From positions 372,001 to 436,000 of the forward strand of contig JAIWZP010000018.1 of the NCBI GenBank assembly GCA_025201375.1: DNA of 64,000 bases, written 5' to 3'. Source of the DNA: Gongronella butleri. Its lineage: Eukaryota > Mucoromycota > Mucoromycetes > Mucorales > Cunninghamellaceae. The position numbers and the translations under genes are program-made. Each line of letters starts with the position of its first letter. Position 1 is the first letter of the stretch. Positions 1 through 64,000 of the stretch are shown piece after piece. The notes under the pieces were generated by a model, which saw nothing but the letters and a program-made list of their open reading frames with translations, did no database searches and was not told where the DNA came from.

Positions 1-18
1 GCACAAAGACATTCATGT

Positions 19-125
19 AGCCTGACCACTAATGCCTTTGCGGTTTGACAGACTCTCTTGGCCCCGAAAGAACGAGTGCAGGATGGAGATGGCCAACAAT
101 GGCGCAGAGAGCTGCTCAATTTCCC
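19..125 (+). repeat. Dispersed repeat, copy 1 (second copy near 10.01 kb)
   Basis: This stretch, which includes cgagtgcaggatggaga and caatggcgcagagagctgct, recurs in the same orientation at about 10011-10113 with scattered substitutions. It lies directly before the minisatellite. It may be part of a longer dispersed element cut by the window edge. No coding capacity is seen. Confidence 0.75.
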
Positions 126-149
126 CTTGGCTTTTTGCACCCACCTTCT

Positions 150-1130
150 TTCCGGGCCAAAAAAACTGTAATGACCCCTTTGAACTCACATATAGAATTG
201 GGCAGCTTCCACCGCTTATTTTGGCTGGGACTTCTTGCTTTTTTATTTTCTGGGCCAAAAAACTGTAGTGACCCCTTTGAGCACACACAGAATTGGGCGG
301 CTTTCCCCGCGTATTTTGGCTGGCACTTTCGCTTTTTTTTTTTACCTGGGCTAGAAAACTGTAATGACCCCTTTGAGCACACACAGAATTGGGCGGCTTT
401 ACCCGCGTATTTTGGCTGGCACTTTCGCGTTTTTTTTTCTGGGCTAGAAAACTGTAATGACTCCTTGGAGCACATATAGAACTGGGCAGCTTCCCCCGCG
501 TATTTTGGCTGGGACTTTTTGCTTTTTTTTTTTTCTGGGCCAAAAAACTGTAATGACCCCTTGGAGCACACATAGAATTGGGCAGCTTCCCCCGCTTATT
601 TTGGCTGGGACTTTTTGCTTTTTTTTTCTGGGCCAAAAAACTGTAATGACCCCTTTGAGCACACATAGAATTGGGCAGCTTCCCCCGCTTATGACTTATT
701 GCTTTTTTTTTTTCTAGGCTAGAAAACTGTAATGACCCCTTTGAGCACACACAGAATTGGGCGACTTTCCCCGCGTATTTTGGCTGGCACTTACGCTTTT
801 TTTTTTCTGGGCTAGAAAACTGTAATGACCCCTTTGAGCACACATAGAATTGGGCAGCTTCCCCCGCTTATTTTGGCTGGGACTTTTTGCTTTTTTATTT
901 TCTAGGCTAGAAAACTGTAATGACCCCTTTGAGCACACACAGAATTGGGCGACTTTCCCCGCGTATTTTGGCTGGCACTTTCGCTTTTTTTTTTCTGGGC
1001 TAAAAAACTGTAATGACCCCTTGGAGCACATATAGAACTGGGCAGCTTCCCCCGCTTATTTTGGCTGGGACTTTTTGCTTTTTTTTTTTTCTGGGCCAAA
1101 AAACTGTAACGACCCTTTGGAGCACACATG
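150..1130. repeat. Minisatellite array, about 11 copies of a ~95-bp unit
   Basis: Each unit contains aactgtaatgacccc, then gagcacacacagaattggg, a CCCCCGCNTATTTTGGCTGG segment and a T run of 8-13 bases. Units begin near 167, 262, 356, 449, 546, 640, 726, 818, 911, 1006 and 1102. They differ by point changes and by the T-run length, and the last unit decays into unique sequence. Long open frames across the array, on both strands, only reflect the unit length and are not genes. Confidence 0.93.
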
Positions 1131-1501
1131 GTAATTTTCCCGGCTTATTTTGCCTGGGTTTTCTTTTTCACGTTGTGATGACCTCAAGGAACCAGCCAAA
1201 ACTCGCCAGCAATTTGAGCGCGGCACTTTTGCTTGTCCTTAAAGCAGAGGCAACACTCTTTAAAAAATAGAAAAAACCAAAAAAAAAAAAAAAAAAAAAA
1301 AAGCAGAATGATCGCGTTTTGGACCAAAAACGCCCTTTTTCTACGGAAACCAAGACACAGCCAAATTAATGAATATATCGATTGCATTGTGGATTAGAAA
1401 AATGAGATAAATAGGACGAGCTAGGGGAATTGAAGCACGGAAAGTCTAGCATGGAAGTACAAGCACAAAAATATATAAAAAAAAAAAGGTGTGCACGCTG
1501 A
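1131..1501. other. Gene-free stretch downstream of TRAPPC8
   Basis: About 370 bases between the minisatellite and the TRAPPC8 stop codon. It holds an A tract near 1279-1302 and low-complexity DNA. It should contain the TRAPPC8 3' untranslated region. No gene is seen. Confidence 0.6.
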
Positions 1502-3161
1502 TCATGCGGCGGCGTCTTGGTTGGCGGTTGGGCCCAATTGCATGCCAATGATGTAATGGTGTCCCTGGAGGCCTGACGCGGGTGTATGCCAGTAAAGAGT
1601 AAGGTCGACATCGTCCGAGCCATAGAGCGGGAACACGGCAGGTTGTCTGGCGACGGGCACTTGCGAGTGTAGCGACGCCAGCGCGGCCGATCGCCACTGC
1701 ACGCGGCTGTTTTGCTCAAACGATTGCAATGGTGTGGTATCATTCTTCAATGATGGCTCCTTGTGACGCGTAAGATTAAAAAAAAAAAAAAAAAAAAGGG
1801 AATCAGTACCATTTACACCTTCCAATTCTTTGCCTTGATGCGATCAATGACTTACAAAGGATACGTTGGTCACCAAGAGATCCAAGGGAGGCGGCCGGAT
1901 TGCGCTCGCCTTGGCGTCATTCTCGATAAAGGAGGCTAGCGCCTTGGCAGACCATGCTTCGGGTGTCATTGCGTCAGAGACGGGCGCCGACGCGGGACTC
2001 CGCAACTTGTAGTACGCAAAAGTCGTCTGGCGCGGCGGGATGGTGGATTTGTCCTTGATATCTTGGCTATACGCACACAAAAACCATGCCAAAAATACCA
2101 AAAAAAAAAAAAAAAAAAAGGCGAAAAGATAACGAAAAAATGAGATGGTTGCCTTTTTGCATCCTTACTTTCAGCTTACGCGGACGTCATATCAATGCTG
2201 ATGGGGGTCAGTGTCCAGTGAGGGCTGATGGTCGTCAATTGACGCAAATCAAAAGCAGTGGAAGGCTGCATGTTCTCGATCTACATATAAAAAACGGACG
2301 TGTCAGCGCGTACTCCCTCGAAATGAAAGTGTGATTCCTTGAGTGTGTTTACCTCGATGCCCAGCAGGTATTCATCAGTAGTCGCCAGGCTAGGACGCGT
2401 AAACGCGTTGATTTTGAGCGACGGCTGGACTTGCAAGGGAAGGGTATAGCGCAGCGTGCGATACGCGATGGCCGAGTTTTCCTCCTAGATGAAACATGGA
2501 TTAAAATGCGCTTTTTGGTCCTAGACGAGTGTGGTTTTCTATTTCTATTTCAATTTTTTTTGTTTACCTCTGACTGGTAGGAGAAGAGCAATTGCAATGT
2601 GAATGAGCCGATACGATCGCCGCGCAGCCACAAGGGCACGAGTGTGGTCTGGCCGGATGGCACGACGGGTTGGTGCTGATCATTGTCGGATGGCAATGGG
2701 ATGAGCATGACGCTGGGGTCCATGAGCTGATTGGGCGATGAGCGTGTGTGGCACGTGATTCGGTCTGTAGCAGTCGCGTCAGGTTCGTATACAGGAGCGT
2801 CCATGTGTTGCGGGTGGCCGACAGCGCAAAAATTGGGATGGCTCGTCTTGAGACATAGGGACGTCAATCCACGATTACCCTTGTTGTTGATTTCCATGAC
2901 GGCCTGCACGACCTGGCCAGACAGCATAGTGTCAGGCACATTGTGGAATTGCAAATCGAGCAGTGGCATGGGCAATGTCACCAGAATGTCCAATGTATGG
3001 TCCTCAGCCCATGTCGGCGTAACGCGTTGCGCCAATGTGTCATTCAGCCGCTTGCCTTGCTTTTCAAACGCGTGGAACGTGTGCACCTGATCGTTCACCG
3101 TGTAGTGCACACCTCGTACAGAGATCGACCCTTCCTTTTGCGGAATCAGCTTCAGACTCAC

Positions 3162-3215
<54 letters not shown>

Positions 3216-6200
3216 CGCACGATCAGCCCTTCCTTTTTCTTCATTTTACGACTTGAGCTATATACCGTGCGCCGTTCCAAGGGGTCCAAATGCACCTGCG
3301 AGAGCAGTTGCACCTGAAAATCGCCGAGATCAAGCATCCCGTCATCATTGGGCGTACCGGGGACCATGGTATCTTCCAAAAATGCCGATTTTGTCGCATT
3401 CAGCTTGACAGAGGCGCCATATTGGCACCCGAGCACCAATTTGGACAGCGTCACAGCCACCTGCAGCGGATTATGGCATTCAAAGTGCACGGTGCATGGC
3501 TCTAAACGGGGACATCAGCAAAATTAGCAAAATCAGCCCCATTTTCGATTTCATTCATCGCTTACCGCCGACGGCGCAGATCAGACGATCGTCATCTTGC
3601 TGCTGCAATGCGAGGGCTTTTTTGGAGGAGCGCAGATAGCCATTGGCAATGCTGGTGTCGAGCAGCTGGCGTTCCATGGCATTCCATTCGTCCTGACGAT
3701 CTGTGTTGGGCTGCTCATTCGATAGATTGACACGGACGCCCTGGTCTTCGAATTGCGGGATGCCAATGCCGGGTAAGTTCTCAAACAGAGGATCGATGCC
3801 CGCCGCTTGCGTGTATTGCTAAAAAAAAAAAAGTGAGCTTTGGCTTTTTTTTTCTCTTTTTTTTTTCCTTCCATTTTTTTTTTTTTTTTTTGCGCACCTG
3901 ATAGACAAAGAGGAACTCGCGAATATGATCGAGTTGCTGCTGCGGCGTCTGTTTGGCATCTGAGATGACGTGGACAAAGTGTTCGACGGCATCCTCGAGC
4001 AAATTGAGATGAAACGCCTGTCTGCCTAGCGCGAATTGCACGTGGTTCTTTGCGACGGACCAGAGAGAGGTGTCGAGGACCTGTGCAGCTGCAGCATAGC
4101 ATCGGAAGGCGTGGCGGCGCTGCAATGCCTTGGTGTAGCGATGGCCGGCCATGACGAGATGGAAAGCATATTTACGAACCATTGGACGCGGGATGCGCAA
4201 GAAACAATGGGCGGCCTGCTCGAGGAACAAGGCCGAGCGCAAGTCGGAATCCTCGGCAGTCATACGCACAAGTGCCGAGGGCATCTCTTTCCAACATTGC
4301 CTGTCCTTGAGCAATTCGTAAAAGAGGACTGTGGCGCGTGTGGCGTCAAAGGGCGATAGACATCGCCCAAGATATTGTTGCACGGCCAATTCAAAGTGTC
4401 GATCCACCTCTGCCTTGTTCAATTGGGGCGACATGAGCAACAAACACAACCCAAGCATCTCCTGCGTTGCCGCATGGTACTTGTAAGCCTTGTCCGTGGC
4501 AAAATCGCGTCGCACTGTGTCGTAAATCACATGTGCAAACTTGTAATCGTGCAGCATAAACGCATAATCGGCTAGTTTGCGCATTTGCGCTTCGGCAGCA
4601 CCGCTTGGATATCTGTAAAAGAGAGAAAAAAAAAAGGCATGGGTTTGCATGAAAACGAGGATATGAGGAGAAATGAACAAAATTTTACATGGTGAGAGAG
4701 GTAATGCCGGCGGGGACATTGGGACCTGTGGCGGGGATGGATTGGATGGACTGAGCACTGGGACTTTTTGAGTGTGTCGAGCCAAAGAGACGACGACTAG
4801 CTCCAAAAAGACGACCTGTCAAGCCACGACGCGCCGACGCGACCTGTTCATTCCAATGTTGGATGTTGCGCTCCATGAAGGGAAGGATGCTCTGTACGAC
4901 AAGCTCGCGGACCATGACATTGGTGGCGTCTACCTGGTCCAATGTCCAATGTACGCCGTAATGGGTGATTTCCGCGGGTGTAGTCTCGGCATCGGGTGCG
5001 TCCCACTCATTGGGTCGTGTCGTATCGATAGTGAGGTCTGGGGTGGATGAATCGAGGGTATGGGAAGTGGGTAGAGGCAAGATGGTGGCACTTGGCTGGA
5101 TGGGCGGCTGCTGAGGCGGTGGTGTAGGCGATTGTGCTTGGAAAGAGAGTGATGACGACGCGCTATTGGACCGCGTCATGGACATGGGCGTTGAGGGCGA
5201 TGTGGGCGTGTCCACGTCCAAGTCAATGAGCGATGGGCCGGGGGCAACAGCAAGATTCACAGATGCAGCTGAAGCCATGTGTCGTTGGATGGCCGCATTG
5301 TATGCCGCCTTGGACGCAAGGTGCGGCTGCCAGATCGCGTCCAAATCACTCTTTCCATTACTGGCCACATCCACTCCCCCCTGCGGTTGCGAGCTGAGCG
5401 TCAAAAGATGGCAATGGAGCCCAAAATTCTTTTTCATCTTGTCAAACACGGCCTCGGAGCTAAAGAAATAAAAAAAAAGGCGTCGATGCCTCGTTTTCAT
5501 CCCCAGACGCGTCCCAATTCTTACTGCTCCCAAGTGGTCTGCTGCGGGTCATGGATGAGGACGTAATAGCGCAGGATGTTTGTATCGACATATGGCCTGT
5601 CAATGACAAAAGACGGCACATTGGGATTGTACAGCTGCATAATGGTGCCCATAGGATCAGGATTGGCCGACGAGATGGCAATCATCACCGCCACAGGATG
5701 GTCAAACGTATTGTGCTCGGTAATTCCACGCGAATGCATCATCAGCTCCTTAAAATCGCTGTACCATGGCGTCAATGCCTCGATCGAGTCTTGAAACAAA
5801 CCAAAGAAAGAAAAAGAATCACGTTTAAGCATCTTTCTCCTCTCTCTCCCTTTTTTTTTTTTACCTTGGAGATACGCAGAGCTGACATCTTTGGCGACAG
5901 AATGCGCATTTGTCGTGTCTTTGTATTTGAACACGTCCTCGTTGGCCATGGCAAGCAACGCGTGATAGTCGGGCTCGTTCAATTGGTCAATGGGACGGAA
6001 GCGCACGTAAAATTGGTCGATGGTCACCGGGATGCCTTGGCTGTCGCGCGGAGTCACTATGCAAACACGCCATTAAATCATCAATTACGCATCCATCAGT
6101 GTATTTTTGCCCTCCCCCCTTACCTTTGCCGTCAATGGTGTCGCCAAAGGGCTGAATAAAGTCGCAGAATGAGGGCAGATGGTTCGCCTGGCAGATGGCG

Positions 6201-6316
6201 TCGGCATCAGCGCTGGCCGTCACGGCAACCACGGGCGCAAGGCTGCGGGCAAGTTGCGCGCTGGGCGACCGCGCTGTGCTTGGACGAGGAACCGTAGGCA
6301 GTGGCTTTTCTGCCAT
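1502..6316 (-). CDS. TRAPPC8: TRAPP complex subunit 8 (Trs85 family)
   Basis: Subunit specific to the TRAPPIII complex, a Rab1/Ypt1 exchange factor acting in ER-Golgi traffic and autophagy. Twelve exons join in frame to 1306 residues: 6316-6124, 6056-5865, 5789-5525, 5459-4689, 4612-3898, 3818-3566, 3501-3266, 3161-2568, 2484-2353, 2280-2180, 2066-1856, 1759-1502. Recognisable blocks are the N-terminal TILRYYVLIHD-like segment (NILRYYVLIHD), NEQVASARRGLTGRLFGASRR, EAQMRKLADYAFMLHDY, and a TPR-like helical middle followed by beta-rich C-terminal domains. Length fits the family (human about 1430). A Ser/Pro/Gln-rich insert lies in exon 4. The last acceptor (cacaag) is weak, so the final 86 codons are the least certain join. 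The intron at 3162-3265 contains a 51-base homopolymer. Confidence 0.93.
3164..3214. repeat. 51-base A homopolymer inside a TRAPPC8 intron
   Basis: An uninterrupted A run on the + strand, which is a U run in the pre-mRNA directly before the acceptor of TRAPPC8 exon 8. It is the longest of many intronic homopolymers in the window. The exact length is prone to sequencing error. Confidence 0.9.
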
Positions 6317-6936
6317 TCGAGAAACAGGGGGGAAAACGTACAAAAAAAAAAAGGGACGACAAAGAAAGGGGAAAGAAAAAAAAAGGGCGGCTGGTCATTT
6401 TAAGCGCGTGGCATCCACTTTCCCTTTTTGAATTGGGCATTTCTATTTCTGCACAAGCAAGAGCGATAAAAAATAATCGACCGCCCCCGTCTACCTTTTT
6501 TTTACTCTTTCTTTTCGTTATTTATCAGCTCAAGGTGTTTGTTCAAAAAAAACCGGGCGAGGTGTCATTATTACGGCAGTGTTGCTGCAGCAGGCTTATG
6601 ATCAAGACGTTTCTGTGGCCTTGTGACAGCTGACTAGTGCCAAGAAAAGGGCGATGCTTGCCCACTTTTTGTTCTCGAGGCGAGACCCAGTGGTCACAAG
6701 CTGAAGCAATGCGTGAATGGCCTCAACTCTGCCTCTTGCGGCCAGCACAATCCGGCGAATCGCTATTGGCACGCAAAAAGGCAGCTCTTTGAGGCTATCT
6801 GTACCCGCTGTCTGACAATTTGGCCCTGGGAACCACGACCCGCTGTCCTGACGCCTGATAGATTGATGGATCGACCATTTTTTATGCAATTTAAGCGGAC
6901 AACAACAGCGACGAAGACCATCACGATGATGTGGAA
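6317..6936. promoter_or_regulatory. Divergent intergenic region between TRAPPC8 and the 6937 gene
   Basis: About 620 bases between two genes that point away from each other, so it should hold both promoters. It contains A/T-rich tracts near 6340-6510. The part from about 6700 to 6850 has base composition like coding DNA and could be an upstream exon of the next gene, but no convincing splice pair or start was found. Confidence 0.45.
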
Positions 6937-7643
6937 ATGCTGATTCCTGCGGTGACGCGATCGCACATGGAGCCGATGCAGCTCAGCTCGCAAGAATGGT
7001 CGACGATCACGCCCACCAAGCGGGCTTACAACGACGCGTTCATGCACGCGTGCCATGCCGAGGGCTGGTCTGAGCCTGAAAAGACGCGCGTGCTGTCTGT
7101 CTTGGGTGAAGCGTACGAGCTCAACCCCATCTCGCTCGTCTACGATGAGGGCATTGAGACGAACGCGCTCGTGCAGCGCGAGCTGCTGCCAAAGGCTGAG
7201 CGCCAGTACAGCGTGTCGTCCGTCGCGCTGCCCATCAAGAGGCCCGACTCGCCCGAGAGTGCGGTGATGCTGGAAGCGTCACTGTACGCGACGATTACCG
7301 CTGGGCCCTACGGGCACAAGCTCCTTGCACAGCAATTCACGGAGCTCAACGATGAAATTTGCCAAATGCTGAACAGCGATTGGCTTGACAAGCCATCGTT
7401 GCGTTATGCATGCAGCCGCTTGCTGGCCGCAATGGTGCTGCTGGTTGGCACCACGGGCACCACCATTGTGGCCAACACCATCGAGGTGTATGACCGAGAA
7501 CGCGACGTGGACTCTCATCACGAGAGCTACAAGAGCTCTCGTTCTACGCGCAGCTCCATCCCGCCTGCCACAACGCGCTATCTGAACGTCTGGCCAATGA
7601 CTATCGTCGACAGCGACGGCAGAAGCTGATCAATGGCATCTAG
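6937..7643 (+). CDS. Unrecognised protein gene, apparently frameshifted near its 3' end
   Basis: I do not recognise this family. From the ATG at 6937 a frame runs to a stop at 7629. It has coding-like composition and no low complexity, with segments such as LRYACSRLLAAMVLLVGTTG. In the last 40 codons the frame turns Ser/Arg/Thr-rich, while a second frame overlapping it from about 7530 reads ELSFYAQLHPACHNALSERL, then a basic tail, and stops at 7641-7643. The second reading looks like the true C-terminus, implying a one-base indel or sequencing error between about 7500 and 7535. The start is uncertain: codons just upstream encode an acidic stretch (DEDHHDD) after an in-frame stop at 6892-6894, so an upstream exon is possible. 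Confidence 0.5.
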
Positions 7644-10351
7644 AATCGATCCGCCCTTTCGGCATTAAAAATAAAAATAAAAAACCGATTGAGCTTGCTG
7701 CTTTTTTTTTTTTTTTATATATATTCATTGGGTGATTGATCTGCAACAGAGAGAAAGGTGGCTGATGGTGTCGCGTACAAAGCATCTTTGATGTGGTTGA
7801 TCAACAATAAAACGCCGTCAATGAGCCAAAAACAAGAAAAAAAAAATGAAGTTTAAACGTGCCTTTTTTGAATTGTAACGCACGAATCTACCCCCAGCAT
7901 TTTTGTCAAGTTCTCCATTGAAGGCAGGAATCAATCTGCATCAAACGAGCAAATCGACTAGGCAAAGGAACTGGAGGCATGTCCTTACTAATGGAAAAAC
8001 ACCTATTTGGTGGCCTAGTCGCCAGAATCGCAACAAAAGTATTTTCAAAAGATACGCGCGCTGACCGGCTCCTCGCACCAATTTATTTGATGGCTTTTAC
8101 AAGCCTTGATCGACACCATTTCTTTCTAATTGTGCGTCTAAAGGTGATTTACAAAGTTGTTTGCTTTCATCTTTTCCAGAGCAGCCGTTGAGACGAAAAA
8201 AATTTATATAATGTTTTCATTGTCCTTGATGAACAATGAGGTCAAACGTGGCAAGTTTCGAATTGCAATAACAAGATTATTTGCGAATTGGCGTTTTTGG
8301 TATTTTCATGCACAAATAACAAGCGACCTGATAGTGCAATAATCGCGATCTGATGATGAAATATTGTTTACAATCTTGTTCACAGCGTGTTGTGCAGTAA
8401 AAATGCCATATCGATTAGGAGGCTGTCCATAAAAATCGCGATTGATACGATTTTGTTGTCTTTTGATAATTTATCGATCAGCGTACGCTCAACAAGGAAA
8501 TAGGCCATTTATATCCATGATTCCAACATTTCTCGTTCAAATGAGCCCACTCTTGCAGCGTTTCGGCAACTATATGCCTCGCAATCACCATTTTCAAAAT
8601 TGGCAAATTTTCCCAGGGGTGCAGTCGAGGATTGGAAAAGAGCAAAATTTAAGACCTCAGATCGCCACGCCGTTCAACCCCATGGTAAACCCACCTCGTT
8701 CACGGACGAAAATCAAAGAAAAACCTGGGGTGCATCGACTGATTGTTCTGTGAAATGCAATTTGCCTCTTTTTTTCGTCTCAAGTCCAAGTCGACGAAAA
8801 ATGGCCACAGCGCCACGAAACAAGCACCATTAAAAAGAGTATGGATCGCTGCGTACGTGGACATCGGTGATCAATGAAAAAAGTCATTTTTTGGCATTTT
8901 TGACACGGGTTTAAAATCATAGACAATTTTCATCGCGTGATAAAGCGCGTCAAATGTCGCTGTGCACGCGCCTACTCCTTATCAAATCCATGCACCTGGC
9001 GTCTCTCTCGCTGATGGATGCGTCAGCGCGGCTTGATGAACGCGCTTTGCCCTACAGTTCGCATGCAAAGTTTAATCTAAAATCACACATTACTTAACAA
9101 TGACCAGATGGACCGCGCTCTTTTGTGCCATTTTTCGCCGTTTTACCATGAGGCTTCTCATGTATGCAAGTTTCGCGGAATTCTGGAGACCTGATTTTTC
9201 CATTTTGGTTTTGCGAGCGCGCCACGACGAAATATTGATTTGCAGGTGGTGCGCTTCAGTCACTTTTGACCGATCTCAAAATGACCCATTAGGAGTTTCT
9301 AGCCTGCTATTTCACGTTGGGCCATGTTTCCACGTTGCAAAACACCTCGTTGTCGAACAAATCGCGAATCGAGACGTTTTTGTGTACTTTGGCTATTTTG
9401 CCATTTACGCCATTTGAATCGAAGGTAGATTGTGTGCATCTTGTTACAATAGTCATCAGCATTGTCCGTCTCAGATTAGAGGTGATTTTCCAGCACCTAT
9501 CTCGAGATTGACGTAAAATGGTTACAAAAAATCAACATCTCAAGCAAATCTTTTCTTCTGCAGTTTCGAACTCGCTGATATTAGTGCGAGAATCTGTCAC
9601 ATCATTGATGACTTGATGCGCAAGTCATGGGCAAAAAGCAGCCAAGGGCGTCCATTCAAAAGCCCTGTTTTTATTTACGCGCAGTCTACAGATAGCGAAC
9701 TTGTGTGGATTGTCATGCAACAAGGCTCTGCTTTCCCTAATCGATAGAAATACAGTAGATTGATTTCTCTTTCAAAATGGCTTTGAGGCTGAGTCTGGCT
9801 GTATCAATGGCACGCAAACCTGAGAAAAGTGCATACAGGCTCAATTTTACAATGCGCCCCCTTTGTGAGATTGAAAAGCCACGGTTGTCTCTTTTTTTTT
9901 TTTTTTTTTTTTTTTAGGTCTACAAGAGACCAGAAATGGCATTCTCAGAAGAGCCGGCGCGCGTCGTATGCTGATTTTCTCAAGAACATGCATGAAAACG
10001 AATATTTGATCTGATCACTAATTCTTTCATCGTTTGTCAGGCTCTCTTTGCCCTGAAAGGGCGAGTGCAGGATGGAGACGGTCAACAATGGCGCAGAGAG
10101 CTGCTCAAATTCTTAAGCTACTCTCTGGATATTCCCCTACAATTATTTCTGGCTGACAGGCAGAAATTGTTACTGAATTCTTTGTGGATCCTTGAGCCGC
10201 CTTTTTTTTTGCTGAAGCAATGTCCGGGGGTCCAAAAATGGCCGGACTGTGTTTTTATTTTTTTACTTCCTTAGGCCTTGCTTGCATTTTTTGTCCTTCA
10301 CTTCTTCTTTATTCCTCCCCACTCTTTTTTTTTTTTCTTCCTTAATATAAC
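7644..10351. other. 2.7-kb gene-free stretch
   Basis: A/T-rich sequence with only short unconvincing frames (105 codons or fewer, no recognisable motif). It contains a 23-base T run near 9892-9915, one TACAGTA site near 9750, and the second copy of the window-start repeat at 10011-10113. The final 100 bases are pyrimidine-rich and form the NDUFS4 upstream region. Confidence 0.6.
10011..10113 (+). repeat. Dispersed repeat, copy 2
   Basis: Matches 19-125 in the same orientation; the best-conserved parts are gcgagtgcaggatggaga and aacaatggcgcagagagctg. It is followed by unique sequence rather than by the 95-bp minisatellite, so only this block is shared. Confidence 0.75.
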
Positions 10352-11084
10352 ATGTCCTTGTTGAAGAGCACAACGTCGCTGTCTCGCTCATTGATGCGTC
10401 CTTCGCTCTTTGCTGGTGTGCGCCACGTGTCGCAAAACAGCAAAGCGGTGACTCCCGCCGACGCGGTCCACGTTGTCAACGTCGACACTGTTTCTGGCGC
10501 TCCTGGTAAGCGAAGCGCACCCTTGTTTACATGACGCTTGGCACGAGCACACGTTACGAACACCTTGCACGCCCTCGTCTCGTCTCGCCATACAGTGGCT
10601 CAATTGCTCATGTTTTTCGTCTTTTTCGTCTTTTTTTTTTTGCAGAGGCTCTCTTGGATCGCTCTGTCCGTATCTTCCAGCCCGCCAAACCTGCGACGCA
10701 AAGCGGCAAGAATGGCACCCGACACTGGCGCATCGACTTTGACATCTTGGGTAAGGCAATTCGAACGTCCAATGGCTTTTTATGGCCCTTTATGGTACGA
10801 AAAAGACGATTTTGACGACTTACACGCTCCCCCTTTTTTTCAATTGTGCCATAGAGGATGGCAATCGCTGGGAGAACCCCTTGATGGGCTGGTCGTCCAG
10901 CGCGGATTACCAGCAGGCGCTCCAGATCAAGTTCACGAGCAAGGAATCTGCGATCAAGTTTGCTGAGAAGCAAGGCTGGAGCTACTTTGTGCAAGAGCCC
11001 AAGCCCGTCCAATTCGTCAAGAAGTCGTACTCGGACAACTACAAGTACTATCCCGACAAGCTTCGCATGATCAAGACCAAATAG
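10352..11084 (+). CDS. NDUFS4: NADH:ubiquinone oxidoreductase 18-kDa subunit, NDUFS4-like
   Basis: Accessory subunit of mitochondrial complex I, sited at the matrix arm. Three exons (10352-10505, 10646-10750, 10855-11084) give 162 residues. The first ~28 residues are rich in Ser, Arg and Leu without acidic residues, fitting a mitochondrial presequence. Family signatures are VRIFQPAKPATQSG, the WRIDFD strand, ENPLMGWSSSADYQQ, FTSKESAIKFAEKQGW and the YSDNYKYYPDKLR tail. It converges with the Lon gene, leaving only 114 bases between the two stop codons. An AATAAA lies at 11169, beyond the NDUFS4 stop. Its presence shows that the organism keeps complex I. Confidence 0.96.
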
Positions 11085-11198
11085 ACGCTACAATTTGATC
11101 GCCACACCCATATTCCACCCCGCCTCGTTCCTTACGCACACTCTGTATTGTAGGAGACATCCCAATTGAATAAAAAAGTCATACTTTATAAAAAAAGA

Positions 11199-11540
11199 TT
11201 ACAAATGGCTCTCGTAGACGCGCGGCAGCTTGGTGAGCGTGAAACAAGTGTGCAACACCTCCCAGATGGTCTTGCAATAGACAAAGTCCATGTCCATCTT
11301 GATGGATGCTGGCACGTCAGCGTCCACGTCTTGCCTGTTGCGATATGGGAGGAGCACGCGACGAATGCCTGCGCTGTGCGCGGAAATGACCTTTTCTTTG
11401 ATTCCACCCACGGGCAACACCTGTCCGCGTAGCGAAATTTCGCCCGTCATGGCCGTTGTCGTTGCCACAGGCAGGTCGGCAAAGAGAGAAACCAGTGCAC
11501 ACACCATAGTGACGCCTAAAAAAAAAAAAAAAAAAAAAAT

Positions 11541-11571
<31 letters not shown>

Positions 11572-14335
11572 GAAGAAAAAAAGGGGGGGGTGAGACGACC
11601 GCGGCAATTATTTTTCAATATAATGGCGTTTACCGGCACTCGGTCCGTCCTTGGGTATACTGCCAGATGGGAAATGGATATGGATATCATCGTGTTCAAC
11701 GATGTTTGTGCGCTTGGACGCGGTAAGATTGAGTTCAAACGCGTGGGCTTTGACCCAGGTCAGCGCAATCATCGCCGATTCTTTGATCACGTCGCCAAGC
11801 GAGCCTAGGAAAGAGCAAGAAAAAGGAAATGAGCACACTCGTGTTCATTCTCTCTCATAGAAACAGCCAATTTTTACCTGTTAGGACGAGTTCGCCGCCT
11901 TTTCCGGGCATTTTCGTGGCCTCGACGAACATGATGCCACCATTGCCACTGCCTTGGTAGGCGAGGCCAGTGACGACGCCTGGCGTCGCGTCGCGCTCGG
12001 CTACTTCCTTGTCAAAGCGCGCGATCTAAAGGACAATAATAAAAAAAATAGAAAAAAGAGCCACTTAGTGCCTTTGCGCGCGGTTGAGGATGAGCAATAT
12101 TTTACGCCGAGGATCGAGGCAAGGTCATCGATGGTGACGCGTGGGTTGTAGGGCACAGTGGTGTCTTGATTTTGCTTATTTTGCACAAGAGTGACGCATT
12201 TAGCGCGGATGACGGAGGCGATGGCGCGTTCGAGGTTACGGACGCCTGATTCGCGGGTATAGCGCTGGATGAGTTGTTGGAGGACATCGTCCTCGAGGAG
12301 GACATCGGTGGCGGGGACACCGTGGGCGGCAAGCTGCTTGGGCATCAGATATGTCTTTGCAATGTGCAATTTCTCCTCCAACGTGTAGCCGGCAAGGTCA
12401 ATGACTTCCATGCGGTCCAGAAGCGGGCCAGGGATGGTGCTCATGTCATTGGCAGTGGCAATGAACATCACCTTGGACAGATCAAATGACACGTTCAAAT
12501 AGTGATCATTGAACGTGCCATTCTGCTCAGGATCGAGCACTTCCAGAAGCGCTGCCGACGGATCGCCATAATGCGTCGATTGCACCAGCTTATCAATCTC
12601 ATCGAGGAGCAGCACAGGATTGTTCACGCCCACTTTGTGGATGCCTTGCACAATCAAGCCAGGTTGCGACCCAACATACGTGCGGCGGTGACCCCTATTA
12701 TAAAAATAACGCGCCATGCCATGAGCCTCCGGCGCGCGCATCCAAAAAAAAAAAAAAAAAAAGCGCGTCAAAATCAAAAATTTACCTAATATCTGCTTCA
12801 TCGCGCACACCACCGAGTGACACGCGATGGAAAGACCGACCCAATGCCTTGGCAATGGATTTACCGAGCGATGTCTTGCCCACACCGGGCTGAAAAAAAG
12901 GGGGGTCAGGTGAGCACGATGCACGGCGTCAAAAGAGCTCGTTTCGTTTTTTCTTTTTCTTTTTCTTTTTTCTTACCGGCCCAGCAAAGCAAAGAATGGG
13001 TGCTCTTAAGTCACCTTTCATCTTGATCACCGAGAGATGTTCGAGGATGCGCTTCTTGATGCGATCCAAGCTTGAATGTTTGGAAAGAATGGCGTCAAAA
13101 TCGATTGTTTTTCTCCATTTTCTCCTATCGATTACCCAAAGTGGTCGTGATCAAGCTGCTCCTTGGCCTGCTGGATGTCGAGAAGGTCAACGTCGGCCTT
13201 GTCCCAAGGCATCTCGGCCAGCCATTGCAAGTAATTGCGCGAGACAGACCATTCCGTGGACGAGGGCTGCATACGCTTGAGACGCTTGAGTTCGCGCTGC
13301 GCGACAGAGATCACGTGCTCAGGCAGGTGTGCTTCGGCCAGCAGCTTGTGCAATTCCGTCATGTCGTCGTCCTCTTTGGAATTGGTATCATTGCCAAGTT
13401 CGGAACGGATGGCTTCCAGCTAAAAAAAAAAAAACGGGGGTTTAAAAGACATTTTTGACCCCTTTTTTCTTTTCTTTTTTTTTTTTTACCTGCTGTTTGA
13501 GGTAGAATTCACGCTGTTGCTGGCTAAGTTTTGCCTCCATGTTGGTGTGGACTTGCTGTGAGATGCGCAGGACGTGCAATTGGCGGTGGATCCAGCTCAT
13601 CATGAGCTCCAGTCGTTTTCCGGGGTCTGTTGTGTGCAGCATGAGCCATTTCTCCTGGACGGTGGTGTCGATGATGGAGGTGAGCAGGTCTGCAAGAGCG
13701 AGGGGTGGCAGAGTGTGTGTGAGCTTGACGAGTTGCTGGATAAGAGGGTCTGGCATATTCAATTTTGACATTTGGTCGACAAAATTCTTGCATTGGGACT
13801 TGTAGCCGTCGACAAGATGGCCAGGGCACACGCCCTCAGGCACAGGGTCCACGTGGAACGACACGGGCGACGCGTGCACTTGGTGCCCGAGACGCGCACG
13901 CTGCACACCCTCCAAATACACGCCAAACGTGCCGACACCCGATCGCTGCACACGCGTCATCTTGGCAATGCATCCCATACGCGCAAACCGCGCGCGCTGG
14001 TCGGGCGTCACGAGCGGGTCCTTGGATGGCGATGCAGGAAGAGGCACCGATGGCGCTTGAGAGCCACAATTGTCATTTTCCATCATGTTTTCGCCCTCTT
14101 GGTCTTTTTGCTGCTGTCCTTGCACTTGCTCTTCTTCGTCTTCCAGTTGCAACAAAGGCGTCTTGGCCGCCAGAGGCACGCACAAGACGTGGACGGAGCC
14201 TGTCTCTGACTTTCGGAAGAAAGACTTGCACAAGTCCGTCGCTTCAGGGCCGCGCAGCACGAGACGCACCACCACGCCAGGAAGAAGCACCTTGTCCTCC
14301 AAAGGAAGCACAACAAGAGGGTTGGGATACGACAT
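11199..14335 (-). CDS. LONP2: Peroxisomal Lon protease (LONP2-like) with a C-terminal PTS1
   Basis: ATP-dependent serine protease for quality control in the peroxisomal matrix. Eight exons (14335-13490, 13419-13136, 13070-12977, 12889-12786, 12694-12106, 12025-11878, 11804-11634, 11515-11199) give 850 residues. Order: N-terminal LON substrate-binding domain ([14 protein letters not shown]), AAA+ module with Walker A ([12 protein letters not shown]) and Walker B ([11 protein letters not shown]), then the protease domain with catalytic Ser in PKDGPSAG and catalytic Lys in [14 protein letters not shown]. There is no mitochondrial presequence and the chain ends in Ser-His-Leu, which fits the PTS1 consensus, so I assign it to peroxisomes. 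The last intron carries a GA microsatellite (about 11541-11568). The ATP and protease sites are intact. Confidence 0.95.
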
Positions 14336-14941
14336 AAAGGGCTTGTGTTATTAGAGTGCAAGTAAAAAAACAAAAAAAAAGATAAGAGAGTGGGGAAGAA
14401 GTTGTAAAAAAATGTGGCGTGTGAGAAAGAAAAATGTAAGAGTTCACGGTGGGGACCCCGCCTTTTTCTTCTTTCTTTTAAAAACTCTATTTGTGTGGCA
14501 ATAAGAGCTTTTTTTTTCGCCTTGTGACCAATGTCATTATGCAGCGGCCGCTCCGCACGCATTTTGCCTTTTTTTGTCGCATCGCAATTTTTGAAGCCCA
14601 CTCACAAATGAGTCGACCCCACGAGTCAAAACATCAGTCCATAAAAAAACTCACACACACAAAAGCACACGAAAAAAAAAGGGAAAAAAACACGATCAGG
14701 GCGTCCTATTGGCTTTCAGGGGCACGCGCACGCATCTGCTCGAATTCTAGCGCTGCGCCATGATCATCTTGTCTCTGCAGCGGTTCCCCTTTTCTTTTTT
14801 TTTTCTTTTTCTTTTTTTACAAGACAGCCGAGTGCGGACTATGGTCAAGAACACGCTCCGACACGTCGCCGCGCTAGAACCAATTTCCGCTCATCGGCGC
14901 GTCGGCGCGCCACTCTGGCGCACCTTCAATTCCGTGCTCGT

Positions 14942-14979
<38 letters not shown>

Positions 14980-15346
14980 GGAAACATGGTTCTAGTCGTC
15001 TGGTCATCGTGTCACACAACTGGAATGCGACCTTCCTCTGCTTTTGGCAAGAATCGACATGAAAAAAGAAATAAAATAGGGAGAAGGTGACGCCATGGGC
15101 GCCATGACCACCTCCTTTCCAAGAGAAGAGGGTGTGTGAGGCCATGTGATTTTCTGTGGGGATATGTCTTGTCAGCAGCAATGCGTTCAAAGACCACGGC
15201 AATACCATTTAACAAAAAGAAATAGCAAACAAGGAGGAGAGTAAAAAAAAATTTTTTTATGGTTGGCATAAATAATAATGGGTGGGAAGGTGACACGAGC
15301 AAGATGGCAATGCTGGGATTGTTTTCCATTTCTTTTTTTTTTTTTT
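14336..15346. promoter_or_regulatory. Lon upstream region and branching-enzyme 3' flank
   Basis: About 1 kb between the Lon start codon and the branching-enzyme stop codon, both on the minus strand. It holds many T-rich and A-rich tracts, including a 34-base A run near 14943-14976. A + strand frame at 14840-14940 (starting MVKNTLRHVAALEP) has coding-like composition but no recognisable motif and runs into the A tract, so I do not call it a gene. Confidence 0.5.
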
Positions 15347-18035
15347 TTAGTGCAGAGCAAGCACAAGGGCCGTTCGGCTTGGCAAGTAGACTTGAAGCCA
15401 ATTGGGTCGATTATCCCAGTCGCCCTCAGTGGTAAAATATTCGCCCTCGGGATCAATGCGTCCGTGACCCAGGAACGTCTTGTCGTCGGAATTGAGGACC
15501 ACCTTGTACTTGCCGGCCTGGCCCGTGCCAATACGATAATCCGTGTACGACTGTGTGGGATGGAAGTTGAACACAAAGAGGCCACCGCCGCGCTCAAACA
15601 CAATCACCTTGTCGCCTTCGTTCTTGCGCGAAACATAGCCCTATGATGCGGAAAAGGGGGTCAATTGTTTTTTTTTTCTGCCGTTGGCGCATTGAAATGT
15701 ACCTGAGGGGCGTGCAGCCAGCCTAGGGATTGCTCGGTGTGCTGCAGAGCAGCGTCCCATGCATTGAGATACTTGTAACGGAGCAAATTGTCGTCCAGGA
15801 CGTTCCATTGGCGGCGTGCATAATGGAAACTCGAGCCATTGCCGTCGCGAGGGAAGTCGAGCCACTCGGGATGGCCGAATTCGTTGCCTTCAAAGTTCAA
15901 ATAGCCCTCGCCACCAAGACCGTGTGTGATCAATCTGTAAAAGAGGAACAAAGAATGAGCTTTCGTCGCCTTTCCATCTTTCCATCGTTCCAATTGCCCA
16001 ATGGTGTACCTGATCATCTTGTGCAAGGCCATGCCACGATCAATAATGGGGGTCAGGGGCGTCAGGTCGCTCATATGGGTATACATTTCCTTGTCCATCA
16101 ACCAGAATGCCAGCGTTTTGTCGCCGACAAGAGCCTGGTCGTGCGATTCGCAGTAGCCAATGGTTTTTTCCTAAGTGACAGAGAGCACGCGTGTGTCGTC
16201 AGACTTTTTTTTTCACTTTTAAAGATGTACCAGATGGCGGCGATTGGTGAGAATGTGCACAATGTGGCCCATTCCCCAATTGTCGTCCGAGACTTCCTTG
16301 AGAAGCTTGATCCAAGTGTCGGGGACGGCCATGCCGAGGCGATAGTCAAAGCCAAGACCACCCTCACGGACGGGGCGACAGGTGCCAGGCATGCCGGACA
16401 CGTCCTCGGCGACGGTGATCATCGATTTGTACATGTCGTGCATGATGGCATTGGCCAATTGCACGTACATGACGCTCTCGTCGTCGACCGTGCTGCCAAA
16501 GTACTCGTGGTAGTCGCCCGAGAACCCATAGCCAATGCCATGATGATTGTAGAGCATGCTTGTCACGCCATCGAATCGGAACCCATCAAATCCGTACACA
16601 TCGACCCAATAGCGCAAATTCGACAGCAAGAATCGCAGCACCTCGTAATTGCCGTAATTGAACAAGCGCGAGTCCCACAAGCTGTGTCTGCCCTTGTCAC
16701 CCTCGTGGAAATAGCAATGATCGCTGCCGTCAAACATGTTGAGACCATCATCCACGTTTTTGCACGCGTGCGAGTGCACCACGTCCAAGAGCACCACAAG
16801 GCCCATGCTATGCGCCGTGTCAACAAGCTCCTTGAGATCCTCCGGCGTGCCGTAGCGCGATGAAGGAGCAAAAAACGACGTCACCTGGTAACCAAACGAC
16901 GCATAATATGCATGCTCCATCACCGCCATCAATTGGATCGCATTGTACCCGAGCTTCGCAATGCGCGGCAGCACATTCGCCGTAAACTCGCGGTACGTGC
17001 CCACGCGAGGGTCTGGCGTTGAGATGCCAACTATAGAAAAAAAAAAAAAAAACGAAAAAACGTGGTCAGGGACACTCAATGCCACTTTTTTTTCTCATTT
17101 TTTTTCCCCTTACCATGTGCTTCATAAATGCGCAAGCTTGCCGGGCGCGAGGGACGCGGGTGCTTGAGAGTGTATGGATCGGCGGGATGCCAAAAGACAG
17201 CTTCGTAGGTTGGGCTGATCGAAAGATCTTGCGTGACGCGGCGGATCCATGCTGGCAATCGATAAATGCGCTCCCCATTTGGTAACGTCATGGTGATCTG
17301 GACGAAAAAGGGCAACAAAAAAGGGGACAATCAGCCAAGGTGATCCCGACAAAGATAGGGAACACGGTCTATTTTCTTGTTTACCTTGACTTTGGTATTA
17401 TGAGGAATGGCCAATTGGCCATCAACAGCCGGCAAGGTGATTTCAAAAACGCCGTACTCGTTGCGTGTCATGATGTGCTTCTGAGGGTCCCATTGATCTA
17501 TGCACCAAAAAAGGCGATTAGCAAAAAAAAAAAAAATAAGAGTCGGTGTGTACCCAACACACAGACCACCCCTCATCGCGCCGAAAAAAAAACGATCCAT
17601 GGAACCTCTTCCCATTGGCAACCCAACAATTTTTTTGTTTGCTACTCACTAAAGTCGCCCACGAGGCTCGCCGACACGGCATTGGGTGCCCATTCGCGAT
17701 ACGTGATACTTTGATCCGCGGCCACGTTGAAGCCATAATATTCGTGACCCTTTGTGAATTGCTCAATGCCACCAGGCGCGTCCTCGAGCGTCTTTTTCCA
17801 CTTTTCATAAAAGGCATATCTGACAACCAAAAGCAAAAAGCAAAAAAATGGGCGTGTGAGTATGCACTAAATTCTGTTTTTTTTTTTTCTTTTCGTTTTT
17901 GTACCTTTTGGCGAGTTGCTCTTTGAAAGGCTCGAGCCAGGGGTCCAAGACCGTCAGGCCGGTGCCATCTTGTTGCATAGTCAGCACACGGCCGGGCTCA
18001 ACCTCGGTTTCAAAGGTAGCAGGGGAAGCGGGCAT
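15347..18035 (-). CDS. GLC3: 1,4-alpha-glucan (glycogen) branching enzyme
   Basis: Transfers alpha-1,4 chains to alpha-1,6 positions during glycogen synthesis in the cytosol. Eight exons (18035-17905, 17819-17650, 17497-17385, 17297-17114, 17030-16231, 16170-16010, 15934-15703, 15640-15347) give 694 residues, the usual length for eukaryotic GBE1. An N-terminal CBM48 region carries YREWAPNA and GDFNQWDP. The GH13 barrel shows [21 protein letters not shown] (nucleophile Asp), [10 protein letters not shown] (acid/base Glu) and [12 protein letters not shown]. The C-terminal beta domain has [15 protein letters not shown]. All catalytic residues are present. It shares a 332-base divergent upstream region with the Yrb30 gene. 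Confidence 0.97.
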
Positions 18036-18367
18036 GATTTTTTTTTTTTTTGGCGAGATAAAGAGAAAAAAAATAAAAAGGAAAAAAGAAAGGACGCGAA
18101 AAGAATCTTGGAACGATTTTTGTAGCTTGTCAGGCAAGCCGACGACCCCGCTTTCCGCCGCGACTGTACGACCATGGGAAAGCGGACACAGGGCAAGATC
18201 CTCATGATAAGCAATGGATTGCAAGGGATTTTTGTGGTCCACAGCGTCGGAAATCCAAATTCCCACCCAGACGCCAGCTGCGGCTTGACATTCAGAACAA
18301 AAAAAAAAAAAAAAAGGGCACGCGTGGCCTCCAATTTGGTTGTTTCCTTTTTTTTTTTCCCGCCTTT
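18036..18367. promoter_or_regulatory. Divergent promoter region, branching enzyme / Yrb30
   Basis: 332 bases between two start codons pointing away from each other. There are A/T homopolymers at both ends (18039-18050 and 18299-18315) and a pyrimidine tract directly before the Yrb30 ATG, as before many starts in this window. No specific operator was recognised. Confidence 0.55.
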
Positions 18368-19690
18368 ATGTCTCTGGACGACCTCTTTAGCAAGCTGGCG
18401 ATGAGCACGGTGCACACCGTGTCGCGTATCGCGCTGAGCCACGCCACCAATGCGGCCATACGCAACGTCACCTCGTACCTGGCCAACCAAGCGTCTCCCA
18501 AGAACACAAAGGCACAGCATACTCGCGACATTGCGCTCTTGCAACGCCAGTTGGACCTCAAGATGAAGAATCTCAAGGTAAAATTCGCAAAAATCTGAGA
18601 AAAAGCGTGGAATTCACACTTTTTTTTTTCATTGTAGCCGGCTGTGGACCGTGTCAGCTATGGCGTGGCGAACGGCAACACGGAATTGGAACCGACGCAG
18701 GAGCTGTGCGAGGATTTGCAACGTGACATTGATCAATTTGTCAAGGACACCGAGGAAATTGAGGATGCGGCTCTGCTTTTAACGCGGCTGCAGCGCCTGC
18801 TCAAGTGCATCGACGACGTTGTGCCATTTTTACATCTGGCGCTCCGCAGCATTGACCCGGCTTTTGTGTCGCCAAGCAAACTTATGCAAGCGTCGCGCCT
18901 CCTCAATGCCAATGCCACTCCATCACACAAGGCCTCGACGTCATCATTCACCATCACCATGTACTCGCTCTTTGCGGCCAACGCACCGTGCGCCGCGCGG
19001 CCCGAATGGGAGTGTACATGGAAGGAGGAGGCGCGAAAGGCGCATTTGCACATTGTGCGCGCCAGCAGCGGCGCGTCGTCGTCGTCGTCGTCGTCGTCCG
19101 ACGCGTTTGCCTATGATATAGTGATCAGCGAGGACTGGGACGACGGTCTGTATCACAACGACGACGATGGTGCCAAGGAGCGTACATGGCGCTGGCCCGT
19201 CGACCGCGTCGACAGGCTTTTTTATACCCAAGCGAGCCAGCTTTTGCGTATCGACAATCAAACATCGTCCCCCGTGCTCGTGATCAAGATGCGCAAGAAG
19301 GCCGCAGTCGTGCCGCCGGCCTCCTCATCCTCCTCGTCTTCCGCCTCCTCATCACCAGCCGTGCCACCGTCGCCCGCGTCGGACAAGCCAGGCATTGATG
19401 TCAAGACATCCAATCCCAATGTCAAGCGCGCCGATCTGCACGATTACGACTGGTATGCGGTCCAATTGTACGAAATGGACACTGAAAGCGACAGCGACGC
19501 CACCAGCAATAATGACAATGACAAAAACGACCAACCCAAGGCCAAAATCGTTGCACCACCCCCCTTCCCCATGACCTTGATCCTGCTTGAATCCGTGCTT
19601 AAGCTCGCCCTTCTTGAATCTCAGGAGCAAATGTCGCATCTGCAGGCCTCGGATGATCTGCTGTCATTGTACATGGCAAGTAAAAAGTGA
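18368..19690 (+). CDS. YRB30: RanGTP-binding protein, Yrb30 family (Pfam Ran-binding PF05508)
   Basis: Fungal protein that binds Ran-GTP, linked to nucleocytoplasmic transport in yeast. Two exons (18368-18577, 18638-19690) give 420 residues. Family features are the N-terminal helical block, LLKCIDDVVPFLHLALRSI, FVSPSKLMQASRLLNA, FTITMYSLFA and DIVISEDWDDGLYH. Ser runs interrupt the chain twice, the first being a (TCG)n codon repeat around 19076-19096, and an acidic Asp/Asn stretch precedes the C-terminal helix. Hydrophobic C-terminal segments match the family pattern. This family is restricted to fungi and is one of the best lineage markers here. Confidence 0.88.
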
Positions 19691-20372
19691 AAATAAAAAA
19701 AAAAGAAATGCGAAATGCAATAAAAATCCAGGTTGGATCATCGCCTATTCGAAGCCACTTGTGCCCTTTACTACCGTATTTCGACAAGTCAATTTCAAAA
19801 GATTAAAGATCAAGAGGTCAAGCAGAGGAGGACAATTGTTCTTGATTGACTTTTGCAAGCACACAAAAGTTGTTCATCGGGCGAACAAACAATCAGAAAA
19901 CGACACTGGCATGCGTTTCTTTCGGATGATGTCAGTTTTAACGCGATCTACAAGAAATGTCCAGAGGCAATGCTAAATTTGTGAAAATAGCGCAATTTTT
20001 GATTCATCCCGGACAACAGCTCAATGAATCACTGGATTTCAAACATTCACTGAAAAGAGATACGGAATCTGTTTCCATGAATGCAAGTTTCAGCCTGATC
20101 GAATAACAATTTGCCATTCCAGACGGCATTGGTTGCTTTTTGGCCATCTGGTGGAATTGATTCGCTCGGCAGGTATAATAGCCCAGATACAGATTGGTGG
20201 GAGGACGCCATTGATGATGTGTGCACGTGTCTCGTGGGTGACGCGTAAAAAAAAGTGGAGATGACGCGACGCGACATGACATTATGCAAAATTGGAACAA
20301 GACAGTGAGAAAAAAATGAATTTAATTATGACATCAAAGGCTAGAAAACAACAACGAGACCAGACACACCCT
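19691..20372. other. Gene-free stretch between convergent YRB30 and RPT3
   Basis: About 680 bases between two stop codons. A/T-rich, with no frame over 130 codons that resembles a protein. It should contain both 3' untranslated regions. Confidence 0.6.
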
Positions 20373-21834
20373 CTACTTGTAGAACTCAAAGTTGGAGTCT
20401 TCCTTTTTGACGTTCGCCTTATAGCCCTTCTCCAAATCTTTGCTGAGGATGACGTATCGATTCTTGCGCACAGCCTGCATGCCTGCCTCTTGACAAATGG
20501 CAGCAATGTCGGCACCCGAAAGCTTGTCAGGGCGCGAGACAACTAAGAAAGGAGACAAAAAAATCAACACACTTGCATGATTTTCTCTTTTTTTCAATTT
20601 TTTCTTACAGTCCTCCAAATCAACCTCTTCTGACAGGTTCATCTTGGCGGTGATGGTGGAGAAGATGAGGCGCTTTTGGCGGCGGTCGGGCGTGGGGAAT
20701 TCGATCTTGCGATCGAGACGACCAGGGCGCAGCAAGGCAGGGTCCAGCGTGTCGGCGCGGTTTGTCGCCATGATAACCTGGATAAAAAAAAAAAAAAAAG
20801 TGAGTGGGGGAAGGTCATGGTATCTACTTTTTTTTTCACTTTTTTCACTTTTTTTTGGGCACTATACCTTGACATTGGAAGTCTGATCAAAGCCATCCAT
20901 TTGATTTAACAGCTCGAGAAGAATACGCTGGACTTCACGATCGGCGCCAGTCTGGGCATCGAATCGCTTTGTGGCGATGGCGTCGATTTCGTCGATGAAG
21001 ATGATGGCGGGCGAGTTTTCGCGTGCCATGCGGAAGACGTCACGGACCATGCGAGGACCCTCGCCCAGGTATTTTTGGACGAATTCGGAGCCATTGACGC
21101 GGATGAAGCTGGCCGTGGTGTGGTGGGCGACGGCCTTGACGAGCATGGTCTTGCCCGTGCCTGGGGGGCCGTAAAGGAGCACACCGCGAGGCGGGTCGAT
21201 ACCGATTTGGCGGTACAAGTCAAAGTGCGAGAGGGGCAGCTCAACGGCCTCGCGAATCTCTTGCTTTTGGATATCAAGGCCACCAACGTCCTGGTACGTG
21301 ACGTCAGGTCGCTCGTCGGATGTGAGCATAGTGATGCTGCTGTCGGCCTCGGGCGGCAAAATGTCGACCAGCGCATTGGAGTGGCGGTGCAGAGCGACGG
21401 ACGCGCTGGGTTTGAGCAATTCGCGATCGATCGTCGACAGGATGCGCACCACGTAATTGGAACCGGTCGTCGAGCCCACAATGCCCGTGTGCTGGTCAAG
21501 AGGCTCCAAAAATTGCCCAATGACAAGCGGCACCGACTTGATGCGCTTGACTTCCTCTTGCGCACGCACAAGCTCGCTCTTTAAGTGCTTTTGCTCATCC
21601 TTGATATACTCCTCTTGCAGCTCAAGGAATTCCAGGTCGCGCTGCAGCTTTTTCAGCTTGACATATAGATCTTCTTCTGATAGCTCATCCAGCAGATGTG
21701 TCGCAGGGCTTGTCAATGCCTTGATCTACCCCCAAAAAAAAAAATCAACAACACAGTCCACCATCAGATCCCTGAATTGCTCATTTGTCATTCAAACCTA
21801 CGTCGTGTTTGGGCTGAAGCACGTCTTCCATCAT
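20373..21834 (-). CDS. RPT3: 26S proteasome regulatory ATPase Rpt3 (PSMC4/S6B)
   Basis: One of six AAA+ ATPases in the base of the 19S particle that unfold substrates for the 20S proteasome. Four exons (21834-21802, 21725-20868, 20777-20609, 20542-20373) give 409 residues. Order: coiled coil ([20 protein letters not shown]), OB fold, Walker A ([15 protein letters not shown]), Walker B ([12 protein letters not shown]), sensor region ([20 protein letters not shown]) and AAA lid. The chain ends in Phe-Tyr-Lys, the HbYX motif that docks into the 20S alpha ring and marks Rpt3. Translation could start at either of two adjacent ATGs (21834 or 21831). It diverges from the TPR gene across 213 bases. 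Confidence 0.97.
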
Positions 21835-22047
21835 AGTGGAAAAGAAGGGGGATATGGTAAAAGAAGAAAAAAAAGGTGAAAGAGAGGCAAAACACAGGTG
21901 TACGCGTGTCCCTCGCCTTTGTCTTTCAATCGCAATGACCCACTTGCCTTTTTTGGTCCGTGCCCAATTGCTGAAAGAAAAAACTCACGGCAACCCCTCA
22001 ATTGGCAACGTTTCTCTTTGTTTTCTCAAACGTCCTCCAGGGTCACC
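21835..22047. promoter_or_regulatory. Divergent promoter region, RPT3 / TPR gene
   Basis: 213 bases between two start codons, purine-rich near RPT3 and pyrimidine-rich near the TPR gene. I looked for the yeast proteasome control element GGTGGCAAA and did not find an exact copy. Confidence 0.5.
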
Positions 22048-22802
22048 ATGTCTACTCCTGAAGAAAAGTTTGAAAAGGGTGTTGCGCTACGCGTCGCCGG
22101 CAACGAGTCTTATATCAAGGGGGACTACAAGCAAGGTAACGCGACAAAATCGACAAAAAGCAAGAAAAGACCGAGATTCACCCCTTTTTTTTCGTTTTTT
22201 TTCGTCCAGCCATGTCCCAATACTACCACGCGTTGCTCTACCTGCGCAACGTCGGTGGCCAAGAGGAAAAGGAAAAGTATGATCCTTTATCAAGCGAGCA
22301 AATGATCAAGATTTATAACAACATGTCTGGTAATGCCCATTTTTCGACGCGTTGACGCCATGCTTTTTTGCTGATTCCTTTTCGTTTTAGCTGTGCACAT
22401 CAAGAACGAGAATTGGAAACGCGCTGAGGAATGCGCGAACGAGGTGCTGAAGCGCGACAAGGACAATGCCAAGGCCACTTTCCGCCTCGCGCAAGCGTAC
22501 ATGCGACAAGGTGCCATTGACAAGGCCAAGCCGCTCCTAGACAAGGCCAGTGCTGCGGACCCCAATGGTAAAAAAAAAAAGTGCCTGTCGCGCGTTTGCA
22601 ATGAATCAATGGCTGACTTTCGCCCTCTCTTTTTCGCTTTTTCTCTTTTTCTCTTCATTTTTCCTTCTCAGATGGCATGGTCAAGCAAGAATTGGCGCGC
22701 TACGACAAGCTGACCAAGTCGTCTGAGGGCAAGGAGAAGCAGGTGTACCGCAACATGCTTCAAAAGATGATGAAGGAGGACAACAGCAGCTCTGCCGCGT
22801 GA
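22048..22802 (+). CDS. Small tetratricopeptide-repeat protein, TTC9-like
   Basis: Four exons (22048-22135, 22210-22329, 22391-22567, 22672-22802) give 171 residues. The chain is helical with three TPR-like units: KGVALRVAGNESYIKGDYKQ and the following helix carrying YYHALLYLRNVGG, then NENWKRAEECANEVLKRDKD, then ATFRLAQAYMRQGAIDKAKP. A charged C-terminal helix follows. The first unit and YHALLYLRN resemble the TTC9 family and the TPR part of immunophilins. It is probably a protein-binding adaptor; partners cannot be inferred. It converges with the DUF202 gene with 93 bases between stops. Confidence 0.85.
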
Positions 22803-22895
22803 TTGTCATTTTTTTAGCGTTTATTTGGTGTGGTGTGGTATCCAATTACTATATACAGGCCGTCGTCCATGCACCCCCTCAAGCTTATTCATGAA

Positions 22896-23439
22896 TCAGT
22901 TCGATATCCCTTCTGACAATGACATGACCATGATAAAAACCACAAACACACCAATGCAAATAGCAAGAATATAGCCGAGTTTGCCGTGGCCCACATCGAG
23001 CATGCGGCGAATGATCCGGCGCTGGTTGCGGAAATAAGTGAAATTGGCCACGAGGATGCTGATGACGCCGAGAATCACAAACATGTAGGCAATGCCTCGC
23101 TTTTTGGCGTCCAATGGCTCGTTTGGCCACGGAAACGATTGTGACGGGGCAAATCGCTCGGTCAAATCGAGCAGGACCATAAAGCCTAGCATTGCGCACG
23201 AGAGGTCAATACAGCTAGAGGCCATTTGAGCACTTTTTTTTCTTCTTTTTCTCTTTTTTCTTACCTATCAACGCCAAGGTCATGCCCGTGCGAAGCCAAG
23301 TGAGCAAGTTTCGCTCGTTGGCAAAGTGGTCGCGAGGGTCGGGGCCGTCAATTTTGGTGTGAATAGTGCTGTCCATGTATTTGAAGCGTGTGGAGCACTT
23401 TTCATTGTTGCAAAGGATAAAGGGTCGGTCGGTATCCAT
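22896..23439 (-). CDS. DUF202-domain membrane protein
   Basis: Two exons (23439-23265, 23185-22896) give 154 residues. The signature DHFANERNLLTWLRTGMTLAL is typical of the DUF202 family (PF02656). Three hydrophobic segments follow: TLALIGFMVLLDL across the intron, YMFVILGVISILVANF, and YILAICIGVFVVFIMVM. A basic loop (RNQRRIIRRM) separates the last two. The acceptor aatgctag was preferred to nearby alternatives because only it keeps the frame and a continuous first membrane segment. Family members sit in vacuolar or other endomembranes in fungi; substrate and role are unknown. Confidence 0.82.
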
Positions 23440-23768
23440 AGTCGAAAAGAGAACAAGCAAAGAAAAAAGAGAAGAAACACAGAATTGGGGGGGTGGAGGA
23501 GGGGAAGAAAGGGGATTCATAACCCCGCCGCCTCCACATTTTTTTTTCAATTCCCCCCCCTGGGAAAGCTGTCGCGTAAGACAAACACAATGACAAAAAA
23601 TAAAAAAAGGGCTCCTGACCAGGTTTCAAGGTTGGGGGTGAGGGGGGGACGAGGGGACAGTGAGGGGTGCAACGACACCTCCCTAGTTTTTTTTTAATGC
23701 TTTTTTGCAATGGATTGCCTGCCTGATCCTGCCATTCGCTTCTCTTTTGCTTTTTAGCTCCTCCACCC
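23440..23768. promoter_or_regulatory. Divergent promoter region, DUF202 gene / PA-TM-RING gene
   Basis: 329 bases between two start codons, with G runs near 23486-23515 and 23633-23670 and T runs near 23683-23707. No specific element was recognised. Confidence 0.5.
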
Positions 23769-25510
23769 ATGGCCGCCACTGCCTGCATCGCCCTGATCAC
23801 GCTGCTGGTCGCTCAGAGTCATGCATTTACCTTTTTCCAAGGCACAAATCCCATGATTACACAAGGTAAAATGGAGAAAAATCACAAACACGGTTTGAAA
23901 CGCGACGCGGGCGTGGCAATTGTGTGTTTGATCCGTGATTGAAATAGACATCATCTGGCTCTTGTCCAATTCGAGCTCGCTGGACGACATCAACAGCGAC
24001 GTGCCGCCCATCACGTATCAGGACAGCATCAATCCCATTGCCAATCTCAGCGAGCCCAGCAGCTACGGGCTCAAAGGCGTGCTTTACGACCGTGGCGATT
24101 CGTGTTCCATGAAGCCCACCAATGCTGTGCCTGCGCCATGGCCCAACATGACGTCGCCGGCATTGATGGCCTTGCCCAGAATCGCTCTCATTGTTGATGG
24201 CCAATGCTCGTTACCGGAAAAGCTGTGGTTTGCTCAGGCAGATGGCGCAAATGCTTGCATTGTCTTTGCCAGCGACGCGCGAACAATGAATCTGCCTGTA
24301 TGAAATTTATTTGTTGACGATGCAAAACTTCGTGCAACATGTGGCTCGCTGCCCAATATAGTACGCACCCCCTTTTTTCCACTCACCCCTTCTTTTTCTT
24401 TTTTTTTTTTTGCGCCCTGGAGCAGTCCATGCCGGCCAATGCCAGCATCACTATCCCTACGTTCTATGTCAAGAGTGCCGTGGGACAGCAATTGCTCACG
24501 CAGGTCCATCAAATGCAGCAGCAGACGGACACGCTTGTTTCCAGCACCGTGTCTGCAAAGCAAGTCGTCCGTGTGCTCATGCTGCCAGCCACATCTGCTC
24601 GACCCAATCCCTGGGAGATCACTTTGCTAATCATGATTGTCATTCTGTCCATTGGCTTCCTTGCCTCGGGTAAAACATTGTCAAAAAACGCACACACACA
24701 AAAAAAAAAAAAAAAAGACCACCAGCAGCTCAATTGCGATTTTTTTTGTAAAACAGTGTCGATGCATTTGTATCTGTGGCGGCGCAACAGACGACTTCAA
24801 CGCCTTGTTGACGAGGGGGTGCTCCCCGCTCCCCCTGATATGCTGCCAATGGGCAAAGCACTCTTAAAAGAACAAAAGCTTGATCTTTTCCCAAAGACCA
24901 CCGTGACACAAGAGCTCATTGACAGCCACCGCCATGTGCCCACATCCTCGTCCACGGTGTCCAACTCGCAAAAGCAACTTGAATGCGTCGAGCGCCAACA
25001 GGATGTCGACAGCGGCCATGGCGGCAATGACGACGATGACGACGAGCATTACACGTGCGTCATTTGCCTCGAGCCCATGGTCGTGGATCAGACCATCCGC
25101 CAGCTACCTTGCAATCATGACTATCATTGCACTTGCATTGGTAAAATATACACAAAACAAGAGTTTTAAGATCAACATCACGCGATATCAGCAGATGCAT
25201 GTGTTTTTTCTTTTACTCCTACCTGGGTCCCCCTGCATGTGGAAACTCACGTTTATTTCTTGCAGATCCATGGCTGACTACAAAATCAGGCGAATGCCCA
25301 CTTTGCAAATTCAATTGCGTGCGACACGTCATGACATCCGAGGAACACGAGGCAATGGAGCGTGCAAAGGCGATTTTCGAAGAATCGAACCCAAGTTTGT
25401 GGCGATGGCTGAAGCGTCGCGTCTGGGCGCGCGTACGGAATCGATCCGAAACCGATGCACGGCCCTCTTCCTCCTCCAATGACGTCGAATTAGCCGATGC
25501 ATCGTCTTGA
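23769..25510 (+). CDS. PA-TM-RING E3 ubiquitin ligase (RNF13/RNF167-like)
   Basis: Membrane-bound ubiquitin ligase of the endolysosomal or vacuolar system. Five exons (23769-23865, 23948-24297, 24426-24669, 24757-25140, 25266-25510) give 439 residues. A signal peptide (MAATACIALITLLVAQSHA) leads into a lumenal protease-associated domain (residues ~30-210). One transmembrane helix (ITLLIMIVILSIGFLAS, ~215-232) follows, then a cytosolic acidic stretch and a RING-H2 domain with CVICLEP, LPCNHDYHCTCIDPW and CPLC zinc ligands. The third acceptor is a cag/cag alternative that would add one Gln. All RING ligands are present, so the enzyme should be active. Confidence 0.92.
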
Positions 25511-25736
25511 TTTGTTCCAAAAGATCTTTTTTTCATCTTGTTGTATTCATTGTGTAAAACTAGTAAATTGTGTATGAGCAAGCAAGTCATGTCGATGTAA
25601 GGGACCCGCGCAAATGGCTCCGCAATGGCCTGTCAACGCGGCGGATATTGAATTTCATTGTTGATCTTGGGATTTGGTAACCAAATGGTGGCCCAATTGT
25701 GCTTTTCTTTCCATTTTTTTTTTTTTTCTCTCCTCC

Positions 25737-26569
25737 ATGTTACTTCTCGCGTCGTCGCTGCCACGCGCCCATGTCACCAAGAGCGTTTTGTGCTCGGTTC
25801 AATATTTTTATTCAACACAGGTGCCTAAAAAGGCCGCAGGCGCGTTCACCAGCAACAAACATATTGACGGCGTCAAGCCGCCCAGCCACTCGACGATCAA
25901 CAAGACCTTGGTATATATCGGTAAGCGCAAATTGAGCCCTGCCCCTGGCTGTTTTGTGGCAATTGAGCTCAATTGAGTGGTTTACCTCTCTTTTTTCCTT
26001 TTTTTTTCTTTGCTAGGCCCCTTTTCGGAAACCATCCGACGCTATAAAATGACCGCCACTCTTTTTGGCGTGTGTGGCCTGGCCGCCGTGCCTGCTTTGT
26101 TAAGCACAGGCCAGGCACCCGCGCTCAGTGTGGTCCTCGGTATGTTTCTGCACTGTTTCTGGTGTCCAATGCCTCTCCAGTGCCCGTGAAATCTCATCTT
26201 TTTTCCCCTTTTTTTGTGGCACGTGTAGCTGGCATGTCTGCGGTGTCGCCATCGCTGTTCATCCATTATTATACGCGCGAGTATGTTGCTGGAGTGATTG
26301 CCTATGAAAACGTCAAGGCCATTGAGCGGCAACGCAAGCGCCCGGCAGACATCAAGGATCTCTGGCTTGGCTTCGAGACGTATTCGTTCTTTGGCCGCAA
26401 GCAGGAACACCATGTTTGGCTGTCCAGCCTCAGCGACGTGTCAAACAAGCGGATGATCCGATGGCTCGATCGCAAGTCGCGACGCATCTACGCACTCGAG
26501 CGTCACGTTGTCGATACCGATCCATTGCTCAAGGGCCTTAGCAACAAGTGTGGAAAAGTCGTGGGATAA
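25737..26569 (+). CDS. TMEM70-like mitochondrial inner-membrane protein
   Basis: Three exons (25737-25920, 26017-26139, 26229-26569) give 215 residues. The N-terminus lacks acidic residues and carries Arg and Lys, fitting a mitochondrial presequence. The core has KTLVYIGPFSETIRRYKMTA followed by two hydrophobic segments (ATLFGVCGLAAVPALL and AGMSAVSPSLFIHYYTREYV), the layout of the TMEM70/TMEM186 family (PF06979). Animal TMEM70 assists assembly of ATP synthase and complex I. The C-terminal half is soluble and basic. It converges with the CRAL-TRIO gene, with 219 bases between stops. Family assignment is by pattern only. Confidence 0.68.
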
Positions 26570-26788
26570 ATGGGCTGTTTTTTTTTAGATTTACATATCA
26601 TCTTGTACCATACAAACAACAAAGAACGCATCTGCATCGAAAACGAGCCAATTTTTTTATTTATTTTTTTCATGTGCTGCATAAGGAGGAGATGATGAGC
26701 CATGTTGATCATTGAAAAAAAAGCAAACAAAAGAATGAGGAGGTATGATCTTTTTGCCTTTTTTTTTCGGGTTTTGTTATTCTTGTCG

Positions 26789-27627
26789 TCACACTAGGCA
26801 GGCCAGCAAGGGTGTGACGAGGAAAAAGAGGATCGACGTGGCGCCAATGGTGCCAATGAGCGTGTCGTGATGCGAAAGGGTCCAATTGTGCGAGATAAAG
26901 TCAAATATGTAAGCTTCGCATTGCAATCGCATGATGACGTAAAAAAGCATGATCAACGCGCTCAATTTCCACGCCGACGCGCGCGGGATGCCCGTCAGCG
27001 CGCTTGTACGTGTGGGCCCGGAGCCAGACGCCGCCGATGAGTGCATCACCGAGTAAAGATGCTCGACGGCATTGGGCGCATTCATCTTTTTCGCGTTTTC
27101 AATGTTTGAATGCGAGCTGGCCGTTGCCGTAGACGTCGAAGTCGATGTCGCGTTATTGTTGATGTGGTCAGAGAGCAAATGATCGGCAGTGGCCGCGGGT
27201 GTGCCGCCCGTGCTGCTGCGGCCACTATTGCTGCTCGCCATGTACAAGTCCATGTCATTGGACAGCGGGTGCCGAGGATAAGAGCCTACGACGGGTGCCG
27301 ATTTGGGCTGTCGATGCGGATCGAGCTGATTCGTCTTCAATGGCAAGAAAAACGACGCCGTGTGGTCAATGCCGGTGCGCAGGCCGATCTGATGCTGGCT
27401 CAGCCCAAAGTAGCCAAGCACCGACGGCGACACGTGCCCCGTGCTGTCCGAGGAGTCCAATTGCGTCTTTTCATCCAAGACGGATGCCTGATCCTCTTCT
27501 TTTTCCGACGGTGCAGGTGATGGTGGCAAGCGCTGATCTGAAGTCATCTTTGAACGAGCAAATCGTTGCAAAATGGGATCGGAAAATGGGTCAAAAACGT
27601 ACGGATCCAGCCCGCCAAACCCTAAAA

Positions 27628-27662
<35 letters not shown>

Positions 27663-28671
27663 GTAGGGAATTTTTTTGTAAGTGGGGATGGCGGGTAAGA
27701 AGAAAACTTGTGTGGGCCCTTTTTTTTTTGTGTGTTTTACCTGTTAACAAAGCATCCTCGGCAACGACCTGTAATAATTCATCCTTTTCGACAAAAGAGA
27801 TGAGGCGCTTGGTCTCCTCAGAAAGCAGCAGCTTGAGCAATTGCCATAATCCCTGGTGCACCCAGCTGAAATGGATCACGAAAATCTTGCCCACACAAAA
27901 TGGATAGTGTCGTTCCATGACTTGAGCCAAATGTCGCACGGCTCTGTGATCCAGCGCGACAAAGGGCGCGTCTTGCAGGTCCACGACCACTGTGAGTTCC
28001 AGGGCCAGCGGCGCCGCATCGCTGCGCGATTGGCGCGCTCGCGTCTCGTGTAACGTCCAGCGCCGGGCGATCTCCATCATTGTGCACGCATAGTTTTGCA
28101 GATACATACCAAGATCAGGCACTACCACGGCCTTTACAGGGAACGCACGCAGCTGTATCAAGGCAATGGGCTGGCCTTGCCGGTCATGTCCGTGGTAGAA
28201 AGCAAACCCATGCTCGAACCACGCGAGGAATTGGTCCCAATGCAAGTCATCCACGCCATGCTCGAGTCTCCACATGGTCGTCTCAACAAGCAAGTCGTGC
28301 GCCGCATCGATATCGTCATCAGAATCAAGTAAAAATCGAAACAAGGTCACTTTGCGAGGGGGAAAAAAATGAGCAGCGCGTAAAAAAAAAAAAAAAAGTT
28401 GTGCGACAAAAGACCGCCTTTGGCAAAACACACACACTCTCACACGCACCCTGCCCATTTTTTGTTTGCTTCTCCTCTTCTTCTGACCACACAATTAGGT
28501 CTTACCATGGTCCTGGCAATAAGCCAGCGCCTTTTTCAGCTTTTCATTGTCGTCTTTGAGCACACGCACCCAATGATGCTCAAGTCGCCGCTGTAGTGCC
28601 TTGATTAGCGCGCGGTGGTCCTTAAAATGCTTGTTCAGCTCCTCAAACCGGCTCTGCCGTGCGTAGCTCAT
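26789..28671 (-). CDS. CRAL-TRIO (Sec14-like) domain protein with C-terminal membrane anchor
   Basis: Lipid-binding protein. Three exons (28671-28506, 28349-27741, 27621-26789) give 535 residues. A coiled N-terminal helix leads to the CRAL-TRIO_N segment (TLFRFLLDSDDDIDAA), then the Sec14 pocket with FYHGHDRQGQPIALIQL, LELTVVVDLQDAPFVALDH and KIFVIHFSWVHQGLWQLLK. A long Ser/Thr-rich linker (residues ~270-450) follows. Two hydrophobic stretches at the end (KLSALIMLFYVIMRLQ and IGATSILFFLVTPLLACLV) suggest membrane anchoring. Plausible role is phospholipid transfer at an organelle contact; the ligand cannot be read from sequence. The exon 2 acceptor was chosen because it restores the conserved TLFRFL block. 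Confidence 0.85.
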
Positions 28672-29694
28672 CAATGACAAAAAATATTTACAATGTGTGT
28701 ATGTGTGGATGGACGAGAAAGAGAGGGGATGAAATGACGCAAGCGAAAATCAGGCGGGAAAAAATACAAAGGAGGAGCCATTGAGGAGCCAGCCTTGTTT
28801 GTTTTTTCTTTTTAGAGGAAAAAGAGGAGCCGAGATACCAAAAATAGACATTGGTCCCTACCAGCACGGCCATCTGTGATCATGTGTGGCCACGATAACT
28901 TGGCCAGGGAGAAACCTGGTTGCCCAACCCGCTGTGTCACACATTTAGCGCTTTCTGCTGCGCGCAATGCGGCAATTGAATATCTTTAAGCGACGCACGC
29001 TCTCCTCTGAAAAAAAAAAAAAAAACGCGCTTTTTCTAAATTGTCATCCACACACACACCCTTTTCACAAGCTTGAGCTCATCCATTACCTTTATCCATT
29101 CACCTCCACAAGACTCTGAGAATCGCCTGGTGTTGTAGGAATGGCACAGTTGCATGATTTCGACATTTGCAAAGCGTAATTCCCTATTTTTAAACTCTGC
29201 AGTCTTGGACAAGATAGTGCCCTCACATCTCCCCTCCCTCCAATTCATTTTTTAAACTTTTAATGATCCACCAGAGGCTCCAAATGAAGCGCTTGTGAGA
29301 TTAATTTCATTGTTTCTGGAAGGTGAGACGCCGTTGACGCCCAAATCCCCCTCAAGAAGGCGCACACCTCTCCCTTTTTTTTTTTTCTTCCTTGGATCTG
29401 TGACAAGATCGACGCGACCAATTAGTGTGCTCCAACCAGATTTCACGCGTGTCGGTAACAAAAAAAGGCTCTTTTGCTCTGATTGTCTTTAAATTGGACT
29501 CGTCAGGGGTTTTTTCAAGTGAGTGATCTTCAGCCCAAACGCAAAGGAGGTGCCAAAATCTCTTTGTTCTTTTCATGCAGCTGGCTTTAAATTTGCGCAC
29601 TTTTAAGGAAATAAAAATGCGTTCATCCCCTTTCCTCTTACTGTTTCCTTCTCTTTTATTTTGCCTCTTTTTTTACTCTATTTTTTCGTCTGCC
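28672..29694. promoter_or_regulatory. Upstream region shared by the CRAL-TRIO gene and the methyltransferase gene
   Basis: About 1 kb between divergent starts. It holds an A tract at 29010-29024, several T tracts, and a strongly pyrimidine-rich stretch from about 29630 to 29690 directly before the methyltransferase ATG. In-frame ATGs inside that stretch (for example 29617) would add a hydrophobic leader translated from the C/T-rich tract. I read this as untranslated leader, not as a signal peptide. Confidence 0.5.
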
Positions 29695-30067
29695 ATGGTC
29701 AATACCCACCTTCCTATTGAATTCTCGGAAGAGTCTCCAGGTGCCAATGACAATTTGGACTCCATGGAAGTCGATCCACTTGAGAACACGGCTTCAAAGA
29801 GCCCTTCCTTGTCGGCTCAATGGCTCTCGGCGTCCAAGGAGTCTGTTACTATCGACGACTTGAATCTCAATGATGCTCAAGATTCAGCTGCGTCTAGTGA
29901 GTCTGAAATGGAATGCGATGAATCGCCTGATGTGGACTCTAAGGGGTATTGTGAGGTGGATGTCAAGCCTATACCCATTGTCATTGAGATTTTGGGATGG
30001 TGCCTGAACGAAGTCAAGAGCGACGTCACTGCTACTCTTTTACGCGCTCAGGGCAAACCAGGTAAAG

Positions 30068-30108
<41 letters not shown>

Positions 30109-33100
30109 GGCTGTATTGGCACAATGCCTCTTCTTACACCCTTTTTTTTTTTTTTTGCCCCTCAGATGACGCGATTCCTGATATCCCGATGGACAAGGTC
30201 GGCACGGCTTTGTTTTCGATCCGGCCTCAAACGAACGATCAAGGACCAGAGACGGAATTGGATCCAGCGTGGGCAGCAGAGAACTACGTGGCGATGACTT
30301 CCTTCATGTCTGTATATATGTCACTGCTGGAGGTCATGTTGCTTGACATTGTGTCGATGGGCATGGAGGAGGACTCGTCTCATTTTGCAAAAAGTACAAG
30401 CACACGGCGCAGGGCAAGAATCTTCTCCAGCCAGGCGACCCCAATGGAGGAAGATGAGGCTCACCGCACTGTCAATGCCTATTTTGAGCTCTTTGAGCGC
30501 AACGAGCACTTTATTGGCCACGTCGACGACCCGTTCACCTGGTTTTACGCTGAAAATCGCACGACAATTGTCAATTCGCTCAGCTCGCGCTTCAAAATGG
30601 AGCGCAACATTGTCTTCACGTCAATCAAGCATGCCGACACGATTTTGCGCGAATTCTATACGCAGCACCTCCTTCGGCCTGTGGCCCGCCAGCATCAACG
30701 CAACCACGGCCAATACTACACGCCGTTGCCCATGATCGACTTTATGTGGCGCCGTTGCTTCCACGGTGACGACGTTCGTACGGAAGCGCCACTTCGTCCC
30801 ATGGCGCGCGTCCTAGATCCTTGCATGGGCACGGGCTCGTTTCATTGCAAGTACCTGATGCTTCTTGTCGAGCACCTCGAGAAATCCGGTGATATTTGGA
30901 ACGATGGCGACGCATTGGGCGACTACTTCGCTCAATTGCCTGGTCTTCTTTGGGGCATCGAAATTGACCCTTTTGCCTTTCGTCTTGGCAAGATCAACAT
31001 CTTTTTGCACCTATTCCCGCTGTTCCAGCGCGTGGCTGCCCTTGGCACGCCCTTGCATGGCCTGAAAATGTACCGCTTGTGCCTCTTTCAAAATGACACG
31101 CTGCTGATGACCCTGCCTGATCCAGAATTGCACCCCTGGGAACATGAACAGATCCTCAAATTCCGCGACCCGAAGCTTTTGAAGTTTGACTACATTGTGA
31201 CCAATCCGCCCTATATGACCCGTTGGAGCGGCTTCAATGCCCAGGCCGATTTTTCCATTTTTGATCACAATATCTTTTCCGGTATGGGCAGCACGCAAGT
31301 CTACTACTACTTTATTTGGCTTTCCCTCCAACGGCTGGATCCCGAGAACGGGCAGCTCTGCTTTATCACGCCAACCCAATGGACCATGATTACAGCTGGC
31401 GAAAACATTAGGTAAAGTTCCCTAAAAGTGAAAAAAAAAGGAGGAAGGCATGGTAATCAATGAAGCTCATTATTATTTCCTTTTTTTTTTTTTTTTTTTT
31501 TTTTACGACAGAAATCTGCTTTGGGAACATGCGCAGCTCTTGGATTTCATCTGTTTCCGGAGCTGCAAGGTGTGGCGCTCGGTCCAGACGGATTCGCTCG
31601 TTTTTCGGCTGCGGCTGCGCCACAAGGACAAGGGATGCCCGCCTGTTGTCTCTATGCAGCACCGCAACAATGCTCTTTGTTTGCAAAAGTTTCTGGACGA
31701 CTTTGAGCGCTTTGATCCTTTTTCCGCCGAGCCCAATCCTGATGTGCATTTCAAGTTGACGCCCACGGACGACCTGCATCTTCCTTTCAAGACCGGCAGC
31801 CTCACTATACTCTTTCCGTCGTCTAGCGCGGGGGCCACATTGGTTGAGCTCGTGGAAAATTTGCCTCGCCTTTGCAACATGCCTGGATCGCCTCTTTCCA
31901 GCAATATCGGTGGTGTTTTCACGCCGCTCTATGGCATGGTTGTGCGCACGGCGTGGGCGCGTGCTCAATTCGGCAAGCGAGAGTTCAAGAGATACCTGAA
32001 GCCCATCTTTTATTGGAATTGGTCGAAAAACGAACAAGATTCCGAGTATTTTGTGCGCAAGCAGCGCGAGACGCGCGGCTACCCTGGGCTGCTGGTGCAT
32101 TCCAACATGAGCAAGCCTACACCGGTTGCCAGCAGCAATGACCGCATGAACGAGATGAATCGCAAATTTTGGCAAAAACGTGATCCGGCGCGCATTTCCA
32201 AGCGCGAATACTCGCCTGCCGAAGCATACGCCCCCTTTCCACAAGACGCCGAAAGCACCTACTCGCTCATCATGGTGGACAAGAAGCGCGCAAAGCGAAT
32301 GGACCGCATGTCGCCGGTTTACAAGCATCTGATGGAAGTGCGCGCCGAGCTCCGGCCCAAGCAAGACAAGCGAAAGATCGCGTGGACCTGCCTCAAGAAC
32401 TCCGGCATTGAACACCGCCTGAAAATCGTGCACCCCAATCATTGCCACTTTTCAACGGTGATGCCGCGCCAGCGCTTCTTTTTGGACACCGAGAGTCGCT
32501 GCTTGCCTGCCGCCTGCACGTATTTTACGCTCAACGTGGGCGATGACGGCGACGTGCGCAACCATCCAATCTTCCAATGCTTGGACAGCCACGATGGCGA
32601 CTTTGCGACTCAAGAGGAAGATGCCTACTACTTTTATCTTGGGCTGCTGAATTCGTTCCTGATGCGTATTTTTATCAGACAACACTGCCGTTACGACACC
32701 AATGGACGCATGCGCTTGTCCCACCAGCCTCTCAAAATGCTCCCCTACGCGGCTCCGACGCCCGAGCAAGCGCAATGCATGGTTCTATTGGTCAGAGTAC
32801 ACGTTGATCTACGCAAGCGCATCAATGCGATTGTTGCTCCTCTGGTTACCAAGCTTCCGGGCAAACCAAGCCAGGTGCTCCTCGACGCCATGCGCAATTA
32901 CAAGTGGAAACTCGATCAAGACACAAAAAACTTGGTGAATGCAAACGTCAAGCTTGACAACAACGAGCAGCCAGCCGACAATGCCATGGACCAAGCACTT
33001 GCCCGAGGTAAACACTTGCCGGCCGACCACCTTGTGCGCCTTTTCTGCGCGCATTCGCTCACGCAGCACGCCATTGAGCACGTCGCGTGCGAAATGTACA

Positions 33101-33264
33101 AGGTGGACTGGCAGACGCGACTTGGGCTTGAAGAGGAGCATGGCGTTGACTTGAGCGCACAATGGCAATGGTGTCAAGAACTTCTTCACCTGCGCTCGCC
33201 TCTGCACATTGCGGAAGAAATCTTGGCCGGCACTTTTGACGAGAATTCTCGCTTGCAACTATAA
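29695..33264 (+). CDS. Eco57I-like N6-adenine DNA methyltransferase with introns
   Basis: Three exons (29695-30061, 30166-31411, 31512-33264) give 1121 residues. The N-terminus is acidic (MEVDPLEN). A Type I/IIG-style methyltransferase core follows: GQYYTP near residue 304, SAM-binding motif I DPCMGTGSF near 340, GIEIDPFAFRLGKINIF near 385 and catalytic motif IV NPPY near 469. The second half (residues ~500-1121) should hold the target-recognition part; I see no clear PD-(D/E)XK nuclease motif. NPPY after a D-x-x-x-G-x-G motif is the pattern of amino-methylating enzymes, usually N6-adenine. Eukaryotic 6mA writers normally belong to the MT-A70 family, so a bacterial or viral origin is likely, but three exons with host-type splice sites show it is settled in the genome. 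Broken relatives lie at 53.8-57.1 kb. Confidence 0.82.
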
Positions 33265-36200
33265 TTTATTCATTTTTTTTTCGTTACAACGCCTTTTTTT
33301 CTTGAACTTTTCCATATTAATACCGGTAAATAATTAAATAACAATGACAATAAAGAGTTTTTTTTACACATCTCATCATCTTTCTCGTGTCACGCGTCCA
33401 CAATCAAAGAGTGCTTGTTGCCGGAGGGATAGTGGCTGGTTTCTTGTTATTTGATTATTTTCTTAATTTTTTTTCTCAAGACAAATTTAAATCGTTCAAA
33501 CAATGCTCACTAGCTTAAGCATCCAGGAGAATAACAGGTCGCTCGACGACCGGTTCAAATTTGACAGAGATTGATTGGGTCACTACTGAAATCACCTGCA
33601 TGCTGCATCTTTCAATTGGAGCATTTTTGCATTCTTGATCGCATCATCATCCGACATTGACTAAGCTGCTGCATCAAATGTTCTATCGCGTGCTGTTTGA
33701 GCGTTTACTACTGTAGTTACATATATTTTTCAATGCAGCAATATTGATAAGGAGGTCTTTGCACGGCATTTCGTATCATACAGTAAGAGTTTCTTCAAAA
33801 TCATCAGAGAAAAAAATCCCGAAAATGCACTCGTGTGTCATCATGTTCCACGGTAGCGAATCCGTGATTCTATACTCTACCTCTCAAATTTGGTGTGGTC
33901 ATTTTGCAAGTGTTAAACAACGCGTCTTGTCCCTGTCTCAAAAAATCTGTTGTTAGGAAGCGCCAAATAAAGAAAACACATACTGTACACTACAAAAGCA
34001 CCACGATTTTTTCCATGAATATGGCTGGGTTGTACCGTAGGCCTACAGTACTGGGTTGGTATTATGGTATTTTGAAGTACCACTGTAACTGTATCAATGC
34101 ACCACAAATAAAGTGTTTAATCCGTACATTTTTTAATCGCAAAAAAGCAGCGGCAAAGGACAGAATCTGACGCGTACAGTATTGTACAGTTTTACTGTAC
34201 TTTATTATTTCAATGCTTGCAACAAAGCGCTACAATGCATTAAAACGCACAAATTTGCCTTTGCAAAACGACAACGCGTGTTTTTGGACTTTGACCGCGT
34301 GTCATGCCTCCAGAAATTTTTTTACAGCCTACCGGTACCTGCCCGCCGATGAAAATCGCGTCATCACACGACGTACTGCTCAGTACTCGCGATGGATACG
34401 CCCGATTTTTTTTCAGCCTGCAAATTTCAAAACCCTTCAATTTGTCTTATTTTGCATTCATCTTGCCATCTGCTTGGTAGATCCCACTCAAAACCAGGTG
34501 AATCGAGTTCAGCGCAAAATTTGCAACAAAAAAGCTTAAACTCCCAAAGCGCTACGACCACTTTTGAAAAATTCAGGTGTCACTCAGGGGTCACTCAGGG
34601 GTCACACCTTTCAATCTCAGAAAATGCCATATTTGGGCATTTTCGAACTCCGAGTGATCAATTCATCCCAAACTGGTAATTTCGACTATTTGCTATTGAC
34701 AGATAAATCGGCAAGTCGATCGCTTTTGAAAAATTCAGGGGTCACTCAGGGTCACACATTTCAATCTCAGAAAATGCCAAATTTGGGGAATTTCGAACTC
34801 CGAGTGATCAATGCATCCCAAACAGGTACCTCCGACAATTTGCTATCGGCACACAAAATGGCAGGTCGCCTTAGATTTAAGAAAAAAGCCCAAAGAGTGA
34901 CGCATGAATGGCGATCGACTGAGAAAATTGCTTACTTTAAGCAAGATTTTTTTGCAAAAATTTAAGGTTTGACACCTCCAAATAAGGTGCGTGGATTGCA
35001 TGGAATTTTTATGTTTTATTTTTTTTGCTTTTTTTATTTTGCACATTTTTGTGCGCGGAGTGGGCTGCAGCCTGGTGAAATGACCGATGCAAAAAGTTAA
35101 AACCCAAGCTACGTAGCGCGCTGCAAGTCATCCCATTAGGTGCTTTGCTCCCCAATTTATTAGTGAAATGCAATAAAACTTACAGGTTTATTATATCGTT
35201 GTCGAGCAAATCGCAATCAAAGATTTTGATGAAAAAGTGAATTTTCTCTGCGAGTTTTAGTGTCGCGAGCCAGCCTTGTTGGTTCTCGTAGATCAACGCG
35301 TCAGCAAGGCCAGCGACGCGTGTAGCGCGGCGATGGACGCGCTTAGACGCGCTTTGACGCGCTTTAGACGCGGCGCTTTTATTCAAAAAATGAAAAGAAA
35401 AAAAAAAGACTTAAGAATCAAAATCAAAAAAGATATGAAGACTATTATTATTACATGATGCGCAGAAAACAAGGTAACTTGCCCACTTGCCAACCATAGA
35501 CACCCGCTTTGCCCAAACACGTCTACAAGTCAGGATAGCCGTGAAATACCCTCATCCTGCGCCACGTCTGCACACCTTATCCATTGTTGTACGTTTAGCG
35601 ATTGCGTCTCTCCGCTTTGTTTACGCGCAATCGCGTGCACGTCCTTTTTTGTCGAAAGCCTGTGTGACATTCTTGTCAGTTGTCAACAAAAACGTCCTTT
35701 TTCCCATCTACTCTGCCTATTTTGTCTTCACTGCTTTGCCAATTCTGTCAACCTGTGCCCTGCCATTTTCGTACTTGCATTTTTTCATCTGTTACCATAA
35801 TCCCTTTTTGTCTTTACCGTGCGCCTGTTAATCTCGTATGGTCGATGTTGGAAGGAAAAAAAGTATACAGTAAATACAGTATGACTCCAACTCGCGCCCA
35901 TTGCCTCGCTTTTCTTGCAACAGCGACATCTCTCTTGCTCTGGCACTCAAGTCACTCTCCCTTGGCCATTGACCTCTCTCTGCTTATCCTTTTATCATAT
36001 TCCAAATTTCAATTAAATTCTCTATGGTTGGCTACTATTCAATCTTTGATCCCGTATCGATGGAGTCCGTGGTGGAGCCCGTCGACGTGTCCTTTCAAGA
36101 GGACTTTGTAGGCCAGGCCCCCCGTGACATTTAGCCATCCATCAGTGAAACTGGTCTCACTCGATAGAGATGCAAGAGATGCTTTCGACACGTTAAAAGC

Positions 36201-37206
36201 GCTGTGTATCATCCAATCCGTTGCCGAGAACATCGACGTTAAAAATTTTTGCAATGTTTGAACGGCTTTCATAAGCGTACAGTAGAAAGATCACGCATCG
36301 GCTAAACAAACATTCCGGAAATGACGTCCGAGCCCGTCGTCTACTGTAATTTGAAGAATGCAAATTTCATGGCGATCGAAGAAGAATTTGACCAAAACAT
36401 TCATGTAATAATTGTGGAAATGCCGATATTTTGGATTCATCTGCACAGCGGCCCAATTGATCTCCTGGTTTCAAGTTCTTGACGAAATGACGATTCACCC
36501 TCAAACGACTCTGGCACCGTATCACTGAAAACTGAAATTACAGTATAAAAAATTAGCATCACATACTGTATGTAAAAAAAACCAGATTGTCATTTTTTGT
36601 TTTGGCAGCTGATCGTGGCTAAAATTTGGTTTGCGTTTTGACGCGCTAATGATCTCTGTAATACAGTAGTAGCTGCAAATTGCATCGCAGGCAGTTTTTT
36701 GTCCACTATTACGTACACGTTTGTGTGGGTTTCAGGGACCGACATTGCCTGGTTAGCGAGCCCATGTTGATCTTTCGTGAAAATCAAGAACTTGTACAGT
36801 AATACTTTTTTTGACGAGCTTGTCCCAATAGTCTAGTGGATGGTGGACTTAAAGCCAAGGTTTGAGGGTGATGATCGGATCATACAGCAGCAAGCTACTG
36901 TACGTACCGGTATCTTTATTAAAATATAGATTGCGTTTGGTCATTTTTACAGTCCCACGCAAGATCTCTTGACCTGATGTGCACAAAATGTGTTGGGGAT
37001 GAACTGGACGCCTGATAGTCGCGTGTCGTACAATAAAAAATGAAGATCGGGAGGGCAGCTGCCGAGAAAATTGCGATTGGATCTTTTGGCGGGCAATCGA
37101 ATCATGATTTTGCTTTACTTTTTTGCTATTTGCACTACAATTGTTTTTTTTTTATTTATGCTGCTGAGACAAAACATGGGGTAAAAATGAGCCGAGAGAT
37201 CAATGA
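33265..37206. other. 3.9-kb gene-poor stretch with repeated TACTGTA sites
   Basis: No gene could be supported. Frames such as 36026-36133 (+) and 36039-36272 (-) overlap each other and show no family motif. The stretch holds 15 copies of TACTGTA/TACAGTA between 33709 and 36902, a 162-bp direct duplication (34561-34880) and a cluster of GACGCG words near 35295-35370. It should also contain the methyltransferase 3' end and, at the right, the 3' end of the KH-like gene. Confidence 0.6.
34561..34880. repeat. Direct duplication of a ~162-bp unit
   Basis: Both copies start with cttttgaaaaattcagg (34561 and 34723) and share ggggtcactcaggg, tttcaatctcagaaaatgcc, ttcgaactccgagtgatcaa and gcatcccaaac or attcatcccaaac. 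Copy 1 has an extra gtcactcaggg word. Divergence is visible, so the duplication is not very recent. Non-coding. Confidence 0.9.
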
Positions 37207-40200
37207 TCATTGGGCATTGGCGGCCTCGTTGGCGGCGTGGTTGGCAAGAATGATGAGGAGACAAGCAATATAATCTTCCAGGGGATCCTTGATTTCAGAG
37301 CCCGGTGTGCGTCTGTCGGGGCCTAGGATATCCTCGACGGTCCATGGTGCCAGGGTGCCGACGCTGAGGTGCTGATTGTGCTTAAAGTGTTCATTGTGGG
37401 AGGTGTAAAACACCTGGCAATCGTACCAAACGGCGCCGTCACCCGTCGCGGCCAAGATCTTTTCCACGCCGTAGGTCGTGTTGGGATCCGAGATGAGAGG
37501 CAGCTGCTCGACCCTCGTAATCTCTGCGACAAAGGGGAAATGCAGCCGTAACTTCTTGGTCTCCTTGAAGTAAATGTCGGTCACCTGCAAAAAGTCGGGC
37601 ACATTTTCATAGGTCATGTGGCGATTTTGGATGTTGACGGACAATTTCTTCTCAAACGTGTTGTACGGCTTGACGTCCACGCGGCCAAGCTCGTCGGCGT
37701 GCAAGTACATTTGGAAATCGAACTTGCTATTTAGCAAAAAACGCAAAAAAAAAAAAAATATTCAACAAAGCGCGCTCAATTGGCATCGCATCCCTCGTTT
37801 TCAATGACTTTTTTTTTTTTTACCTTTCAAGATTGACCCAATCAATTTCAGCGATGCAATCGCTGCGCACCACCACCTTTTGGAGGCCGACGGCGCCAGG
37901 ATTGACGGTCATCACGACGGGTTGATAAGGGACATGAGGTTGGTTGCGTGCTTGAGCGTGGATCTCAAAGCAGGCAGTGCGGGAATAAAAGTCAGGAAGC
38001 GAGTTTTCAAGGCGTTCATTCGTATCATAATCGGCCGTTGTCCTGGGCACAAGGAAAAAAAAAAAAAAAGAAAAGCGAGAAAACGCCAAGGGTGAGTCGC
38101 GTTTTTTTTGTTTTTTTTTTCCTTGTCTTTTTTGTCTGGCAAGCTTACACATTGGAGAAGACGGGGGTGATGCCCATTTCTTTCATGGCCAGATCCTTGA
38201 TGTCTTCTTTTTGCCAGATGCGCTTGAGGCTGTCTTGGGGGATGTTGCTCCAGAGGACTTTGCCGTACTTTGCACCGAAGCGGATGTCGCCCTTGATGCA
38301 GCGTGCGGTCTCAAGGGCCTCGGTAAGGACCTGCTTGGCATTGTGGTAATTGTATTGGCGGCATTGCTCCGAGACACTGGTATTTGACGCGCCATTGGAC
38401 GACTTTTGCGGTGTGATGCGGATGACGCGGCGCTGCTGGGGCTTGCCCTGGTGGACGGTGGGCTTGGTGGGCTTGCCGGGAAGCCCAGGGAAATCGGAGG
38501 TGCTGAGATTGGGCGACGCGGTGGTTTCCCATCTTTCGGCGGCCGGCGAGTAAGCGTGGTTGCTGGATGGTGCCTGGATGCGATTGCCGCCCCATGTGGG
38601 CACACTGGCGTCGTTTGAATCAGTGTCGTACAAGGTGGTGTCGGTCGACGTAGTAGACATGGCGCTTTGACGGCCATGGGAAGGCGATGCGGGAGGCGCA
38701 GCGCCGTAGCCTTGGGGGTGACGCTGATTTTGCTGTTGCTGTTGATACAATTGCGGCGGTGCGGGGCGCGTCGATGGGCCGGCACGTGAGGATGCCATAG
38801 CTTGCTGTTTGTATGGCTGCTGCTGCGACAGGCGACGCTGCTGTTGATGTTGTTGCTGCTGTTGATGCTGTGCAGGTGGCAACAAGTCCGCAGGTGGCAA
38901 AAACTTGCCGGAAGGATCCTGAAAGACGGGAAGTAGCACATAGAATGGAACCACACGGACACCATGCAAGTACACCGACTCCCTGTAACGATAGCGCTCC
39001 AGACTGGCAAAATAAAGGCTAAAAGGCTGCGGATTCGCTGGATTGGGATGGATGCAAACGAGCGTCAGCTTGGGACGGCGACGGCGTTTCTAAAAAGAGA
39101 AAGAAACGATGAGCGAATCCATCCAAAAATAAAAAAAAAAGGAAAAAAAAAAAGTCTCACATAGGCAAATTGCAACACCTTGAATCGCTCCAGGGCCATT
39201 TTGGCGCTCTCTTCTGTGTCGGCCGAGATATGGATTTGCTAAAATAAAAACATAAAAATAAGAAAAAGAAAGAAAAAAAAAAGGGTGAGGACGCGTCGCG
39301 TTTGTGAATTTGTCGCAGTGGCACACTTACGCGCGTGGCTTCGTCCAAATAGCACTCGGTGCCTGTGTCTTTTTCAATGGTTTTCAAAAAGTTGATGGGC
39401 TGCTTGCTGCTGAGCTGGATGCTGTTGATGACCTCCATGGGATTGACGATGTTTTTGGCGAATTTGAATGTTTCCGTGAATGTTTCGTCTTCGGATTCCG
39501 AGCCCTCGCTCTCGGTCTCCATGTCGTACGCGCTTGCCAGGACGGGGCGTGGAATGGAGTGCGGCGTGTCATTGTCTTCTGCACCGCTTTCATCCGAGGA
39601 CTCGACAGGTGCAGGCACCACGAGACGCGTCGATTCAGGCACAGGCGTGCCGCGCGAGCTTGACGTTGATGGTGTGCTGCCATTGGAACTCGCTGGCTCG
39701 TCGCGCACGAGCGCAAGATCCACATCCATTGGAGGAAACGTGCCAATAAACTTGTTCTTGTCAACCCCTTGATACTATCAATGGGCCAAAAAAAAAAAAT
39801 TGAGACGAATGCGATATTGTTGGATGATCCTCTTACCAATTCGGGGAACAGCTTTGTGACAATCAATTGGGCTCTGTACAAAACAATGAAGCAAGAAGAT
39901 TTGGCGTAAATAACCAGGCAATTGCGCACACAGGATGCGACCAGCAGCCCCTTACGCAAAGTCAACCTTCTCCTGAGAGCGACCAGTAATGTGAATGGAC
40001 TATAAAGAGAATAGAGCGTGAATGACAAGTTTTTTTTTTCTAAAAAAAAAACAGGTATCGTGGCCCACAGCCTTTGTCTAGCACCAATCCTACCTGATTT
40101 CGCAGGTCAAAGTTGATATTTGTCTTGGTACGGGTCGCCAGCTTCCTGTAAAAGCTAAATGAGCAGATCTTATCGAAACAATTGAAAGTGCCATATAAAA

Positions 40201-40362
40201 AAAGATTCCATACCGAACAGGATCACTATACTTTTGGCACATTTCTTGCGTAATGTACGTCACGCAGAATAAATGAACATTGGCTATGGGGCAAGGTGAT
40301 AAGAAAAAGTGTCAATTTCTAGGCGAATATCATAGAGAACGCGCGCGTTTACGTGGAGCCAT
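37207..40362 (-). CDS. Conserved fungal protein with KH-like N-terminal segments, function unknown
   Basis: Ten exons join in frame to 804 residues: 40362-40353, 40283-40214, 40145-40094, 39999-39956, 39873-39837, 39774-39331, 39238-39161, 39089-38149, 38042-37824, 37726-37207. The first exon is only 10 bases (Met-Ala-Pro plus one base). Two short segments, SIHITGRSQEKVDFA and QIHISADTEESAKMALERF, resemble the beta-alpha-alpha core of KH RNA-binding folds. A Gln-rich region lies around residues 300-350. The C-terminal 230 residues form a compact, probably conserved domain (PYNTFEKKLSVNIQNRHMTY, KKLRLHFPFVAEITRVEQLP, YTSHNEHFKHNQ). It resembles long fungal proteins annotated only as a domain of unknown function. 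RNA binding is a guess. Confidence 0.8.
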
Positions 40363-42318
40363 AGTAAGGGGGGAGGAGGAGACGAGGAAGAAAGACGAGA
40401 CAGGAATTGACGGGCGCCATTCGTGTTTTTTTGACCGCACAAATCCCCGCACCCTACCCCGACGCGAAGTCCTTTTCATTTAGACCCATTTCAGGCACTT
40501 GTCACGATTTTTCTCTATTTTTTTTTTTTGAGTTTTCGGGTGTATGTGTAGCGTCAATGAGACCATGATTGCCCTCAGGGCTGCATTGTGCCGCGGGTCT
40601 GACCTTGTGTCGCGCTATCCGTTCAACTCGGACGCCATGTCATCAAGAGATAAATTGATCTATGGTGATGATCCCGGACGACGCGTCTTTTGGATTGGTC
40701 CACGCGCTTTTTGTATTTTTTTTTTTTTTTTTGCGCGTCAATGCAGCTCAAGTCGAAATTTCTGATTCATCGTACGTGTGTGTCTGTGTTTGACCTCAAA
40801 AAGGAGAAAATAAAATAGCAATACAAACAATGGCGCACGAAAACTAGGGGGGTTAGGCGCACGGTGTCGTCTGGCGCATCAGGGAGGGATAATTTCGTTT
40901 TTGCAAGGACAGGCTTCACGTTTAGCCGGCAGAGTCACTCACGTGTATCAGCCATGGGATCTTTTTGCTCAGTTTTCTAGGATTCTGCTGAATTGGCCGT
41001 TGTATGTGATTAATTGAGCCCATGTGGCACATCTCTTTTTTTTTTTTCGCTCCTGACGCACTCTCTTTTGTTGCTCGCTGTTCTATGCCAAAGATGGACA
41101 TCATTTCATTTGCCGCATCATGCACAGTGGCAAAGAAAAACAAAGCACCCATCTTTTTTGGACGTACTGTGTCTCGCCTCCGTCGATCTCTAATGCTCGT
41201 TGCATTAAATAAAAAATAAAGCATGTAGCTGATCATCGAGACGCAATGCACTCTCTCCCTGATCACAAGGCTGCCTTGCAACGATGTCCCCATCGTCAAA
41301 ATGAAAAAAAAAAAAACGAGAAAACGGGGTCCGGGTAGCATTGAGCGACACTCATTTGCGGTCCCATTCGCAGCTCAGATCGCTCTTTGGGATGACCATC
41401 ATGGCGCGCCGCCGACACGACGACGAATTCCGCTCGCAAAGTCGCGTTCAAGGGCTCCAAGTGATTTGACGTCTTTTTTTTTTTTTTTTACTCCGAATTT
41501 CCGGCGATGTGCCGCCTGCGCCTCCCCCGTCTAATCTCGTCAAAAGATGATCAATGCCATTGGGAGACGAAATCATCTCAATTCACAAAACCTGCTCTGC
41601 GTCAACGCCCAATCATTTGATGGATGCCATTTCCAACCGACCCTGTGACTCGTCCTGGTAACCTTATTGCGCCGGGGCTCGCGTGCGCCGCTATGATATC
41701 TGCTGCGTTCATTGCTAACTGACCAAGGCATCAGCAGGTCGCGCGTGCACCCTTGGTCAGGGCAATTGATCAAAGGCAGCGTCAATTGTGTGTTTACACT
41801 GTTTTTTTTTTTGTTTCTCGTTGTCGATGACGCGAGCCGAGAATGGCGACCCACGGCGTAGCCCGTGTCGATGTGCGGGCTGAAACACGACACGCGCTTG
41901 CGCGTGCCTGGACAATTGACATCATACTGGTGTGTGTCACGCGAAAATGGTCTTGTTCATGAGTTTTTTTTTCTTTGTTCTGCACCAGCTTAACCTGCCC
42001 AACACAAAGGACCCACATCCTCTTTTTCTCCATCTAAAGCGATGCCGGGTTTGGGGGGACCATGCTATGCAGAGGCAGAATTAAAAAAAATAACTCAAAA
42101 ACCTTGAATCAGGAGTTGAGCCCTTTTTGGGGGGGTCAGTGGAGATGCAACGAACCAATGCCCAATCCGCATTGCACAGTGAACATGACATCATTGACTT
42201 TTATGGGTATACGCATGGATTCTCGCCATCAATTATAAATGACCCTTTTTTTTGTCTTTTGTCTTTGTCTTTTTGTCCTTTGTCCTTCCTTCCGCCCTTT
42301 TTCTCCCCACTCTAGCCC
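40363..42318. promoter_or_regulatory. 1.96-kb divergent intergenic region, KH-like gene / DASS transporter
   Basis: Contains several A/T homopolymers and no supported gene. A + strand frame at 40544-40765 (MCSVNETMIALRAALCRGSD then YPFNSDAMSSRDKLIYGDD) looks protein-like for about 55 codons and is followed by a possible intron-like T run, so it may be a lone exon or gene relic. No partner exon was found. The last 70 bases before the transporter ATG are a pyrimidine tract. Confidence 0.45.
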
Positions 42319-44539
42319 ATGGCCATACCTTCATACCAAAGCACACGATCATTGTCCTCGCCGTCGGTGCATAGCACGGCCATTGCCATTGATCCCGACG
42401 AATGCACCTGCCTTTTTACCCGCCCTGAGATCAAATTGCCATGGTGGCATGCCATTCTGGCCAGCCAATGGCTCCCGCTGATCCCGCCCATCGTGACAGG
42501 TCTGGTCCTCTGGTTTGGCTTGCACCCGACAGACGACCTCACACTCACCGCCATTCATATTCTCGCTGTTTTCATCAGGCACGCTCCCAAAAACCAAAAA
42601 AAAAAAAAAAAAAAAAGGCAACGCGCTCATTTTTTTTTTGTTTCCAGCTGTATCCTTGCATTGATGACCACGAATATGCAGCTGCCCACGCTGGTGCTAA
42701 GTGCGCTTGTACTTTTGTCCTTTACAAAGTCCTTTCAATGTGTGGATCACACGACAGGAGAAAGTATTGAATGTCGTCTCTGCGGGGAACCGGATGTCCT
42801 GGGTGACGGCCGCGTCTATGATTGTGCTGCGACGCAGGATTCATTTGAACATGCACTTGAGGGATTCTCAAGCACCGTCGTGTGGCTGATTTTTTCAGCT
42901 TTTCATTTGGGCAAGGCCGTCCAGACGACTCAATTGGGTAAACGTTTGTCCTTGCACATGATTGCGCGCTTTGGACAGCATCCGCTGGGCCTCGGCTATG
43001 CTGTCGTCTTTTCTGGTAGGGCAAAAAAAAAAAAAAGGGATGTGCCTTTGGTTGCGTGGAAATATCACCAATTGAAAAATATCACCAATTGAAAAAGACC
43101 CCGGTGCGATTTCTCGGCCCCCTTTGAGTCTGATTTTGCTGTATTTGGCACTTTTTTTGTAGAGATCCTGATCGCACCCTTTGTGCCCAGTAACACAGCA
43201 CGCGGCGGCGGCATCATTCTGCCCGTTGTACAATCCATGGCCCAAACCCTGGGCTCAACACCGACAAATCGGCCCGCCGTGGGCGCCTTTCTGATGCTGC
43301 TTGGCTCACACGCCAATCTCTTGTCGGCATCCATGTTCCTGACAGGTAAAATGTTACCCCGGGGTGAAGAGGAGCACGGGCAGGTGCATGCATCCGACGG
43401 GAAAAAAAGGGGGGTCCAAGGAGGGGCGATCCCTTTGGAAAGGGGAGACCAAGACAAAAGAAAGGGGGTGGAGGCGCTTCATTTTTTTTTCCAACCTTTT
43501 TGTATCTTAGGCATGGCCCCCAATCCCATTGTTCTTGCAAAATGCCAAGAACTTTTCCCTGACTTGGATTTCTCCTTTTTAACCTGGCTAAAGGGTAGCA
43601 TCGTGCCGGGCTTGTTCTGCGCCATTGCATTGCCGTTGATTCTGCAGCAATTAGTGCTGTCGTCGTCGCAAGAAAAGTCCACGGCGCAGCCAGGCATTGT
43701 CGCACAAGCAAAAAGCGAGCTTGCTTCCATGGGCGCCATGTCCAAACAAGAAATGGTAAAGAAAAATAAGCAACGCGCAACAAGACGCGTCGCTCACCTG
43801 CCTTTTTTTTTTTTCTTAGCAATTGTGCGGCGTCCTGGTCACTTGTTTGTGTCTTTGGGTGACATCCGGCTACACACATCTTGATGCGACCTTGGTAGCT
43901 CTTGGTGGCCTGGTGGCGCTGCTGCACCTTCGTACCATCTCATGGCACGACGTTGCCACGAACACGCACGCTGTAAGATTCTTTTTTTTTTGACAGCAAT
44001 GACGCTCAATTTCTTTTATTTTCAGTGGGACACGCTCGTTTGGCTTGGTGGTTTCATCACCATGGCCGAGCACTTATCCAAGGCCGGCGCGTCTGCGTTC
44101 CTGGGCGCCAGGATCTCGGCCGGAATCTCGGACTTGGGCCTTCCACCCGTGCCTTGCCTAGCCATTGCATATTTTTTGACCATGTTTTTGTTTTCGTCGC
44201 TCAGCGCCCACACTGTGGCCTTTGTCGGCACGTTCATGGAAGCTGGCCAAGTCTTGGGTGCCAAGCCGATGATCCTTGTCGCACTGCTGGCCTACTTTGG
44301 CGCATTGGGTGGCTGCATGGTAAGCGTGCCTGTCCTAAATACGTGTCAAAGCACTTTTCTCACCTTTTTTTTTACGCCCCCAGACCAATTTTTCCACGGG
44401 CACCAGTGCCATGTATTATGCACCTGGCTATGTGGCACGTGGCCGCTGGTTCGTCATTGGGTTCTTGCTGGCCGCATTTTATATCACGGTGTATTTTACC
44501 ATTGGCATGGCCTGGTGGAAGGTGCTTGGCTGGCACTAG
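42319..44539 (+). CDS. DASS-family dicarboxylate transporter (2-oxoglutarate/malate translocator type)
   Basis: Membrane carrier for C4/C5 dicarboxylates. Seven exons (42319-42578, 42648-43015, 43163-43345, 43511-43755, 43820-43971 or 43972, 44026-44319, 44384-44539) give 552 residues with about 12 hydrophobic segments. Diagnostic motifs are SNTARGGGIILPVVQSMA, NRPAVGAFLM, LVWLGGFITMAEHLSKAG, LFSSLSAHTVAFVGTF and NFSTGTSAMYYAPGYVARG, matching plant plastid DiT and bacterial CitT/YbhI relatives. The first intron starts with GC, the only GC-AG intron found here. The location (plasma membrane, vacuole or mitochondrion) cannot be told. The gene is followed at 238 bases by the MFSD6-like gene on the same strand. 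Confidence 0.9.
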
Positions 44540-44777
44540 AGAGCTGCGAGACAGCCTTCATGATACCCTCGTTTTTTCCTTTCTTTATATCATAATAATA
44601 TGCTACAGAACGACAAATAAATTGCATATTCGGCAAAAAAAAAAAAAAAAAAAAAGGGGCGGAGGGGGTGGGCCAGCCGACGAGTGGGCCAAGATCGGAC
44701 TCTCAAAAGGTCGCCAAGATCCCACAAGCAAACGACCAATTGCTGCCTCTCTCTCCTGTTCTTTTCGCTTTTGGCTC

Positions 44778-46862
44778 ATGCCCTATATTGCTCCTAAGCT
44801 TTTATACACGTTTATCTTTGCATGTCAGGGATCCGCGCCAGTGTATCTCACCTTGTTTTACTCGTCGCAGCTTGGGCTGAAGAGTGATCAAATTGGCCTG
44901 TTGGTTGCTATTGGTATGGCTCGTTTTTCTTTTTTTCTTTTTTTTTGATAGAAAAGAGAGTGTGCTCACTACCTTTTTCTTCTCTATGCACCTGTTGCAG
45001 CTCCCTTCATATCAGCTGTTGCGTGTCCCCTGTGGACTGCATTGGCCGATAAGACGCGCACTCACAATTATATCATGTGCATGATTCAGACGGCCGCAAC
45101 AGTGGCCATCGTCAGCGTCATGGGCGTGTCGGTGGTGGTGCAGGGCATTGATGATGCCGACGCCAAGAATCGCATGACCGTCACCTTGGTGACAATCACC
45201 TCTGTGTGCTTTGCCTTCTTTGGCGTGCCCGTGTTGCCTCTGGTCGATGGCGGTGTCCTCAAAATTCTCGGCAAAAGCAAGAATCTCTATGGTAAACGAT
45301 TGAATTGCCCTGACCATAGCCCGCAATTGAATTGACTCGTTCTTTTTTTTAGGTCGTCAGCGCATGTTTGGCTCGATTTCATTTGGCGTCGCGTCGTCTT
45401 TGGTGGGCATGATTGCTGATTGGACGGAGGACATGAATTCGATCTTTTATGTTTATGCGATTTCGGCCGTGTTTTTCATCATGACGGCCGGGATGACCTT
45501 GTTCAAGCCCGAATCCACGTCGCGGTCCAATGTCGCGGTTCTACGACGGCGTCCGTCGGCGTCATCATCCATGTCGGCGCAGGCCATGACCATGCTCGCG
45601 TCCACAGACGACGCGCGTCGTGGTGTCAGCGGCGGCAGCGGCAGCGGCAGCAATGCAAACAAGACGACACTGCGGCGCAAGGTACAGCAATTTCACCTAG
45701 AGGAGGACGACTATGGTGCAGACAGCGACGATGACGAGCCATCACAAATCCGTCAAAACGAGATCCAGCGCCTCATCCAATTCGCCACCGAGTCCAGCAT
45801 CATTGAGGCTGTCAATCTGTCTAATCCGCCTGCACACCGGCGACTCTCGACGGCGTCTGACGATTACGACACACCCATGCCCACAACTCTTTGGGATCTC
45901 CTCAAGCAACGCCAGGTGTATCTCTTCTTTTTGACCATGATGCTCATGGGTGCCTCACTCAACATGGTTGTCAGCTTCCTCTTCATCTTTCTCAAGCAAG
46001 ATCTTGGTGCAAGCTCGACATTGGTTGGCCTCACGGGCCTCGTCGGCTCCATTACCGAGCTTCTCTTCTTTTTTTATTCGCGCGACGTAAATTTACCCCA
46101 CATTTTCCGACGCGGCCACCCCAGCTCACGCGTTTGTTTGTTTTTTTTCTTTCCACATAGCTTATTCGTGTCTTTGGCATTCGATCTCTGATTATTCTCG
46201 GCCATATTTTGACCATTGTGCGCGTCTTTGGCTATACCTTGCTGCCAAAAGGTCCTACGGGAGCGACAATTGCGCTTGGTCTGCACCTGCTCAATGGTAA
46301 ATACACACACAAAAAGGGAGGAGTCGAAAGGGTCGCTGAGTGGAAGTATTCACTCTTTTTTTTTTTGTTTCGCTATCCAGGCATTGCATTTTCTGCTCTC
46401 TGGGGTGCTGGCGTCGTGCAAGCCGACGAATTGGCACCGCCATCGCTGCAAGCTACATCGCAAGGTAAAATTGCCCATTGCGCCTAGGCGACTCGTGGAG
46501 ATCTAAACTTTTTATTTTGCAATGTTTATCTAGGCATCCTTGCTGCCATGTATGCTGGCGTCGGTGCGGGTCTCGGCAGTCTGCTGGGTGGCATGATCTA
46601 CGAGCGATGGGGCGCAGAGGTCATGTTTTACACGGTCATCATTCTGACGTCTGTCAGTCTCGAGATTTATTTGGAGAACAACACGCGGTGCGGTCTGAGC
46701 GACCTGGTCAAATGGATCATTCATGCCATTCTTGGGACATGGCGCTGGCTGGAGCGCGCGCGCGGCCGCCGTGCCGTGCCACGATGGAGTGGCGCAACCA
46801 TGGCCCCTGGCCCCATCCGTCTGGAAGATGAAGATGAAGAGCCACTTCTTAATTCCACGTAG
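44778..46862 (+). CDS. MFSD6-like major facilitator transporter (MFS_1_like)
   Basis: Six exons (44778-44913, 45001-45291, 45353-46086, 46161-46296, 46381-46464, 46534-46862) give 569 residues. The N-terminal helix (APKLLYTFIFACQGSAPVYL) and the loop PLWTALADKTRTHNYIM, with the MFS loop 2-3 pattern, fit the MFSD6/MFS_1_like family. The two six-helix halves are split by a long cytosolic loop rich in Ser, Gly and Asp (residues ~200-320). Late helices include VYLFFLTMMLMGASLNMVV and GVGAGLGSLLGGMIYERWGA. The chain ends in an acidic tail with EEPLL, a possible dileucine sorting signal. The substrate is unknown. Confidence 0.86.
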
Positions 46863-49100
46863 ACTTTTTAAGCGTATTTCTTGCATTTCTCAGCTTATGA
46901 TACGTGCACTTTAGATGCCCACCTCACTTTTTTAAATGATACCCGTTCACTATACATTGTAAATACGCGAGCTGTTATAATAAAATTTGATCTGTTTTAC
47001 ATCTGTACGTAATTTATGAATTATTATAAAAAAATGCATTGTTTGTTCTTAGCCCGTTGGCTCTGATTCTATGATATCAGAAAACAAAAAAGAAAAAAGA
47101 AAAGGGGAAGAAGGGGAAAAGGTGAATAAAAGGAGGGAAAGTCGCTTTGGAAGAGAGATTTGCATATCATAAGCATCCGAATTGTCCTGTCTATGGTATA
47201 TATGTGAGGGGGGACCGTGGAAGAACAAAAAGGGACAGCGCAAAAAAAAATAGGTTTCAATACGAAATATGAAAAAACAGAGGGAAGAGAATAATAGGAC
47301 TACAGTAAAGGATGGGCTTTTTATTTATAAAAAGTGCTTTATCATACGTGGAAAGGAAAGAGACGTTTAAATAGGCTATGGAAAGAGACAATGGGGCGAT
47401 TTCAGTGTCAGGCACCACGCGTCAGAGCGTGCGTTCAACTGAGCTTCAATGCAGGGTCTGATCTGCTGCGCATCGTCCCGATCAATGCCAAAATTGACAT
47501 GCACTGATGCACGCGCCAATTGCCCTACCACTGGACACGAAAAAGACAGAATGGAAGGCGGATACCGATATATCGTAAGTGGAGTTGGGGCAATGCCAGT
47601 TGTGCGTGTGAACGGCAGCAATGATGCCCGCGACGGACCGAATTGGCGTCGAGAACAGATGACGCCACGCCTGAATCCATACAAAAATCTTCACTGGGCA
47701 CGTGAAGACTAAGTGGGGTCATCCTCGGTGGCAAGTCTGCACACATGGCGGCGAGGGAAGGGGGACTGGGCAGGTATGTGATAATGGCAGTCCTCAAAGG
47801 CAAGTAATAACAAAAATGCAAAAAAAAAAACGAGCACAACTGACACAGACCACCCCCCCTTTTTTTTGTTTCCCTGAGCCTTTTGTTTTACGTGGGGCGC
47901 TCACGCCAAGAATGACCCAATCAAGAAGCAGCCACGACAAGCATATCGTGTTCCCAATTCTTTTTCTATTTTTGCAGGATCTCACTTTTTGTTTTCTCAC
48001 TTTTTTGCTCAAGTGTTGGCTTCCCTCTGGATACGGCGCGCTCAATGGATGATAGGCGCAATGAATGACTTGTTCATGGATGCGTATCCTCCGGCCAGCA
48101 AGTCGTAATTGGCGCTGAAAGTACAACTTCAATTGCATCTCTAGTCATTGTCTTTTTCAAAAAAAAAAAAAAAAAAAAAAAAAAGGAAGGCGAAGGTGCC
48201 TATCATATCATAGCCTCTCTCGGAGCACTGCTTTCGAGATGTTCAAACGCCGACGCGACACTCTTCATGCATGTTGTCCCACCCATTTTTTTTTTTTTGG
48301 ATCCTGTCGCTTCCGCCCTACTTGCACAATTCGACCACGCTCTTGCTGGGTGTGTTCTTATCATTTACCATTTGATCTTTCTCGTGTGCAATGTTGGTTT
48401 CATTCTGCATGTCCATTTTTCTCCAATTTTTGTTTTGGGGCCAGGACAAAAAAAAAGGAGACGCAGAACAATCCCTTTGTCTATGCTCATGACGCTGAGT
48501 TTGAATACGCGAAAAAGGGACATTGCCCTTTTTACTGCTTTTTTCTTTATTCTCTTTGTCTTTTTGCTCTCGTTTTTTTCTCTCTTTCACATTTTTCCCT
48601 TTTCAAACGGATAATGATCAATATGCAAAGTTATATGTCATTCTTTTGCGTGTCATTGTCAAAACAAGCACCACGCTGGATCCTCAGGAAATCGATTTCC
48701 GCGGCAGTGCATCATGAGGAGGCTGCCATACCCTGTAAAATCAAAGTCTACCATTGCCCAGACATTTTTTTTTATTGCGAACAATGGTCCAACCTCGACA
48801 GCAATGGCTGCAAATAAGGCTCATGGATGCTGCGAAATTAAGTCCTCGTTCTGTTCCAAAGTGCCACGACGTGAAAAGTTGAAAATGGCATTGTCAAAGT
48901 GTCTTGGAAAGAGTCAGTGCCTTTTTGGACGTTGGCTGTGCCACTCGCTGGTGGTGAAATGGCATTAATCTCAATACTTGCAAGACATTTTTCCCTTTTC
49001 AACATTTTCGTGTGGTGTCTTTTTTTCCTCCTCTTCCTTTTTTTTCTTCTGTTTTTCCTCCTCTTATTGTCACTTTCCGCGTTATTCTGATTGTTGGATC
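46863..49100. other. 2.2-kb gene-free stretch
   Basis: A/T-rich in its first 500 bases, with one TACAGTA near 47302 and a 30-base A run near 48160-48184. Short frames on both strands (for example 47376-47684 minus and 48267-48614 plus) show no recognisable motif or coherent splice partners. The last 300 bases are T-rich and precede the start of the zinc-finger gene. Confidence 0.5.
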
Positions 49101-52100
49101 ATGAAAAGAATCGCGTCAACTTGTAAGCCGCGTCGCACCGCGTTGGATGTCACATTCTTATTCCTCTTTTTTTAGCCACCATTGGTGGTGCAGACGCAAA
49201 ACGACCAGCGACAAGTAGGAAAAGAGCGTGTATCAGAATGATGACAGTGCCTGACCTGCGGCTGCCTTTCTTTTTTTTGTAACAGTGGACACCCCTGTAT
49301 ACGTGGGTGACGACGACGACGCCCCGAGCGACGCGCAGAGCGAGGAAGCTGGTTCTGTTGACCTGTCCGACGACCATCCCAATGATGATGAAGCGAGCGA
49401 CACGCAGCAAGAGGAGCCTGACACACAGGACAACACGAACGCTCAATCAGACAGCGACGCACACCATGACGAGCCCAGCGACTCGGGCGATGATTCAGGC
49501 GACGATTTTGGCGACCCATCGAGCGACGAGTCAGATGATGAATCCGACGATCCATTGAGTGACGAATTTGACGTTTCATCGAGCGACGAGTCGGTCGAAG
49601 ATCTGGATGATGTGGAAGATGTGGATTTTGTGCCCACGGATGACGGCACTGACACGGAGACGGACGAAATGGACGACAATGTCACCCTAGTGCCCCGCGA
49701 CAACCGCCTGATGATCGAAAATGGACGCTCATCCAGCTTCACCGTGAATCTCGGTGGCCAAGAATACCCTGGTTCAAATCGCATGGAGCCAGGCTACATT
49801 ATAGCCGAGATGCCAAACGTGCTCTTTGTCGGCGTGTTTGGCGGTGATGGCATTCACCATTTCGCGCGGCATATCTTTGGTATTGGTTTTGCCGTTCTGC
49901 ACATCATTGATCTCGTGCGCATCGCCCAGCATATTGGTGTCCCCAGTCCAAAGTTGAGGTGAGTTTCTAAAGTACACTTTATGACTTATTTTTTTCTGAT
50001 TTCATGTCTTTTCTTTTTGCCATGGCGCTGAAAAAGTTTGCGCGCAGAGACAGTGGTGAGCGTGTTGGCTGCCGGACGCTTAGGTAGGGTGACATGGAGT
50101 GCGGTCGACCGACAGATCGAGCGCGATTGGACTACCACGGGCCTGCCATCCTCTCGTGTCATCGATACAGATCTGGACGTCTTGAATTTGTGGTTCCCGG
50201 TGCCATCACCGCTTACGCCCCACTACATCGACACTTTTTTGTTGCTGTTTTTGGGCATTTGGTGGGCTGATGGCTCATGTATATTCTCGGTGCCAGAAAG
50301 CAACGTTGTGCAATGCGCCCAAGCAACCATCTGTGCGCGCGACGTGAACATCCTTAACTGGATTGGCGAGCGATGGCATCAAATTGGTGGCGAAGACGGC
50401 GCCATAGCATGGCGTAACACTGTCCACGTGTGGTCAATCTTGTTGACGCCCGCGCATGTCGACAATCGTCGGCTTTTTACCCGCGCCACGCGGTTGGCGT
50501 CTACCATCCTGGATCCGTTGCCCCCCAAAATCCAAGCCATCCACACGTTGCTCAGCAACGACGATGTGCCAGTGACCGCTTTTAGCGCCAAGGTGAATAT
50601 GGTGCTATTCACTGATTTTGTTGCTCCTGTAGCAAATGACCCGCTTGGACGCGTAGTGGCGCAGTGAGTGCTCGAAAAAAAAAATGAACCAAATGGACCT
50701 CATTTATTTTTTTTAGAGATTTTTATCGTGCGAACGTGTTCATGGTCAATGAGTTTCTGCGTGTCCTGGGCCAGCCAGAAATTGAAAACATCAATGAATT
50801 GGATCTGACAGCCTTCCTGCGATCACTCCTTGCCTTTCAAAATCCCCAGCAAACAATGCAAGGCCACGCATTGGTGGCCTATACGCGGCTGTTGACGCGT
50901 CGAGCGCTGCCATTAACCATCGAGCCACAAAACACGCGAATCGTAAGTTTAAAATATACAAACGCGTGGTGTTTAACCCTTTTTATCCTCTAGGCTGGCC
51001 ACCGATGCGCCGAATGTGACATGGTCATTCGCCACAGACGAGACTTTGAGCGGCATCAAGTCCAAGCTCACAACCATGTAAGGGAAACATCATTTGCACC
51101 AAGCAAAGAAAAAGAAAATCTCACTCGTTGCTTTTCGTTTTTGTTTTGTGTCAGCCAATGTATCCTTGCACGGAGCCGGCATGCGAGGGCATCTTCATTC
51201 ATCTTTATTCATTGGCGTTGCACATTCGCAACGTGCACGCAGGCCCACAAACACGCGTAAATGACGGCGCTCTGCGTTTAAAGTTGGACCCAAGCTCATA
51301 AAAAAAAATTTTTTTTTATGCAGCATCGCCTCCCATGTCCAATGGAGACTTGCACCCTTACGTTCACGACGCGGACGCTGCTTCGACAGCACCTGTTGCA
51401 AACACACGGAGAAGACGTGAGTGGCAAAGGTGTTCATTGACAAAACGAGGCTCATTATTTTCTCTTTTAGACCGCGCATGCATGCCCTGACGCACACTGT
51501 GATTTGGTTTTCCCCAACATGGAAGACCGCGATGAGCATGCGCGTCGCCACGAGCGCAATTTCGTAAGTTTGAGTTGCTTGTTTGACATCAATGTTGAAA
51601 AAATAAGCAAAACAACAATTTAAAATGGTCAAATTCTTGTTTTTTATTAGTTTGCTTGTGTGTATTGCCCTTACCACTCTGCAAACCGGTCCGATTTAAG
51701 TCAACATTATCAAGCTCAACATCAAAATCTCATGGATGGCACACGCTACAGATGCCCACACCCTGGATGCCCTCAGACTCACGCAAAACCCTACGGTATT
51801 CTGCATCATTTCTATATGGTGCACCAGGTAAATGATCATGAGCTATTTGTCGTTTTGCATATTGAAAAATATCTCTTGGTGGGGTACAGAAAGCGCGGCA
51901 CAGATGCAATCAAGAGGGATGCGTGTACGAGACAGCGGTGCGAGGCAAAATGCATCGCCATTTGCTGGCCGTGCACGGCATTCGATGGGAAAGAATCCTA
52001 CGAATGAATCGTCTGCGTGTGAATCAACAACAGGTAAGCATCAGATGCTTGTCAATTTCAATGGCACTCACTTTCCTTTTTTTCTCTTGTAGATGCATGC

Positions 52101-53372
52101 CTGCACACTTGATAATTGTCTTTGGTGGTTCCCCAACCAAGCAGACCGCGACGCGCACGTGTCACGTCACGGAGATCGCGCTGTAAGCATCAAATGCGAA
52201 AAACAAGGGCTCAACTCATCCATTTTTATGTTGTAGAATGCGTGTTTTCATTGCGCGCACAACGCCAATTCAGCGACAGATCTCACGCAACATTATCGAG
52301 AAGCCCATCCGCAGAGCTTCCAAGAAGGACGTTATCATTGTCCAATTGACGATTGCACGCACCACGCTGTCGACCGATCAAAACTGTATTCCCACATTTT
52401 GGCAGCGCATCAGGTAAGACGATTTTTGAGTTTTATATCCTTTGGTTCACTGACTAGTCTCGTTTTTTTTTTTTTTACACAGAATGCCATCCTGAAATGT
52501 GACCAACAAGGCTGCCATCACGAAACCACCAATGACACCGCCATGACAACGCATTATCGCCGAATTCATGAAATGCCACGACCTCGTATACGCCATGGCC
52601 GTTCGCGTATGAATCAACAACAGGTAAGCATCAGGTGCTCGTCAATTGCAATGCACTCATTATCCTGTTTTTTTGTAGATGCATGCTTGCACACATGATG
52701 ATTGTCTTTGGTGGTTCCTCAGCCAAGCGGACCGCGACGCACACATGTTAATTCATGGAGATCGCGCTGTAAGCATCAAATGCGACAAAACAAGGGCTCA
52801 ACAGAGCCATTTTTGTGTTGTAGAATGGGTGTTTTCATTGCGCGCACAACGCCAATTCAGCCACAGATTTGACACAACACTACAGACAAGCCCATCCAGA
52901 CATATTCCATGAAGGTCGATACCATTGTCCAGTTGACGATTGCACGTACCACGCTGTCGACCGATCAATCCTGTATTCCCACATTTTGGCAGCGCATCAG
53001 GTAAGACGATTTTTGATTTTTATGTCCTTTGGCTCACTGACTATTCTCGTTTTTTATTTATTTTTTACGCAGAATGCCATCTTGAAATGTGACCAACAAG
53101 GCTGCCATCACGAAACCACCAACGATACCGCCATGACGGACCATTATCGCCGAGCTCATCAAGTGCCACGACCTCGTCCCCATGGCAATGCGGCACCAGC
53201 AGCTCGCCCCGCAGCAGCGCGTCAGACCCCAGCACGTACCGCTCGCTCCGCAACAGCGCGTCAAAACCCAGCACGTGCAGCTCGTCCCGCAACGCCGCGT
53301 CGAAACCCAGCGCGTGCAGCTCGCCCCGCAACACTGCGCCGAAACCCAGCGCGTGCTGGTCGCCGCACCTAA
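49101..53372 (+). CDS. Candidate LAGLIDADG homing-endonuclease-like protein with 15 C2H2 zinc fingers
   Basis: Seventeen exons join in frame to 1084 residues: 49101-49122, 49176-49214, 49286-49958, 50037-50663, 50717-50942, 50994-51077, 51155-51256, 51324-51416, 51471-51563, 51651-51827, 51890-52033, 52093-52182, 52237-52413, 52483-52623, 52679-52768, 52824-53000, 53073-53372. Residues ~24-165 are very acidic. Two LAGLIDADG-like helices follow, each ending in Asp-Gly: LFVGVFGGDG (~200) and LLFLGIWWADGS (~315). The second leads into ATICARDVNILNWIGERW, a typical post-motif pattern. From ~530 on, fifteen fingers of form C-x2/4-C-x12-H-x3/4-H lie one or two per exon, all on phase-0 introns. The C-terminus is an Ala/Arg/Pro-rich repeat. 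Domain order recalls yeast HO. The first two tiny exons and the exon 4 acceptor (aaaaag) are the weakest parts. It could instead be a transcription factor carrying a decayed nuclease domain. Confidence 0.72.
51471..53300 (+). repeat. Three-exon block repeated three times within the zinc-finger gene
   Basis: Exons 9-11, 12-14 and 15-17 have matching sizes (93/90/90, 177/177/177, then 144/141 and a 300-base last exon). Blocks 2 and 3, offset by 586 bases, are nearly identical in exons and very similar in introns; both begin their second intron with gtaagcatcaaatgcga and end exons with identical words. Block 1 is more diverged. Each block encodes four C2H2 fingers. Confidence 0.93.
53212..53366 (+). 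repeat. 39-bp coding tandem repeat at the 3' end of the zinc-finger gene
   Basis: About four units of a 39-base sequence containing cgtcaaaacccagcacgtgc and agctcgtcccgcaac encode a 13-residue Ala-Arg-Pro-Ala-Thr-x-Arg-x-Asn-Pro-Ala-Arg motif. The repeat is confined to the last exon, after the final finger, and is absent from the two earlier block copies. It gives a basic, probably disordered tail. Confidence 0.88.
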
Positions 53373-53816
53373 CATTTCAAAAAAAAAAAAAAACATCGTA
53401 ACAATTGCTCTATGTTTCCTTTTAGCGCAATTCTGATACCGATCACAGCCCCATCTTTCAGTCCATTTTCTGTTCTTACCCTATAAATCTCTTTGTCGCA
53501 TGAAAAGGCAAATTCTCCTTGTGCATTTCAATAAAAAAAACGCTCATTGAATTTACCATCAAATTTTCCGTGAAAATCATCACATGTTCATTTTGAGATG
53601 CGAGCCAAGTGTCGTTTTTAGGCCAGAAACGCGTCCAAATGTGAAATTGGAAGGTGGAAATCTTGGGACGCGACTGGCTTCTACCAATAAAGCAAGCGGA
53701 CGCTCTCCTTTTTATTATCCTTTGAATTGTCAGGGCGCGTCGATTAGGTGACAAAAATGGAAAAAACCGGCCATTTCGTTGTCCACGCCAAAAAAAAAAG
53801 ATAAAACATTTAAATC
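53373..53816. other. Spacer between the zinc-finger gene and the methyltransferase pseudogene
   Basis: About 440 bases, A/T-rich, with an A run at 53380-53393. No gene is seen. It includes the 3' end of the zinc-finger gene and the lost upstream part of the pseudogene. Confidence 0.55.
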
Positions 53817-55906
53817 TTGATTGGCGCGCCGTCGCCGGTGTCGCACCGCTCCATTATGGCCTATCTTCGTCTCTTTGCCACCAAAAACGAATACATTCTC
53901 AGTTGCCCGGACGACGCGTTTACTTGGTACCATTCAACGCATCGGGCGCGAATTGACGAATTGATCGCCAAAAAATTCAAAAAAAAAAAATGCCGCGTCA
54001 CATTCCAGTCTCTCGATCCTGTTGACAAGATTTTGAAGCGCTTTTACGCTGCGCATCTCTTGGACGCCCTTGATCGAAAGCACAAAAGAAGCCACGTTCG
54101 ATATTACACGCCGCAATCCGTCGTCCAATTTATGTAGGATCGCTGTTTCCAAGGCATCGATTGTGGCGATATCCTTTCTCAGCCAACGCGACGCATTTTT
54201 GACCCATACATGGGGGTTGGCGCTTTCCTTTGCCAATATTTGGTTCGCGTGCATCATGCTGCACTGCAGAATAATGAATTGTGGCATGACAGCTCTGCAC
54301 TCAAGTCGATGTTTATGCAATTGCCAAGCTGCCTGTGGGGAGTGGAGATCGACCCTTTTGCCTATCGACTTTGCAAACTCAATGTCATTATACATCTGTT
54401 TCCATTGTATTTGCGCTGTGTGATGCGCTGTGTGATGCTCGGAGTCTCATTCCAAGGATTGGAGTTTGATCAGTTATGTCTGTTTTGCAATGACACACTC
54501 GTTTTGGCACTTCCAGACGCGCAATTGCACGCGTGGGAGCACAATAAGCTCGTGAATCTCCGCAACCCGGCTCAATTGCAATTTGACATGATCCTTGGCA
54601 ATCCGCCCTATGTTCAACGACACCACAGCTTTGAAGCCAAGGCGATTGGTTCCATCTACGACCTCAGCTTGCTTGGTTCGCGGAATGTCCAAGCTTACAA
54701 TACTTTTTGGTTTTTTGTCTCGAGCGTCTGCATCCAGCTGGGCAGCTCTGCCTCATCACTCCAACACAATGGCTTCTGCATCGCTTTGGCTCGGCAATCA
54801 GGTAAAAAAAAAACGAATTGAGACGCGACGCGGCACGATTTGCTGACTTTTTTTTATTTATTTTTAGAGCCAAAATATGAGCCGCATTTCAATTGCTGGA
54901 GGGCTTTGTTTTCAAGACAAACAAGGTCTTTGCAAGAACAAAAACTGACTCGATCGTGCTTAGGGTGCGCAGGTCCCAAGAAGGCAAAGTGTGTTGATCA
55001 TTGATCTTTGTGGAACACAAGTCCCCTGCGGCCAAATTGTCAGAAATCCTCGAAATCTATGGCCGTCTCGCTCCAGAAATCATCGGTTCAAGATCGTGCA
55101 ACCATTGACTTTGGGCAGCTACAGCCCCCGGGCGCCACGCCAGCGCTTCTTTTTGGATCCCAACAATCTGAGCATCACACCACAAAGCTTGTACATCACG
55201 CTCGCTTATTCAAGTAAAACGAAACAAATGATGGGCTTCATTCTAAGCGACGACGGCACCTGCGGCGATGACGAATTCAGCGCTTTCTGCGAAGAAGCGG
55301 CCTATCTATTCTTCACCGGTCTGCTCAATTTCGCTATTTCTCTTTCACGTGCTGTAGACACGATGTGGACGGTCATCTTTACGGCAGCGATGTCGCCACG
55401 CTGCCTAATGCACCGCCGACGGCCATTCACGCGCAAACCACCGCACTCTCGGTCCAAGTGCAAATCGATTTGCGCGATCGCATTTTTGCCATGAATTCGG
55501 ACCTCTCCAAGGGCCAAAGCCGACCAATTCTCTGCGCTCACTCACTTGGGATCTCGATCAGAGTGCCATTGACATTGTCAATCAGCACGTTGTGTTTGTC
55601 AACAATGAGGAGGCGCCGCCCTGCAGTAATGCCATGGATCTCGCGCTTGCTCAAGGTCGCGGCTCGGCTTCTGATCGTCTCATCCGCCTCATGGTTGCCC
55701 ATTCACTGATGCAGCATGCCATTGAGCACGTTGTATACGATCTCTACCAGGTGCCTTGGGATCTGTGCGAAAGAATTCAGCGCGAACAAGAATTGTCGCT
55801 CAATGCACAATGGGTAAAATATCAAATCCCCCTTGCAACTTGCCGAGTATATCCTCAATGGTTCCACTATGGTGCAATCCATGGCCATTTCCTAGTTTTT
55901 GATTAA
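53817..55906 (+). pseudogene. Broken copy of the Eco57I-like DNA methyltransferase
   Basis: Parallels the intact gene from about residue 215 to its C-terminus. Matching blocks are RYYTP, the SAM motif DPYMGVGAF, GVEIDPFAYRLCKLNVIIHLFPL, ILGNPPY, PRQRFFLDPN and QHAIEHVVYDLYQ. Damage: the N-terminal exon is missing; an in-frame TAG at 54136-54138 stands where the intact gene has a Trp codon; an intron position is kept after 54801 but the frame is then lost; about 250 residues of the middle are deleted near 54990-55030; and further shifts split the C-terminal part into at least two frames. The long open stretch 54210-54801 suggests that inactivation is not ancient. Confidence 0.9.
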
Positions 55907-56144
55907 AAATAAAACAGAGTAGGCCAGCAAGTTGGACGGAAAAAAAAAAAGCTCCACTCCCCCCTTTTTTTTTGGGTGGGGGGACAATGAGGCCGGCAAC
56001 CCCATTTTTAATTCTCTTTGTTCCCTCGCATCGACTAAATTGAGGATCGACATCACCTTTTTAAAGAGTAAATGGCTCTATTTTCCTCTATTCAATTTTT
56101 TTTTCTTTTTTCATTCCTTTCATTTTTTTCTTAAGTCAACGATC

Positions 56145-56571
56145 ATGCTGCCAACATCTTACGTTTCTTGGGAAAGCGTGGAAGTGGATGATTCTTCTAA
56201 TTGGAGCCCATTGATTGCACAGCCGCTCTGTCGGATGCCCAAGCCATGCAATGCAACAAAATGATGAAACTCTTGGCATACGCTGTGAACAAGACCAAGG
56301 CAAAGGTTGCTCGCGAGCTGAGACTAAGACAAGGCAAATCAGGTAACAATTTGCGCATTGTGGATATGCGGAGCGCAAACTCATTTTTATTTCATATTTA
56401 TTTCAAACAGTTTGGATGTCTGTCGACGTGCCTGTTGCTAGCATTAAACCCATATTGAACCAGGCGAACAGCGATACTGATCTTGGTGACGAGACGAGCA
56501 TGGATCCCGATTGGGCGTCAAACGGTTATTGTTGTATAGAAGCGCTTACGACCGTGTATTTGGATAAGTAG
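56145..56571 (+). pseudogene. N-terminal fragment of a methyltransferase-family gene
   Basis: Two exon-like pieces flank an intron (about 56341-56410) at the same place as intron 1 of the intact methyltransferase. Piece 1 has KTKAKVARELRLRQGKS against SDVTATLLRAQGKP. Piece 2 has MDPDWASNGY against LDPAWAAENY, with the DVPVASIKPIL segment against DIPMDKVGTAL. A frame change near 56195 separates the first ~18 codons (MLPTSYVSWESVEVDD). The similarity stops at a TAG (56569-56571), so nothing of the catalytic part remains. Confidence 0.78.
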
Positions 56572-57090
56572 ACATGAAGCTTGTCATCCACATGTAGACA
56601 TTTGTGGCCCACTCGAGATCAAGCTCGTCTTGATTGGCGACACGTCTGTCGGGGTCGATTTGATTGAGCGATGTGCTGATCTTTGCAATTGGGATCTCAG
56701 GCATAGCGCCCTCTATTTTTTCCAAACAAAAAAAAAAAGGATGAGTACAAGCGCGCCAAAACACTCATTGCTGCTCTGTCATACCTTGTCTGCCCTGCTC
56801 GCGCAGCATTTGTGCCTGGACGGCCACCTTGATCTGCTTCATCGTCGCTTCCAACACTTTGACCGTGGCCTTGACTGTTTGTTTGGCCAATTTGTGATGG
56901 GCCAGCACCTCGTCCGGTGCGCCAGTATTGGGTAAAGGATCATCCACATCCATGTCGTCGCTCTTGTTTAGATCCTTGAAATGCATGACGTGCTTCTTGG
57001 CCTTTTTGGGATTCTTTGCAGCATGAGCGTGGACGGCCTTTACTTGCCGAAGATCCCGTTGTCTCAATGTGAAGAACATGAATGGAAAAG
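56546..57090 (-). pseudogene. Second N-terminal fragment of the methyltransferase family, inverted
   Basis: On the minus strand an acidic MDVDDPLPNTG segment and a helix ending in MLREQGRQG are followed by an intron (56784 down to about 56712). After it come MPEIPIAKISTSLNQI and LDLEWATNVYMWMTSFMST, matching MDKVGTALFSI and LDPAWAAENYVAMTSFMSV of the intact gene. The reading stops at 56546. It runs head-on into the + strand fragment, so the two truncated copies meet at their 3' ends with a short overlap. Confidence 0.78.
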
Positions 57091-57572
57091 ATAAAAAAAA
57101 TAAAGACAGCAAAGAAAAAAAGCGGAAATAGAACAAAATCGTTGCGTTGCATTTTATTCGAATTTTTTCTGAATTGATTGTCTCAATTAAAGAGAGACCT
57201 TTGTCAAGACAATGAAATTCACCATCTCGCCTCCTGAGCGCCGATCAGTATCTGGAAAAAAAAAATCAAAAAACATAAAAACGGTAGAATCGGTGTCATT
57301 TGGCTTGACACTACTTTTTATTTTTCATTATGCATGCGCTCAAAGTGAGCATTTACTGTTGAGAATGAAAATGGTAGAGCTGAGCATGAAGGGCAGGCCT
57401 TGGCAAGGATCATATTCATGCGAACGCGAAAATCACGATTTGAATCCCCGCGACGCGGCGTTTGATTGTCATGCAAATTTGATCTATTTTATTTTTGGTT
57501 TTTGGACAATGTGTTACAACTTTGAGCTAATTCAACGCGAGAATTTGGGTGTTGAGGAACCATGCTTCCTGT
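57091..57572. other. Spacer between methyltransferase fragments and the RasGEF gene
   Basis: About 480 bases, A/T-rich. A + strand frame of 130 codons (57212-57604) overlaps the RasGEF stop, has no motif and shows no coding-like composition, so it is not called. Confidence 0.5.
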
Positions 57573-58440
57573 TCAAGGCTCACAAAAGTGGCTTTCTTTG
57601 CTGATCTCGTCATTGTCCAGGCATTGCATCTTTTCCAATGCCATGGTCAGCGACGCCACGCGTGTAAATTGGTACCCGCGGCTGAGCACCTGGAAAGCCA
57701 GAATGTGCTTGATGATTGATGCTGAGAAACACGTAAAAAAAAAAAAAAAAAAAAAAGGATGATCAGCCCGCTGATTTCATTGTTCCCTCTCCCCCCCCCT
57801 TTTTTTTTTGTACCTGTGATTCTGAATTTGTTGTAATTGACCATTCGACCTTGCAGACGAGCATGCAACAGCTGATCTTGCATATCAAAATGCTTGGATG
57901 TACTGTTTTGGGATTGTACAGGTTCACGGTCAATCCAGGTGGGCAATTCAGCATTGAACACAAGGTCGGACAAGTAGAGACCTGTTGGTAGGTGTATGGA
58001 GATGCAAATAAAAAAAAAAGAGGGAGTGATGATCCAGTTTAGTCGTTGTTTTTTGTTTTTTTTTCATTGTCTTTGATGTCGTCACACGCATCCGCAGGCA
58101 TTTGTCTCCTTTTTTTACCTAAAAATGGGATGCAGCCAGACATCGTTGTTGTCCCTTGCGCTCTGCTTAGCACTGTTTCCAGGGCGGAAGCCTCATCGAC
58201 GTCATGCGTCGCTTTTGTCATTGCTTCACGAACGTTTTTCCAATTGCGGAAAGGCTTGGCCAGCTCCTTTAGCTCGCCAAAGGCTTGGAGCTCTCGCTGA
58301 TCAACACGGCGCCACGATTGCTCGAGGCGCGTCACCGATGGCGATTGCAGCCCCAAAAGAATCTGCATCAGCGTGCTGTAATTGCGGTGCTGGTGGCATT
58401 TCTATGTATGGGAAAAATGGCAAGTCAAGATCATTGTCAA

Positions 58441-58487
<47 letters not shown>

Positions 58488-61316
58488 AGGCTGCCAAGAG
58501 GGAGAGGTGAAAAAACAAGGGGCGAAGGACTGATCAAGGGCATGTTGCTAAGCTTACAATGGCAATGCGGATAAATTTAGTAATCACACGGGCGCGTACT
58601 GCCAATGACCTTGTGCGCACAATCTCCGACGCGACCCACTGACAAGTCTGACAGAAACAAACAGAGAGAAACAGGGGGGGATGAGCCATTGTTGCGTACG
58701 GTATTGTAAATAATGGCGCAATGGCCACATTTTTCTCCTTTTTTTTGATACCTTGTTAAAGAATCCAATGAGCTGCTCAACGCCATCTTGCAATTGAGCC
58801 TCGTGCGACAGCACCGTGCCCTTTGAACGCTTGCGCCAGCGCAATTCCACAAGTTCGTGCCAGGTGACTTGTTGGAGCATTTCTTGCTCCATCATACAGA
58901 ATTGCTGGGCAATGATTTCGGACCTGTACATGAGAATGTCGGATTGATGGTCTTGCAAGGGTGTCGATATGGCCTTGGCGGCCAGCGCTGCATGTTCTTT
59001 CGCCATGGCGGCCGGCATCGAGACCACGGACCGCTCGAACCGATCGAGATGATGCGAAATGGAGCCCTCTGGCCCGTCATCACTATAGTACGACACGCAG
59101 CGTGTCTTGTCGTAGTGCGCATTCATGCGGCGCGTGAAGAGTCGTCGCCGAGGGGGCTGTTGCACTGGCGACGGTGAGTGTGCGTGCGAGCACATGGGAT
59201 GATGTGCTGTTTGTTCATCACTGGAGCCAAAAGAGGATGAGGACGAGGTCGAAAGCGAATCTTTGGCTGACGCGAACCAGCGCGCTGGACGGCCGGTCAA
59301 AAATGATTTTTTTCGCATGCGGTGAGGTTGGCTGTCAGGCGATGAGGGCGCATCCGGCATCATCAATGCGTGACATGCGCAATTGGTCGTCATGGACGCT
59401 GACCCGTCTATTGAGTGCCATCCCTGGAGGACAACCTGGTAGACGGCCGGCAGTGAGCGTTTGATGGACTGGAGTCCGCCTTGCCACGCGTCATGCAAAC
59501 CATGATGACGCGGTAAAGAGCCCATAGACTGGCTGACACTGCTGTTTGTGCTGATTCCCGAGGTTGGGCGCGGCTTGGACGAAAAGAGGCTGCTGCTGGC
59601 CTTGCTGCGCATTGTATCGCGCTTACTGCTATGGCCGCTACTGCTCGTCGACGCACGAAATTCGGTTTTTGCGGCTTCATCCATGGCCAATGGCGACGGG
59701 TACGTGTGGAATTGCTTTTTTTGCACCTTGAGAAGATGGCGTAATTGGCGAATAATGCGCTCGTCACGCGGCGATGTCTGCATCAAAGGGTGGTCTCGGA
59801 CCTTGGACAAGAATGTGCAAAGCATGAAGCGCAATGACCGTGACACCATAAAATCGTGCTCCCAATAATGGCCGATCCAGTAGCGTAGCACAACAAAGGT
59901 CCTTTTGACAAAAAAAAAAAAAAAAGAACGCGTCAATTTCTCTGCATGGCAAACATTTTTTTTTTGATTTTTGATATTTTGGTCCTGGACATGTACCTGA
60001 TGCGCACCAATCGCCGTGTGTCCGAATCATCCTTTAGTGCCCAGCGAAACCGCAAGATGAGCAGTTTACAAAGTCTCACTGGCGTCATGAATTCACGAAA
60101 AGTCAAGAAAAAATCCACCATAAGATCCGCGTCTAGACAATTAGGCGAAAAAAAGAAGGAATGGTAAGCAATTAAGGAAGCAAGCCCATTGTTTGCGTGC
60201 TTGTCCGTCGCTGTTTTGTCCAAACACGGCAATGTAAATTAATCAATGTCCCCCCCTCCTCCCCCACAATGCCAATATTCTCTGGGAGGTTTTTTTTCTT
60301 ACCCAAGTGCCTTGTCATGATCTCCACTAGCTTTTCCACGGTGGCTGAATTCATGATTTTGCCCTGATGTGTGCGCTGGCTATAATGGGTAAAGGCATTT
60401 TCGTCGCCAATAAGCAGGTCAAAAATGCGCATATTGGTTTCAAGTGGCGCGAGCGGAGGTTCCGGCGGCATTTCCGCTTCCATGCTTTGGGCATGCTGCA
60501 ATGCAGGAAGCATCGAGGAAGATGCGATCAGAGATGCTGCATCTGTGCCTACAAATGTTTTTTTTTCTGTGCGTTAGTAATTTCGATCATTGTGTGTAAC
60601 CCGCATTTCAAACAAAAGAGCAATTGAAACAATCAAGAGGCTCACACAACACACAACTTTCACACGCATTTATGCAACCCGCAGGACGAGCGCGTCCTTG
60701 CCATGAGAAATCTCCTGCTTTTCCTTCCTCCTCCACCCCCCTCGTCCCGGTCAGGCCGTCGGGCAGTCACCCCCTTCGTCCTCGGTCATCATCCCCCCTT
60801 TTTTTGGCACATTTGCAATATCCGCGGCGCAAGCATTTGGCCTATTTTACCTGAATTGGCGGGGCATTCAGGAGATTGAGGAGATGCTGTTGGTGGTGGT
60901 GGTGGTGGTGCCAGGGGGGACGGCAGCGTTAGCTTCTCTTGACAATGACCAATTGACATATGCAGGGTCGCAAGGACTGGTTCGCTAACGAATCCTGTTG
61001 TTTGCCAAAGGCATTGGCTGCGTGGCGCAATGGCTGGGTGGTCGTCGTCATCATCTGCACTCGCGACGATCGCCCCCTCGTCGACCAAACAAATACTATG
61101 CCGCCGTCGGCGACGTGGCTGCCGCGGTGCCTGCACGACGGCCGGATCATCCGATTGATAACGATCAAAGTTGCGCTTTAGGTCGCCATACGACTTGGAC
61201 CGACGCCTATTGTTGCCCAATTGGCCAGCCAATGTGCCCATCAGTGAGAAAAACAATGAAAAAGACGCGCCGTTCCCCTTGTCTTACCTTAATTCCAAAA
61301 ACAGAGCCGTCACCAT
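57573..61316 (-). CDS. Ras guanine-nucleotide exchange factor (RasGEF, Cdc25 type)
   Basis: Activates Ras-type GTPases at membranes. Nine exons (61316-61288, 61206-60851, 60548-60303, 60132-59997, 59901-58752, 58647-58558, 58401-58119, 57981-57814, 57721-57573) give 868 residues. The N-terminus is basic and then Pro-rich. A RasGEF_N domain covers ~200-360 (NSATVEKLVEIMTRHL, MVDFFLTFREFMTP). A Ser-rich linker fills most of exon 5. The catalytic domain (~560-840) shows WHELVELRWRKR, VITKFIRIAIKC, NYSTLMQILLGLQSPSVTRL, CIPFLGLYLSDLVF and the C-terminal helices from KHILAFQVLSRGY. The catalytic domain ends with the protein, as usual. No SH3 or PH domain is visible. An intron carries a 44-base homopolymer (58442-58485). 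Confidence 0.93.
58442..58485. repeat. 44-base A homopolymer in a RasGEF intron
   Basis: A run on the + strand, hence a U run in the RasGEF pre-mRNA shortly before the acceptor of the exon beginning at 58401. Similar but shorter tracts occur in most introns of the window. Confidence 0.9.
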
Positions 61317-62534
61317 GAAGAGAGAGAGGGAGATGACTGAGAAGCTGTGATGGGCAGAACAAAAAAAAGAAAGATTGGGAATAAATTCGAGAAAGAAAAG
61401 TAATGAAAAAGCAACAAACAGACGAATGGGATGTTTATCTCCAAAAGGAAGGGGGTAGGATGAACAGATTTGGTGCCAGAGTTGAAGGTACACGCTTTTT
61501 TTTTTGAAAGAGGGGGGGGGAGACACAGATAGGGAGGATGTCATTGGCTCCTTGCCCTTAGTGCGTCTTGGTTTGTTTGCCCCATCATGGAGAGGGGGCC
61601 TGTTCTCATCAAATACAAACACGCATTGAAAATCACTTTTTATGGACCCAATGGATGGGCTCATGTATTTTTTTATGCGCGTCTCGGCGCTGGAAACGCC
61701 CAATTCGTTCGCGCCGAGAGCGGACCGTGGTGCGCAAATGAATTATGGCGCGATCAGCACATGTAGCACAAACGCCAAAAAGCAAAAGCCAAACCTTGCT
61801 TGTCGTGCACTTGCATAACCAGACAAGTGGTCGGCAGATCCATGAGCGTTCCCTTTGCTATTGAAAAAAAAGTTGGCACGCTCTTGGTTATGACGCCAAT
61901 GTGGCCAAAGCATCGTTGGGGGAGCGAGGGGGGAGGCTGACGCGCTCGATATTGGTTATTTTTAGCTGCCAATTGACACAAACAAAAGAAGTCTTCATTG
62001 GGCTTGTCAAATCGAGAAATGGAATGTGCAAATTATGGGCGTGTTGTCAGACCAGGTGACACAAAAGGCAGTAAAAGGATGAATTTGACCCTTGGCCAGG
62101 CTCCTTTTTTTTTTCACGCGTCTGACGGGTTTGCCAAGCATCCCAGTGGTGCATGATGCAGCGCTCCTTTTCCCCTTCATTTTGTCTCTCTCGCTCTTTT
62201 TCTCTCTCTCTTGTTTTTTTTTTCTATTGAATGGCGCCATGGACATCCAGTTGCGCAAGCCATTTGCCCCATGATTGTCGCCACCACGCAGCTCATGGTG
62301 ACAATAAAGAAGAATGAGGGCATTTCCTCGTGACCAGGCAGGGGAGGCGGTATCCAAAAAAGGCATCGCTCCATTTGTTGAGCCCTTGTTGGTCTTCAAT
62401 TTTTTTCCGCGTCTGCCCTGCGTTTTTTGTCTTTTTTTGCGATTTTCCGTCGCAGACGGTGCTTGTTTCTTTTATTTCCTCCTTTTTTTTTTCTTTCTTT
62501 CTTTCTTTGCTGGCAGCCTTTTTTTTTTCCCGCC
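61317..62534. promoter_or_regulatory. 1.2-kb divergent intergenic region, RasGEF / peroxin-domain gene
   Basis: Contains A/T homopolymers, a G run near 61512-61521 and CTTT repeats near 62490-62506. No gene is supported; short Lys- or Phe-rich frames come from the homopolymers. A pyrimidine tract of about 100 bases leads into the ATG at 62535. Confidence 0.5.
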
Positions 62535-63871
62535 ATGGCACCAAAGGACGGCTCACATAGGAGCTTCCACCTCCGAAAGACGCTTGCTGACCTCACGACC
62601 AAGGCACGGACTTCGCGACGCAAGCACCAGGTGATCCCCTTGCCTGCGCTTCCGTCGAATCTGGATGCCAAGGACGACTATGTCTATGATATTCTTTACG
62701 AGTGCCAGCGAGGGTAAAAAGGAAAAAAAATGGAAAAAAATGGCTTGGATACTCATATAAAACGCTCATTTGCCTATTTTTTGATTTAGGTCATGGATGG
62801 TTGGCTACAGCTCCAAGACGTAAAGGCATAATTCATGCTCTCTCACGTTCCCGTGACCGCTCACCCGTCATTGCCCCTATTTTTGTCTTAGACTACTTCA
62901 ATTTGACCCAAATCCGTGGTGCGATGCAAACATGAAGTGCGTGCCATCGAAAAAAAAAAAGGACATCATCCACTCATTTTTTTCTCCTATTCATCTAGTT
63001 TCACGCCAATGAAACCATCCACATTCCAGCTCCCGGATCCGACGTGGGAATGGGTATGACGCGCGCGCTCCCATTGGCGGCTCGGCAAGGATCACTCATT
63101 TTGTTTTTTTTTTTTTTTTGGCTTTTGCTAGGTGAATAAGGAGTGGCTCGTGGATTTGACGGGCGACGTGGACGAGGCCGGGTGGCAATACGCAGTGCGG
63201 TTCCACGGCGCGAAATGGCACGGCAATTACAAGCATTTCCGCTCGTTTGTGCGGCGTCGGCGGTGGATCCGGCTACGACACAAGATGAAGCCGCACGCCG
63301 CCACCGACGCGCAGCAGCAGCACGATACGATACCCGCCGCCACGCCAGCCCGCGTGGGCCAGCTTGTGGACATCGACGACCAAGTGTCCCACCAGCATCA
63401 TCATCATATCTCGGCATCCGCAACCTCTAATGACGACGCAGTGGGCTGGACGACGCGCTTTACGCGTGCCCGCCTCGATCGTGAACGCATCCAAGTGCTG
63501 ACCAACCTCCCTGTCCCTGAAAAAGTCGCTCTGCTGGCCAAACAGACATTGGTATGATTCTTTTTTCTTTCTGGATGCCACGTTTCTCACTTTGGATTCC
63601 TTAGCTCATCGAGCACCTTGACCAACTAGATTTTGAGGACTCCAAGCGGCGCGTGTTACAGGTAAATTCGCCAGGAAAGAGCGATCCTAAAAAGAAAACG
63701 CGGTATTTAGGAGAAATCTCTTTTGTATGATGCTAGGACCTGCTGGCGGCCAAATACACGATTGACCAGGAGCGTCAGGAAGTTTCTCTTTCATCCTTTT
63801 CTTTAGTAGAAAAACAACTCATCGATTCCCTATCATTCTATTCCGACATTTGCTGTATTCTTTCATTTTGA
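62535..63871 (+). CDS. Peroxin-domain protein (Pex24p/Pex30-Spo73 type, PF06398)
   Basis: Seven exons (62535-62713, 62790-62819, 62892-62936, 62999-63053, 63132-63551, 63605-63661, 63737-63871) give 306 residues. The core YDILYECQRG, the GYSSKTLLQFDPNPW join across two short exons, DPTWEWV, WLVDLTGDVDEAGWQYAVRF, WHGNYKHFRSFVRRRRWIRL and later helices match the dysferlin/peroxin C-terminal fold shared by Pex23/Pex30, Pex24 and Spo73. Members with membrane helices shape ER sites for peroxisome and lipid-droplet formation. This one lacks an obvious membrane segment, so it is closer to the short Spo73 type. A His-rich linker lies near residue 195. The end is inferred from frame continuity only. 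Confidence 0.87.
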
Positions 63872-64000
63872 TTCCCTTTTCGTACCTACAATAAAAACAA
63901 AGCCAATGCCATGAACCGACTCTCTTGTTCTTGCCCACTGTATGTAGCAACCTATGCTACAACAACATGTGCACCAGGCAACAGCGTCAAAAAAAAGCCA
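63872..64000. other. Right edge of the window
   Basis: About 130 bases after the peroxin-domain gene, with an AATAAA at 63890 that may serve as its polyadenylation signal. Nothing else is seen. Confidence 0.5.

Follow-up and report, generated by a model that had tools for sequence, protein, structure and literature searches.

A gene of the mucoralean fungus Gongronella butleri, located at 49101..53372 on the plus strand of the window (the whole 64,000-nt stretch of DNA analysed), belongs to a family in which a LAGLIDADG core is followed by C2H2 zinc fingers. Besides this fusion, the family shows aspartates that are conserved, copies both open and broken and, at some paralogs, flanking duplications of host-gene ends. 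We consider it moderately probable that these are WHO-like homing elements and that the window gene is an open-frame member of a set of nuclear LAGLIDADG endonuclease–C2H2 fusions. The fingers would select a site within a host gene and the LAGLIDADG core would cut it; when the break is repaired, the element would be copied in next to that gene, one end of which would then be present a second time, beyond the inserted element.

The gene was modelled with 17 exons encoding 1084 aa in a single uninterrupted frame, with all 16 introns bounded by GT-AG, and the 17-exon structure originally proposed from the sequence alone is thus in frame across this interval. The acceptor of intron 3 (49959-50036) was placed at 50036, so that exon 4 begins at 50037, since taking the AG at 50047 instead would disrupt the frame. 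The overlapping NCBI model, P0001 (BC940DRAFT_333095, 961 aa), agrees in its splicing of the LAGLIDADG region and differs in its first exon, in the omission of exon 8, in its end and in its number of fingers (11 versus 15). Both gene ends and the finger number are therefore provisional. A mobile homing gene would not usually carry as many as 16 introns, which counts against the homing-element explanation. All features of the gene given below with coordinates lie on the plus strand, like the gene itself. The N-terminal part of the protein, approximately aa 21-172 (49286..49740), is acidic and of low complexity, and is followed by a family domain at aa 173-529 (49741..50942), within which introns 3 and 4 (50664-50716) are located and which is common in whole or in part to 19 other loci in the genome.

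The family domain contains two LAGLIDADG-like motifs. Motif 1, FVGVFGGDG, is at aa 201-209 (49825..49851) with D208 as its acidic residue, and motif 2, FLGIWWADG, is at aa 316-324 (50248..50274) with D323; the spacing between the two aspartates is 115 residues, in agreement with the first-pass annotation, which had described two acid-bearing motifs about that far apart. Among the nine family members holding both motifs, the aspartate is present in 9/9 at each motif, across members with 21-34% identity to the window protein, and motif 1 follows the pattern GD[GA]xH in all nine. This retention of both aspartates indicates more than chance. A basic residue, K409 in LPPKI (50527..50529), is K or R in nine of nine members and is a candidate catalytic lysine, which would be the equivalent of Lys98 in I-CreI.

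The window protein alone gave no LAGLIDADG profile match (Pfam, whole protein, E<=10), NCBIfam and PHROGs scans gave no useful match, and AlphaFold models built without an alignment were unusable (mean pLDDT 35.8 for P0001 and 37.4 for exon 4 alone). Identity of the domain was instead predicted through the family. Across the genome (33 Mb), Pfam LAGLIDADG_3 matched a single paralog and nothing else at E<=10 (one candidate scored), at 24.7 bits against a cut-off of 22.5, and three of nine members matched the same profile when searched singly (best E 6.1e-5). When a family profile of the second repeat was compared with the PDB, LAGLIDADG nucleases made up 58 of the 60 sequences listed (best E 1.3e-7), the best matches being of the I-CreI, I-OnuI and I-DmoI types; single I-CreI chains reached an E of 0.0016, little ahead of a pair of designed helical proteins (0.0027 and 0.0033). 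Endonucleases of these types are intron-encoded and finger-free. Rfam at gathering scores gave 0 matches of any kind in the window and nine loci, so that no group I intron was found there.

The second repeat thus shows a LAGLIDADG helix with its acidic residue and the fold region that follows, which the window member reaches only via the family profile. The corresponding profile of the first repeat gave four PDB matches, none of them LAGLIDADG, and hhalign found no significant match between repeats 1 and 2; it is the motif that suggests a true LAGLIDADG half here. A profile check of this region, as initially recommended, therefore supports the second repeat but not the first. The absence of a match for the window protein alone and of profile support for repeat 1 would both be expected if the resemblance arose by chance and residues 190-520 formed some other domain, an explanation that is contradicted by the family profiles (Pfam LAGLIDADG_3 and PDB) and that we regard as very improbable. 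These profiles, together with the fingers found downstream of the domain in 10/10 loci examined, support the prediction that the window gene is a nuclear one joining LAGLIDADG to a C2H2 array.

The C2H2 array is encoded by exons 6-17 (51006..53159). Using the pattern CX2-4C...HX3-5H, 15 C-C-H-H fingers were counted in the 2.5 kb downstream of the domain, with none upstream and none on the opposite strand; this is the count given by the first-pass annotation, though the NCBI model has 11. Introns 5-16, across the finger exons, are all phase 0. A whole-protein Pfam scan at E<=10 gave no C2H2 family match. Nine of the 12 finger exons were submitted singly and seven of these matched a C2H2-type family, all below cut-off, and a match above cut-off was obtained in one paralog (L031). 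The ten loci examined, which include all nine members with both motifs, carry 3 to 15 fingers each downstream of the domain, the window gene having the largest array, and neither of two controls had any. Within the window array, exons 12-14 with flanking sequence (52015..52599) are 87% identical to a second block (52605..53186) comprising exons 15-17 in part, and dN/dS between the blocks is 0.30 (124 codons). On this evidence, the array is predicted to have grown by exon duplication under purifying selection.

The genome contains 19 related loci besides the window gene. In total, both motifs are present in nine of the 20 loci, the other 11 being broken or partial copies. Splicing is plain in six copies, the window gene included, and the middle splice of L041 and L042 is not settled. 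Protein homologue searches returned the gene itself (P0001) or nothing and likewise missed the known paralogs, and are therefore uninformative about other species.

The flanks of the family members were compared using a rule set after repeats had been seen, namely a direct repeat of at least 250 bp and at least 75% identity around the gene. Such repeats were found at 5/19 paralog loci and in 0/8 control tiles of 9 kb, six of which were from the window and one of these contains the gene. The flanked loci were L033, L037 and L047, which are broken, and L041 and L042; all five repeat pairs were direct and lay either side of the gene. Under the same rule, none of 380 cross-locus flank pairs was direct; a looser rule (at least 170 bp and at least 60%) gave eight same-locus pairs and six direct cross-locus pairs. 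Each of the four repeats searched has two full-length copies, both at its own locus and none elsewhere (for two of the repeats, among the matches listed). The L042 repeat is the 5' end of a ClpB/Hsp78-like host gene and that of L041 the 3' end of an FAD monooxygenase host gene, with the longer copy adjoining in both cases, and the L033 repeat is likely the 5' end of a permease-like host gene. In L041, L042 and likely L033, the family gene thus has a host gene on one side and a duplicate of one of that gene's ends on the other; the remaining two of the five repeats had no recognised host gene. This layout around a few family members suggests spread by the cutting of host genes. An upstream tandem repeat at L031 was also considered as a host-gene flank, and was left uncounted because by eye it resembles the locus's own 5' exons and it does not flank the gene.

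It could be argued that the family is an ordinary, divergent one copied by segmental duplication, and that the direct repeats have nothing to do with it, having arisen as local duplications or as debris of transposons. The repeats occur at only five of 19 loci, two of them are overlapped by dispersed repeats, and the controls are few. However, every one of the five pairs is both direct and flanking, and in two to three loci it corresponds to one end of a longer gene lying alongside. We consider this explanation improbable.

No such repeat was found at the other 14 paralog loci or at the window gene and, as the splices of L041 and L042 are unsettled, no repeat flanks any of the six copies with plain splicing, window gene included. 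The sequence either side of the window gene (15.1 kb to the left and 10.6 kb to the right) was searched by tblastx and blastn for a diverged fragment of a host gene, and nothing convincing emerged, the best matches being E 0.01 by tblastx and 37 bases at 7e-5 by blastn. The window copy would therefore represent an insertion that is old and immobile, or else one kept for a host function. A separate alternative, a domesticated DNA-binding regulator in which the LAGLIDADG core serves only as a DNA-binding scaffold and the long finger array makes the window gene a transcription factor or a programmed-break host enzyme, appears rather unlikely overall. It would account for an unflanked open frame of 1084 aa with the largest array of the ten loci, for the low dN/dS of the duplicated finger block and for the unflanked state of all six plainly spliced copies, but not readily for aspartates conserved among such diverged members, the numerous broken copies or the host-gene duplications beside some paralogs. 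Of the two fates suggested by the first-pass annotation, selfish or domesticated, the selfish one gains from these duplications at paralogs, and the window copy itself may be of either kind.

The closest parallel to the homing-element explanation is provided by the WHO and HO genes of budding yeasts, as described in the available text of Coughlan 2020 (PMC7282813). These are likewise free-standing nuclear LAGLIDADG genes with a zinc-binding C-terminus, present as open genes and pseudogenes, and WHO elements sit between a host gene and its duplicated end (FBA1 fragments of ~400 bp, with WHO10 at several host genes). HO and WHO are of intein origin and include an intein region and three to five GATA-like CxxC motifs (PMC7282813, available text). 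In contrast, the G. butleri family, from Mucoromycota, has 3-15 fingers that are C2H2, with no GATA-like CxxC zinc domain among them, and many spliceosomal introns, and it occurs at several host genes at 5' as well as 3' ends. Intein/Hint families were not matched by the full protein at E<=10, in a scan that also missed LAGLIDADG and C2H2. The initial comparison to the domain order of HO therefore holds as an analogy rather than as a demonstrated kinship. Descent from the yeast HO/WHO/VDE intein lineage by transfer into Mucorales would fit the similar domain order and neighbourhood pattern, but the finger type, the best PDB matches (I-CreI, I-OnuI and I-DmoI types) and the lack of an intein/Hint match, itself a weak test, make it the least credible of the explanations.

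A more specific version of the homing-element explanation, which we put forward tentatively and at a little below even likelihood, is an independent origin of free-standing nuclear homing elements in this early-diverging fungus. These would be natural zinc-finger meganucleases, with a LAGLIDADG core retargeted to ClpB/Hsp78-like, FAD monooxygenase and permease-like genes by swapping and duplication of exon-encoded C2H2 fingers, and the 15-finger window gene would be the extreme case or else a domesticated branch. The arrangement resembles that of engineered zinc-finger nucleases, in which a C2H2 array is fused to a nuclease domain and which are man-made and FokI-based. If correct, this would be a second nuclease–finger system, C2H2-based and in another phylum, so that selfish elements targeting genes would be seen to arise repeatedly through such fusion; it would also provide natural modular nucleases for study and make retargeting through finger exon shuffling directly testable over ~20 loci and several sequenced strains, PMC9117579 noting seven others in SRA. 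No report of LAGLIDADG–C2H2 genes in Mucoromycota was found among the matches listed in the open-licence literature, and the available portion of the G. butleri genome paper (PMC9117579) mentions endonuclease, LAGLIDADG and zinc finger 0 times.

Two further systems show partial similarity. WhiA (DUF199) is a cellular gene reusing the LAGLIDADG core, described in the available text of PMC7282813 as having lost cutting, whereas the G. butleri family retains its aspartates. LAGLIDADG-like and zinc finger patterns have also been reported in the HCMV terminase subunit pUL56, according to the part of PMC6950143 available, so that both motif types occur in one protein, a likeness drawn from description only.

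The gene that the first-pass annotation had placed at 49101-53372 on the forward strand holds up as a model, with 17 exons separated by 16 GT-AG introns (51-87 bp each) and a stop-free frame of 1084 codons, in which the end of intron 3 must be 50036. The database annotation (BC940DRAFT_333095) is spliced identically across the LAGLIDADG region and differs in its first exon, in exon 8 and at the 3' end, with 11 fingers as against 15 in the 17-exon model. In the finger part, introns 5-16 are all phase 0. Exons 12-14 and 15-17 are copies of each other, with 87% identity across 589 bp (dS 0.309, dN 0.092, ratio 0.30, over 124 codons) and 84-93% identity between the introns compared.

In the genome (33.0 Mb, 110 contigs, the window being on contig 21), residues 173-529 as query matched 28 pieces at E<=10, which belong to the window gene and to 15 further loci. 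Four more loci came from a search with one of the paralogs and none from a search with a second, giving a family of 20 loci with the window included. Spliced paralog models were built by script for the domain only. Both LAGLIDADG-like motifs were present at nine loci, with plain splices in six (the window gene, L029, L030, L031, L032 and L035) and a middle splice not settled in three (L040, L041 and L042); the domain was broken or partial at the other 11. Identity between the members and the window sequence is only 21-34%, and the midpoint-rooted tree separated L040, L041 and L042 from all others, with a median end branch of 1.18 changes per column. In the protein database, the sole match to the window protein was a hypothetical protein of G. 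butleri (Mucorales), in a search that also missed the known paralogs. No report of a LAGLIDADG-C2H2 family in Mucoromycota was found in the literature searched.

The LAGLIDADG identity proposed by the first-pass annotation was recovered at the level of the family. For the window protein alone, the whole-protein Pfam scan gave neither a LAGLIDADG nor a C2H2 match, and PDB gave no relative. Independently of the family search, Pfam LAGLIDADG_3 had one match in the genome, an above-cut-off one in the paralog L032; when members were scanned singly, three of nine matched (best 6.1e-5), the window member not among them. Among the 41 PDB sequences that the nine-member profile retrieved at E<=10, 35 were LAGLIDADG enzymes (best 1.9e-6). 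For the second repeat, LAGLIDADG enzymes made up 58 of the best 60 of 80 matches (E<=1), including I-CreI, I-OnuI, I-DmoI, I-MsoI, I-CvuI and I-HjeMI types. The best match (1.3e-7) was a two-copy I-CreI derivative; single I-CreI chains began at 0.0016, compared with 0.0027 and 0.0033 for two designed helical proteins. Since the LAGLIDADG_3 matches and the family and second-repeat profiles add up, repeat 2 is established, at the level of sequence, as a LAGLIDADG repeat. The repeat 1 profile had four PDB matches, none to LAGLIDADG enzymes, and repeat 1 compared with repeat 2 gave no match; its reading as a LAGLIDADG half rests on position and an invariant GD..H motif. All nine both-motif members retain the aspartates D208 and D323, and all have a basic residue at the position of K409.

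With a strict finger pattern applied to the 2.5 kb downstream of the domain at ten loci (the nine above and L033), 3 to 15 fingers were found at every locus, in the order first proposed for the window gene, and none upstream or on the opposite strand; an L031 finger exon exceeded the zf-C2H2 cut-off. The nuclease-finger fusion is thus shared by the members examined. C2H2 genes are common in G. butleri, since zf-C2H2 had at least 81 genomic matches among the best 150 of 265 candidates.

Comparison of locus against locus revealed direct repeats inside single loci. Under a rule chosen after the repeats had been seen (>=250 bp, >=75% identity, >=1.5 kb apart), five of 19 paralog loci carried such pairs (L033, L037, L041, L042 and L047), all direct and all flanking a nuclease gene or relic, as against none of eight 9-kb control tiles, six of which came from the window, one of these with the window gene. 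Left and right flanks of different loci gave no direct and three inverted pairs among 380, pairs that are not independent and cannot serve as a general control for local duplication; loosening the rule to >=170 bp and >=60% gave eight same-locus pairs versus 12 cross-locus pairs, six of these direct. Full-length copies of the L037, L041, L042 and L047 repeats were found at their own locus only, two each, among the best 40 of 56 candidates for L047 and the best 40 of 1009 for L037; part of each of these two repeats is a dispersed element. The dispersed part of the L037 repeat, about 430 bp, recurs at no fewer than 38 further places in the genome, with related matches in L029, L033, L038 and L045, near several family loci. 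The six copies with plain splices, the window gene among them, showed no flanking repeat.

Host genes were recognized at two of the repeats, and a candidate at a third. The L042 repeat corresponds to the 5' end of a ClpB/Hsp78-like gene that runs on past the repeat to its C-terminal domain (AAA 6.4e-6 and AAA_lid_9 6.1e-6; in the adjoining stretch, AAA_2 4.1e-11 and ClpB_D2-small 6.9e-28), with homology ending just beyond the exon encoding LDPVIGRDEEIRRTLEG. The L041 repeat forms the 3' end of a gene that resembles FAD monooxygenases (FAD_binding_3, 1.5e-20), and homology ends at a GDAAH...GLGANTALM stretch, which we take to be a conserved FAD motif. At L033, where the nuclease is broken, an ORF has its 5' end duplicated in the repeat; the neighbouring ORF shows a weak permease match (AA_permease 6.8e-5, below cut-off at 22.2 of 24.6 bits). 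No host gene was recognized in the L037 and L047 repeats.

The loci are ordered as host-gene fragment, nuclease-finger gene and longer host gene, as in the yeast WHO elements, which the relevant passages of PMC7282813 place between the full-length FBA1 gene and a second copy of its 3' part, a fragment about 400 bp long. It is proposed there that the nuclease cuts a sensitive FBA1 and that repair copies in the element with a resistant gene end, the old end being left beyond; further host genes serve as insertion sites for WHO10, with a duplicated 3' end in two of the cases (PMC7282813). By analogy, the Gongronella family most likely works like WHO. We infer the same cycle, in which the LAGLIDADG nuclease would cut a host gene at a site chosen by the fingers, and repair would copy in the element and host-gene end with the old end left beyond. 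No group I intron was matched by Rfam in the window or at nine loci. The same passages name HO and WHO as the sole fusions of an intein with zinc fingers, and give their motifs as GATA-like CxxC (PMC7282813). The fingers of the Gongronella family are of C2H2 type instead, and the whole-protein scan of the window gene, which also missed the LAGLIDADG and C2H2 domains, matched no intein family; the family is therefore not filed as WHO. The copy in the window may have been domesticated, or may be an old insertion that no longer moves.

Several further features were observed. Directly downstream of the window gene lie methylase-like ORFs at 53814-54821 on the forward strand: 53814-54134 (+), with no family match, and, after an in-frame TAG, 54138-54818 (+), a methylase of bacterial type in a fungal genome (Eco57I 1.1e-8, N6_Mtase 8.6e-7). 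In L030, an amino-acid transporter ORF at 1564-2787 (+; Aa_trans 4.3e-50) ends about 470 bases ahead of the paralog domain (from 3260), and no repeat was found there. The presumed N-terminal part of the L041 paralog (1447-1890) is CUE-like, below the Pfam cut-off (17.6 of 21.1 bits), and the adjoining stretch is tandemly duplicated; L047 resembles this segment by eye alone, with CUE not matched by Pfam. The window also contains, at 146-1168, a tandem array of units of about 95-100 bp that are 83-88% alike.
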